Below, one piece after another: positions 1 to 64,000 of a DNA stretch of 64,000 nt (position 1 is its first letter; every line of letters begins with the position of its first letter). The stretch spans positions 434,001 to 498,000 of the forward strand of contig OZ017758.1 of the NCBI GenBank assembly GCA_963969365.1, written 5' to 3'. The position numbers and the translations under genes are program-made. The notes under the pieces were generated by a model, which was not told the DNA's origin, ran no database searches, and saw only the letters and a program-made list of their open reading frames with translations. Source of the stretch: Asterochloris sp. CNOR1 (Eukaryota; Chlorophyta; Trebouxiophyceae; Trebouxiales; Trebouxiaceae).

Positions 1-121
1 CAGACATGGCTGGGCATGTTGTCAAGATGTGCAACTCATCTTCCACAGCACCAGTGGAGCATAGGCGGCATATCCTTTGCTCCCTGGGTGGGCGCACAGG
101 CTTTATAATCCTGTCTGTGCA

Positions 122-170
122 GAGCCTGAGTTCACTGCAACTGAGCCTGAGTTCACTGCAACTGAGCCTC
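122..170. repeat. Short tandem repeat, 21-bp unit
   Basis: Two full copies plus seven bases of a 21-bp unit beginning GAGCCTGAGTTCACTG run head to tail with no mismatch that I can see. It lies just beyond the 3' end of the retrotransposon remnant. It may be a 3' tail repeat of that element or an unrelated minisatellite; the sequence does not decide. Confidence 0.8.
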
Positions 171-2015
171 AGGCCAGTGCCCGCCTGTGGTTGGCAATCT
201 TGACATGATGCAGGTATGGCTCCAAGCCTTCCTGCAGCTTACGTCACGGAAGTATTCAGGGACAAGGATGGGCCCTGGGCTGCTGCAATCAGCCTTGAAC
301 TTGCAAACCTCTGCTGCAGCAGCCATGCCCTCAGTGTTAGTCACGTCTGTGCCAGGGCTTGGGAAACCCCAGTATGTGGCTGCCCAGCGCACAGGTCTGT
401 CATCCTCCATGCACTGGGCATGGGCCTGGAAGCGAGCTGCCACCCTAGCCCAATGCACAGCCAACGGATATGTGCCAAACTCTGCATACACAGCAGCGGT
501 AGGTGCACGCCGAGATACGCCCAGGATGCCGCGCAGGAAATCCCTGTACACCTGCTCGGCTGGCTCAGCCCACCGCCGCTTGGTTGTGTCCGTGCAGCAG
601 GTGCCACCAAACCTCGCAGCCGTATGACAAGATGGGCAGCACCTTGGCGTTGAACAGCTTGAGGATGCAGTCCAAGCTGGAGATGCCCTGCCGACAACAT
701 CGGTGCCGCACAGCAAAGGCAGCCCTTCGTGCGCTTGCACACAGTTGTGCAATGGCCTCCCTGAATCCACCCTGTGTCTCCAGTGAAAGGCCAAGGTACT
801 TGAAATGGTTGACCTTCTTCAGGGCCTTGCGGTTGTAGTGGAGCGTTGGCAGACTGGCCAGCGCAGGCCTGCGCGGCTGGAATACAAGCACCTCGGTCTT
901 CTTGATGCTGACCTGCAGTCTGCGGCAGGTGGCAAACTGATGCAATGTGTCCAGCAGGCCTTGCAACCCCATAGCTGAGCGGCTGATGAGCACCAGGTCA
1001 TCTGCGTACAGCAGCAGGGGAACAGCATGCCCGTCAAGTTCTGGCACATCGAGGCCAAAGTTCCTCTGCATGAGACGCTCCAGAGCGTCAACAAAGATAC
1101 CAAAGAGCGCCGGGCTCAATGGACTTCCCTGCTGTACCCCTTGATGGCATCTGAAGGGCTTGCTGAGGCCATCAGCTGTCTTGACTGCTGCACAGTCTTT
1201 GCTGTACATGGCCTGCAGGCAGGACAGGAAGCGGCCCCCAACACCAATGCTACTGAGCACTGCCCACAGCACATCCCGTGGCACAGTGTCGAAGGCTTTG
1301 CGGAAATCCACAAAACAGCAGTGGAGCTGTCCCCCTTCACGGCAGCACTTGTTCTGCAGAGTATGGAGGACATAGTGTTGATCACTGGTGCGTTGGTCAG
1401 GGCGAAATCCCGCCTGGCTGGCAGCTCGGAGGCCATGCTCTTCTGTCCATGCAGTTAGTCTGCACTCTAGGACAGAATCAAACACCTTTTTGAGTGGCGG
1501 TGTGACTATGATGCTCCTGTAATTGGCCATGTCACATCTGTCACCAGTCTTGTGCACAGCCGTGATGATGCCCATGGATAGTGCATCAGGAATGTCACCC
1601 GCCAGCATAAGATTGAAAAGGTCAACATACTTGTCCAGCAGGGCAGGAGCTGCATCCTTGAGCAGGTCTGCAGACAGGCCATCATGGCCCGCTGCCTTAC
1701 CGCGCTTGGCCCGCCGCAGGGCTCTTTCAACCTCTGCGGCAGTGATGTCAGCGTTCAGTTGTGCCGCATCAGGGGCAGGATGATCTGTAAGCTGGTAGCT
1801 CACAGGGGAACAGCTGGACAGGGGCGGGTGCCGGCACCGTGCCATGTAGTTCCTGCATATATGTCAGCTGTGCTTGGGCATTGACAGGGCATTGGGACTG
1901 TTTCCGGACCTTGAAGGGTATCCAGAAGGACTGGTGCCCTGCCCTGCATGCAGCTTCAAGTTTGGCACTGTTGGCCTTGAAGTAGTTGCGCTTCTTGTGC
2001 TTGCGCTCAAGTAAA
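153..2015 (-). mobile_element. Decayed non-LTR (LINE-type) retrotransposon, 5'-truncated
   Basis: Reading the minus strand, about 1.86 kb of non-LTR retrotransposon coding sequence survives. From about 2012 down to 1800 there is a basic linker (RKHKKRNYFK, then SFWIPFKVRK) of the kind found just before the reverse transcriptase domain. The RT domain follows at 1845-565, and a C-terminal part at about 620-153 continues in another frame with FLRGILGVSRRAPTAAVYAE. Linker, RT and C-terminus lie in three different registers, so at least two frameshifts separate them and the copy is inactive. No endonuclease domain is present. The coding part stops exactly where the TTAA-bounded element at 2016 begins, so that insertion may have cut it, but I could not find the rest of the LINE beyond 3408. 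Confidence 0.85.
565..1845 (-). pseudogene. Reverse transcriptase domain of non-LTR retrotransposon
   Basis: This 426-residue open frame holds a complete RT core. In order it shows GKAAGHDGLSADLL, TGDRCDMANYRSI, SQAGFRPDQRTSD, motif A FVDFRKAFDTVP, motif B GVQQGSPLSPALFG, motif C LLLYADDLVLIS with the catalytic YADD, KTEVLVF, and FKYLGL. This is the fingers-palm order of non-LTR reverse transcriptases. The catalytic aspartates are intact. The frame ends soon after SYGCEVW, where homologous proteins continue, and the continuation is readable in a shifted frame (overlapping ORF 794-153). The ATG at 1845 is only the first ATG of the open frame; the natural protein would begin well upstream. In the living element it would carry out target-primed reverse transcription. 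Confidence 0.85.
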
Positions 2016-2385
2016 TTAACCCTTGAATATCCTAGGACTCTGGCGCGCGCTGCCACAACCACTATCAGTCGCGACAGCGTGCATACGGGGAGGGCCTTTC
2101 TATGCTCTGTAGGAGAAGGTGCAGCACCTGACTTAGGGATGTAAGCATGTCCTGCACAGCAAGCACCTGATGCTTGTGAACAAGCTCTCATGTCACCGCA
2201 CACTGTGCTTCCGCTGCAAACGCCTGGGAGCCCACAAACCTGGCAGCTTGCAGCCTGTCCTGTACTGCAGGCAATGGCGCCTCTGCAGGAGCTGACCAGT
2301 AGCCAGCCAGCAGCACCACTCAGGCTTTCTCGTGCAGGAGCAGGCCGTCAGGTGTCCTGCCCATTCCTCTCGGTGTGAGTGGAGG
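2016..2385 (+). repeat. Left terminal inverted repeat arm
   Basis: About 370 bp that reappears in reverse complement at 3043-3408 with scattered substitutions and small indels. The same peptide (MSPHTVLPLQTPG) is therefore encoded at 2190 on the plus strand and at 3238 on the minus strand. The outermost bases and the block around 2200-2330 are the best kept. Confidence 0.85.
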
Positions 2386-2795
2386 TCCCGCGTCATCAGC
2401 TGCACCTCTAACCCCAGTGTATCGCCTTCCGCATAGCCGTACTGCTGCATCACCCTGAAGAGCCGCTGCATGCCGTCAGGTGGCAAGCCAGTGCTGGCAA
2501 TCACCTCCTGGATCGTGACCATGCCTGGCCTGCAGCAAGAGCACGGCATCCACTTCCCCACCAGCTGAACCAGTGTTCCATCTGCCCAAGCAGCTTAGGA
2601 TGCAGACAGCCCCATGGCGGCGCCAGTCAGGCGCAGTCATGTGGCGCTTGCACACGCTGTCACTCACTGCACATTGCGAATGACATATGTCATGAAGCTT
2701 GAAACAGGAGACAGGCCACACAGGGCCTCCGGGCATCCAGGGCCTGCAGAGATGCCACCTTGTGCCGCGCAGCACCTTTTCTGCAGCCTACCAGT

Positions 2796-2872
2796 GCAGT
2801 CAGAGCAGCCAGTGTTGTCAGACTGATCAGTGCAGTCAGATCAATCAGTGCTGACAGACTGATCGAGCTGTG
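2796..2872. repeat. Degenerate short tandem repeat in the element centre
   Basis: Irregular copies of a motif like CAGTCAGATCAATCAGTG follow one another between the inverted-repeat arms. On the minus strand this gives an LTALISLTTLAALTAL-like periodic peptide that I do not regard as coding. Confidence 0.6.
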
Positions 2873-3042
2873 GAGCATCTATCAGTGCCCAACCTCTGCA
2901 GATGTGCGTACAACGTTGATTGTCCAGTCATTGAACTGCTGAACCAAGATGCTTCCCACTGCGTCACGAACTGCCCCAAGAAGTTGCTGAGGCCCTCAGC
3001 TTCTAGTGTGGCTGTGACAAAGCAGCCCCTATGGTGCAGAAT

Positions 3043-3408
3043 CTCCACTCACACCGAGAGGAACGGGTGGGACGCCTGACGGCCTGCTCCTGCACGAGAA
3101 AGCCTGAGTGGTGCTGCTGGCCTGGCTACTGGTCAGCTCCTGCAGAGGCGCCATTGCCTGCAGTACAGGACAGGCTGCAAGCTGCCAGGTTTGTGGGCTC
3201 CCAGGCGTTTGCAGCGGAAGCACAGTGTGCGGTGACATGAGAGCTTGTTCACAAGCATCAGGTGCTTGCTGTGCAGGACATGCTTACATCCCTAAGTCAG
3301 GTGCTGCACCTTCTCCTGCAGAGCATAGAAAGGCCCTCCCCGTATGCACGCTGTCGCGACTGATAGTGGTTGTGGTAGCGCCAGAGTCCTAGGACATTCA
3401 AGGGTTAA
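3043..3408 (-). repeat. Right terminal inverted repeat arm
   Basis: Inverted partner of 2016-2385. It ends in AAGGGTTAA. The divergence between arms suggests an old insertion. Confidence 0.85.
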
Positions 3409-3853
3409 GTCACTTAAGCTTTTTCTTTTGGGGACGCATCTCACCTGGCAGGATGATCAAGCAGTCGGCTTCGGCCTCAGGATCCCGCTGACGGTGTCTG
3501 AAACATTCAGAGAACCTGTTGCCTGCGGTCACGTTCCAGCTGCAGCCTTGCAATGTGACTGAATGACTGAGTCGTGGCATGAAGACTGACCCCGAGCCAG
3601 CAGGTCACATCCACAGGGAGTCCAGGGTATCAACATGAGGCTGGTGAATGATGTCTAGACATCACATGACACAGATACCCGCACATGAGCTGAAGTTTAT
3701 CGTACAGAATGCTCACAGGACCGGCGGGGCTTTGACTGGGTTTTACCACAGGTTCCAGCAGATGTTGCCATCTACTGCAGGGTCTGCCAGCAGGAGAAGG
3801 GCCTCAGCCAGCCTGCCAGTGATGCACAACTGTATGGCTGGCAGTCACGCACC

Positions 3854-4400
3854 TTGGACAACAAGGAAGCAGAGGCCTTCCCAGCTGTGTCAACCACTGC
3901 TGTCAGCTTCAGACAGGCTGTGGTGCGAGACATGAGCTGCAGAGTGGAGCGAGTGGAGGCAAGCCTCGTGACCTGTGACTCTGGCATCAGGGCTCTGTAT
4001 GATGTGGGCACCAGCTTCCAACAGCCCCACTTTGGGCTGATCCAGGACATACTGGAGGTGAGCGCTGCCTGAATGTAGGCTGGGCTATTGCCACACTGAG
4101 GTGCTGTGTTTGTGCGGATGCACCACAACACTTTCATGGTTGCAGGTGCATATGTCAGGCAAGCAGAGGCTTGTTTTCCGTGTGAAATGGTTTCGGGAGC
4201 GGGAACTCTTGCCATCAGGGCTGTACAATGTCAAGCGAAACAGCTTTCTTGACAAGCTGGACTGGCTTGAAGCAGATGATGTTGATTGCCAGGTGTTTTT
4301 TGGCAGCAAGCCGGACAGTGATTGGTCACATGTCTTTGAGTACCGCAGCTTTTCTCACATCCCGTCTTGGTGGCTATCTACACAAGAGGAAGCCAGCTGA
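3854..4400 (+). pseudogene. Possible transposon-derived protein fragment (DUF4216-like pattern)
   Basis: Two open blocks join across a plausible intron. The first ends QQPHFGLIQDILE, donor GTGAGC near 4058. The second starts after GGTTGCAG near 4145 with VHMSGKQRLVFRVKWF and runs to a stop at 4398-4400, passing DCQVFFGSKPDSDWSHV. The pattern of FG-x-I, then LVF-x-VKWF, then QVFF, then W-x-HV resembles the C-terminal DUF4216 segment of plant CACTA/En-Spm transposon proteins. That is a pattern judgement, not a search result. The upstream part (3648-3935) is open but unrecognised. It lies among other mobile-element remains, which fits. It could instead be the last exons of an unknown gene. Confidence 0.35.
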
Positions 4401-5368
4401 CAATCTGAAATGATGCTGCCCCGTCACAGACATAGAGACCGCTGCATGCTGAACAAACCATGAGGCACTGCTTCTGAACAATCCATCTAGATGCCATAGC
4501 TTTCTTTTAGCAGAGTCCCATCCACTTCTCGTTGTCTATCCTCAGGAAGAGAGGAACAAGTGAGCACAAGGAGACCTCTGTGCGTTGGGTTCTGAAATTC
4601 TGGCAGAACTGGGCCAGTGCCCCCAAAATCCGGAATTCCTGGCCTACGCCTTGACATGAATGTCATAGAAAATGCCTGCTCTGTGCTCTAGATGACCACT
4701 TGGAGGACACTGATGGCTTGTGCTGCCTCAGATTTGGAAAGCCAAGCGTGGGCGCCTGTGCAGGCTGGTATTTGTAGTGTCTGGGAAAACCGTCCAAAAT
4801 TCGGGTCCGGATTTCGCCCCACTCCTCATAGGGCAAGCACACTGCAGCTCGCCAGCTGCAGCGGCCCTGTATACTGCTTCAGCTGGGCTCCGCCCCAACC
4901 CTTGTAGAGACCCATGCAGGACCCGATGAATCAACAACGGTTTCAGCGCTGAGAAGTGCAATGGGAGTCCAACCATGGTGCCCGGTGTGAGCACTTATCG
5001 GGTTGTTTAGGTTGCTGGGGTGCTGAAATGCGGCGAGTTTATGGGAAGTACGTCTTGGACCGGGAGCAATTGGGTTCCCCTATCATTATAAGCTTTCTTT
5101 CTGTCTTCTTCATTCATAATCTGCGCTTCGTGGCTTGACTGACGGTGCCACGCAAGGTTTTTGACTGGGATCTGTAGCATGTGTGGTTGATTTCAGCACT
5201 CCACCCCTCACAGTAATTTTTGACCGACTGTCGCCAGCCCCATGAAACGGTTTCACCACCATGACCACCATGACCATGCGGGCGCAACACCTGCTGGCGA
5301 TCAGATGGCAGTGAGCTCATTTTGGCCTATTTTGGGGAACAGGAGCACGAGTTGATTGGCTTGACAAT
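4401..5368. other. Intergenic, 5' flank of the phospholipase D gene
   Basis: No protein family is recognisable in either strand. The stretch before 5369 would hold the promoter and leader of the phospholipase D gene. I cannot name a specific element in it. Confidence 0.5.
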
Positions 5369-8300
5369 ATGTTTATCATGCAGGGAGCCAAGCACTGGCT
5401 ACATGGCACACTGCATGTGGGCGTGTTGGCTGGCCGAGGCCTGCCAAACCACACGGCGCTCAGCGGCAAGTGCCTGCCTTACGCGCTGGACTCCTGCCTG
5501 CGTGGCACCAGCAGGATTGCCTGCTCTCTACGGCCAGCCCAGGCATATGTAGCAGTGGAACTTGGCACGACACGCAGGTGATATTGCCTGCCAAAGCAAG
5601 CTCCGAGCCCCAGCACCCACTCCCTCTTGCAAACTGGTCTGACCAATCTGCGGTGCCCTGTAAGCAAGGCCACCAGGGGCAGTCTACATTGTGGTGCCCA
5701 GCTGCTTTGCCCAAAGCAAATGCGAAGCAAAGCACCCCTGTCAGTTAACAAGCTGCACATGCCCACGCACACCCTTCACCCCCGCGCATGGGCCTCCTAG
5801 CCGGCTCTTGCGGACAGGCCTGCATCAGGCCGCAGCAGTGCAGGTGACGACCCAGCTGCTAGCCTGCAAGACTCAGACAGGGAAATTTCAGCCGTGCAGG
5901 GCCCGGACAGACATTGTGGGCCACAGTTCCCACCCCACCTGGAATGAAAACTTCTGCATTCTGGTGGCTGACGAGGTGGACTCAGTCAATTTTCTGGTCA
6001 AGGACGACAATTTGATTGGTGAGCCATGCTGCCATGGCCCATAGCCCTGCGGGCTCATGTGCGCCTGGGCTTGGTGTGCGCTGGGAGGCTCCTGCCCTCA
6101 GCACAACCTCCAGCAGGCATAGGCCATCTGCATCAGTGAGTGCCCTGCCATGCTGGAGGTGTCTGGGGGAGCACAAGCACTGTGCGCAATGTGTGCGTAG
6201 CGCAGCACATACGGGCTTGGTGCCCATGCAGCATGCATGCAGGGCATAGCACACTGTTCACCTTGTGTTGCGCATGGACGCTTGGTATTGCTGAACAAAG
6301 CTGTGAGTCCTGCAAGGAAGAGCTGGCATCGAGTCTGAGGCGGGCTGCACTTGCCCCTGTCAAGTTGTCCGCCACACTTGCGCAGCCTGCTTGCCCACAG
6401 ACACAGCCTCTTGATGCCGGCCGAGGCAACCAGCACGTGCAGTGCTCATGATCTGCTCCTGAAGTCTGTTGCTGCTGGCAGATGCTCGCCATGCAGCGCT
6501 CATGCCCCTGTCTCAGAATCCTGTTGCTGCTTGCAGAGGCTCCCCATCTGGGACTGATGACCTGTCTCTGACGCCTGTTGCTGGCTGCAGAGGCCCCCCA
6601 TCTTGGCCTGGTCACCATGCCTATAGAGCAGGTCCTGTCAGGCCAGAAGATTGAGGGCTGGTATGATCTCAAGGAGCCACGTGCAATGCGCAAAGGCAAG
6701 CCCATCAAGGCTCAGGTCAGCCCCTTGTTTCCCCGGCTGGTGCCTTGCACAGTGAGCAGCAGGAAATTCTGCTGTTGATGCAGCGTGGACTGGAGTTGAC
6801 CATGGGCATTGCATGGGACAGAGGCCTGCGCTGACCTGCCTATGCCTGCACGTGCAGGCCACAACTGCCTGCATGTCCTGTCTGCAGGCCCTGCGCAGAT
6901 ATATTGGCCTGCATGATCTTTGGCAAGCACCATGGCAAAGTGTTGGCAGCGGCTGCCCTGCCCATGCAATCCATCCTCGTGCAATACCTTTTCCTGATAC
7001 CTCTGCAGGGCTCCATCCAGATCACTCTGGAGTTCATAAGCATTGACAAGGACCCCAACTGGAACCAAGGGGTGAAGGGGTCAGGCAACAATGGCGGTGT
7101 TCCAGATGTTTATTTCCCTATGCGCAAGGGCTGCCATGTGACCCTGTACAATGATGCCCACGTGGTGAGCCTCTTGCCCAGCTTGTCAGTCACGCCCCAG
7201 CAATGCAGGAGCGGCCAGGGATGTGCACTGCTCTCCTGCCAAAGGGTGCTGCGTGCCTCTGGACGATGACGCCCGTTGGATAGTCATGATGAGCCTTATG
7301 CCTGCCACTGAGGCAGCTTAAAGGCAGGCATAGGGGCCAGTCTTGGTGTCAATGGCCCTGTGGTGAGCACGCAGCACCTCACCTTCTGGGCTGGCCTCAA
7401 AGATGGTGCCGTCCCTGAACAGCACGACCAAACAGTTGCACACCGCGTCAGTCTGTAGCTCACGGTGTTCTCTGCTTCTCACCACGCAGGTTGACCATGA
7501 GAGCGCTGCCCCAGGACAGGAGGCTGGCACCCACTTTGAGCCAGCAGACTGCTGGAGCGATCTGTATGACGCCTTTGAGCAGGCGGAGATGCTCATCTAC
7601 ATCATCGGTGGGTGGCTCAGGTCCTGATCAGCTTGCTGCGCCCTCAACTGCGGCGGCTCTGCATGTGCTTCTGGTGCATGCCACTTGTGTGGCCGCTCGG
7701 TGCATCAAAACTGGGACACTGCTAGGTTGCGCTAGGGTCTTGCTCCCTGCCTGATCACGGGCATGCCGCATTCCGGGTGTCCCTTGCTTTGTCATGCCCC
7801 GGAGTGCGCTGCAGCAGGCTGGGCCACCTAGTGCAGGCACTGTGTGGTCCTGCAGGCTGTGCACTGAGCCCAAGCCATGGCAGGCTGACCCACACACCTA
7901 GCGAAGGCTTGTTTTGTGTTGCTGCAGGCTGGGCTACCTGCAAAATGTCACACTGCAACCGCCAATGCTCAAGCTAAGCAGCGCACTGCTCTGTGTTGCT
8001 GCAGGCTGGGCAGTGTACGACAAGCTCAAGCTGCGCCGGCGGAGAGGGGAGAAGTGGACGCAATCCAGCGAGCTTACACTGGGTAAGGATGCACCCCCTG
8101 TAGTGTTGAGTGGGATGGGGCCGCTGCAGACTGACCTGATCTGCAGGGTCCAGCCTCACAGTGCAATGCAGCAGCTCCAGCTCTGCCGTCAACTCTGGAA
8201 GCAGCAGCTGCCAGAGCTGGCCACCCATATAGCAGGGTGCCATGCATGCAGAGCAGGAACCTTTGCATGCAGCGGCACATGTGGAAAAGTCTGCCCACAC

Positions 8301-11300
8301 ACCTGGCGGTGTGTTCTGTCCAGAATAAAGAGGTGATGCCCACACTCCATGGAGATCTACAAAGCACCCACAGCAAGCCCTCACTGCTTCAGGGGAGCTC
8401 TTGAAGAAGAGAGCTTCTGAGGGTGTGCGTGTGTGCATCATGATCTGGGACGACCGCAGCTCCATCAACCTCCCCGTGCTGACTGGGGGCAGTGGCCTTA
8501 TGATCACTCATGATGAGGAGACACGGCGCTACTTTGCCGGAAGCAAGGTAGGCACTGCTGTTGCTTATTGCAGCCTGCTTTGCAGGGCAGTGCAGAGCTT
8601 GTGGTTCCTGCAGCCGACTGCCACTATCATCGGCCGTGCTTGGCAGTGCTTGGTGTGTTGTCAGTGCAAGTTCCCGCCTGAGACATGGTCCCTCTGCCAC
8701 GGCTGTAGCGGCCAACTGAGGCCACTGCTGTTCCAGCGCGCAGGGCACAGTCAGCTCTGGGCTGCACACAGAGGCGGGGTCTCCGCTTAGCCTGCTCATG
8801 AAGCTGAGGGGCCAGCCAAACTGCTTCAATCAATGGCCACCTTACAGGGGAGGGACACTCCACCAATTGGCTGATGTGCTGCCCACCACAGGTGCATGTG
8901 AAGGTGTGCAAACGCGCAGGCGGGAAGAGGGACAGCTGGAAGCAGCGCTTCACGCTGGGGGCCATGTTCACGCACCATCAGAAGACAATTGTGATGGACG
9001 TGGACCCGGCTCGCTGGAGCGGGCAGGCCAACCGGCCCCTCAAATCTCAAGGTGAGGCTGTGAAAGCTGCACAGGCAGTCTGCGCAGGCCAAAACAGCCG
9101 CCTGGTTACCTGTGACATACATGGACTCAGTCCGCTGGCGCAGGATGGCAGGCTCTAACAGCAGCTCATGCTGGCATCGTTTTGCCGCCAGCCAGTGCTC
9201 CACTGTGTCCCACACGCTGGGTCAAGAGTGCTGTTTAGCCATTGAAGGCTGGCGATCAAAATGTGCCAGAAGCACGTGCACTGTGTGCATGCAGCCGCTG
9301 CAGTGGCACGCCCACTTTAGCCAAGTGTAGGAGATGTCTCTGCCACAGCAAGTCAAGCCGTAGCACATGCAAACAACAGCCTTGTGGCCAGGGTCTTGCT
9401 CGGAGAGGGTCTTGCTCATAGACCAGGTCATGCTCTCAGCTGCTGCAATATGGGTCAGCCCCCCACACCCGCCTGCAGGCGGCGCGCGCAGCTCAATAGA
9501 GCTGGCAGAGCGGGCCCAATCAAGGATGCAGCAGCAGCCCAGCAATGGAGTGTCCAGCAATGGCATGGTCGAGGAAGGCATGATGCCCAATGGCGTGGAG
9601 TCCAACAACACAGGGCAGACAGCTGGTGGGGTGCATGACAACCTGCAGCGGCAGGACAGCAGCAGCTCAGACGATGCTGAGGAAACTGTGGCAGGTGGGG
9701 TGTCTGTCTGAGGCCCACGGGGTGGTTTCCACAAGGGGTTTTTGAGGTTGTGAGGGAAGGGACTATGGAAGTGCAGCTTTGGCAAGCACTGGCCCTGCCA
9801 GTATGGTGGCGGGGTTCCGCTGATGTTAGAGGGCTGTGCCTGGTTGCAGGACATCGTGTCTTCACAGGCAGCTGCCCAAGTCCAGGATGCTGGTTGCATG
9901 GTAGGGATGTTGAAGTTGAAACCCTGTGATTCTCCTTGTTGCAGGCGCCAGGTCAAAGCTGAAGCAGACTCTTCACTCCCTTCACTGGTTTTTGAATCAC
10001 CTGTGTCCCTGCCTGCTGAGCAGGGTGTGACTGGGGTGCTTTGTTCATTCTGGTCCCAGGGCTGGAGCACTGCCTGAGAGCTGTGCCGCTTGTGCTGGCA
10101 CCCAGCCAGTTGCCGGGCTTGCACCTTGCTTCCATTGCACTGAAGGGCACAGCTGGCATACCGAAGGCTGGCCGAAAACTGAAGGTATCTGAACCCCTCA
10201 GATTCAACAGGTCAGGCCCTTTGCTGACTGCAGGGCAGGATCTGAACAAGCCGGAGGACATGCTTGATCAAGGGCCGGGCAAGCAAGGGGGGCCTGTCAA
10301 GGAGGTGGGTGATCAGAAAAGCGACCCCCTCTGCTGCCTTCTTTGGCTGTGCCAGTTGTCTTTCACAGTGCCATGGGCAAAAGGTTAGGCCTCTGCATGC
10401 TGACTGTGCTGCTCTCTCCCCAAATTGCTGTCTCCATGGGCCCCCAGACTGCTGGCCCCCAGCTACTTAAATGTTTGCCTGACTAACAGCCAGCCATAGC
10501 CAGCTACTCAGTCACTGTGGTGTCAGGGTGGCGGAGGCTCTCATCACTGATGCCTGATCTGGTGAGCTGCAGGAGTTTGTGAACATCCGCTTGAACAGCG
10601 AGCAGCAACAGCAGGCTGCGCAGCCAGGCACAATGCGCCAGCTGATTGCCTTCGTTGGGGGAATCGACCTCTGCGATGGGCGCTATGATACTCCCGAGCA
10701 CAGCCTGTTCAAGACGCTCGATACCACTCACGAGCCTCCCGACTTCTGTGAGGCCTGTTGCATGCGCTGACCGGGACCCTTTCAATGCATGTGGGCCCCG
10801 CAGTCTGTCATGCTGCTGTGCTCCATGCTACCCACGCACTCCTGACTGCTGTGAGCCACGCTGTTGCCCTGGGGCAATGCGCCTGAACAGCTGCACATCT
10901 AGTTCTGGCAGACAGCTCGAGCCCCCTGCTCAGGACACAGGGCACTTCCTGCCTGCATGGGGACAATTCTGCGGCTTTGTCTCTGCAGCGCCAGCCCTCG
11001 ACCTGAGCCAGCCCTTTGCTGATGTGCTGCTCTGACTGATGTGTTGCGCCTCAAACCTACATCCTCCTCTGCTGCAGACCAGCGGTGCGTCGCAACCTTT
11101 GATGTGAACAAGGGAGGTGAGCCCTTGACATGGACACTACAACCTCACTTCCATTGCCCATGTTGCGTGTCTGGCTATCACCTGCAGTTGCATCTGTGCT
11201 TGCAGCAGTCATACATCATACTGCCTGACCCCACCCAGCGCCAGCTTGTCCCAATGTCCACTGAGCACTTCCTCACAGCTGACAGCTTCTGCCAATGCGC

Positions 11301-14300
11301 CAGCATGGCTGCTGTTCACTGTAGCACGAGCCGTGCGTGTGGCAGTCTGCATGCCTCTGCAGGCCACCTAGTCACCCGTTGTCTGACTTTGACACAAACT
11401 CAATAGTGCCTGCACGTCCTTCGCGAGATGCACACCTTGATCCGGACACCTGTGAAACATGTGCCGCAGGACCCCGCCAGCCATGGCACGACATCCACTG
11501 CCGCCTGGAGGGCCCGGTGGCCTGGGATGTCTACCACAACTTTGTGCAGCGCTGGAAGCAGCAGGCAGGGGAGTGGCGCCAGCGCCAGCTGCTCAAGCTG
11601 AACAAGCCCCGCGTGGTCAGGCGGCTCTACATCCCCTCCATTGCACGGGGCCTGCTGGCCGATGACCCAGGGGACCCCAAGGTGAGGAGCGCTTGTTGCC
11701 ATTAACTGAACACTGTCCAGAGCCTTGTTGAGTATTGAGAGTATTGCCAGGGCTTGAGCATTGTGTAGCGGCTGCTGAAACGAATGGCCCCAGCGACCCT
11801 ATGGTGGCCGGGGCCTAGCAGCATGCACATAGCTGTACCTTGCCTGGTGCCTGACTGAGTGATGGAAGGGGCGGAGCGCTGCGGGGGGTGTTGACCAATG
11901 CTGCTGGGGTCCCCAAGGTGGGCAGGACAGCAGTAGGCCACGGGTCAGAGCCCTGCATGCTGCTTTGTTGGTGCCACTTCCGAGTGCACACCACAAGCTC
12001 CCAGCCTTGGAAGGGCCTGAGGCAGCCAGGACCCTTCATAAGCAGCAGGTGGGGTCGACAAGCTTCAAGCGGTGCTGCATCGTGCAGTGCAGGCACAGCA
12101 GAGACCTTGCACAACGATGGGCAATATTTGCGCTGCTGGAGCTCAACACGCACACCGCCAAGGGCTCACGTCCCCAAACTGAGCAGCCAGCTGTCTCATT
12201 GCCCACTGCAGGCCATGAAGGGCAACCCTGAGACCGACAAGAAGACCTGGAATGTCCAGTTCTTCCGCAGCATCTCAGAGACCAGTGCCAAGGGCCTGCC
12301 CCGTTCCACAGATGCCACAAAGATGGGGCTGACTTCCCAGAAGGGTAAGGTGGTGGAGTTCAGCATCCAGGTGAGACACAAGGGAGTTGAGCCCTGCCCA
12401 TACCCCGAAGTTGTCGAGAGTTCAGCTTTCCGGTGGGACAAAGAGACGAAACATTTGGTCCCTCTGAGGGCTCAGCAGGGGGTGTGAGGCACTGCAAAGC
12501 CTCTCAGTTCATTCCCTTCTGGAGGCTTAGCATTGAGGGGTTTGGCATGTCAGCCGATGCAGCACATGCTGGGGCGTGTGGCCCGCTCACAAACCTGGCC
12601 CTTGCTTTGGACGGGCCCCTGCCCTGCTGTGCATGATGCTGCTGCTTGTGCTTCCCTGCTGGATCTGCCAAAACCCACATGCCTGACCTGGTCACGGTCT
12701 GGCCCTGCAGGAGGCATATGTCAGTGCCATCAGGAGGGCGCAGAGGTTCATCTACATCGAAAACCAGGTGGGCCCACGCAGCCTCCCTCCACGGAGCTGT
12801 ACGTGAGCCGCCTGCAATTCTTGAAGCCCCCCGTGCTGAGCGCGGTGTGGCACTTTGGCTGCTGATCAGTAAATGGCCTTCATGGTACCAGCCTGCGAGG
12901 CACCAGAATCTGCTCACAATATCCTTTCTCATCTTTCCCTGCTGCGTGCTGTGCAGTACTTTCTGGGCAGCTCACATGCCTGGCTAGAGGACAAAGGCAC
13001 CGGTGAGCCGTGCTGCAGACGAGCTTGTGTTGCCTCACAGCAGTTGACCGGCACCGAGTAAGTGCAGAGCACAGCATGCATTGCAAATGACTTGGTGCCT
13101 GATTCCATTAAATAGAGAAAATGCAATCGCACTAAGACTTCTCGGTGATGTTGTTGTTCTTGACCCCATGTCAAGGGTAGACGCCAGAGCACTTAGACTA
13201 TCATTGCATTGTGATACCTAATGTCTCGAGGAATCTGGGCATGCAGCATACTGCTGTAGTAGCAGTTGCTGCTCCTCACCCTGAAGCTGGCCAGCAGGTC
13301 AGCAGACAAGCCCCTCCAGACTTGTGATTCTTGAGTGGCTCCAGAGCAGGCTGCAGGGCTTGGTGGCCAGCTTGCGAGCCCCAGCCAGCAGCTGGGAGCA
13401 CCAGGGACAACCCCGACAAGCCCTGCTATGGCTGCAGGTGGCGCCAACCACCTCATCCCTGTGGAGCTGGCCCTGAAGGTGGCCGCCAAGATTCGCGCTG
13501 GGGAGCCCTTTGCTTGCTACATCCTGCTGCCCCTGCACTCTGAAGGTAGGTGCCAGCTCTGCAGAGGTTGCCGTGAGGTCCTGCCGCCACAGTGGTCAAT
13601 GCATCTCACCTTGACAGGGGCAGGGCAGCAGCCCTCATGTCAGCGTTCTGGAGGTGCGAGCCAGCTCTGCGCAGACTGCTGTGACGGCCTGCCTGAAGCC
13701 CTGTGCAGTGCGCCTCAAGCTCCTTGCCAGAGGAGGGCTGCACTGTGTCAGCACTGCGGAGGTGGCCACCTGCTGTGTGGGCTGTCTGTTAGCCCCGCCT
13801 GCGACGTTGTGCAGCGCGCAGGCAACAACACGGGCACCTCAACCATCTGGGCAAGGAGGGGGAAGCTGTGCTGTGCACAGGCTGTACTTTGAGCACAGCC
13901 AACACCTTGGCCAGGGGAGGAAAGCTAATGTAGGCTCATTTTGCCTGTGACTGGGACTGCCCGCAAGTCCTCTGGGATGCATGGCACCAGTCCTGCTCAC
14001 CAGATGTGAAAGCTGCTTACTGTTGTGCACTGTCTGCAGCGCAGCGCTGTGCACAGGCGGCAACACATGCATCCAATCACCTTTGTGGTGCAAGGAAAGC
14101 TGGGTGGGCTCCCATTTTGCCTGTGACTGGAACAGGGTGCAAGCACTCTGGGCTGCATGGCACCAGTCCTGCACATCCAGGGCGGGTGGTGCTTGCCGTA
14201 AGCCCCTGCCTGCAGCGTATCCATGCACGACCCTGCACAGCTTTCAGGCCACTTGACCCTGTTTCTGCAGGCGTACCTGACACTGGCAGTGTCCAGGAAG

Positions 14301-16969
14301 TCATATTCTGGCAGGGACGCACTATTCAGATGATGTACCACATCGTGGGGGAGGCTATGAGGGATGCCGGGGTCAGCAATGACATTCAACCCACAGACTA
14401 CCTCCAGTTCTTCTGCCTTGGTGGGTCCGAAGACACTGTGCATGTTTCAGCTGTACTGAGTTTGTGGGATGCTGATCTGTCATGCATCCTGCTAATAGAG
14501 ATGAGGCGAGGGGCACTGGGCGCACTGCAGCTGAATGAGCTGATGGGCAGGTTGACTATGCCTATGCCTGACGCCCATGGACTGCCACTGGCTCTGGTGA
14601 GTCTGGGGTTGATGTGGCTGGGCTCGAGGTCAACACACCTGGTGATGTGTCCCTCCATGGTGGTTTTTGCAGGTGGGGGTGTTCGTGGTAGGGCTTGTGC
14701 AGCACATGTGGGCAGCATCGTCGAGACAGGGTTTTCATCGGGCGACTCATTTGACATGCAAAACATAGAGGCAAGGCACAGGTCTGGAGCATGTTGTTCC
14801 TGCCTTGCAGGGAACCGGGAGACGCTGCATGAGGGGGAGAAGAAGTTTGAGCATAAGCCTCAAGCCGGCACCCCCTATGAAAACGCGCAAAAAAACAGGT
14901 GTGGCTCGGCCCCTGCTGGCGCTGTCAGTGTGTCTGATACCGAAGCACAAGTCAGGCCAGTAGCTTGCCAGGTGTTGGATCGTCAGAAAGACCTTGTGCT
15001 ATGGCTCTCAGGATAAGCAGAAATTGTATTACTCATTGCTGTTCTGCAGGCGGTTCCAGATCTATGTGCACTCCAAGATGATGGTGGTGGACGACGAGGT
15101 GAGCCCACCTGACACCCTGCTGTGTCTCTGGGGTCCCGAGGAGGGGGCGTGGCAGCTTTCTACCATGTTCCTGTGGCAGGACAGCTGTGCTGCTATCTGT
15201 GGGCATGCAGGCAGCATGTTGCAGTTGATCCATCATTCCATTTAGATGCAGATGACAGAGTTTGCAGCAGGTTGCTTATAGGTGTTGAGCCCTGGGTCCA
15301 TGATTGTCCGCAGTGAAGTCGATGCACCAATCTTGTGGTGTGCCCAGGTGTGCACCAGGCGGTCTGATCGCTCCTGTTGATCCCTGCAGTATGTGATTGT
15401 GGGCTCAGCCAACATCAACCAGCGGTCCATGGCTGGTGACAGGGATACGGAGGTGGCCATGGGAGCCTTCCAGCCCCTGGCGCTGGCAGACCATGACGGC
15501 AACACCCCACAGGAAGAGGTCTGCTGATATTTGTCTGCTGCGCATGTTCACAGGGTCGTAATGTTGTGTGGTGGTGTGTCTGCAGCAATCATGACAGCTG
15601 CTTATTCTTGGATGCTGGCAACAACTGGGCCATGCAGTCGTGAGAGATGACACAGCATCGGGAGGGATTCTCATGCACAGTCCTGATGTCGCCAAGGGCA
15701 TCTGGGACATGGCACCTGGCCTGGACAACCCGAGCGGCGTGACTGCAGGCAGCAGAGGCCTAGCAAGATTGTCTGTCCCCACCAGGCAGTTTGTCTGCAA
15801 ACCGGACCTGCTGCTGCCTGGCTGCTCAGCTACAAGGTGCCCTGCACGTCCCCCTGCCTGCTTGGCATGGCGGCACCTTGCGGCTGCACAGTGCAGCATG
15901 GCCCCACCGTGCTCATGCTGGTGCCAGTCTCTTGCAGCCATGGAACCCCCGCGAGTTTACTGGCACCGCCTGCTTCCTTCAGGCACAGGAGACCACACAT
16001 TCCCCACCTGTGCATGCGCAGCGTCTGCTCCTGCCAACTGCAGCAGGGCCCACAGCAGAGCGCAGGGGACCACACACTTCCACCTGTGCATGGGCAATGC
16101 CTGCTCCTGCCAGCTGCAGTTTGCATTGTGTGCCCTGCATCCTGCTGCAGGTGCACGGCTTCCGCCTTCACTTGTGGCACGAGCACACCTCTCAGTTCCA
16201 GCGCCCCTTTTTGGAGCCCCAGAGCCTGGAGTGCTCTCGCCTGATGCGGCGCATTGCCATGGACAACTGGGCCGACTATGTGGCTGACGAAGTTGTGGAC
16301 ATGAAGGGCCACCTCATGAGCTACCCCATCCAGGTCAGTGGCTGGTGCCTGGTCATGTCAAGCCTTGAGGTGACCAAGGTGGAAGGGGCACCTGCTGTTT
16401 TGTGGACATGAAGGGGCCCCTCATCAGCTAACCTATTCAGGTCAGTGGCAGGGCCCTGCTTTCTGCGGCCGGCCCCAGACTGAGCGCCCTGTCCCAAGGG
16501 CAACATGTTACCAGGAGAGGGGTGCACATTGCCCCTGCTTGGACGTCAGACAGAGTCCAGATCGGTGCACGGTGCCTGCTGCTTGTGGCTGGTCGCTGCC
16601 TGTCAGTAGTGGAGGCCCAGTGCTGCCTGGCTGCTCAGCTGTTCCAAGGTGCTGCAGAATGCCTGCAGCTCGTGGCTTATTAGGCGAACCCTGCAGCAAA
16701 GCCTAGAGATTGAATGTTTGGGTTGCATGTCCAGCTGAACTGCAAGCCTCCCTGCATAGTGGCTGCTTCAGCCATCGTTTTGTACTTGTGCTGCACCTCT
16801 ACTGGGTGCCTGTCAGCTGATGGGCCTCAAATGCCCCTCTGTGCTACCTCAGGTCAACAGAGATGGGTCAATCGAGTCCCTCCCAAACCATGAACACTTC
16901 CCTGACTTCCCTGATGCCAGGGTGCTGGGCAAAAAAGTTGGGACACTGCCAGACATTCTGACAACTTGA
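5369..16969 (+). CDS. Phospholipase D, plant C2-type (alpha-like), 23 exons
   Basis: Hydrolyses phosphatidylcholine-type lipids to phosphatidic acid. About 972 residues, longer than the ~800 usual for plant PLDalpha. Phase-consistent exons: 5369-5577, 5900-6018, 6591-6715, 7009-7164, 7490-7607, 8005-8082, 8393-8547, 8892-9051, 9479-9694, 10234-10304, 10573-10747, 11078-11116, 11470-11681, 12212-12370, 12711-12767, 12957-13002, 13438-13545, 14271-14420, 14811-14898, 15050-15098, 15390-15518, 16151-16333, 16853-16969. The N-terminal C2 domain reads [18 protein letters not shown], then PTWNENFCI and [11 protein letters not shown]. Both catalytic motifs are intact: HQKTIVMD (about 349-356) and HSKMMVVD (about 821-828). 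[17 protein letters not shown] and [12 protein letters not shown] are typical, and the end LPDILTT matches plant alpha enzymes. Exons 9-10 encode a Gln/Ser/Asn-rich insertion after the first HKD, the least certain part. The start may instead be the ATG at 5378. Confidence 0.92.
6444..6610. repeat. ~54-bp tandem repeat across an intron acceptor
   Basis: Three diverged copies begin near 6444, 6498 and 6552, each carrying a CTGTTGCTG...GCAGA block. The third contains the acceptor used for PLD exon 3 (GCTGCAG, exon from 6591). The second contains a near-copy of the acceptor and first exon bases (about 6531-6550), which makes a decoy splice site. Confidence 0.75.
7914..8011. repeat. Duplicated splice acceptor in PLD intron 5
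   Basis: The block GTGTTGCTGCAGGCTGGGC occurs at about 7916 and again at about 7993, some 77 bp apart. The second is the acceptor assigned to exon 6 (from 8005), because it continues into AVYDKLKL. The first leads into a different sequence and is taken as a decoy. Confidence 0.7.
13866..14175. repeat. ~173-bp diverged tandem duplication in PLD intron 17
   Basis: Two neighbouring copies share blocks such as GCCTGTGACTGG and GCATGGCACCAGTCCTGC (about 13976 and 14155). Between them the sequence is strongly diverged. Both lie in the intron before exon 18, and I see no coding constraint. Confidence 0.65.
15983..16130. repeat. ~77-bp tandem duplication in PLD intron 21
   Basis: Two copies of a unit starting near GACCACACA (about 15991 and 16068) and ending in CTGCTCCTGCC and a CTGCAG acceptor-like end. 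The true acceptor of exon 22 follows at 16150. Confidence 0.7.
16289..16455 (+). pseudogene. Tandem duplicate of the 3' end of PLD exon 22 with a stop codon
   Basis: The end of exon 22 (about 16293-16333, [13 protein letters not shown], followed by donor GTCAGTGG) is repeated about 107 bp downstream at about 16400-16440. The copy still has the donor GTCAGTGG, but its frame reads VDMKGPLIS, then TAA, then PIQ. It sits inside intron 22 and would be nonsense if spliced in, so it is a dead pseudo-exon. Confidence 0.75.
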
Positions 16970-17202
16970 CCTGTCAGCCAGTGCCGGCAACAGCGCCAAG
17001 CCTGTGTACACCATGTGGCTTCAGAAACCAACAGGACTGCAATTGGAATTGATACTAAAAACTGACTGTGCATTCATTCCTGCTTCTGTGAAGCATTGAC
17101 AATGCAGCATAGATACACCCCACCCGCAAGTGCTTCATGCATACACAGCTGGCTATCGATTTAAATAGATGCCTGAGGGATAGACAAGAGCTAAGTTAGA
17201 TG
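16970..17202. other. Intergenic between convergent PLD and thymidine kinase genes
   Basis: About 230 bp separate the two stop codons. It must hold both 3' untranslated regions. I recognise no other element. Confidence 0.6.
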
Positions 17203-18857
17203 TCAGCAATGTATGAAATGCTGTCTACATACGGGCTGGTATTTGTCAGCTCCACCAACTACCTCCTGCTGACGGTCATCGACTGTGCGCAATGTGAAAG
17301 GGGCTGCCTTGCCACAGAAGACGCACTTGGCTGTCAGCTTTTGCACAGACTCAGCCATGGGGACCATGTGCAACACCTGCAGCACAACAATGCAGTCTGA
17401 GAGTCTGCAGGAGTGGATGCAGTTGGCATCAGCTGTTTGCTGAACAAGTGAGAGGGCCCCCAGCCAACGGTGGATGCAGAGCATGCTACGCAAAGACATG
17501 ACGGAAAGGCAATTGCATCTCAAGCCAATAGCTCAGAGTGCACGCAGTCTCTGGCAGGGCGACCACTTGTGGCAGTACTGTTGCAGTCATGCTTCTGGCA
17601 TAGCTGGCCCACCTACAACAGGCCTTTGTTGGCTTGCAAAGTACTGGCCAAGCTTCAGTGTGGTCAGTTGCCCACACCACAGCACACAGACTACAGGTCA
17701 AGCATGCGGATGTCATCATCAAACTCCGGCAGCAGCATCGCCTGCTGGCTGGGTCGCACCCAGTAAGGTCATAACAGGTCAGAGGCTGGATTGCCCACAT
17801 CTCAAGCCCAAATGCCACACAAGCCCAACCTGCCTGGCCAAAGGGCTGCCTCCTGAAGTCGCCGTCCAGCCCCGCCAGGACAACCTGCTTCCCGTCCCGC
17901 TCAGCCGCGGTCAGTGCAAAATCGACCAAGTCCCCAAAGAACTGGGCCTCATCAATGGCCACAGCGTCGCTGCGTTGGTAGGCCTCTGCGTGCTGGGTGG
18001 GCAGGTTGGCCAGGGCTGGCACTGTCAGGCAAGGGCGGCTGAGTCCGTCGTGCGTGGTCAGGTGCGCTGCCAGGTAGCGGTTGTCCTTGCTGGACTTCAC
18101 CACTGCCACACGGCGCCCAGCGGCCTGCAGGGCACATGTATAACAATTTGCTTTACTGAGCGCGGCATATGTTTGGCTTGGAAGCTGCACAGCCTTACTG
18201 AATCGACTGTGGCTGGCTGTTGGTGGCATGCAGGAATGGCACAGTGTCCCTCGCCCGGCACCGCAGGAAAGGGAGTGGCGGCTGGAGGACGGCCATGCGA
18301 CAGAGTGCATTCACGAGATGCACTTGAGGCCTCTGGCTGCTTTTCCAGGCACACTGCACACATGCTGTACCTTGACTCGGCACCAGCAGCTGCTTTGTAC
18401 TGAACAAAACAATCACACTGGTGCTCACCGCACATAGGATCCCTCCATATCCACTTCAGTCCTGTGCCCAACAGGTGCGGCATGGCAGACTGCACCCTTC
18501 AGAATCCAACATCTAGAGTGCTGGCAGCACTGCTCAAGCAGCCAGGCTGACCTCAAGAGCTGCGACAGTTCGCAAAAGCTCGCTCGTCTTGCCAGCAAAC
18601 ATGGGCCCCATGATGACATGGATGCTGCCGCACTGAACTTGGTTGCCAGTACTGGGCTGGTGCACCTGCTCCAGCTTTGGGGTTGGCTGTGTGGCAATGC
18701 CAGCGGCTGCAAGGATGCGCATCTGGCAGCAGTGCTGCAGGCGGCCTGGCAGGGGGCACCAGACAGCTGATCTAGCACCTCCCAGGATGTCCCTGCAGTG
18801 AGCTAGGTGAGCTGGTCTGCTCCAAGATGTGCCAGGCTGCAGCAGCCTGCTGACCAT
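17203..18857 (-). CDS. Thymidine kinase (TK1 family), 3 exons
   Basis: Phosphorylates thymidine to dTMP for nucleotide salvage. Exons on the minus strand: 18857-18552, 18124-17834, 17376-17203, giving about 256 residues. The P-loop GPMFAGKT lies at about 84-91, IDEAQFF at about 159-165, and the zinc-binding part shows CVFCGK and a final VCRQHF after GGADKYQP. The junctions read smoothly against the family ([33 protein letters not shown]). The second intron then needs a GC-AG boundary (CCAG|GCAGG); a GT donor four bases on would break the frame. The first ~80 residues are not conserved and could be an organelle transit peptide. That start (ATG at 18857) is the least certain point. Confidence 0.9.
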
Positions 18858-21519
18858 GACAGCAAAGTTAGCTCTGTAGCTGCATGTTGCTTCGCAGAGA
18901 CGAGATGCCCAGCACGAAGTTTGTCAGTCTCACTGCTGCTCTCAAGGGTCAGATGCGAGGGCAGCGTGGAACATCATAACCACTTTGAGGTCATGACACG
19001 GCACAGCCATGCCCCCGTGCCGAATCGAATCAACCTCTACACCCTGCTGTAGGTAGGGGTCATCTCTACCATTTGGCTGAGATCTGCTCGACTAAGCTTG
19101 ACCTGGTCTCAATAGCTATGGCTTCCATGCTGCCTGTAGCCCCTTGAAGGGAACTAATGTATCTAGCTGTGGTCATTGACCACAGCTGCAGTTTCAGCCA
19201 TGTTAGCCTGCTCCAACATGAGGCAGCCAAGGGGGAGTGCATGCGGGTGTGGGTGGGGCCCTCTGGACCCTTCACAGCTTGCCAGGCAGCATCTGCTAAA
19301 GCTTCATGGCGCCGGGCCTTCTTGGCCATGTCATGATGGCCTGCACGTCCAGCTTCTGGCACAGCTTGTTGCTTGCAGGGAGGGGACCACAAATCATTGC
19401 ATGCACCACATTACAGGGTGACAAGTGGAGACCGCTTCAGACATGCACCTGTTGGATATTTCTACGACGTGGGTAGCTTGCAGGAGCAGCTGCAACAGTT
19501 AGGGCCAGCAGCAGCACTGTGGGAGGGGTGTGGTCCACACGAGTGTGAGCACCCTCTGTACTGTCAGGCGCCCTACTGTGTGACAAGCACCACGTTGCTG
19601 GAGTGGCTGGTCAGCGCATCACCCCGCGCCCCGCCTCCCCCAGCACGCCTGTACATGGTCTGGTGGTGTGTGGGCGCAGAGCACCAGGAGTGCAGTGCTC
19701 AGCAAGGGTAGTGTGGCGAGGGGTTGTATGTCCCCTTCTCGTCCAGACATCTTTGCACCTGGTCAGATGCCTAGTACAGCCCCTTCACCACAGCGCATCT
19801 GGCCTCTTGTGGGACCTGCAGACGCCGAGCAGCAGCAGTGATGCCACCAGCAGCTCAGTGTAGATGCAGACTACGTCTCTAACCCAGCGGGACACAAGGA
19901 GGGCTAGGACGCGCAATGTAGTAACAATGACCAGGCGGGTCAGGCGCTGTCTCAGCATACAGCTGGGGCACTGCAGCGTGGGCGGAGGGATTGAGGCCTC
20001 TCCACGTTGCACATCAACATCAGCGGCTTGGACGGCACGACAAAGCTGGACTTCAAGATCGCAGCCAACTTTCTGCAGGGGCGGGTCCTCAATCTTTTTG
20101 ACTTGTGGGACAGCGCATGGTCTGCTTGGGGGCATGGGACAGCTGGGGGAAAGCAGCATGGGCAGATGGATGGCTGGGGGGAAAGGCCTCTCCATGTAGT
20201 GCGTCATGATCAGCGGCTTGGACGGGGCCACCAAGCAGGAGACCAAGATCCCGGCCAGCGTTCTTCAGGGTGGGGCATGTCACTGCTGAGGACACTTTTG
20301 TTTGGAAGGCAGCACTTGAGGTGCGCGCGGCATTTGGACTGGGCTGGGCACAAGACCCCTGCTTTGCGGACAGCACTCGCTATGCTGAATGCTTTGCTGT
20401 GGCTGTCGATCGCACCCATGCAATGTTTGTTGTGCGTGCCAAGCGGCGGGGGGGCAGCCTGCCATAGCAAACAATTGACAGGGTGTGCAAAGGGCTAAAT
20501 GCAAATTCTGGCCAGCTTCCTCTAAGGGCGGGGGGTTGCTCCCACACGCTCCCACACAGGTCTATCCTTGCAAGCTTTTCTGTAGTTTGCAAACCATGCA
20601 TAATCTGCTGTGTGTGCCCTGTGGCCAGGGCACCTGATCCATGGGAGCATGTGGCAGGTTCCAGCACTTGAGTGGGCACTGTAGGAACAGCCAGCTCACC
20701 TCAGGGTGCCCTATGTAGTCTGTTATGCACACAGGGAGGCGGAGTGTGTGTTGGGCAAGCCCTCTTCAATGTAAAGGTGTCGACATTTCATGTGGGTGCA
20801 AGCCTGCAGCTGCACCATGTGTTATGCATACAGGCCTCACCATCTGACAGGTGGATGGACACGCGCAGTGAAAGTGCACGCTGAAGCTGGCTGGTTTGCC
20901 AGAGGGCTTGCAACAATTGTGCTGATGCAGCACTTCACTGCTGTCATTATGTGATGAAGAACGCATGTGTGTTCATGCTGTACTGCTGTGTAGACTGCTG
21001 GTACATGGCTACAAGGGGTCAAAGTCTGCAGAGGCTGTCAGGCATCAGGGGCTGCAGGCGTGGTCCACGCCTGACTGCTCTGATGCAGGGCGCAATCGGG
21101 GACGCTGCCTGGAATCTGTGCAAGCCACGGGCTCACTTTTGGAGCATACACACTCTCACACACACACAGCTGATGAGCAAGTCTGGCTGGAGTGATCAGC
21201 AATGGCCCCTTCTTCCTGCACCTTCACAAGGTTGTTGCTGCTGGCTGCACGGTGGCCATTCGCACTGGATGCTTAGAAGCACGACCTGACAGCAGCGACC
21301 TTGCAGATTGAGACCTTCGCCTAACTACTTGTCCCCCTTGACCATGGCTGGTTTTGGACAGGTCAACGCCAGCTTGCAATAAATAACCTCTCTCGCGCTG
21401 CCGACTTCACTGTTCTTGGGCATCAGTCGGTCATCACCACGACAAACATCGTCAGGAAGCAACAACCAGATCGATAAGCACCAGCAGCGGCAGCTCCGCC
21501 GGACCGAACCCTCGGTCCT
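18858..21519. other. Gene-poor interval with no recognisable gene
   Basis: About 2.7 kb between the divergent thymidine kinase and the secreted-protein gene. Open frames are short and overlap on both strands, with no conserved block I can name. It contains the diverged tandem repeat at about 19960-20285, and a short CA-rich stretch near 21148-21170. Confidence 0.5.
19960..20285. repeat. Diverged ~190-bp tandem duplication
   Basis: The blocks AGGCCTCTCCA and ATCAGCGGCTTGGACGG recur 190 bp apart (first at about 19994 and 20024; second at about 20184 and 20214). On the plus strand both copies read ISGLDG(T/A)TK, and further on a short LQG. Whether this is a duplicated exon of an unknown gene or non-coding is undecided. 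Confidence 0.6.
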
Positions 21520-24500
21520 ATGATGATGGGGCCCCGCGTGCTTCTCCTGACGGCTGTTCTGCTCTGCGAAGCGTCGTTTGGCACGGCTGATGTCCAAGCG
21601 GTGAGCACGAAGGCAACGGATCCACTGGAAGGGCTCCTGACAGTGTTGATTGGCCCTGCTGCCAGTGCTGTATGCTTTGGGTGGCCCTGCTGCTCACAAT
21701 CATGAACCCCCTTCTGGTCAATGCTGCTTGTCTGGCATGTCACCACCTGTTTAATAAGGTCCCTGTCCTGATGGATTGTTTACATATGACTCCGTCACGT
21801 GGTCAAGCAGTTTGCAGGGATGGTGCACCCAGCACCCAGTATCATTCCCCCGCCAAGAGGCCTTTTGCCTGCTGGCAAACAGCCACTGAAATGCTTGCCT
21901 GCAGATGGTGTTGTCTTACACACCTCTCACCTGGCTGCTGCAGGCAATGCTGGCCATTGATGCTTCAGCCATTGCGGGCCAACATGCCCCCATACATTGT
22001 TGGCATAGGCTATGTTGTTCTGCGTCATAGGACCATCAGGGCATAACTGTGTCGCTGCACAATGCAGGACAAGCACCATTGGATGCATCTTGCTGTTTGT
22101 AAGTGGTCAGCTTTGCCTCTGCAAGAGCTACTACAACAAGCACAGCCAATTGCGTGCAGTGGCTGTGGAGTCCAGCCTGTACAGATGGGCACCTGCTCAG
22201 TCTGTGTGCGTGTGTGCAGGCCAGCAGCCTTCAAGTTTGTGTATCTGTGTGCAGGCCTGCAGGTTCTAACTCACCCTAGATCCACAGGTGGCTTCCATGA
22301 ACCGCCAAAATCACAGGTGGAGCCCTGAGCCTCAAGAAGTGCACCTATTCACTCACAGTTGAAGCTGTCTGAAGCAGGGGCCCTACTTGGGGTTCAACCA
22401 AGCCTGATATTGTAAATCCCCCACACGGAGAGTTCTTGAGTGCCTTGCTTCACAGCATGGAGGGGCTTACTCAGCCACCTGCAACAACAGCGCTTGCCCT
22501 GGCCGCCACCTGCCTGAGAGCGTTTGGTCAAGCATGAAAAAGGGTTCTGGCATGTCCTGCAGGTGCTTGCAGCTGCAGGCAGACAGGCTGTGAGTCTGCA
22601 TGCTTTGACAGTCAGGAAGCCATTGCTTCTCCCTGCTTATAAACTGAGCCATGGTCAGTGGCTGTGGCAGAGGACAAGAAAACCTGAAGTGGCGTCTTTT
22701 GTCGCTGTGATATGATCTGGGCCACTTGCAGCTCCATGCATGCAGGACTACCGCTGAGAGACGACACCAAGTCAAAAAGGGCTGCTGCATCAAGCAAACT
22801 GACTGCTGGCTTCAGTGCGCTGCAGGCCCTGCCTGCCTGCTGCTGGAGGCTAAAAACCACCCCATGGCTCGCAGCTGGGCAGGCTTGTGTCTCGAGACAT
22901 AGCAGTGGCAGCGCCAGCTGCAGGACTACACAGCCCCCAAAAATGCTTCTCCTGACTGTGTTTGGTGCAATTGGCTGCAGGGCTTGGGGAGCCGCCGCAA
23001 GCTCAAGGACGCCCACATGCCCAGCCTGACGGCTGGCAAGGACTGGGAGCCTGAGATTCAGCAGTGGCAGCGCAAGATGCAGGAGTGGAATGCACACGCC
23101 AGGAAGTTGCACTGGTGAGCTGCCTGCTGGTGTATGCACAAGATGCACCATCTTGGTCCAGGCAAGCTGCAGGTTTGCAGGTGCCACTCCTAAAGGACCC
23201 CAGTCCAGCTCAGCAGCATACCTGCTTGGGTCGGCTGCAGTACTGCAAATGCAGGGATCTGCTGTGGTGCCATGAAGTTTGCTAGCATCAATACAAGCCT
23301 TGCCTGGCCTCGATGATCTGAGGTACCATGGCTGCCAAATGTGGTGCCCAGCACTGCAATGCTGGTGGGGCCTGTGACCAAAGCCTGCAGTCATGCTTAT
23401 GCGCCGATTCTGCATTTAGCCTGCCCAAAGCATGGCAGCCTCTGGCTATAGCCTCCTGTGCACGAAGGGCTGAGCCTTGCCATGCATGCTGCCTGGTTTA
23501 CCAGGCAGGCCATCTTGCCAGTCCCTGCTCTGTGCACTTGCAACAGTCCATGCAAGGCTGCCAGATTGCAGCTCTCAACCAGTACCTTGTACATGCAGGT
23601 TCAATGGTCTGATGGGATGTCCAGCTTGCTTACATGATGAGTTTTCTTGACTGCAGGAGCCCCACACCGCCACAGACGACCAAGGCTCCTAAGACGACCA
23701 AGGCTCCTAAGACGACCAAGGCACCTAAGACGACCAAGGCTCCTAAGACAACCAAGGCTCCTAAGACGACCAAGGCTCCTAAGACCAAGCCTCCACCACC
23801 ACCACCTACCTGCCCTCCCAAATACTACTGGGAAGCAAGCAAAGGCTGCTGCCCACGTGAGTCCTGACCTGCGCCGCAAGTTTCCAAGCTGATGCCTGTC
23901 CTGTCTGCCCTGGCGCTGGGAGCAGAAGCACATGGGCTGCCTACTGGATTTGCACTAGCAAAAATTGCTGACATGCAGCCAGCTGGTCCTGTACAGCGTT
24001 GCACTCCCCTCTGCAGAGCTCTGCTCCAAGCAACAGCAATCCAGCATGCCAGCTGCACGCCTGCCACTGCACTGGCAACCAGCCCATATTTGACTGCCTG
24101 CAGACCAGATACCACAAGCACTGCGCCACGCTCCACAGGCTGTGCAGCTGACACCTGCTGCTGACCAGCGCCCTCCTGCCACTGCCTGCAGCTGCGCCCC
24201 CACCGCCACCTCCGCCCTGCTACTACTGCCGCCCAGGCCACGGCTCACCTCCCCCGTACAACCCCTGGTGGAACCCCAACCCCTGGAACCCGCCTCAGGG
24301 TGGAGGCTGGGGTGGAGGCAGGGGCCCCAGCTCACCAGCCCAGCAGATCCAGCAGTTCATCTACTACTTCATCTCTCAGATCTTCCAGATCTTTGAGGGG
24401 TCCTGGTCCAGTGGCGCCGGCGGCTGGAACTTCAGCGGCAGCTCAGGAGGTGGGGGCAGCAGCGGAGGCTCCTCCTGGAGCACGCACTCCTCGGGCGGCG

Positions 24501-24580
24501 GCAGCAGCTGGGGTCAGAGCTCAAGGCAGCCAGTGTCGCACCAGCCTGCTAGCTATGGCAGCTGGCCGCGCCCGCGCTGA
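21520..24580 (+). CDS. Secreted Pro/Thr/Lys-rich, Gly/Ser/Trp-rich protein (putative cell-wall glycoprotein), 4 exons
   Basis: Exons 21520-21600, 22981-23114, 23657-23856, 24192-24580 keep phase at every junction and give about 267 residues. Exon 1 is a clear signal peptide (MMMGPRVLLLTAVLLCEASF, small residues after it). Exon 2 adds a charged, Trp-containing stretch (DWEPEIQQWQRKMQEWNAHA). Exon 3 carries six perfect TTKAPK repeats, a polyproline run and YYWEASKGCC. Exon 4 gives PPPPPPCYYCRPGHG, a WNPNPW-type segment, an aromatic QFIYYFISQIF, and a Gly/Ser/Trp tail. The composition suggests an extracellular, possibly O-glycosylated matrix protein. I recognise no family, and a further exon in the 1.4-kb first intron cannot be excluded. 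Confidence 0.65.
23676..23783 (+). repeat. Coding minisatellite, six 18-bp units (TTKAPK)
   Basis: Six 18-bp units of the form ACGACCAAGGCTCCTAAG follow without gaps, with only single-base differences (one GCA for GCT, one ACA for ACG) that are all synonymous. The unit length keeps the reading frame. Confidence 0.9.
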
Positions 24581-26896
24581 GCCTCAGGCAGTGCCACACG
24601 CCGCCGGTGGTGCCCAGCTGGCCTTGCACTGTCTCAGAACTGCCAATTGTCATAGCAGACTTCTTCAGTCCCACCACACAAGCCCTTATGTTCTAGAAAT
24701 TGGTTGGCCCTCTGCAACTTTTGGCCCCCGTACCCCACGTTCACCTGCCTGTCTGGCAGCGCACCACCTTTAAGCTGAGGGTTGTGACGCTTCTGGCCCA
24801 CCCCCCGCTGATTTATTATTGTTTGCCCCTGCTGTGCCTCCCCCTGGTGATGCCCATAGAACATACGCTCCCTCCATCACTCTAGCACGCTCCTGTGACA
24901 CCTTGAGCTCCTGGCTACTGCGCTTGCAAGGCACAGCGCAGATGCTGAGCTGTATGTCCGTCCACGTCCCAATACTTCGCTGCAGTTGGACACATCTCAC
25001 TGCGTGCTCTTCTGCACACCCACCATCCTGTGCACCCCACAGCCCAGTGCCCCTGCCTTCTTCAAAGCTGTGCCAGTCAGTACAAGTGGGTAACAATTTC
25101 GCAGGTGCTGAAACATGCGCCCCCTCTACACACTCTGGCACGCTCCTGTGACACCCTAGTCTCCTGCTTAAGCATTTGCAAGCTTGCAAATGCACAGCGC
25201 AGATGCCGACTTCATTGTCTGTCCATACATTTATGGTTTGCTGTAGCCTTAGACACCTTGAACTGCTTGCTGTCCCGCTCACTCGTCATTCTGATTAAGC
25301 CACAGCCTAGCGTTTCTGCCTTGATGCAACTTTGCCAGTCAGCAATGGGTGGATGAAATGTACAGGCGCTGGGAACAAGTGTCACATTGCGGCTGGTGCC
25401 AGCTGAAATGCGCCTGCCTGTGCCTCCCTGGCCTGTAAATCATTAGTGTGTGAACAGTGTAGCATGAGGAAAGCTGCTCCTTGATTCATCAATACTTTGG
25501 GGCTCACGACAGGCTTTAACTGCGTCTGCACTGTCCCTTTTGACTCCATACCAGCCTCTTGGGTTGTTGCACCTGCAAAGCCAAGCCTGATGCTGGCTCT
25601 GCAGGTCAACACAGCGCTATACAGGGATATGCAGATAAAGAAAATGCAGCCATGGTCGCTGTGAGCCTGGAGGTCAGGGGTCACACCTGCGTAAGCTGAT
25701 TGTATTGTCAGCCTGCATGATGACCCTGCAGCAACTACTCGGTGAACCTGCTGCTTCTTGACCGCCATGGTGTGCTGCCAGCACATAGATGGTCTTGGGC
25801 AGCCTGCAGTCCACAGTACCTCTGTTTGCAAGGGCCTCGCCCGTGACTGCGCAATAAGGCTGCCAAGCACTTGACTGTTGCCAAGCACATGGGTGCCAGC
25901 AAACTGTCTCTTGGCAGAGCACAGGGGCAAGCAAGGTGCAGGGACATTCCAGGGGGTTCGGCGGCATCCATAGCGCAATCGTTTGCATGCTGCCCCTGCA
26001 GATCAGGGGGCACTTGCTTGCACAGGAGGGCCTCTCCTGCCTGCCTGCCACCGGCTGCTCTTGTTTGGGGTGCCCCCACCAGGACTGCCAGGTCCATTGA
26101 CAACATCAGCTAGCAAGGGCGCTTCGGCTCGTTGTGCTCCTCTGCAGTCTGCTCTGCAAGCTCCATGCTGAGTTCATCAGGCGCACACTGCTTCTTGGAC
26201 AGTCATTTCCAGAAACTGAATGAGAAGCACACATGGCCCTGACGCTATGGCTAGTCATGAGCGATTGCAGGTTCCTTGACACCATCACTGCTAGTGTAAG
26301 CCTCTGGCACAGCAGAGCCTGAATGCAGCAGTGTGCATACAGAGCCTGGATGACCCGGCGCTTGAGCAAATGTGACAAGCTGTCAAGGGCTGCAGCAAAG
26401 TACCCTGACAACTTCACCTGCCAGCTTAGATCAGGTTCTAGTGGGGATGATGTTGAGTTGACATGAGTCAAACCCCTGCACCACCTGCTCTCCTAAGGAG
26501 CCGTAAGCCACCGTCCAAGCTGCCAGGGTAGCACTCAATCCCTCGTTTTTGAGGGTCTGGGTCCTGCTTCAACTGGAACAGCCATACAGCATTGCAGACT
26601 TGCAGAGTTCACCTTCCTGACGAATGTCATCTTCCTGCCGTTGAATTGAGTTGCATTCATGTAGCAGCAGTCCTGCCAGGCTGGAGGTGCAGCATTCCTA
26701 TGGGGAAGACCCAGTGCCAGTGCCCAAGGTCGCAGCACCTGGCAGGGCCTCCATACAGAGGGGTGCGCGGCCCAGCGCTGTGTGGTCCAGCATGCCTTTC
26801 ATGGCCTCTCCTCCTGCAAAGGGGGCACATGTCCTCGCTTGGCTGGCCTGACGCCGTCCAGTCCTGATTCATGCCTGAAGCCACTGCTGGTTTGCG
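24581..26896. other. Gene-poor interval with no recognisable gene
   Basis: About 2.3 kb between the stop codons of two convergent genes. It includes the tandem duplication at about 24860-25370. The rest (25380-26890) has only short frames on both strands and no domain I can name. Confidence 0.5.
24860..25370. repeat. Diverged ~255-bp tandem duplication
   Basis: Two successive copies share CTGGCACGCTCCTGTGACACC-like starts (about 24886 and 25136), ACAGCGCAGATGC, CTTGAACTGCTTGC-like and CCACAGCC blocks, and a TGCCAGTCAG end (about 25070 and 25332). Copies differ by many substitutions and small indels. No function is apparent. Confidence 0.7.
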
Positions 26897-28134
26897 TTAT
26901 GTGCTGTCCAGCTGGCGCATGGCCTCAAACAGGCCGATGCCAACACTGGTTGCTAGGTTGAGGCTGCGCACATGAGTCTCCACCATGGGGATCTTCACAT
27001 AGGCATCTGTTGCATCCTTCGCCTGCAGTGGCACCAGGAATGCCCAGAAGGATTGTCGCATCATTCTGGCCACTGAATGGGCGATCACCGGTGCTCCCAC
27101 AGGCTGTCACATCTGTTGTCGGATCTGCACACCATCGTGAATGGAGCAGTGTGACTAAAAGACCCCAGATGAGTCACCTCCTGGGGCAGGCCTGACGTCT
27201 CCGCCCCGAACATGAGCCAGTCGCCTGGGCGGTACAGGTTTGGCGCCCAGTAGACGTCCTCTGCAAACTTCGAGTACCCAATGAGGCGCTTGGGTGCTGG
27301 CAGCTCAGCGTAGAACCTGCTGAAGGCCTGCAGGTGCAGCCCAGCTGCCTCACTGCTGGAGAACACCTACACTGTCTAGCATGCCACTCTCGCACATGCA
27401 GCTGCCAAATGGATGCAAGTAGTGATGCTGCAGAACTGGTATGCTAAAATGGAAAGCATAGACTGCACAGGTGACGGCATAGCTGGCCACTGGTGCCTGT
27501 ACACTCAGCCAGCATGCTTCAGTGAGTGGTCAGGGTCCAACAGCGGACAGCGCACCTACTTGCCAGGAGTCGTGGACGTGCACCACAACAAAGGGCCAGT
27601 AGTCCAGGCCAGCGCGCTTGAGCCTGCAGGCAGGGGCAGGGCAGCACTCCGACCTGCAGCTGCGGGAGCCAGAGCAACACGCATGAGTCTGCCACAGGGG
27701 CAGCGCAAGGCAATGCCACCAAAAGGGATGAGCCAGAGCAGATGTGGGCCTGTGCCCTGTATTGGCCACCTGCCGGGCGTGTGTAGGTCGATGCAGCTGC
27801 TGAGGCAGCACATTTGCTGGCGGGACCCCGCAGCGTACCCAACTTGGAGGCAGATGTTTCTGCGATGCCAAGGGGCTCCAGCAGGCAGGACAGGACCTCA
27901 CTTGCGGTCTGTGATCTCAAACCCCAGCGGCTTGACAAGGTGCAGCCCCACTGAGGTTGCTGCGCAGGTCCTCGCAATGTTGCCAGCATTCTGGGGGATC
28001 TCAGGCCCAACAAGTAGGACCTGCAGGTCACTTCTGTGCTGCTTTATACACCTGCAGGAGGAGGACTTGAAGTGAGCTGCGACCCTTTCATGCTGATGCA
28101 AGACACAAAGGTAGTCCCCCCTCAGGTGCAGCAT
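26897..28134 (-). CDS. tRNA (cytidine/uridine-34 2'-O)-methyltransferase, TrmL/SpoU family
   Basis: SpoU-class enzymes with this short architecture methylate the wobble nucleotide of certain tRNAs using S-adenosylmethionine. Exons (minus): 28134-27902, 27623-27560, 27366-27178, 27022-26897, about 203 residues, all junctions in phase. Motif 1 is [16 protein letters not shown], followed by [12 protein letters not shown] and LKRAGLDYW. Motif 2 is [13 protein letters not shown], and motif 3 [20 protein letters not shown]. These are the SAM-knot motifs of the family. The first ~37 residues are not conserved; a CTGCAG acceptor just before VLLVGPEIP means an upstream exon, perhaps with a transit peptide, could replace them. 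The gene is divergent from the FAD monooxygenase. Confidence 0.88.
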
Positions 28135-28599
28135 TTAACGGCTCAGAGCCTGCATCACCTGGCACCAGCACTCTCAACAGACCAGCCCTCTGGATGGTGT
28201 GAGGCCCGTGCTGCCCCACAGTGTCTTGCCCTCTGCCTCCTGCCTGGCCAGCTGGCTGCTAAGCATCGCAGGCTTAGCCTTGGGTGTTTAGTATTGAGCA
28301 TGATGCCAGCAGTGGCCCCAGGAACATTCTGCCAGTGCTTAGGTTTATACATCAACGGCCAGGCCTCTGTCCCAAACAAAGTCAACTGTGCTGCGAGTCA
28401 AATCTCATTTTCAGACCGAGCTTCGCACCTACAAAGTCGCACGTTCCGACTTCTGGAGACACACTGAGCAAGGATCCTGCACGATCTCCTTCCTGGCTTC
28501 CGCATGAGAGGTACATGATCTGGCAGCCTGATGATCGATGCTGCAGGGCACGCACCTGAGCTTTGAATGCTGCAACAAACCTTGGGGGTCACCTTGCAG
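28135..28599. promoter_or_regulatory. Shared 5' region of two divergent genes
   Basis: About 465 bp lie between the first recognised exons of the methyltransferase (-) and the monooxygenase (+). Both first exons are incompletely resolved, so missing leader or transit-peptide exons of either gene could be here. A bidirectional promoter is inferred from orientation only; no TATA box or other site is claimed. Confidence 0.4.
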
Positions 28600-31500
28600 A
28601 AGACAAGGTCGATGTGGCTATTGTCGGTGGGGGCCCAGGCGGGCTGGCAGCAGCAAATGCCCTTCTGCAGGCAGTGGATGGCATCAAAGTGAAGGTGATC
28701 ACAACCGGCACCATGGCATTAGCATCACAGTGGTTCAGGCAGTCGTATGCGGCTGACATGCCTAAACTTCAATGCCATGCCACCACAGGTGTACGATTCT
28801 GCCAAGGAGTTCAAGCTGTGTGGTGCTGGCCTTTTGATTGCGGTGAATGGCCAGGCAGCCTTGGAGGCCATCAACCCTGAGCTGAGGAGCAAGTTGCAGG
28901 CCCAGGGCAGCGTCAATGTTCCAAGTGTCTTTTATGACGCCTTAGGTGGAGATTGCCCTGTGTTGCATGTATTCAGGCCTGACGAGTGGTTGCAGCAGTC
29001 CTGTGCCAGCTGGTCTGCTGAGCAGAGCTGGCACCTCACTCTGAGCTCGCTGCCTGCACTGTAGACCGTGATTGGTGCAGACCCTCCACCCCTTGTCGTG
29101 CAAGGATGCTGTCTGCCTAGGCTGCAGGCAACAAAAAGGAGTCACCAGCGATGGGTGGGCGCAGTGGCCCGGTGCAGGGCAGCTCGTCTCCTCCCAAAGA
29201 AGCGCAGCTGCCATTCAGCACAGGCTGGTTCGAGCTGCACCAGGCTCTCTTCAATGCCCTGCCCAAGGGGGTTGTGGAGCTGGGCAGGAGCTTCAGTGGC
29301 TTCGAAGAGAGGGCTGATGGTGTGCTTTCATGCTCATGCGTGGGAGCACCTAAGAGCAGGCCATGGACCCCTCAGCTGAACAGGCTGGGATCAGTGCAAT
29401 ACTGTGTGATGTTCCCAACAGTGCTGGCTGGCAGCATGGCATGGCTGGTATGCATGGCCTGGCAAGCACAGAAGTCAGCTTACAAATTGGCACAGCACAG
29501 CAGGCCTGCTGCTTGGGCAGAACCTTGATCCCTGACTCTGCACAGTCCTGCAGAGCACTTCAAGCATGCTGGCTGCCAAGCTGGGTCATGCGTGACCCTG
29601 CAGGCGTGGAGCTCAGCTTCCTGGACGGCACCAGCATCTCTGCTGGGGTGCTCATTGGGGCAGACGGCTACTTCAGCCAGGTCAGGCAGCAGCTGCTGCA
29701 GGACGGGCCGCCCAACTTTGGGGTGAGCAGCAGCTGGGTCATTGCCTCTCAAGAGGGGCAGGTTGCGTTGGGGCCCTGTGCCTGCAGGAGGCTGCCCAGG
29801 TCTGCCCTGCCTGTGTGCCTGATGCTTGCACCTCTGGCCCAGCAAGGTCATCTTGCCCTTACCTCAAAGCTTGGAGGAGATTTCTGAGCGACCCTCAGCC
29901 TGCTCCTCTGCTGGCCAGCACAGGTCACATTGTTTGGCCCCTCCCACTGTGCCTCTCCTGGTCTGCAGGGCACTGTGATCTGGCGTGCACGACGCCCGTG
30001 GTCCCCCGGTTGTGTAAACCGCAAGCAGTTCTGCTTTTTCCAGTCTGCAGCAGGCCTGGCGCTGGCATTTCCCATCGTGGGGGACAACATCGTGTGGACC
30101 ATGTCAGCTCCAGTGCAGGTGTGGAGCCCACGCAGGCTGTTCCTGAACCGTTCTGAGGGAATCTTGAATTTGGTGATGAGCGTGCCAGAGTTTTGAGGTG
30201 CAGCCGGTCAGCTGCCTGCACGTGGTATGGGAAGAAGCATGTGTGGGTGGTGAGCTGGTCTCATTTGCAATGCAGTCGCTTGAGGCGGCAGGAGTCGAGT
30301 TCACACCCAGGGGCTCTGCTCAGGAGAAGGTGCAGGGGGATGCCAAGAAGGATCGAGGTAACGAGCTCTGGAGCTCTGGGACGTCAAAGCTGGAGGTAAA
30401 TCCACAGATCTGCTTTGCAGCCCTGGACTGGACTGTGCTGCTGTTGTTGCAGAGCTGCATCGTGCTTGATGACTTTCCCCTGACATTTAGTGCTGGAAGT
30501 CAAGGCAGCAAACGGCCCCACCTGTTGCCACCTCGTCCAGCTGGGGTCTCCTGTCGCTGATTGCCCTGCAGGGGTGCCTGATTTCGGCGGGTGACCAGTG
30601 CCCCTGATGCTGCTAGTGCTGCCAATGCGACAAGCCCCCTGTTACTGCAGAGGTGCCTCAAAGTTGTGGGTGACCACTACTCCACGGAGCTGCTGCACAC
30701 CATGAAGAGCACAGACCCCAGTGCAGTGTTGGAGCATGGTACATACGTGCGCCCGCCCGAGGCACTGCCAGAGGAAGGGTGGGGCAGGGGACGAGCCAGT
30801 TTGCTTGGGGATGCGGCCCACCCTCTCAGGCCCACTGGTGAGCAGCTGCAAGGACAGCCTTGCAGCACGCCATGATGCCCACAGGTGGGCAGCCAGAAGG
30901 GTACAGGTAGCAGCACCACGCTGCTTGTCTTGGGCTGTGGCAAGGGATGCGCAATCATGCTGAGGAATGCAGCCTCAGGGCCGGCTGATTGGCGGCCTAA
31001 GAGCTGTGAGGCAGCATCTCTTGGGGAGTCCCGGTACACTGCTTGCTATGGGTGGGGTAAGAAGGTGCGTGGACTGCTTGGGCCCATGCATGTGCAGTCG
31101 CAGTGTGGAAGCACTTCAGAATCCAGCAGGCAGTGCCATGCTCCTTGACAATGCAGTACATCTGCTGAGGGCTCTAAAACGGGTGGGCTGGTGGTGGGAT
31201 GCAGTGTTTGGTGTTACACACCAGCGCGTCATCATCTGCAGCTTGTACACTCTGCAACTGTGAAGCCACTGCTGATCACTTGCTACCCTTAAGCACCTAC
31301 ACACACAGCTTGCCTGCCTGGTACTGGGGATGCTGCAGCAGCAAGCCTAGCCAAGACGTCTGCCAATGAGGGTGCATGTGCAGCAATCCCCCCTGCCATG
31401 TTCAAACATTCATGGGTGCCTTGATTGCTGAGGCGCTGAAGCCAGACTTGCAAGTGATGCAGACGCCTGTACAGGATATGCTCAGTACACCCTGCAGGGC

Positions 31501-32083
31501 AGGGAGCCAACCAGGCATTGGAGGACGCAGCAGAGCTAGGCTGGGCTGTGCAGCAGCATGGTCCCACTGCTGACGCCCTTCGTGCATATGAGATGGAACG
31601 CTTAGAGCGCGTGAGGACCGTTGTTGGGACAGAGCAGGTGGGGGCTGGTCGGTGCGGTGCATCATGTGCATGTCTGTTCAGCAGTGGCCATGGGTGCTGT
31701 TTCCCCTTGACCGGCAAGTGCATCCTCCGGCTATATCTGGCACTTGATCAGAGGGACCAATGGGTGGGCACCCTGGCCGCACAATCAGGCCTTCCACAAA
31801 GGTTTGTTGACATGCGCAGCAGAGGTTGCACTGTTTTTGTGTCATTGCTGTGCAGGCCATGGGTTTGCAGGCCTATGTGCAGAATCTAAAGGGCCAGCCA
31901 CAGAAGCAAAGTTCTAAGCAGCACTACTTCTCCTCTCCTGAGGGCTACACAGCCTTCATCAATGACAAGCAATTCCACCGCCTGACACCGCAGCCCATGA
32001 GACGCGTTCCAGCTGCGCATGCTACCGCTTCAGCTGCAAGGGCTGTGCAGGGCCAGTCTGCACGCCGACTTATGCACGTGTGA
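28600..32083 (+). CDS. FAD-dependent monooxygenase (UbiH / zeaxanthin epoxidase-like fold), 5' exon unresolved
   Basis: Flavoprotein hydroxylase or epoxidase using NAD(P)H and O2; substrate unknown. Phase-consistent exons: 28600-28694, 28789-28945, 29128-29319, 29604-29722, 29969-30118, 30276-30395, 30651-30837, 31498-31637, 31856-32083, giving about 462 residues. The dinucleotide fold is VAIVGGGPGGLAAANAL at the very start, the middle motif is LIGADGYFSQVR, and the second FAD motif is RASLLGDAAHPLRPTGQGAN followed by QALEDAAELG. These are the GxGxxG, DG and GD motifs of group A flavin monooxygenases. The first exon enters with one base from an earlier exon, which I could not place. The last ~70 residues are poorly conserved, and the 660-bp intron before GQGANQALED is unusually long. 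Kynurenine monooxygenase is a less likely alternative. Confidence 0.85.
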
Positions 32084-34906
32084 TGGCACCTGAGCTATGG
32101 CACTAGCCTGCAATGCATTGCAGTCTTCCTCGAGGTAGAGTGGTCCTGGTCAAGATTTTGTGCTACCCAAAAGCACTGTATAACTTGACAGCCGCGTTGC
32201 CAGTGACAGTGCGCCATGCTGGACATTGCAATGGGTCCCCTCGGAACACTTTCCTTCCATGATCTTGCCACGCCCACAGAAGATGTGAGAGAGTTGTGTG
32301 CCATATGTGAAATTGCTGAGTTGTTGCTGCCTGCTGGGTCACTGATGTGTGAGGCATGCTACGAGTCGCTGGCCAGTGCACAGGTTGCTAGTGCTTTTCA
32401 CGCCATGCATAGTACCTTTTGAATGGTTTCACAGTACTCAGCCAGGCGTGAGTTGTGCTGTTGGAAGTGTGCAGCCTGAAGTCGACAATGTAACAAGAGT
32501 CTGCGTTGACTTGGCATCTGTAAGACTCTGGTACATGATGAAGAGGCGACGCCTGCTGCCCTTGCCAGCGCCCTTGCCCTTGACGCTCCGCTTGCCTTGC
32601 TCTGGCTGCCAGAGCCACAAGGTGGACCCTGGCTGCCTGGTGCCAGATAGTGGCTGCCTGCCGTCAGGCAGTTTCTGACGGTTGCCAGTAGGTGACCAGG
32701 AGGTGCTGGCAAGTAGCAAGAAGGCTCTGATGCAAAGCCCGGTGGCGGCCGCCCTGGCTGACCCCCTATCAGCTGAATCCACCAAGCACGTGTGAGTGGA
32801 CATGAACCTGACGTGAACGGTGAGAGCCATGTACTTTGCAGAGAAACGCCATGGGAGGGCACGTGTTAGGGTTGGCCCGGCCTGCAAAGACAGAGCAGCC
32901 TTCTGATGGACGCTCTGGCGCCCCTTGGGTACCACCCTGGCTGCCTCTGCCCTGGCCTCTCTGGCGCTGACTATCCTGCAGCCACCTGCAACTTCACACT
33001 GAGGTAGCTAAGTGCATGCCCAGACCCCTGCTCTCAGCAGCAATGAAAGTCACCCTGTTGCAGGCTGCGGCGCATTTGGCATTCGAAAGGCCGAAGCTCA
33101 TGGCTGCAGTCTGCATTGACCTTCCTCTGCCTTGCTGGAGTGGCGCTCGTCCAGGGCATCACCCAGCTGCTTCTGAGGGCTGTTCCTGCGACAGGAAGAC
33201 TTGAATGACCCCTGGCTGTCAGCCCACTGCAGGCTCAGCAAGATGCTACAAGACCCAGGCTGCACAGACGGCAGGCCTTGCCCACTGATGATTGAAAGAC
33301 CAGCAATGACTTTCTCCAGGGCTGCAGTGTGGGCCTCTGCATTGCTGAGGAGTGTCGCTGCTGCTAGAGCACCCTGGACATGCCAAGCCCTCCCTGCTGA
33401 ATGCCTCCTCGCTGAATACCTCCTCCTGGACCCCCACAGGAGCAAAAGCTGCGGCTGCCTGGGCAATGCCTGGATCACGTGCCTTCCAGCGGCCTCGGTC
33501 TAAGCTGCAGCTGACAGCTGCTGGTTTGTTACTGCTGAAAACAGCAGCAAGCTCATCTGGAAGTGGGCCCTCGGTCCAGCTCTCATGGCTGTAGGCATAT
33601 GCAGCCAGCCATGGCAGGTTGCAAGCGAGGGTACAGGCATGCAGGCAAGGGGAGACAGGGCCATGCTGAGGCAGGGCAGAAGGCATGCAGTGACGACAGC
33701 AGGGCTATGTTGACAACTTTCGTGCTGCAAAACTGAGTGAGGTGCAGCCTGGTGGCTCACGACTGTTGTGGGCGCACTGTAAGCACATGGGGTCTTTGCA
33801 GCAATTTTAGAAAGGCTCCCAGACCCAGGGCCATTGACTACAGGCAGTTTCAGAAGCTTGCCTGGGGATGGAGCAATTCAGGCTCCAGCCATCGAAGTCG
33901 ACCCTGCAGGGCACTCTAGGTGGATGACCTGCCCCAGATAACCCTTGTGATGACCACTGAGAATGTGCTGCAGCACTCAGGTTCAATGGACCTGACCGAG
34001 TGCGCAGTAATCAGTGAGCAGACCTTTGGGTGGCTGCATGCCCAGACAGCAGGTGCCAGCAGGAGGTACCAGCTAGGCTGACCATCTCAAGCCAAAATCA
34101 GGGATCCAACCCCCAGAGAGACAGCAAGGGCGTCCAGGGCGAGCCACTATGCACGTCAGGCTTTGAATTGACCTCCTGCAAAGTGATCTTTCAACAGGGA
34201 AAGGTGGGAGCTATACCCTCCCATGTGGTACTGCCATGCACACAAAGCAGGACTGGCAATTGCGCGCTGGCTTGGCTGCTGCTGTGCACCCCAGATCTGA
34301 TACATTGTTGTGAGGCAGCAATGCATCATGCAGCCAGTAGGAGTCAGCTTGCATGATTGCCTGAAGCATCTGCACAGTAAGTTGACATACCTCACTTGCC
34401 CTTCCATGCCTCTGGCAGGCTTGCGGAGCCACATCTCTCTCTGAATAACTTGGCTGTCAGTACACAGATCAGCATCGCCTTGATCCAGAGATCCTGGCTC
34501 AGCTAGCCTTGCCTGGGGCAGATCAAATCAGATGGACAAAGTGAATTCACGCGAAGTTCAGGTCAATGCCAAGTTTGCTGCCCGGCAGAATCCCCAGGCG
34601 CAGGCGTTGGGTTGTCCCCATGGGTGGCCATAAGAGAGACGCCACAAGCAGCCACATGCAACACTTACGGGACAGGATCGCATGCCGGCATGCGCAGCGT
34701 AGTATATGTGTCCTGAGACGCAGGCCTGCACCCATTCCTGATCGGATCTTCACAGTTCACAAGCGCCAGGTGAGCAGATCTCGTTTCTCATGACACTGTC
34801 GCCCAGCCTGGTTGACGCCCTGGAGCCATCTCTACAGCTTCGCGCTGCATGAAGCTGCATCTGACTGAGATAGAGTGCTGCCAATGTAGATCTCTTGTTC
34901 AGCATC
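32084..34906. other. Gene-poor interval, 5' flank of the dioxygenase gene
   Basis: About 2.8 kb without a block I can assign. Short frames overlap on both strands. A helical-looking minus-strand stretch (ALAAATLLSNAEAHTAALEK, about 33400-33340) is the only part with protein-like character, and I could not build a gene around it. Confidence 0.45.
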
Positions 34907-37900
34907 ATGGCCCCACCAGCCAGTGGCAGCACGCTTGTGGCCGCTCCAGCCCCAATCAAATTTGAGAAAGAGTACCAGCCCCACTCCGACTATGAGCAGA
35001 AGCTCAAACAGTATGTGGATCAGATCAGCAGCTTCACGCTGCCAACCAAGAATGTGCCCGTCGAGTGAGTAGTGGCCATGCGCTGGTGTGCCTCTGCTGG
35101 TCCTTGGTGTGCCAATGCTGCATGGCTGCACATGTCTGGGGGTTCATGTCTGCCATCACCCTTTATCAATCCTGCCACGCATGCCAACAAAAGGGTTTTA
35201 CTGGTCACAAGCCCATGCGCATCTCCTCGACCATCATTCTTGCTGCTTGCAGTCTATTGCTTGGCGCCTGTCTGACCAGCATACCAGTCAGCAAACTGCC
35301 CTCCTGCAGCTGAGCATGGCTTTCAGCCATCTCCACACAATCTCGTACACCCTGCAGGCACTCGGGACCTCAGGGCAAGGTCAAGCCCCTGACCATCATC
35401 GATGACCCCTCAGACTGGAAAGCCGCTGATTGGCAAGGGCGTGAGGACGAGTACACCTACACCTTCAGCCAGGCCGACACTGAGGAGCTGCTGGCTGCAG
35501 TGGAGGCTGCCAAGGCCAAGGGGGTGGCCACAGAGGATGACGTGCTGGCGGTGAGTGCCTCTGCCAGTGGCTTGATGACTGTGGATGCAGTGAGTGTCAG
35601 GTCTTGTTGACGCCATCAATCCTGCATGCAACGCCTGTGCTGGCACCAGCTTGTCACAACATGCCTGACTCACCTTTTGCCATGGACTTCTCCTACTACA
35701 GTTGGTGCACTGTCCAAGGTTGCATGAATCTGCAACCCTCTGTGCTCTCTTGCTGCAGCTGACCAAGGAGGACTTTCCCCTGCCCACTCTGGGGAAAAAG
35801 TTGGTGGGTCTGGGCAAGGAGGTCAACCAGGGGCGTGGTTTCCAGCTGGTCAGGTGAGGCTCTCCATTCAGCACAGATTTCCTGCTAGAGTGAGCTGGCC
35901 TGTGCTGAGTTCTTTCCTAAAGGTCTTTGCCAGCTGATATCGTGCGTAAATGTGATGCTACAATCTCAGTCCCAGCCTGCCAAGTCTGTTTCACTCCTGA
36001 TCATACTTCTGCTGGCATGGTGACTTCAGCTGCCCCTGTGGGCTGCATTGTTGATGTGGGCCCTCAATTGCCAATCGTCTTATGTGGTGTGTGCTGCAGG
36101 GGCTTCCCTGTGGAGCAGTTTAGGGGCGACCGCCTGGGCCAGGTGCTGGCCTTCTGGTCCTTTGCACTTCACCTTGGCAGGCCACTGGTGAGCCTACTGC
36201 TGAACAACCAATCAACCGGTTAACTCGGAGATAGAGCACAGCCTTAGCCAGGCTCTGGAGTCAGTACTTGTTGTAGGTCAATTGCTCAGTCCTCCTCTTT
36301 TGTGGTCTGCCTGGAAAGACGTCCCTATATGCAGTGTGCTGGTCAGCCTAGTCCCGTGAAATGCTGCTGCCAGCACAGATGTCCAAAGGAAGGCTGTGCG
36401 CTGCAGGTGTCCCAGACTGACTACAAGGAGGATGGCACCGTGTATGGCTCTGTGCTCAACCATGTGACAAAGGGGCGCTGGGCCAATGGTGAGGCAATTG
36501 CGAAGTGCACACTGCCAAAACTGCTACAACGGGGGTGCCCTGCTGCAGCTACAAAGCAACTGGTGCTCCCTGACCTGCTGCCATGCCTTTGTGCGTGCCT
36601 CACCAGCACACCTGCGTGTTGTGAACTGCCCCCTGCCACCTGCGACATGTGTTGGTAGGGCCTGAGCTGGCGGCCCCGCCCTGGCTTGTGCTCGCTGCAG
36701 TGCTCCTGACAGGGCCCTGCTGACAAAACTTCCCTGCAGGCCAGGCAGATCATGCAGGCTGGGCACCTCATGCAGGCTGGTTTGTCTCGAGATTCCCTGC
36801 CCCTGCCTGCAGTGTTCAAGGTCGAGAAGAATGTGGACAATACACTGGTCAAGCCCCGGGACCCACACCGCCTGCTGGACACCCACCGGCTGCACTTCCA
36901 TTCTGACCAGGTGGGCACAGGCAGGGTCTCTGGCATGTTTGTGACGCCTGCATGGCAGTGGTGCCTGCATGGCCTTCATTGGCTCTCAGGAGAGTCATGC
37001 CACCATCTACCAGCCCAGCCTGCACCACCACATCGCATATGCACTCCAGCAGGACTCCTGCTCCTGAACAGGCGGTCCCCCTTGCGCCACACAGCACCGC
37101 CAGGACGCCTCTGCCTGCAGGGCGCCACCGACCTGATTGCCCTGCTGAGCCTGAGCGCTGCCAAGGAGGGCGGCGACAGCAAGTGGGTGTCCAGCCTGGC
37201 CATCCACAATGAGCTGCTCAGGCGTGGGCGCAAGGTGAGCCCGCCTGCCCGCCTCTTTTTTGATGTACCTCATGGAGTCGTCTCTTGAAGGTCACGAGGC
37301 TCACCTGCTGCCAGCAGGGCTGCACGTCCTCTGCAAACGGCATCGTCATGGGTCGCTGCCATGCAAACCTGGCTGCAGACATGGTGCTGCTGCCAGAACA
37401 TTCGGCTTGCAGCATACTGCTGGGCCCCTGTTTGTACCTGCGACACCCCTGCAGCACAGCAATATTTCTGGATTCACCCCCTGCCCCCTCTCCTGAGCAG
37501 GACCTGGTGGAGGTGCTGAGCACCCCTGGGATCTGGAAGACCCCCCTCAAGAATGACCAGGCCTCCTACCAGCGCAACGCTGACGGGTCCCTCAAGGTGA
37601 GCTTGCACAACTGTGTGGGGTGGACTGTGCAGCATGGAGGCCAGTGCAGATGCTCAGTATACCAGCTTTCCCAGGGAACCCCTGCCTGACGTCTGCTGCA
37701 GCCTTACTGATCAGCACCCTGTGCTGCATCCCTTGCCAGCTGCAGCTGGAAACACTTTCCTAGTATTTGTGTACGATCTGACCACCAGCAACTGCACAAA
37801 ACTGATGCTGTCTGCTGCTGCCTGTGCAGGGCTATGAGGAGGTGGTGCCCTTCGAGTAAGTTACACTCCTACATGTTGTTGATTGCCTTCTTGAGCTGCC

Positions 37901-39019
37901 ATGTCAGGCGTCTGTGAAGATGGCCGATATGTTGCTCTGAGACTGCAAGTGCACATCATAATGGCAGCACCTACATCAGTGCCGTTTGCACCGAGATGGT
38001 TGCGGGCACATGTTTCAGTAGTCCTTCCTGCTGTTCAAGGTGACCTGCCCAAGTGCTTGCCCCTCGCATACCACAACGCCTATGCACAATGCAGGTACCA
38101 TGATGGCTACCTGACCATCCACTTTGAGTCCCACAAGTACCAGGACATTGAACTGAGCCCCCTGCAGCATGAGGCCGTCTGGTGAGATCATTCACTGTGC
38201 ACAGCTTCACTACATCTAAGGAAGTTGCAGACCTGCCACTGCCTCACCCTCTATTTGCCTGTGCGTCTACACACCTGTTAGCAGAGTTCTTGATGTGCTT
38301 TCTGCAACAAAGAATGCGACGGTCAGTCCTGCTGCTGCCGCACTCTTACTTGCCAGAGTGGCTGCAAACTGATAGATCTTTTCAAGGTCTACCTCGCACA
38401 ATGCCACTGTTTGTGTGCATCATTGCCATTCCTGCAGGGCGGTGGCGACGCTGGCTGAAGACCCAGAATTTCATCTGTCCAAGAAGCTGCAGCCTGGGGA
38501 TATCGAGATCATTCACAACCCTACCATCTTCCACGCACGCTCAGAGGTTGTTGACGGCGAGGTAAGCATGCAAGGCAAATGGATCCAGCCCTTCCTCATG
38601 GATTTGACATTTAGGGATGCTGGAGCCATGCTAGGCATCAACAGCAAAAGAAGCTGCTGCATGTGGCTCAGCCTTTGCTAGAGTGGCGCTGCGCATGCTT
38701 CCAAGCCCTGCAAATCACTCAGTTTCTGCACCATGCCAAGGACTATGTCGCTGCCAGACAGCAGAGGCTGTTGGGTACCATGACTGTGAGTTGTCTTGGC
38801 TTCTCTATGCAGGATGATACCGACAAGCGTCAGTTGCTGCGCTGGTGGGTGCACGCAGACTTCAACAAGCGTCCCATTGCGCCCCACTTTGCGCCACGCA
38901 GCAATGTTACACCCACAGGCGGCTTCATCGTACCAGCTGATGAGAAGATCCGCCTGCCCTTTTTCCCATACAGCCGCCGTGACAGGGAGGGGCTATCACC
39001 GGTCTCCCCTGTGAAGTGA
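34907..39019 (+). CDS. TauD/TfdA-family Fe(II)/2-oxoglutarate dioxygenase, 12 exons
   Basis: Oxygenase of the clavaminate-synthase-like fold; substrate unknown. Exons 34907-35064, 35358-35550, 35759-35853, 36100-36187, 36407-36488, 36813-36910, 37121-37234, 37501-37596, 37830-37855, 38095-38181, 38438-38561, 38813-39019 are all in phase and give 455 residues. The iron ligands are visible as HSDQ (H235, D237) and the distal H378 in NPTIFHAR; R397 in RQLLRWW fits the 2-oxoglutarate-binding arginine. Between them comes the typical block after HxD (GATDLIALLSLSAAKEGG, then WVSSLAIHNELLRR). The ATG at 34907 gives a soluble N-terminus with no signal. A TGTAA, the usual chlorophyte polyadenylation signal, lies 19 bases after the stop (39038-39042). 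Confidence 0.9.
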
Positions 39020-39549
39020 GACTGTGCCCAGAGTCTGTGTAAGTTGTCCACTAAACATCAAAGTGGTGCACCCACCTGTCTAGTGTCAGAGCTGATGATG
39101 CACCCATGACGACAGGTTGTTTGTCTACTTGTATGAAGATGAGATAGAAAGGTTGTAAACTTTGTCAAAAAGTCTTCGATTGAGACGCTGTTGATAGAGC
39201 ACCCTGTTTACAACATTTGTGCAAGTCCACACAGGTGTAAACACCAGAGCAGGGACTTGTGTGACACATGGCTCTTCGCAGGAACTTTCCAAGAGGATGT
39301 ACAGGGGACACACAATTAAACATGGAAAGTGGGGAAGCGCGTGCGGGACTGACACAGCCAGGAAGGGATTGGTGTCAAGGGAACTCTTCTCTTACATTGC
39401 CGGGTGCAGGAACTCCCTCGGCCTGGCAGAAGGTGCCTACGTATTGAGACCCATTTGACTCGTGCCCCCAGGGGCGCGTCGACTGGCATAGGGCTCACAA
39501 AGTTGAGAGGGCACAAGCTGCCGGAAGTTTCATGTGATCCTCAGCCAGC
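39020..39549. other. Intergenic between convergent genes
   Basis: About 530 bp between the stop codons of the dioxygenase and the coiled-coil gene. It begins with a TGTAA likely to serve the plus-strand gene. Nothing else is recognised. Confidence 0.6.
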
Positions 39550-42500
39550 TCAAGACTTGGTGGCCAGAGGAGCGCTGCAGGCGTTGCGCAGCATGGCGGG
39601 GTCATGGCGCAGCTCCTGACTGCGGGCGCGCAGCGTCTGGTGCAAAATGTCTGCACGGTCGACGCCGCTGGGCAGGGAGGAAGATGCGCTGGAGCCAGCG
39701 CTGTGAGGGCGGTCCCGCCGGAACCCGCTCATCTTCTTCTCGATGGAAGAGCGGGGGCTGCGCCCGTAGGCCCACCTGCGAAGAGCAGGCAGCAAGGGGT
39801 CTGTCGGCAGCAATTGAGGACAGGCAGCGCAGCGTTAGGAGCCCACAAGAGCCAGCAGACTGCACACAGGCAGCGGCTGTCAGCAACACTGAGGTTAGAG
39901 CAGGAGCACACCGTCTCTGCTCGCTGGAAAAGCAGAGGCCCATCCCCTTGCATGGCCACCAGTGTAGCCTGCACCCCGGAATGAATGCCGAGAGGGTGCA
40001 ACCTACTGAGTTGATGAGACAGGGGATGAGGGTCATGTGGTGAGCTCTGGAGACAGCTGCAGGGGAGGGCAATATGCGCCGCACCGCAGCAGTACTATGA
40101 TGCCACCAAGTTTCGTTGGCGGGGTTGACAGGATGGGGGCGATGAGAGAACCTCTTCGCACGATGCAGCCACAGCAGTAGGCTGCACCCAGAGAGACCTG
40201 ACAGCCCCTTTGTACAAGGAAAGAAGCTTGCCATCCTACGAACACACTGCAGATGTGCTGGCCTGAAGGGGGCTGGGCAGGGCAGCAGCCACTATTGTGG
40301 GCCAGAACAGCAGCCGCAACTGTGAGCCCCTGCCTGCAGCAGGTGACTGCCCTGCATCAAAATCGCAGGAGCACATGTCAAAACTGCAGTCCACTCACTC
40401 GGTGGCTGAATCGTAGGGGAGCGGGCCCAGGTCCTTCATACTGATGCCCCGAGCCTCCAAGCGCTGCTCCAGGGCTTTCAGGTTGCCCAGCAAGCCCTCC
40501 AGCTGCCTGCACACAGGGGCAGAGGGGTGGCTGTGACTTCAGGGCACCACAAACTCTAGCTGTGCTCATACAGCAGCCGGCGCGCGTACGCTCTCTCCCG
40601 CCTGTGAAGCTGCCAGTGGCGGGCATGGTACCTCGTGCTGTGGCACACACCACCTTCCAGTGCAGCATAGAGGGAAAGCCTGCAATGAAATGCCAGACAG
40701 TGCCCTGCGCAGCCGCACAGCAGGCAGCGTGAAGCACATCATCTGGCTGCAGTCTGCACACTGCCTGGCATCATGGCCTCTGGCGAGACCACTGGAGGTG
40801 CAACATACATGAGTTGCTGCAGGCTGCAGCTCTCCCTATCCCGGCATGCAAACTCAATCTTCCCACCTGTTGATCCAGTGCACCGTCGCTCTCACAATCT
40901 CACAGCACCAGAGTAATCATGTCTGCAACATGACATCATGCCCTAGCTGCAAGCCATGTATCGTCCTTGGCTGACAAACTGTTTGTGCGGTGGAGACCCA
41001 GGGGCAGACCAGGAAAGGCAGACCCTCCTGTGCTTGAATGTGGCCATATACCGGCACACATGCCTCCCTCAAACCTTGCTCAAGCCAGCCCACCTGTTCA
41101 TGCGGTTGACAATCCCCTCCTCTTCCATCTCCAGCTGGCTCTCCAGCTGCACCTTTTCACGGTTGATGCGGTCCACCCCCGCCGCCAGGTCCGTCACTGT
41201 GCGCTGCAGGCTGCTCTTCTCCTTCTGCAGCATCATCTTTTCCTGGCCCATGCGGGTGACCTGCAGCAGGGCAATGGGCTCTCCCGCTGTGCTTGCAGGC
41301 CAGCCGGAGGCTGGCAGGGAGGATCAGCATAGCTGCTCCTCTGTGAGTGGTCAATCAGCATGATCTGCTGCATAACACTGTCCAGAGGGCTTCCAGAACC
41401 AGAGGAGCCTAAAGGCGAACATGCCGACTGCACATATGAGCTGGTAGTCACGCCATATGGAGCACAGTGATGTTTCGCTGGGCAGCCAGGCCGCACATGC
41501 ACATGCTGCCCACCTGTTTCTGCAGTTTGTGTACAATGTACTCCTGCTCCGCCTCCAGCTGGTTCTCGAGCTGCACTTTCTCAAGGTTGAGCTTGTGCTT
41601 TTCCATACTGAGCTCCAACAACTGCACCACATGCACAAGCAGCAAGTCAGCGACGGGGTCCACCGCGCACAAGGCGCAGGCAGCGCTGCAGTGTGGGCAG
41701 CACCTCACGCCATGCTGTGCAGAGAACCGTCACAGGCAGCAGTGCCAGTGAGCAGCACAGTGCGAGCACACCCTTGCTGTGCAGGGTCGGCAGCTCCAGC
41801 TGCAGCATGCAGGGACACCACAGAAGCCTGTCACCTTTTTCTGCAGCTTGGACACGATCCCTTCCTGCTCTGACTCCCTTTTCTCCAGCTCCAACTTCTC
41901 GCTGTTCAACTGCAGTCGCAGAATGTGCAACACCTGACCAACTGCCCGCCTCCAAGTCAGCAGCATCTTTGCAGTCACTGCACTGTATAGGGGGCATATG
42001 CTGCACCTGCAGAAGAGCAGGCGTGCTGCCAAGTTGCAGTCACTGTCAGAGAAGCTGGGAGGGCCCTCGACAGCTGCACACTGGTACAAGTGACATTTTT
42101 GTGAGGTGTCCCACCTGTTCTAGGCGCTTCTGCAGGTTGTTGATGAGGTACTCCTCCTCCTCTTCGACCTGCGGGAAGGGCAGCCTGGGTCATGTGGAGT
42201 GTATAATGCTCTGGCACCAATCACTGGCACACCCACCCCCTGCACACCCCACAACCCCCAAGGTGGGCTGGCCTGGGTGTGCAAAGACCATCCATGCTTA
42301 CCTCCGTCGCCAACACCTGCTTCTCCCGTTTGAGCTGCTCCAGACGCTTCATCAGCTTGTTTGTGATGAACTCCTCCTCCTGCTCGACCTCTTTGGCCTG
42401 CAGCAGACCATCAACCTGCTGGTGTACACAGACTCAAGCAGGTTTATACAGACTCAGCAGGCGTCAAAGATCAAAGAACACAACGGCTGCTGGACTGAGT

Positions 42501-42990
42501 CTGCAGCCAGAGTCTCCCCCACCAAAGCACAGCCTAAAGACAAGCTTATCTTGCAGCTCACTGTCCCAGCTATCATGCAAAGCTTGCATCAGTTGCCGTG
42601 TTGCATGTCTCATGCAAAGCTGCACAAGTGCCTGCAGCAGTCTTGCTTGGGTATCACGCTGCAGTTCTGGCTCACCATGGCTGCGTTCTGCTCCCTGGTC
42701 TTCTTCAGCTCCTCCGCAATGCCATTGGATCTTCGCCTCTCTGCCTCCAGCTGCAGCAGACATTACATGGTTGGCAGTGTGATCAAGCAGCAACAGCAGA
42801 GCCTGAGCATGTGCACCTGGACTACCCCTCCTGCTGCCTGGGCTGCAGCAAGGTGCAGACTGCATGACTGCAGACACAGACGACATTGGGACCAGTCGAA
42901 GGGGCTTGCCTGCTGCTTGGTGCTTATCATCATTTGCACCAGCTCCTCCTTGGACAGCCCTTCGAAATCAGAGGCTGCCCTGGCTGCCAT
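39550..42990 (-). CDS. CCDC6-family coiled-coil protein, 9 exons
   Basis: Exons (minus): 42990-42910, 42750-42676, 42397-42302, 42168-42115, 41933-41835, 41621-41514, 41260-41094, 40506-40399, 39775-39550. All junctions keep phase and give 337 residues. The middle is a repeated coiled coil in which each unit ends E-x-E-x-EF/GI-V/T-x-KL-x-KK: VEQEEEFITNKLMKRL, EEEYLINNLQKRL, ESEQEGIVSKLQKK, EAEQEYIVHKLQKQ, EMEEEGIVNRMNR. This spacing is the hallmark of animal CCDC6 and its plant and algal relatives. The tail is Ser/Arg-rich and basic. Intron 1 has a GC donor (CAG|GCAAGC). In animals the family is a cytoplasmic/nuclear scaffold; the algal role is unknown. The first 27 residues (MAARAASDFEGLSKEELVQM) suit an N-terminus. 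Confidence 0.85.
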
Positions 42991-44159
42991 GGCAGCTGTC
43001 GTCACCGGCCCCAGACACACAGGAGGTGCTAGCGTGTTGCTGCCTGACCAAACTGTTCACGACGGACGATGCGAGCAGACCCGGAAAGTAGAATGGAAGA
43101 AGTTGCGAGGTCTTGAATGCTGGGGCATTCCAGCTCAGCATGGGCTGCAACATGGCTTTTGGCTCCGTTAATCATCGAGTGACCGATAGAAGGTCTATCT
43201 GGCATGCCCGCCCTGCGTGGCCACTGGCTTCAACCAGTGACTGTCATCTGCCTGCGGCCCCGCCATGCTAATCAGTCTCAGATGGGCAGGCCACGGCCAG
43301 TTGGTGCAAGCAAGGGCTGGCATCAAGGCCGTTATGCGTTCTCAGTCAGAGTTTCAGCATGCAAACAAGGATGAGTGGTGGCTGGCAATGGAGCATGTCA
43401 AGACCTGTTTGGCTGGCAGTAACCGCCAGCACGGCGACGGCATTCCAGGCTGCGCCTGACACCAAAGCCCCGCATTGCCTGTGTTCAGTATTGTGCTGTG
43501 AAGCACAACCAGAAGGAGTTGCGGCCTCTGCAGGCGCCTGCACTGTGTGAAATTAGGTGCTCTACTTCATTTGCTGCGCGAGCTGCCTGGATTCAGGCAG
43601 GCTCTGCATGCATCTTTCAGATTGCTGCTTACTTGCATTTCAATGCGTCTGGATCGCTTCTTGCAGAAGTGCTGCCCTGCAGCGCTCTGGCAGACCAGGG
43701 ACCGCAGTCAGCCATTGCACCTTGACTGCTGCAAGTGGTCCATGCTAACGCCACCATGCTATCTATCTGTTGTCAGATGATTGTGACAGCTCCCTGAAGC
43801 TCCAAGCACTTGTAGAAGAGCTCTAGGTATGTCATGTTGAGAGTATGGCGTTTTTTTAGAACCACAGCAGTTCTGGCCTCATCATGTGTTGAACTCAGAC
43901 TGGCAGGACCTCACTGAGCAGTACCGCTTTTGGACACACCAAGGCTCCTCTCACCTTACCATGGCCCTGCTTGCTGCAGCTGGTGCCAGAAGGACAGCAG
44001 GCAAACTAATCAATAACCATAAGAAGGCTATTGACCACACATGTGAAGGCTGGCGGCAGTAAGCGCAGCTTACAGACCCTCTGGATGGCACCAGTTCACA
44101 GGATGGCTGAACACGTGACTCACTTCAGCTTGAAGCAGCAAACAGCACTGATACATGAT
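42991..44159. other. Intergenic, promoter side of the CCDC6-like gene
   Basis: About 1.2 kb between the start of the CCDC6-like gene and the stop of the next minus-strand gene. No conserved coding block is seen. It should contain the promoter of the CCDC6-like gene and the 3' end of the large gene. Confidence 0.5.
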
Positions 44160-47100
44160 TCAAGCTTTGACTTGGATCTCGCGCTTGAGGGCTGCAATTA
44201 CACTGACTTTCTCCTTCTCTAACTGTGCGCGCAGCTGGGCCTGCTGCTGCCGCCAGGCCTGGAAGCTGGCAGACTGCAGCTTGCCAGCCTCCTGCAGCGT
44301 CAGCTTCTCTGTGGCAGTTGCCTGCTGCCAACCCTGCACTCAGGGAGCACCCATCACAGATATGATACAGCGTCAATGTAATGTCTTGACGCCAAAGAAT
44401 CTAATCAGCCTCACCTCAAAGCCTATTGCGCCACCTGAAGAGGGCTGCTCTGCGCCTGATGAAACAAAAGCTGTCTGTGCCGAGGCGGCGTCTAGCACGC
44501 CAGCTGCACTGCTGGCACTTGCTGCAGCAGGCCTGTGGGCCTTGACCTTGAAGTACTGGCTGGGATGCAGCTCCTGAGGCTGAGCGTCCTTGCCCTTGAC
44601 AGGCCTGACCAGTACCTCTGGCGGCGCCTGCTGCAGGGCTGACTCCTCAGCAGCAGAGCCTCCTGCAGCGAGTGTGCCTGCTGCAGGGCGGCCCTTGTAG
44701 GCCTGCATGGCTGTGGCTGCCTGCTTCAGGCGGTCCTTCTGGCCCTCATTCCACTTGGCAAAGGTGGCCTGCAGGGGGCAGCAGGGGCCCACATCACAGG
44801 GCTGCAGGATTGGCAGGGCTTTGGCAGCCATGGCATGGAGATCAGGCAGCAGGGTCACTGCTGTAGCTGTTGAAGACTCTCTTTGTGCCCTGCACAAGGC
44901 AGCTTGCAACCGCGACAGAGCGGGAGGACGTCGTCAGGTGCTTCCTTGTCCTGAGCAGGCAACGTCGTTGCCCAAGGTGTGGCCACAGAGCAATTGTCAG
45001 GACGCAATGCAGCGCCCCGCTTGAAGGCTCTTCTGCTGGCGATCACACAAGATGTACATGTTGCTGCGCTGTCACATAGCACTCCAGCGTTCATGACTAA
45101 GGCTGTGGCCGCTGCATGCTGCTCACCAAAGGAAGCACATCTGCTTGCTGACCCTCAGCTTCTCCTGTCTTGTAGAGTCACGCAGGCCCTCCCAAGCATC
45201 CTCATGTCCTGTTGCCACCAAGTCTAGCCCCACCTGGAAGTACTTCTGCTTGCTGTCATCTGCCACCAGCGCACAGGCCTTGACGTCTGCAGAGGGGGCA
45301 ACCTGCAGTCTCCAGGTTGCCTCCTCCGGCAGGCCTCCGCTGGCATCGATGTCCAGGCTACATAGTTCAGCGTCCAGGCTCAGCTGTAGGAGATACTTCC
45401 CAGGGGCTAGCCACAGGCTTGCAGCCGTTACGTGGGCATCCCCAGTCCATGACCCCACCACCTGCAAAGCGAGGGGCAGCTCTGCTGGCGCAGCTCTGCA
45501 GACACTGCCATTGCATATAACAGACAGGCGCAATGGACAGGGTGCACTTGAGGGCATGCTCTGCCCTTCAAGGGGTCAGCTGCAGGACACCGCCATCAGC
45601 ATGTTGTGGGCTGCAGCATGGCTTGGTGTCCAGTTCAGACCAGCTCAAGGTCTTGGCAGCATGGGAGAGGTGGTCATTCAGAGGGGACTTGCCTCAGCAT
45701 CTGCCCCCCATTGGGCCTGCCCTTCCACCAGCTGCAGCACAGCTAGGCGGCAGCCAACAGCGGCACCACTCCTGCAGGCAGACATCATGTTCCAGGCAGT
45801 GCAGCTGTGGCATGGTGCAGGGGCTTGTGCACAGAAGCGCACCTTCCTGGCATTGGCTGCAGCAGAAAAGGTAGGCAAAGAAGTGAAGGCAGCTCACCCT
45901 GTCACAGTCTCTGCATGCATTGCAAGCTGCACTCGTTGCGCCGCAGTGATGATGTAGCGTGCCAAGCTGAGGTATCTGTTGGCGCTGTACTTGCCTGCAT
46001 CAGCCATGGCAACATGGTAGAGGGCAGCCGGCACCATACAGCAACTGGTCACAGGAATGACTGGATGCCCAGCAAAGCAGTCATCAGGTGCAGGGAAAGC
46101 GTGCAGCATGATGCACAAGGCCAGCCCACATATACAGGGTGGCATTGGCTGACATGCACTAGGTCTGATGCTCGGAGGTGCCATGCAGCGCCTGTGACGT
46201 CAACAGGTCAGCAGTGTGAGGCAGGAGTTGCTCACCATCAAAGCACTCAACACGGCTGCTCATCTGCTCCAACCAGCCCTTCAATGGCTGATCAGACAGA
46301 GCAGTCAACCGCCAGCCACCCTCAGGCACCTCTGACCTGCTGAAGGCCAGTGCAGCAACTGAGAAGCCAGCAGTGTTGGGCTGCAGGGCGCTGCAGTGGC
46401 TGCTTCGCAGGGGCAAGGCTATCTCCTGCAGACAGCAGCAGCGGAAAGATGTCTTGAGTTTCTGAAAGCACTGCTTGATGAGTAGAGGAGACAGACCATG
46501 CAAAATGGAAAGCCCTGGCTCTGCCAAGGCTTCAATGCTCCAAGACAGAGGCAGCCCATGCCTGGCTGGTGGCCACTGGTATAGCTGCACAGCTGAGGAG
46601 GCCGGATGGCACCCCTGTACAGTATCTTGCAGAAGTGGGCACCACACCTCTGCGGTGTCATTGTTGATTACTACCAGGCGGGTGCACCGTTGGCGCAGCT
46701 CCCCAGCAACGTTCAGGTCCCAGCTGACTTGTGTGGTCTCAGCCACAGAGAACAGATACCTGCATGCGAATCGTAGCAGAGTCGCAGACTGACTTTGGCA
46801 TTGCAGGTGGGCCAGCCCAAGGAAGCAGTGCAGGAACCTGAGGTCTCAACTGGAAACAACTTTCTGTCAGCTGCATGGCAAATGACCATGGCTGTGCGGC
46901 ATGCTCGCTCCGCACCACGCACAGCTCATGAACATGAGGTGGCGTGCACAGGGCAGGCACAGCGAGGGGCCCCTGCCTGCCCCACAGTCTGACCTGAAGC
47001 ACAGCCGCCAGGTGCCTGCCTGCTGCACAGGCATGCGCCCCTCTGCTGTCTGCAGGGACAGGCCCTCCTTCTCGACCAGCATCTGCAGTGTGAGCAGGGC

Positions 47101-48529
47101 AGCATCAGGAGTCTTGCATTCCAGATGAGGCCTGCCCACTGCTCTAGCACAGCACCTGCTTTGCCTGTCTGCACCACTGCACAGAGAAACACGCAGCACT
47201 AACCATTCTGCAGGGCAGGGAACATGGCAAGGCTGTTCTTTCAGCGTGTTATCAGGCAATCTGGCCTCGGCCATGTTCAAGGCCATCTGCTTGCTCCCAC
47301 TCCTGGCCAGGCAGGCACTCTCATCTGGCGCGGAGCCCACACCATTTTTGCAGTGTGCCTTGGGGCAGGCCATGCATGTTCACGACTTGGGCGGGCTGCT
47401 GACCTTGCCAGCCTCTGCCACCTGGAATGCTGTCCGCGAGCGCAGCTCCACGGCTTGCAAGCGGTCTGCAGGCGCAAGCAAGCGCAGCAAATGCTTCCCA
47501 CGGGGCAGCTCCAGGCGTCCAGCCGTCGTGCCACTGCTGCGCAGGCGCTGCCAGGAGCGGCCCGGCACAGGGTTGCGCCAGCTGAAGGCCTCAAAGACGA
47601 GCTGCCCCTCTCTGCTGCCCAGCGCACTGCATGCAGGGCTGAGAGGTCTTGACTTCAGCCTGGGCTAAAACAGGCCTGCAATCAGGTGCTTACAGGGCGG
47701 CCTCAGGAGGTGCTACCTGAGGTGATTGACAAAACACTAGACTGTTGTCCACCCGCAAACTTAGGGCCAAACCAATTGCTTTGTGCGGAAAGTGTGTGCA
47801 GCGTGTGCGCAGTGTGTGTGCAAAGCAGCAGGCAGCAAGAGGGCACCTGGCTGAGGCCTCCACAGGAGCGGCAGAGCACAGCGGTCCAGCGGCAAGTGCC
47901 ACCAGGATGTCTGTGGGCTCCTGGCTGTCCACCAGCAGCAGCGGGCTGGGGGCCAGGGCCCGCAGGTCTGCCCATGCCACCTGCTGCGCCTGAGGGAACG
48001 ATGCAGGGTCCTGCAGGGCAGGCCACATGTGAGCAGTCTAGTGCATGGTACACGTGGGCATGCACACCCGCCTCATAAAATGTTGTTGCAGCAAGTGGCA
48101 TCAGGGGCTCAACACAGATAGGCATGGGCATGGCTATCCTGTCAGAGAAAGACAGGAGGGGGTCTTGGGGGGCCAACTTATAAAAAGAGAGCGCCGCAGC
48201 GCAGTGCCAACTGGCAGCACATGCGGCAGGACAAGCCAGCCAACTGCTGACCTCACAGGGTGTGAGGTGCTGATGCAGTCTGGGCCATTGGGCCAAGCAC
48301 GTAGGCATGCTGAGTGGCAGCATCCACATGCTGCAGGTGCTGATGCAGTGTGAGCTGTCAGCACATGCAGCTGTGCAGGCAGGCTATCACAGAGCGAGTT
48401 GCTGACCTGCACTATGGTGATGCAGGCTGCATTGGCAGCCAGCTCCTGCAGGTCCACCCAGGCAGCGTGCCTGTCAGGCTGCATCAGCCGCACAATCATG
48501 CGCCCATGCCACTTGGCCACCTGAACCAC
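44160..48529 (-). other. C-terminal beta-rich repeats and helical tail of the giant protein
   Basis: Exons 26-35. Twice a W-x-DL-x-x-L segment (AAWVDLQELAANAACITIV; VAWADLRALAPSPLLLVD) comes near a beta-rich block with aromatic-glycine turns (RGKHLLRLLAP; GWRLTALSDQPL; APGKYLLQLSLDAE). This resembles the calpain domain III-like repeats of androglobin-type proteins (pattern judgement). The tail is helical and charged: TFAKWNEGQKDRLKQAATAM, an Ala/Ser/Pro linker, then LQSASFQAWRQQQAQLRAQL and a stop at 44160. Confidence 0.6.
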
Positions 48530-51500
48530 CTGCAGGGCACAGGGGGAGCAGCTCAGGGGTGCAGGCCATGCCCCAGCCAGGCCACTGCACAGAGTGAGCA
48601 TCTTGCCTGGCTTGCACAGATGCCTGGGCAGGACCGCCAACCCACAAGCACTGCCATTCACTCAACCCCTCGCACAGCTGCACGACAGGCCACGCCAGCT
48701 CACCTCGCACTGCCGGGCCGTCAATGAGCGGGACAACACAATGCTGATGTCTGGCCCCAGCTTGTCAGCAGCGCCAGTCGCTGCTTCAACCAGCTGTGCA
48801 GAGATGTTGGTGAGATTGCCTGTTGCCTCCACCCTGGTGGAGACGGTGGCAAAGGCTGCCTGCAGGCCCCTGCAGCATGCATCTGGCCATCAGGGTAATG
48901 TCAGCCAGGCAGTCCGGGTGCTCAGCTGAGGGCCCCCTGCTTTGCGGGTGTCCCTGCTAGAGCAAGAGAGCACTCAGCTGCAGCTGTTCCTGTCATGCGC
49001 ATGAGGCAAAACCTCTCGCTGCAGGACACCTCAATGCGAGGATGCAGGACCATGTGCAGCACCATGTGCAGCACCATGTGCCATGTGTTGGCAGAGGCAT
49101 GCTCACCCACTGTGCAGCTCCCACTGCTGCAGCCTGTTGCGGACGTTAGCTTCTGAGTCATCGTGGCGTACAGTCAGTCTGGCGACAGCAGCGCTGTCTG
49201 GCTGGCCGGTGGCTGTCACAGGCAGGATGGGTGGGGAGAGAGCACCTGCAGCAGACAGGGGTTTCTGGTCACCAGTCAGAGGCAATCCCTTCAGTAAGCT
49301 GTGGCAGCTACTACATGTACGGGAACTCCTGGTGTTTTCAGCTGCCCAATTGTGGGCCCCGACACATACAGACAAATGCATAAGCTGGGCAGTGGCTGCA
49401 GCTCCCTCAAGCAGAGAGCTATGCTGCATGCTGACCAGCATGTTTGATACGCATGCGTATGCGCCGACAGGGCAGGGACTCCACCTGTGGCAGGTGCTGC
49501 ATGGTACACGGCACGAGTTTGGGGATCCAGGCGGCGCCATTTGGCCCGGTCCAGCAGCACAGCCTGGGGCGCCGAGAGCAGCAGCACGCGGTCTGGCTGG
49601 CAGTCCTCGCGGTTCAGCAGCGCATCTGCCTGCACAGGACCACCAGACAGTGAGCAAAGCCACAGCTGCATGACCTCCAGGAGCATCCAGATGCTCCTGA
49701 GCAGTCCCACCCCAGGCAACAATGGTGTGAAAGCAGCATGCAGCGGACACGATGCCCTAGAGGTCCTTCAAAGCGTTATGCCCCTAGCTCGCTGACTCAC
49801 TAGCAGCAGAGAATCTCAGCACTGGCAGAAGCAACGACCCAGAGTAGCACAGCAGCTCTGGCATGACTGAAGCATTTGCCCTGTCCAACAGCAGGTTTGT
49901 GGTTTCAGGTCCAACCTGTGCCTGCGTGTGGGGGAAGCCATCCAGCACCCACCCCTGCTCCAGGCAGTCTGCCTGCTGCAGCCTGCGCACCACCAGCTGC
50001 AGGACCAATGCGTCCGGCACAGTCTTGCTTTTGTCCAGCAATGCCTCAGCCTGCAGCCCTAGCTCGCTGCGTGCCTGCACCTCTGCGTGCAGCAGCTCGC
50101 CGGCAGACACGTGGGGGCAGTCAAAGTGGGCGCTCAGGCGTGCACACTGGGCTGTCTTGCCAGAGAGGGCTGGGCCTAGAACCACCAGCCTGCGGGGAGA
50201 GGCAGGCCAAGTTCCTCCTGACACTGACATGCGCACTCGAGGTCTTGCCTGCCTTCTTCGAGGTTGATGCCAAGGGGTGACAGCCAGGGCGACAGTAAGG
50301 CACCAGATACCGCAGCACCTGCATGCTGGGCAACAAAGCACTGGCACATAGAGCTTGCTGCTTTGGCAGGGGGGCTGCTTGTCACCTGATGGGGCGTCGC
50401 CCATACACCCGACTCTGCAGGTCCCAAGCGGGCCTTCCAAAGCCCCACACACTGCTGGCAGGTACCTGCAGCACAACAGGGCCATGGTTGTTTGTGTTGC
50501 AGTGTGCACCTGACATGCTGCACCTCCAGCCAGGCATGCTGCCAGCCATCTCTGTGAAGGCACCTTCATCACACCCACCTGGTCGGGGTACAGCCCTGCA
50601 ACAATCTCCAGCAGGTGGTGGAATGCAGGCCCCACATCAGGGCCTGCCAGGACTGTCGCCTGAAACAGGGCAGCATGCTCCTGGGCGGCCTTCACTTCAG
50701 CCTCTGCAGCCTGCAGCATGTCAGGCACAGCTCGGTAGCAGCCTATCTCCTGTCACTCTGCGATGCAGTGTTGCTGATCAGGGCGGCAACAGCCATAAAT
50801 GGATATGCCTGAACCTGCACCAAGAGCGTCACGCACGCAGCCCGTGCATCTGTCTCACCATGCAGACCAGCGCAAAGTTGCATGTAGGTGCTGACAGCTC
50901 GCAGCAGGGTCTTGGATGGCCCCAGCCCTATGAAACACTTGCTGCAATGCTACTTCATACTGCTCTGCAGGGAGCCAATCTGAGCAATCCACAGCTTGTG
51001 TCCTCTACCTGTGCCAGCTGCCTGAGAGCCTCCTCTGGCTCTGACTCATAGCCTGGCAGGGATGTGCCTGCCACCTGCTCCTGGATCCTGGCAAACATGG
51101 CTGCCTGGTCCTCAGGCAACACGCTGAGGAAGGCTGCCTCATAGCCAGCATCTGCCAGTTGCTGAGCCTGGCTGACAAAGTCAACATCAAGAACAGGCAC
51201 CTACAGCAGCAGTCCAAAAGTTGTTTTGAGGAGTGGGTTGCAATCCGGAAAGTTCTGATTCCTCTTCATTTGCACGTCACACAGGGTCTGGCATGGGTCA
51301 ATGTCAGGTCTTGGGAGCAAATGCAATGCAGAGTCATGCCTGTAAGATGGGTGTTGCCAGCAGCAGCCCACCTTGCCGCTGTACTGCAGGGATGTTACGG
51401 CAGCCCTGGTGATGCCATAGATGTTCCCCAGAACCTCCTCGTGCAGTAGAAATTCCCCAGAAACCCGCATATGGTCAGCCTCCCCCCGACTGATGACCTG

Positions 51501-54500
51501 AAGGGGAACAGAAGGTTTCAGGCAAAGATGAGCAAAGTATACAATGCTGGATCAGGCAGTCAGGCCGAGGAGTTGACCTGCACCCTGTCTGCTGGCAGAG
51601 GGTGCCAAATCTTCTCTCAGCAGAAGACGCCGAGAGCCCAGCTTTCAGAGGTGCATTGATCCTTCGCCGATGCTGCAGACACGCTAGGCAGCATCAAAGT
51701 GGCAGTTACATGAGCCGTGCTGGCTGAAGCGCACCTTCAGGGTTAGGCTAGCTGCCTTTGTCCCACCAGCCAATTCTGCAGGCTGCGCCTGCGTGGTGAT
51801 GTGTTGGGGGCATGCAAAGACATCCCCATGCTTCTTCAGAAGCCGTTCCAGCAGCGCAGCCTTGCTGCAGGCTGGGCCATAGGGGCCCACCAGCACCAGG
51901 GGCTTGGCAACCGGGGGCACAATGGCTGGGCTGTGTGCAGAGAGGGCCTGCTGCAGTGCCATGTAAGCAGAGTTGGAGTCGGTGTAGATGATAGTCGCTG
52001 TGAGTGACACTGCCTGCAGGCAGACCAGACAGTCCCTGATAGCTATGTATATGACTCAAAGACACACATCGATACAAGGATTTTGTAATGGGGACGCCCT
52101 TCTTGGGTCCAATTACCAAATCCAGGCAGCTGGGAGCAGACACCGGCAAGAGGCTCCTTAAATGCAGGAAGGCTGGCACCAGAATATGCAAAAGTCATAC
52201 CAAGCAGTTGCAGGCCCTGGACTGCAGGGTCAGCCTGCGCCTTGACCAGGTCCTTGCACTGCAAGGTGCACAGCATGGTGCCAGGCCGCCCTGCGAGCAC
52301 ACGTTGGCAGCACCCCAGGCCAGGCTGCTATTAACACGGTGCCAGTGACCTTGCAGCGCTCCAGCTGTGCGGTTATCAGGCGGCATGGGCTGTTTGGTGA
52401 TGAGTGACAGCGCTGTGCACCACCCTGGCACCTGCTGCTCACCTGGCAACGTGCCAGCTCAGCGTTGGCAGCCGTGATGCGGGCAACGATGTCTGCCTCC
52501 TTGTCCTTGGGCCCTGCTGTGGCCCTGACCAGCTGCCCCAGAGCCTCGGGCGACAGAGGCGCAACCAGCAGCATCAGCGCATTGGGCACACTGATGGTGG
52601 CTGCCCTCTTGGCATCCACGTCCAGGATGGCCATCTTGCCCTCACTTGCGATCTAGAGGCAAAGGCAACCTCTTTGCACAAGGTTCTGGCGGCTAAGGCT
52701 TGGTGGGCTTTGGGAACGCGGTGCAATCAGGGCAACCAGGACAAGGCCAGCCTGTTGCCTGCTATATGCTGTGCGTATGCAAGTAAGCGAGTCAAATAGT
52801 CATGCAGGACCGTAACCAGCATATTGCAGCCAGCAGCCGCCGGCAAGATTCCTTGATTAGCCACAATTAGCACAGTGCAAGCACCTCTTGGTTTTGATGC
52901 ACACTGCTCTGTACATCAGCCAGGTGGCCCCACCTGCTGCAGGGTGGCGGTAGCTGTGCCAAACATGTTGGGCCCGGCCTCGCTGGTCTCAATGAATTTG
53001 CCCTCCTCCACCATGCGCTGCATCACATCTTTTTTCACAAAGAAGTAGTGCACGCCCTCCTCCTCGCCCTTCTCAGGCTTCTTGGTGGTGTGCCTGCAGT
53101 CGCAGCCACCTGATGGATCGCAGCCTGGGGTCCTTGGCCGTCTGGGGCTCAACACTGCAGCAGGTGTAGCAGCTTGCTGTTGGCCCAGGCTCAGCTGCAT
53201 GCAGCACGTCAGAGCCTGCTTGACGCCCTTACACATGGTCGTGCTGACCTGCTGCATACTAACAAGTGCGGCATGCTGACAATGGACAGCAGAAGGAGCA
53301 GAAAACAAAGAATGAGCCTGCTCGTGCACTGCACCCTGCTTGTCACAAGCAACACACCCTACATGCATGGCTGACCTGACTGGCTGGGCAAACTTGCCCT
53401 TGTATTGCTCCTTCAGCCTGCCAACCAGCGCAGCCTTGTAGGGGTCCCAGGGCCCGCACATCACCAGCAGTGCCTGCTCTCCAGGAGCAGCTCGGCCACC
53501 TGCCGCGCTGGCTGGGCTGTCATCTGCTGGGGCGGCAGATGCCGCAGTGGGCGGCAGGATGTCCGGGCGGTGCCTGCAGGGACACTTACGGCCAATTGCT
53601 GCAAGCTTTGCAGGGTCACAACGATGGTTAGTAAGCACAGCAGAGCCCCAGGTGATGTCAAGCCTGCTGACCTGGACAATAGGTCACGCAGCTCAGTGTA
53701 GCACTGCTCCTCATCCTTCTTGACCTGCAGGCACTCAGGCATCTGCCAAGTGCCTTTCAAACGTCTCATCATGCAGCTGGTATCTCTTGGACAGGCAAGG
53801 CGCAGGCAGCATGAGCACAGCCAGCCAAGCTTACCAATATATGATCAAAAAGGCCCTCGCGCTCGACCTGGCTCAGCTGGGCTTGTGCAGCTGCTTGCAT
53901 GGCAGCTATGCCCTCCTCGGGCTCCCTCAGCCACTCCCTGAGGTCATCCTCATATGTCTGCAGCATTGCAGCATGCCATAATAGTCACACAGTGATGCTT
54001 TTCCAGAGACACACATGTCACACAAAGCTAATCTGCACATGCAAGGTAATTGCAGGGAAACCTCTGCTTCAGGGCTGTAGCTTGTGGCTGCCACCCATAG
54101 GCAGAATTGGATCGTCAGCACAGTGCACCCACCGCTATGTCCTGTGGGGCAACAAACACTGTGAGGCAGTCCTGCCCGGAGGCCCTGAGCATCTCTGCTG
54201 CCTCAGCATCCCCCAGCATCAGCGGAATTTTGCTGTCCGCGAGAGCAGCATCTGCATCCGCCTTGCTCACGCCAATTTGCTGCCTTGCCAGCGCATGCTG
54301 AAAGATGTCGACGTGTTGGTAGAGCAGCTGCTTTCTAGACATCATTTCCTGCAGACACAGGAGCTTTCTCTGGTGGCTCAAATGTACTGCGCCCACATGT
54401 GACACCCCAACACTTCCACTCTCATCTTCTCAGCATGGATGGTTGCTGACCTGAAATTGCGCAACAGGCACCACCAGGTCCCGCCCCAGAGGCTCAGGGC

Positions 54501-57500
54501 CTTCAGCAGCCATGCCGCTGTTGTAGGCGGGGGTCAGGTGGCGCTTGGCCAGCACAAAGACATCAGGGAACTCCTCCACCAGCAGGCTAGCCATCGCCTC
54601 CAGGTGGTGCCTGCTGGGGCCTGCAGAGGCAGTGGTCTGTAAGACTGCATGCAGTAGTGCTGCTTCCATGCAGATGCACCTAAAGCCCTGCAAAGGAAGG
54701 GCATCAGGATACCGCTGTGGGTCGGCACAAACTGCTGTCGTCAGAATGCATGCTGTGGGGTTGCTGACGGAGGGCTTACATAAGACTGCTTGAAGTGGGC
54801 TGCAGCCAGCCAATTTCCTCCTCATGATGCTTGTTGTGGGCTGCTTTTGTACCAGAGTACATGCCAGGGCCTGCAGAGATTTCTATTGCTGCAACATTCG
54901 CTGAAGGGTTGCTGCCAAGCGCAATGGTTCACATCATGGCAAATGTCCCTCAGCGATCTGGAGCTGCAAGAGAAGGGCAGGCAAGCCATGCCCTGCAGAC
55001 CTTTACCATCCACAGTCTGGCCCCAGAAATTGTCCAGCAGCTGCCTTCCATGACGCCTGCGCTGGCCTAAGGCCATGTCTGCTACAAGCCATGCAGCTCA
55101 CCTGTCAGCAGCACAGGCTTCAGGTCAGCACGCTCCACAGTGTTGCTGGGGATGAGGTCTGCATAGTCCAGCACATATGCTGGCAGCCCGCGCAGCCTGT
55201 TCCTGATTAAGGGGCTCAGTACTGAGACTGCCTCCTTGATAGCTACCAGTACGGCCGCTGAGGAGCTTTGCTGAATGATGCTGTTGAACAGGCCTGGCGT
55301 TGCAGCTGCTGCCATCTGCTGCTGGGCCCACTGCAGCCGCTTCTGCACTGTTGACTCAGCCTCGCGCAGCCTGCAGGCAACAGCCATGCCTATTGTGCTG
55401 GTTCCCCACCATGCTAGTGGCTGCAGCAATGCAGGCGCAGCAAGAGCACTTGGCGATGTGAGGCTAGCCTGGAATCCACAAGTCCAGCTGACTGTGCCCG
55501 TGATGCTGAGGAGGGTCATGCGTCACCCGCAAGCAGCAGCAGCTGCTCACTTGATGCGCTGCACCCCTCTATATCATGTCATGCACACCCTGTGTTCAAG
55601 CCTTTAGAACAATGCTTTGCTGCCGCCGCCTGTTTCAGTGCACCAACAGCACACCTGCTTCAGTTCGGCGCACTGAAAGCAGGAAGCCTCCCACAAAGAT
55701 GCATGGGTAGTGAGGTCCCTCACCTGCTGCGCTGCACCTTCTCCAGCTCATCCAGGGAGGAGGGTGCCACAAAGACATACAGGCCATCTACCCTCTTGTT
55801 GCTTTTCAGCGAGCGAGCCCCCTGCAGGTCCAGGCCCATCACGCACAGCCTGCCTGCAGAGTAGGCGCTGGCCACTCAGTTCTTGCAGCAGACATCTGGT
55901 CATTTGAAAAGACTGACTGGGCCAAAGATGACTTGAGATGAACCGTTTCACCAGTGCAACACAGCACATCTGCTAGAGCACTGCGCCTGCCTGAGCCTGT
56001 CAAGTGCAGCTTTCTGGACGGCACCCCTCAACAGACGGCAGGGCAGCACTGGCCCAGACAAGTGCACAGCCATACCTGTTGAGGCCACCCCTCGCACTGT
56101 CACCAGGCTGCTTCCATACAAGTGAGCCTCAGCCCCATGCTGCACCTGGCAGGCCTCCAGAAAGTTGCCTGCATCGATTTCTGCTTGCATGCTGGCGGGA
56201 TCTGTGAAGGTATATGTCCTCCCCTGAAGCTCGTGCTCCTGCAGGAGAGCGGCTGGAGGTGATGCCCCATGGCATGAGGACAGTCGACCTTGCTGCCAGT
56301 AAGGGGGTAGCAGTGTGAAGGCAGCTGCCGACACCACAGGCTTTTGGCCAGCAGCATGGCAGGAGTTAGCAGGCCTGGACAGGGTGTGCAGGGCAGGGCA
56401 GGGTAGCCTTGCCTTGGGCCTACGCGTGGTGTGGCTGACGGTGCGACCAAATGCCTCTGGGTGGCGCTGCACCAGCAGCTCTGCCAGTGCTCCCTTGCCA
56501 ACTGCTGGGGGCCCGCAGAGCACCACCAGGCGGGGCGGCTGCCTGTCAGGGGCTGACCTGCAGGCACAGTATCAGCCATACAGGCCTTACTGGCAGCGGG
56601 GCTGCTGTGCTGGCAGACACCCTGGTTGCAGGAAGTGCCCCTTGTCCTGCTGGAAGCGAGCTATCCCCACATTTGCTGCACAAGCAGCAGGTCAAGCAAG
56701 AGCGCTGCAGCAGCACCTCCCCCCCCCCCCCCCCGTTCCATCTAAGTCGCCCTGAGGCTGCAGCAGCCAAGGCGATCAGGTATTAAGCAGCGCTGCACCA
56801 TGAGGCCCACCTCTGCAGCAGGCTCACGGCCGTGAGGCTGTGCCTGTCCTCGCGGCGCGGCGCCTCGCGGCAGGCGTCCTCAATCCGGTCATACATGACG
56901 CCTGAGCCCCTGGCTGCCACACCGCTCAGAGGGTCCAGTAAGTTCTCCGGCAGCCAGCCTGTGAGCCACTGAAAGGCGGGCACCTGTGCAGGGTTGCTGC
57001 CATCCAGCAGCTGCAGGCAGGCAGGCAGAGGATGTCATGAGATGAGAGGTTTTAGAGTGACTTGATGTCAAAGAAAGGGAGTGAGCTGGGCATGACCACA
57101 TGTGTTGCACTGTCTGTGGAATTGCTGTTTTGCCTCTGACAAAACCAGCAGGCAGTCCGCCAGGCAAAGCACGCTGCCTGGCAAAACCAGCCAGAGCTAG
57201 TTGTGGCTCGTCCCAAGCCAGGCGCCCACGTGCAGCAGAGGCAGCCATCACCAGAGCATGGAACGTATGCAGCCAGGCTTCATGACTTCTTGCCTGGTAG
57301 GCTGCCATCAGCTTGAGGACGGCCTTGCTGAGCAGCAGGGGCCATAGCTGCAGGGGAATGATGCCCACGGGCAGCGGGCGCCCGAACAGGTCCACTGGGA
57401 TGCGGTCGTCCACAGTCACGCGGCGCCACTTGTCCAGCACAAAACAGCGCACATGATACTTGCCGCTGGGGGAGCGAGCAGGCAGGCCATCCTTGTCCTT

Positions 57501-58774
57501 GGGGTGTATCTGCTCCCACAAGAAACTGCCCTTCGGGATGTGGTGCTGCAGGCCAGCAGGGGCTTGCACTCAAGAGTTGACCTCGCCTGATGTGGGTGGC
57601 AGCTGCAGCTCTCACAAGAAGCTGCCTGATGCACTCAAGACTCACGCGCATGGATCTGGTCCCACAGACAGCCTCCCTTGGCAGTAAGGTGCAGCAGGCA
57701 GGCACACGCGCAGATTTCACAGCCTTTGCTCTTTGGCATCACCTCGGCTGTGGCCCAGCAGAGCCACTTCAGCTCCTGCTGCTGATGCAGCCTGCGCAGG
57801 ATGCAGACATCTGCAGCACCCCTGCAGGGCCAGCTGCTGGGCATTTTGCAGCGCATTCTGCTCTCCCACCTAGAGCTGCATGCGATTGACTTTGTCAAGC
57901 AGCCCAGGGGGATGTGCAAGGCATGTGCGCATCCAGCACACTGATGCATTTCCCCATAGATGAGAAGGTGAGGATCAACCTGCAACAGGAGCTTGACAGC
58001 AATGTCGCCTCATGAAGCTGTCAAGGCTACTGTAACCCAAAGATCATTGTGCGCTGATCAGTTGGCTAAGCTTAAATAGGCGTGTCCCGAGCTCAATATG
58101 TCAGATCCACGGTACCTGCACGGTCCTGATCGCCGTAAAAGTGGCGCACAGCCACTCAAAGGCGCCATGCCCCGCAAAGAGCTCCCCTCGTAGAGCCCTT
58201 GCGCCCTCTGCTCCTGCCGCTGCGGCAGCAGGACTGCTGCCAGGGGCCGTCCCACTGGCATCCATGCTGACCATGGGCACATCAGGCACATTGGAGGCCA
58301 GCTCGCCTGCAGAGAGGCAGGTCAGCCATGCCGGCAGCGGCCTTGATACTAACTGCAGCCTGATGACCAAGGGCAATGGCAGGCTGCAGAGGGGCCCAGA
58401 GGCAATGTCAGCGTGCAGCGGGCAGTGGTGCTCTGCCATGATCAGCTGAGGTGATTTTGCATGTTGCTTGTGGCTGTTGCAGGGTGCAACAACCCTGCTG
58501 CTCCCTGCTCCTGTCACCTGATCGCTTCCAAGCATCCACAAAGCCCTTTGCTGCTCCAGGCAGGCACATGCCAAAGGCGTCCTGATGTGCACCTGCACAT
58601 GAGTGTATTGGTTGCTGGATGACATGTGTGCTGGCCACCGAAAGAAGTGCATTGCACACCTGCATCTTTGTCGACTGGCAGTGTCCCATCAGCCCATGGT
58701 GGAAAGAGTGCATCTAATGCTGATGGGGAGGTCTCTTCGATTGAGGGAGGTGATGCAGCTGGCCTGGGCGGCAT
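44160..58774 (-). CDS. Giant multidomain protein: calpain-like, four guanylate-kinase-like, one adenylate-kinase-like and calpain-III/androglobin-like domains
   Basis: About 35 exons and 2,000 residues. Main exons (minus): 58774-58660, 58306-58116, 57979-57743, 57545-57294, 57010-56811, 56557-56413, 56238-56076, 55853-55724, 55370-55102, 54620-54451, 54348-54133, 53957-53835, 53724-53672, 53573-53376, 53093-52934, 52652-52443, 52258-52201, 52009-51735, 51497-51372, 51200-51009, 50746-50579, about 50185-49916, 49629-49485, 49245-49107, 48869-48704, 48529-48407, 48010-47847, 47626-47404, 47082-46994, 46759-46648, 46425-46236, 45994-45898, 45461-45234, 44768-44415, 44333-44160. Nearly all junctions agree in phase; those entering 50185 and 45461 do not, so small exons are missing there. 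No signal peptide is seen. Serial nucleotide-kinase folds suggest a ciliary central-apparatus protein of the FAP42 type (inference). It could instead be two genes. Confidence 0.72.
48704..50190 (-). other. Adenylate-kinase-like module, intact P-loop
   Basis: Exons 22-25. LVVLGPALSGKTAQCARLSAHF gives GxxxxGKT, followed by HVSAGELLHAEV, the DGFPHTQAQ segment of the NMP site, DRVLLLSAPQAVLLDRAKWRR-type residues with RLDPQTRAVYH (LID), and RHDDSEANVRNRLQQW. This is the adenylate-kinase order with P-loop and LID arginines kept. Entry into exon 22 is unresolved because candidate acceptors disagree with the incoming phase. Confidence 0.8.
49049..49080. repeat. Short tandem repeat, 12-bp unit, in an intron
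   Basis: Nearly three copies of ACCATGTGCAGC in the intron between exons 24 and 25 of the large gene. Confidence 0.75.
50579..52009 (-). other. Guanylate-kinase-like module 4, degenerate P-loop
   Basis: Exons 18-21. LVLVGPYGPACSKAALLERLLK has one extra residue and no GK pair. CPQHITTQA stands where SHTTR is expected. MRVSGEFLLHEEVLGNIYGITRAAV is a clear guanylate-kinase lid and LYG segment, and VPVLDVDFVSQAQQL is the following beta strand. Confidence 0.7.
52201..53573 (-). other. Guanylate-kinase-like module 3, P-loop lost but GMP-site region kept
   Basis: Exons 14-17. An Ala/Pro-rich linker (about 53570-53480) leads to LLVMCGPWDPYKAALVGRL, where the P-loop has lost its second glycine. The GMP-binding side is well kept: RHTTKKPEKGEEEGVHYFFV, MVEEGKFIET, MFGTATATL, then GKMAILDVDAKRA and MLLVAPLSPEALGQL. 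Confidence 0.75.
53672..54620 (-). other. Guanylate-kinase-like module 2, degenerate
   Basis: Exons 10-13. It begins after GELTG-type residues with GPSRHHLEAMASLLVEEFP, where the P-loop lysine is lost. VFVLAKRHLTP occupies the place of SHTTR. A helical segment with MMSRKQLLYQHVDIF and LTVFVAPQDIA follows in the order of the guanylate-kinase core. This assignment rests on position and pattern and is weaker than modules 1 and 3. Confidence 0.55.
55102..56557 (-). other. Guanylate-kinase-like module 1, intact P-loop
   Basis: Exons 6-9. LVVLCGPPAVGKGALAELL gives a complete GxxxxGK P-loop, and VSHTTRRPK is the guanylate-kinase GMP-binding motif. TYTFTDPASMQAEIDAGNFL and LYGSSLVTVRGV follow in family order, then VMGLDLQGARSL and YVFVAPSSLDELEKV. 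Intron 6, inside the SHTTR motif, needs a GC donor (CCCAAG|GCAAGG). Of the four modules this one looks most able to bind nucleotide. Confidence 0.8.
56719..56734. repeat. Homopolymer run of 16 C in an intron
   Basis: Sixteen consecutive C (plus strand) in intron 5 of the large gene. The length may be a sequencing approximation; it does not touch coding sequence in this model. Confidence 0.9.
56811..58306 (-). other. Calpain-like region of the giant protein
   Basis: Exons 2-5. Key blocks: GAFEWLCATFTAIRTVQ; PHLLIYGEMHQ; ELKWLCWATAE; then GSFLWEQIHPKDKDG, YHVRCFVLDKWRRVTVDDRI with PVDLFGRPLP, LLLSKAVLKLMAAY, and FQWLTGWLPENLLD. The W-x-x-V-x-V-D-D-R-x-P segment is the calpain/androglobin protease-core signature. 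I do not find the usual QGxxGDCWFL cysteine loop or a clear catalytic His/Asn pair, so the region is probably not an active protease (inference). Confidence 0.65.
57503..57687 (-). repeat. Threefold duplication around calpain-region exon 4
   Basis: On the minus strand three related blocks occur at about 57687-57641, 57640-57591 and 57545-57503. They read AKGGCLWDQIHAR, a stop-containing middle copy, and PKGSFLWEQIHPK. Only the last continues into the conserved calpain block and is used in the model. The first remains open, so an alternative exon is possible. Confidence 0.65.
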
Positions 58775-59014
58775 ATTGCCCTGTTCTTATCGGCGCATGC
58801 ACTTCCCGCCCCTAGACCTATTGTAAGCCATGTGACGCCCTGCAACATGGCTTGAAACTTTAAGGCCTGCTCCGCAACAGAGCCTGTTCATCGTGCTCAT
58901 GCCCACCGGAATACTTCTTGATGAAAGTTTGTGGTTTCAAATGAAAAGTCAGAGAGCTTAGGACTGTGTGCCTACTTAGAGCTTTTCAATCTCACCATAG
59001 GTAAGCAGGCTAGA
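58775..59014. promoter_or_regulatory. Short divergent 5' region between the giant gene and the HUH-like ORF
   Basis: Only 240 bp separate the two proposed starts. A bidirectional promoter is possible from the arrangement; no motif is claimed. An in-frame ATG at 58931 would extend the plus-strand ORF by 28 residues. Confidence 0.35.
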
Positions 59015-60079
59015 ATGAAGTCTAAGCCAGGCAGTGGCAAGAGGCAAGAGCGCAACTTTGAGGTTGTTGTCAACCACATCACCACCAATGAAGACCAGCT
59101 GCCTCAGGTCTCGCGGCAGAGCATGGCGGCTCTGAAGGATGTCTTTGGACACAACATCAAGAAGCACTCAGGCACTCTTCACCACAAGTCCGGCAACCAC
59201 CATGTACATTTCCTTGTGATGTCTGAGGCTCCTAAGACCAAGAGCGCTGTCAAAGCCAGTATTGCTGCCTCCATGGCACTCATCTTTGGCACACAGACTG
59301 ACTCTGTGGAAGTGAAGTTGTTCAATGAGTTGAAAGCAGATGCTGGACCAGCTCACGGCCTGAAGGGGCTTGGCAACTACAGGTCGCTGTACGTGAACAA
59401 CAACGACCATGAGAATCACCGCCCAAAGCATCCTGAGCACAGGACAGTGGAGTTCATGTGTGGTGGAGATTGGGAAATTTCACATGGAGGTGCCAGGAAT
59501 AGTGCTGGACGACAAGGGCCAGTGCAAGTGGCAATAGCGGCCATCAGGGCAGGGACTCCAGAGTTGCAGTGCAAAAACTATGAGAATTTCCAGCGTCTGC
59601 TGGAAGCCGCCGCGAAGAGTGTGGGTTGCACCATATGTACCTTGCCAAAGGTACCGGGCTTCTTCAGTACTGTGCCCAAGCGCGTGGAGGGTGACTTCGT
59701 CCCCAACCCTGCCTATGATGAGGAGGAGTTCAAGGCCCTACCCAAACAGGAGCAAACCAGCAAGCGGAAGCGCACCATGAAGTATATGCAGGGGCCAGAC
59801 GGGCTAAGCCTAAGGGAGGAGGTGGTGGTCAAGCACAACTTTCTGGAGGGACACCCTCCTGATTTCTACAGATTCAGGCTCCTTGAGCCAATCAGGAAGT
59901 TGCAGTCTAACAGGATGCTCACAATTCCCAAGTTGAAGCAGCTCTACGAGGAGGCATTCATCGATCTGTTCAAGGACTACCCACCTCCTGGATGGACGTC
60001 TGGTCGTGCGCCAGCAAGGGCATGTGTCAGTTACAATCTGCCAGCAGCAGTTATTGCTGATGTGATGAAGGCCAGATGA
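59015..60079 (+). CDS. Intronless ORF with HUH-endonuclease-like motifs (candidate rolling-circle Rep/transposase)
   Basis: A single 354-residue frame, unlike its intron-rich neighbours. Starting at the ATG at 59015 (MKSKPGSGKR), three motifs fall at the spacing of HUH Rep nucleases: NFEVVVNHIT at 14-23 (motif I position), HHVHFLV at 62-68 (motif II, H-hydrophobic-H at 63-65), and GLGNYRSLYVNN at about 108-119 with Y112 and Y116 as candidate nucleophiles (motif III). Such enzymes nick single-stranded DNA through a tyrosine and drive rolling-circle replication or transposition. No helicase domain follows; the C-terminal half is charged, with a basic KRKRTMKY patch. The motif reading is mine and untested. 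Replitron-type HUH transposons are known from green algae, so such a protein is plausible. Otherwise it is an unknown mobile-element ORF. Confidence 0.45.
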   Translation: MKSKPGSGKRQERNFEVVVNHITTNEDQLPQVSRQSMAALKDVFGHNIKKHSGTLHHKSGNHHVHFLVMSEAPKTKSAVKASIAASMALIFGTQTDSVEVKLFNELKADAGPAHGLKGLGNYRSLYVNNNDHENHRPKHPEHRTVEFMCGGDWEISHGGARNSAGRQGPVQVAIAAIRAGTPELQCKNYENFQRLLEAAAKSVGCTICTLPKVPGFFSTVPKRVEGDFVPNPAYDEEEFKALPKQEQTSKRKRTMKYMQGPDGLSLREEVVVKHNFLEGHPPDFYRFRLLEPIRKLQSNRMLTIPKLKQLYEEAFIDLFKDYPPPGWTSGRAPARACVSYNLPAAVIADVMKAR

Positions 60080-60245
60080 TGCAAGCTTGTTTACAAGATC
60101 ATGAACTTGTCTGAATCACCATGCCACAGCTCAGGTGTGGAAGGTGCGTCCACGTACCACACCATATGACTTTGTAACAGATGCACAGATTGCGCGAGTG
60201 CAGCCCTTTTCAAGGGCCCAGGAGGTCCTCTTGTGCCACCAGGGA

Positions 60246-60453
60246 TTCAAGTGTAGATGCTGCCAGGTCCAAAAAGCCACCACATGTGTTGGTCAGGCCA
60301 GCTCCCTCTGAGTAATACCTTCAAGTGTAGTTCAAGTGTAGTGGAACCTTTGTTGTGCAGCGGCAAGCCGAAAGTGGTTGATTGGCCCAGAGAAAAGGGT
60401 TACGCGGACATGCAGATCTTCAGTTCATGTAGACCAAGAGTGTTTCAAGTGTA
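60246..60453 (+). repeat. Four direct copies of TTCAAGTGTA
   Basis: The 10-mer TTCAAGTGTA occurs at 60246, 60320, 60331 and 60444, the middle two adjacent as an 11-bp tandem. All lie between the stop of the HUH-like ORF and the palindrome at 60463. Such iterons can be protein-binding sites near replication or transposition ends, but their role here is unknown. Confidence 0.8.
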
Positions 60454-60462
60454 ATCTGTTGG

Positions 60463-60488
60463 GGGGGCAAGCCTGCAGGCTTGCCCCC
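60463..60488. repeat. Perfect 26-bp palindrome
   Basis: GGGGGCAAGCCTG followed directly by its reverse complement, with no loop base. It is the strongest hairpin-forming sequence I noticed in the window. It lies 384 bp after the stop of the HUH-like ORF and about 155 bp after the end of the recombinase gene on the other strand. It could be an element-end hairpin or a transcription end signal for the convergent pair. Confidence 0.9.
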
Positions 60489-60642
60489 TTGCATGAGATC
60501 TGATTTTGTGGAGTGAAATCTGACTTTCTGAGTGAAATGTTACATCGCTCAGTAAGATATGACTTTCAGCAGAGAAATGTACCTGTGCAGGTAATTGGCG
60601 GTAGGAATTTCGATTTAGATCAGCAAACAATCAAAGGCTTGC

Positions 60643-63600
60643 TCAGCTGCTCTGCTTACGCTTGCCAAGCAGCTTGGAATCACTGCTGTACCTGCTGCAT
60701 AGCTGCTGCAGTGAGCTGACTGTCCTGGTGGCGGAAATTCGCTCACGTTCCATTTCTAAAGCCCCGACCACAGCAGCCATGGTGCTTCCCAAGGCCACCA
60801 TGCGGTTCCTGACCTCAACAGCGATGCCATTTTTAAATCTTGAGAAGGCCATGCTGCTGGCCCTTGCTTCTTTCTTGCTGCCATGCCACCTGCGGAGGTC
60901 TGAAGGCACCGCTGAGATCTTGGAGAACGCCTCAAATTCTTCTGGGACTGTCTGGAAATCTGAGAGCTTCCACACCTGCAGTTCACAAGGCGACAAGGTC
61001 TGACCAGTTCACAGGCGCTCAAGCTGAAAGGCAATTGACTGCATACCTGTTTCTCGACCAAAAAGGAGTCCCTCTCATCCCCAGGGCTCAGCGCACTGAG
61101 GGCCTGAGGCGGCAGAGTAATGCCATAGCTGGCCTTTGAAGCCAGAGGCACCCACGGCATGGGGTTGGCGGATGCTGGAGGCTGAACACTGGAAAGAGGC
61201 ACCTGGGGCAGCATCACCACAGGGGCAACTGGCATAGGCGTGGCCTCCTTTCCACTCAGCATCTTGAAGAAAGCCTGCGACATGGCAGGGGAAAGGGTCA
61301 GAGCATGGTTGATCTAGATCTGGACACTTCAAGGCCACAGCGCTCACCATTGGGTTGGTGAAAAACTCATTTTTGTCTTTGAGAATCCTCTCAGCGGCAA
61401 TGTGTTCGTCCCATAACTCTTGCCGCAGCTGCTTGCCTACAGCGCTCTGCAGAAGGCGACTGGCTGCTGGCGGGATGCTGCGGAGCCACTGGTCCCCATA
61501 TGACTGAATTCTCAAGCTGGCGTTCTGCACAAACACCTGCCGCAGGTGGTCGATGGCGCGTAAGGGCGCCAGCAAAGGATTTGCAGGGTGGCATCGCACG
61601 CCAGCTTGGCGCAGGAGCACTGTCAAGCCCGGGATGATGCGATCCAGCACATCCTCCTCAGCCTGCAGAACACAATCAGATCAGTCCCTCCATTCCTCAA
61701 TTTTGGTGATTTGCGTGAGAAGCACTGGCACTGCAGTGACCTTACCTTGAAATCAGCCTGACCCAAACGATGATTCTCCTTCCAGTCCCGTTCCCACCCA
61801 GCCAGCCTGTGGGCTGTGTCTGGGTCAAAGATGCAATACAGGTCTGTGGTGTCAGACTCATGCCTGCATGGCACAACACTGGTCAGCTGGAGATAATGTT
61901 GTTCAAATGCACAGCATGGCCTGAGTTGCCTACCTCGCCGCCATCTTGATCTCCGCTTTGTTGATGCCCACATTCTTTGCCGCCTCCACACCATGCTTCT
62001 TGAATTTGTGGCTGACTTCCCCTTTTGTTGAGTACCCATCAAGCCTGCCACAGGGCACACCTGCGATGTAACAAGCCACAGATGTCACCCACAGCCGTGT
62101 CCACAATCTGAATCAGCAACGCACGGGCTCACCAGCAAGGTCAAAAGCCTGCCGAAGGTGAACGTTGAGGGTCTGCCCGCTCATGGGCTGATTCCCCTGC
62201 ATGCTAGGGGCTGCAACAATGTAGTTGGCCAGATCCTCAAGTTTGATGCCCCTGTGGAAGGTAGCGACAGCCAGGTCGGCAAGCGCTGCCTGAGGACAGA
62301 TGCGATGGTCTCGATACCTGCGGCAGAGGAGGCATAAAACTGAGAACACACTGCAGCAAACTGCCCAAGTGCGTCTGACAACATGAATGCGCATACCTGA
62401 CGACACCAGGAATATCCACCTGCCCAGGCTTCACAGTCTTGCCCTGCATGCTACCACAGAGGACTGCCACAGAGGGCGTTGGCCCCACAATATCCTGCGT
62501 CCTCAGTGCCAGGCAGCTCCAGGGAAGCTTGCGCAGGTCATCAGAGCGGCCCAGTGTGGCTGGCATGAACGTCATTGCCATCCTCAGAAGACAGGCCCAC
62601 TGCCACTGCTTCTGCTGGAAAGCTTTTTGCAGGGACTGGCGAAGCTGCCCTGCGCTCAGTGCAGCATCTACCTGCACATTTAAACAGCCACTTGACGCAT
62701 GAACACAAGTAGCGGCTGGGCTTGTGCCAGCCGAGCTGATGGAACGTTTCAAGACAGACAGAAAATCTCATGGAGAAGTGGATGAACAAAGCAGAGCTGG
62801 GAAGCATGTCAGTCATCTGTTCAGCCAACCCTGAGAACACCCAGCGCTGAGACTTCTTGGCCGATGGCAGCTTGGAAGCCATGGTCAGGGCAAAGACGCC
62901 AGCTTCGTTGATCCAGGCTGATGCCAGCCCACCACAGTCCACCGACATCGACCTCAAAACAGGGAAGCCCTCTGAGGTCCATACACACCTGAGCTGCCAC
63001 CTGCGCATTGAGGTTCTCAGCCTGCATCTCCTTGCCACGTGCACGGACCAAGTCTCTAACTGCCTGAATCTCCAGGGGTGCGGGTACATCTGAGGTGATG
63101 CGGCCCTGTGAGTACTGCTCCCTGCGGACTTCCTTGAGGTGGCACAGATAATCACTGCACACACCAGGCCAAAGTTGGGGAGGGCAAGACTTGAGTGCAG
63201 CTCAGACACGGCAGTGGAGTGGCCTCTCATCCCACACTGCTGGATGAGTATCGAGCACCATTCTGCTGCACTGCCTCATCCACAAGCCATATCGAGAACT
63301 CAAGAATCTTGGCCTGGGACATGAGGTCGCCATCAGGGGACGCCTCCTGCTCACAGTATCTCTGCAAGAATGGGTGTGTGTGAGCGACATGTCCTTGTAA
63401 GCATCAAGGGCGCCATGAAGAACGGGATCAAAGGCCTACGGTGTCTACCTTCCAGAGGTTGGCAGCGGATTTTTCAGCCTGGACTGTGTTCTGTGGCTTA
63501 GCCGCACCATGACGTACATTGATGTGCTGGGTGCACCTGAGAATACGAGCTTCCTCCTCAGGAGTGTTAGGCATGGTTGCTGCAAAGCCAACTGCTGCGT

Positions 63601-63859
63601 CTGGGATTGGTGCTCCATTCTGCTGGCCCAAGGTCTCTAAACTGTGCATACCAAGGGCAGAGACCGGCACAGGCTGGAGATCATCCACCACGCCAGACAG
63701 GTGTCTGCAGGCTTGATTAATGGCCGCTCTGAGAGAACGGGGGCTGTCTGGGGAGCAACTGCCATGCAGTTGTGCTATGTAGTCCCCAGCCAGCCCCAGG
63801 TTGATGACATGGTTAATGTAGCTGCTGTACTGAGCAGATGGCACTTGGTAGTGCTGCAT
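60643..63859 (-). CDS. Crypton-like tyrosine recombinase, about 10 exons
   Basis: Exons (minus): 63859-63449, 63361-63238, 63154-63001, 62671-62397, 62317-62133, 62060-61934, 61863-61746, 61662-61348, 61274-61047, 60975-60643; about 756 residues. Only the junction 63238/63154 fails to keep frame. A core-binding domain (IWLVDEAVQQNG, DYLCHLKEVRREQY) precedes a catalytic part in the order of Crypton/Ndc10-like recombinases: GRSDDLRKLPWSCL with the first arginine, GSMQGKTVKPGQV, RDHRICPQAALADLA, then SHKFKKHGVEAAKNVGINKA, AARHESDTTDLY and HRLAGW. The usual HxxR reads HKFK, an Arg-to-Lys change; Y of TTDLY is the likely nucleophile. The C-terminal block WKLSDFQTVPEEFEAF with SDLRRWH resembles the GCR1_C DNA-binding domain of such proteins. 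It faces the HUH-like ORF. Confidence 0.7.
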
Positions 63860-64000
63860 GAAGATGGATCTGGGAATTTGATGATGATGATTTAAGTTTA
63901 AAGTCCGTAGCCTCAATGCACGGGCATAGGACTATGATCATTTCATCCTACCAATGAACTTTGCTGAAGGTGTAGGGGTACAAAAAGAAGCAGTACAGGC
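63860..64000. other. 5' flank of the recombinase gene, window edge
   Basis: The minus-strand frame is open upstream to about 63916 across an ATGATGATG-like run, and an acceptor-like TTCCCAG lies just before ATCCATCTTC, so the first exon could begin here or beyond the edge of the window. Confidence 0.4.

Follow-up and report, generated by a model that had tools for sequence, protein, structure and literature searches.

Eukaryotic transposons that encode HUH proteins and those that encode tyrosine recombinases (YRs) are treated as separate classes, and the multicopy element described here holds both, the HUH protein being putative. Among the HUH transposons, Helitrons have ends of the form TC...CTRR. 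Replitrons, HUH-encoding transposons of green algae and seedless plants, are described as 0.9-4 kb long, with short direct terminal repeats and without inverted repeats (PMC10741241). Among the YR transposons, the composite Crypton has a precedent in MarCry (PMC3212892), and bacteria offer a further system in the AICEs of actinobacteria.

Like a Crypton (PMC3212892), the element has an intron-bearing YR with sub-threshold NDC10-like similarity and a proposed circular stage, and in one copy, C4, the junctions show a 6-bp direct repeat, CCTGCA. It departs from Cryptons in adding an HUH-like gene and cargo, in its size of 5-17 kb, in the HxxK of its YR (HxxR in Cryptons) and in terminal inverted repeats that share GCCATGTGACRCCCTGCAAC. 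With Helitrons it would have in common that it is a eukaryotic HUH-based transposon, the HUH assignment here being putative, but the ORF has no helicase or Helitron Pfam match, no in-frame helicase adjoins it and the element ends differ from TC...CTRR. Like MarCry-1_FO, a Mariner-Crypton fusion, it would join a Crypton YR to a second transposition enzyme and has terminal inverted repeats, whereas the partner there is described as a DDE transposase with TA duplications and here is an HUH-like protein (PMC3212892). It is like Replitrons in being a eukaryotic transposon that encodes an HUH-like protein, but its length of 5.3-17.2 kb to an inverted right repeat differs from their description, which, as far as it goes, mentions no YR (PMC10741241).

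In gene content the element would be comparable to AICEs such as pSAM2, which have an HUH-type rolling-circle initiator and a YR integrase and are excised as circles (PMC3218068). Both have the two genes on one unit, the HUH identity here being putative and the circle being inferred from one permuted copy; AICEs are bacterial, conjugative and tRNA-targeted, and no sequence match between them and the element was found. By analogy, the element would resemble bacterial integrative rolling-circle elements, pSAM2 for example, in function, and with its probable circle footprint it is a natural system in which to ask whether replication and integration are joined as in bacterial integrative plasmids. 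A title-level literature search, without subscription papers or preprints, found no description of a eukaryotic element with an HUH and YR pair.

Genes and sequence features of the window

The window, by which we mean the whole stretch of 64,000 nucleotides that was analysed, holds the following features.

58815..58853, plus strand: left end, (G/A/C)ACCTA... then a stem-loop (AAGCCATGT...ACATGGCTT); present in the window and in 18 of 18 fetched copies
59015..60079, plus strand: putative HUH-like nuclease ORF, 354 aa from the first ATG; open frame from 58931
60246, 60320, 60331 and 60444 (span 60246..60453), plus strand: four direct TTCAAGTGTA repeats, exact matches
60463..60488, no strand: perfect 26-bp palindrome GGGGGCAAGC-CTGCAG-GCTTGCCCCC; proposed recombination site or replication origin
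60643..63859, minus strand: Crypton-like YR gene, 10 exons, 762 aa; exon model with splice sites compared over copies
63859-63449, 63361-63231, 63154-62989, 62671-62397, 62317-62133, minus strand: YR exons 1-5 of the model
62060-61934, 61863-61746, 61662-61348, 61274-61047, 60975-60643, minus strand: YR exons 6-10 of the model
63881..64000, continuing beyond the window, no strand: sequence replacing the expected right module; the window copy diverges from the other copies at 63880

The original prediction had described an intronless ORF, an intron-rich recombinase on the opposite strand, four copies of a repeat and a perfect 26-bp palindrome between the genes, and all of these are in place: the frame 58931-60079 is open without introns, the recombinase is a minus-strand model of 10 exons and 762 aa from 63859 to 60643, TTCAAGTGTA occurs exactly four times in the window and the palindrome occupies 60463-60488. 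The predicted span of 58931..64000 does contain both genes, but the unit begins further left, at 58815, and has its right end outside the window.

The open frame comprises 382 codons, with its first ATG at 59015. Among 10 aligned copies at 63-97% identity, H64-V-H66, Y123, Y127 and N131 (numbered from window position 59012) are invariant; the HUH motif and a candidate catalytic tyrosine, which are the sequence criterion for HUH endonucleases, are thus found in 10 of 10 copies, the activity being predicted. The numbering of H64, H66 and Y127 is, we presume, the same as in IS608 TnpA, which may be coincidence. The ORF is under purifying selection, with dN/dS of 0.21-0.38 in pairs involving four divergent copies and up to 0.62 in closer pairs, and a near full-length stop-free frame is found at 21 of 80 ORF places. 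The MobL relaxase profile matched six of 10 ORF members below its cut-off (best E 0.0028), the window's own copy giving no match, and a genome-wide search with it returned three sub-threshold matches (best E 0.0033), all in this ORF family.

Searches of the ORF against Pfam, PHROGs, NCBIfam and PDB sequences returned nothing that names HUH at a curated cut-off: PHROGs gave no match, NCBIfam one weak and meaningless match, and PDB sequences unrelated weak matches only (best E 0.014). Y1_Tnp, the Pfam profile of IS200/IS605 Y1 transposases, had no genome-wide match at E 10, with controls positive in 6 of 14 genomes. A single-sequence structure model of the ORF was unusable (mean pLDDT 39, pTM 0.27), and its predicted order of strand-helix-strand-strand(HVH)-helix-strand agrees with an HUH domain, at a confidence so low (pLDDT 39) that we give it little weight. 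The HUH label of the original prediction is retained as likely, not proven, the invariant HVH and tyrosine and the weak MobL matches being set against the absence of a curated match. The ORF might instead encode an accessory protein of a Crypton-like transposon and be no HUH nuclease at all, as its want of a curated family match at cut-off, of a usable fold and of any Y1_Tnp match in the genome would allow. We consider this unlikely in view of the invariant HVH and downstream Y, the HUH-like strand and helix order, albeit of low confidence, and the confinement of MobL to three places genome-wide, all in this family.

The recombinase is called a YR because it matches Pfam NDC10_II (E 0.0013, 18.3 bits, below the 26.3-bit cut-off) and because the residues R...K...HxxK...H...Y are conserved. 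Across aligned copies, the R (in GRSDDLR), K, HxxK, H and Y are conserved with few exceptions, and the second R of the Crypton R-H-R-Y is replaced in aligned copies by K (HKFKK). A six-frame genome search with NDC10_II found no match, but as its control was silent too, this negative carries no information. The YR had no match among PDB sequences. The YR, like the ORF, is under purifying selection (dN/dS 0.26-0.66, 17 copies). It could be modelled in 16 of 19 sequences, in eight of which all 18 splice sites are standard, while the frame is open throughout in the window copy and copy L027 only, each with one non-standard splice site, which in the window copy is an AT instead of GT at the donor of intron 2. 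As none has an open frame and standard splice sites together, none of the 16 modelled YR copies is intact; small frame errors in the assembly are conceivable.

Between the genes, the four exact TTCAAGTGTA copies in the window compare with 0.04 expected in shuffles, and four iterons, at up to one mismatch, occupy equivalent positions in 13 of 17 intergenic regions, window included. These 17 are the regions with clear borders, the two of 19 without clear borders having been left out. The palindrome is the sole match in the window at up to three mismatches (0.00 expected); at up to four mismatches it is present in 12 of the 17 intergenic regions and was not found in five, and in relatives with 74-77% protein identity it lies 384-390 bp past the ORF. 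Its layout is 10-6-10 bp, it folds into an 11-bp stem with a 4-nt loop, and the last iteron ends 9 bp ahead of it. A search of the genome for the half-palindrome gave 52 exact matches and 161 in total at up to one mismatch, against none for the reversed control; in the permuted copy C4 it picked out the two halves lying apart. Lone exact half-palindromes were noted at C1:1035540, C7:387307 and C16:1193295. At C14:2286995-2290572, two intact palindromes 1.37 kb apart flank a piece of the ORF in inverted orientation with respect to the neighbouring YR, and an inversion between the palindromes is possible.

One mobile unit in many copies

Copies were surveyed in the genome that holds the window (56.4 Mb, 21 contigs), which its introns and composition mark as eukaryotic, presumably that of a green alga. 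A DNA search gave at least 46 matches to the HUH-like ORF at 80-100% identity (40 of 92 candidates scored), and a protein search gave 121 matches to the ORF and at least 234 to the central YR region. Among the matches listed, clustering yielded 80 ORF places and 81 YR places; within this set a convergent YR lies up to 20 kb downstream at 68 of the 80 ORF places (1.15 by chance) and within 3.3 kb at 56 (about 0.19 by chance), and only two close ORF-YR pairs, C4 among them, are arranged otherwise.

Besides the window copy, 18 further copies with their flanks were compared in detail. The same left end (window 58815) and both genes in the same order were found in 16 of them, and 16 can be aligned over the stretch from 58815, or close to it, to at least 63870, 10 in one uninterrupted alignment. 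The alignment of copy L019 ends at 62676, and copy L013 is the circularly permuted copy C4:2901842-2909514. The core is 90-98% identical between copies, and this ORF-YR core is the only part common to them.

The original prediction had posed a choice between one unit with two strand-transfer enzymes and a nested insertion, to be decided by comparing copies in the same genome. Because genome copies pair both genes and have the same left end, the comparison shows that the HUH-like ORF and the YR form one mobile unit: 68 of 80 ORF places are convergent pairs among the matches listed, and 16 of 18 copies run through both genes, the HUH protein being putative. As to copies with a single gene and a clean boundary between 60080 and 60640, the only clean break there is that of C4, which still holds both genes, in circularly permuted order. 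Two unrelated elements or host genes that lie side by side in the window only are hardly credible; 12 of 80 ORF places and 16 of 81 YR places among the matches listed do have no partner, and these may be remnants or truncated copies, but the pairing of the rest of the ORF places in one orientation contradicts a nested insertion. In order, the unit comprises the left end, the HUH-like ORF, the iterons with the 26-bp palindrome, the YR, the right module, variable cargo and the right repeat.

Searches of viral_contigs and genome_contigs found no relatives outside this genome. Relatives within it, such as C6:2356918-2364761, C7:2676583-2686516 and C14:772303-782352, form sub-families, some with 6-9 kb separating the ORF and the YR, others with 1.1-2.4 kb extra between the left end and the ORF; such sub-families may carry more genes.

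Ends, extent and cargo

The left tip ACCTA is present in 19 of 19 copies, preceded by a first base that is G in 14, A in three and C in two. Outer left flanks are unrelated between copies and show no target consensus, with T at -1 in 10 of 18. In its common form, the left-end stem-loop folds more stably than every one of 200 shuffles (z -3.1). Pattern searches of the genome found 50 left-end places, 30 right-module places and 120 places of a 27-bp right repeat that was first spotted in C4; GCCATGTGACRCCCTGCAAC is common to the left end and the inverted right repeat. Among the matches listed, which cover 100 of the 120 repeat places, the inverted right repeat lies up to 20 kb downstream of 32 of 50 left ends, at 5.3-17.2 kb (median 9.7 kb), while the other three arrangements of left end and repeat account for three, three and nine of 50. 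The 17.2 kb distance, in C9, spans a second left end, and the right repeat there probably belongs to a neighbouring element. The right repeat often occurs in tandem copies 37 bp apart, for example at C1:255707, C4:1156771 and L012:2879-2935.

The right module (GCGCGCTAGGGTT...GACCTAGTACTTAGGTC) was considered as the element end and ruled out because, in 20 of 30 cases among the matches listed, inverted repeats lie 2.5-12.6 kb beyond it; three right modules are followed by another repeat at 5 nt. A separate 2568-bp ATPase transposon in C4 was likewise dropped, since inverted repeats lie beyond the right module. No target-site duplications were evident between the left flank and the sequence past the right module, which is not the true right end.

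Between right module and right repeat, only patches are common to the 16 copies compared (73-92% identity). The cargo of C4 holds an ATPase (ATPase_2, E 1.2e-11), a relative of which is present in opposite orientation in copy L014; Pfam matched one of six cargo ORFs, weakly and irrelevantly. In view of the terminal inverted repeats, a third enzyme might make the outer-end insertions, for example a cargo-encoded or trans-acting DDE transposase, both genes being passengers or resolving intermediates as in MarCry-1_FO. Inverted repeats at both ends and the MarCry precedent (PMC3212892) make this conceivable, but no DDE transposase was recognised in the six cargo ORFs and the ATPase that were scanned, and it is the ORF-YR core that all copies have in common, so we rate a third enzyme as very unlikely.

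A circularly permuted copy and a possible mechanism

C4 (C4:2901842-2909514) has the order palindrome half, YR, right module, ATPase cargo, right repeat, left end, ORF and palindrome half. The copy is opened in the middle of the palindrome; CCTGCA, the palindrome core, stands at each outer junction and is the stretch by which the two pieces overlap. Both outer flanks are non-element DNA, and the inner junction reads right repeat-AATAT-left end; this junction recurs, reversed, in the left flank of copy L022. The halves are 98.3% and 97.7% identical to copy L020, and the YR of C4 is disrupted by a frame break in exon 7 and by a stop in exon 10. The opening at the palindrome, the CCTGCA of the two junctions and the contact between right and left ends together suggest a circle that integrated at the palindrome. 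In the literature (PMC3212892), a YR site consists of two inverted repeats of 11-13 bp flanking 6-8 bp, and Cryptons end in direct repeats of 4 or 6 bp; the 10-6-10 palindrome and the 6-bp repeat agree with this.

C4 is the one permuted copy found, its arrangement being read from the assembly alone. It might not be a circle product but two neighbouring copies each cut back to the palindrome, or a misassembly. Palindromes are prone to breakage, which would favour such an origin, but both breaks lie within the same 6 bp, the outer flanks are non-element DNA and, at the inner junction, the right end meets the left end; we regard this explanation as distinctly improbable.

The pairing of the genes, the common left end, the inverted right repeat, the conserved palindrome and iterons, and the right-to-left junction in C4 support a composite unit. 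We therefore lean, at slightly better than an even chance, towards a single composite DNA transposon with a circular stage that would use an HUH-type single-strand nuclease and a Crypton-like YR. The element would be released or copied out as a circle with its right end joined to its left end. Rolling-circle copying would be initiated by the HUH protein, either where the iterons and the hairpin lie or at the left end with its own hairpin, and the YR would insert the circle into chromosomal DNA; in the case of C4, the palindrome (10-6-10 bp) would have recombined with a target that matches it over the 6 bp CCTGCA. Most copies, by contrast, are linear insertions that extend from the left end to the right terminal repeat, with variable cargo between the right module and this repeat. 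A more specific proposal, in which the HUH protein multiplies the circle and the Crypton-like YR inserts it via the 26-bp palindromic site, would make the element, with its exchangeable cargo between the conserved core and the right end and its two insertion forms (outer-end linear and palindrome-permuted), a new eukaryotic transposon superfamily operating in the manner of a bacterial integrative rolling-circle plasmid; this we put forward tentatively and as clearly short of an even chance.

Iterons beside a hairpin are the usual look of a rolling-circle origin. In the same unit, the palindrome and iterons could accordingly be the HUH rolling-circle origin, with C4 representing HUH-cut DNA joined at the nick site and the YR acting at the outer ends, and the iterons ending 9 bp before the palindrome, with its 11-bp stem and 4-nt loop, would suit this well. 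A YR crossover agrees better with the 10-6-10 layout and with the 6 bp matched at the two C4 junctions, and the arguments for either rest on one copy; we take the HUH origin to be a serious possibility that is nevertheless rather unlikely.

The right side of the window copy and its neighbours

No right module of the window copy was found up to window coordinate 74000. From 63900 to 64991, the sequence matches, at 96.8% identity, a segment of L027 that lies next to a reverse-transcriptase ORF (RVT_1, E 1.2e-14). The replacing repeat runs to 64991 (C13:498991) and is inverted beside L027, where it adjoins the RVT_1 ORF. Parts of it follow the YR start in L022, L025 and L028, with differing lengths before the right module, and it may be a retroelement with a single favoured insertion spot in the element. 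Host-type gene pieces also lie near the element, namely a guanylate kinase at 55948-56526 on the minus strand (E 2.9e-13) and a calpain-family protease at 56889-57569, also on the minus strand (E 3.2e-8).
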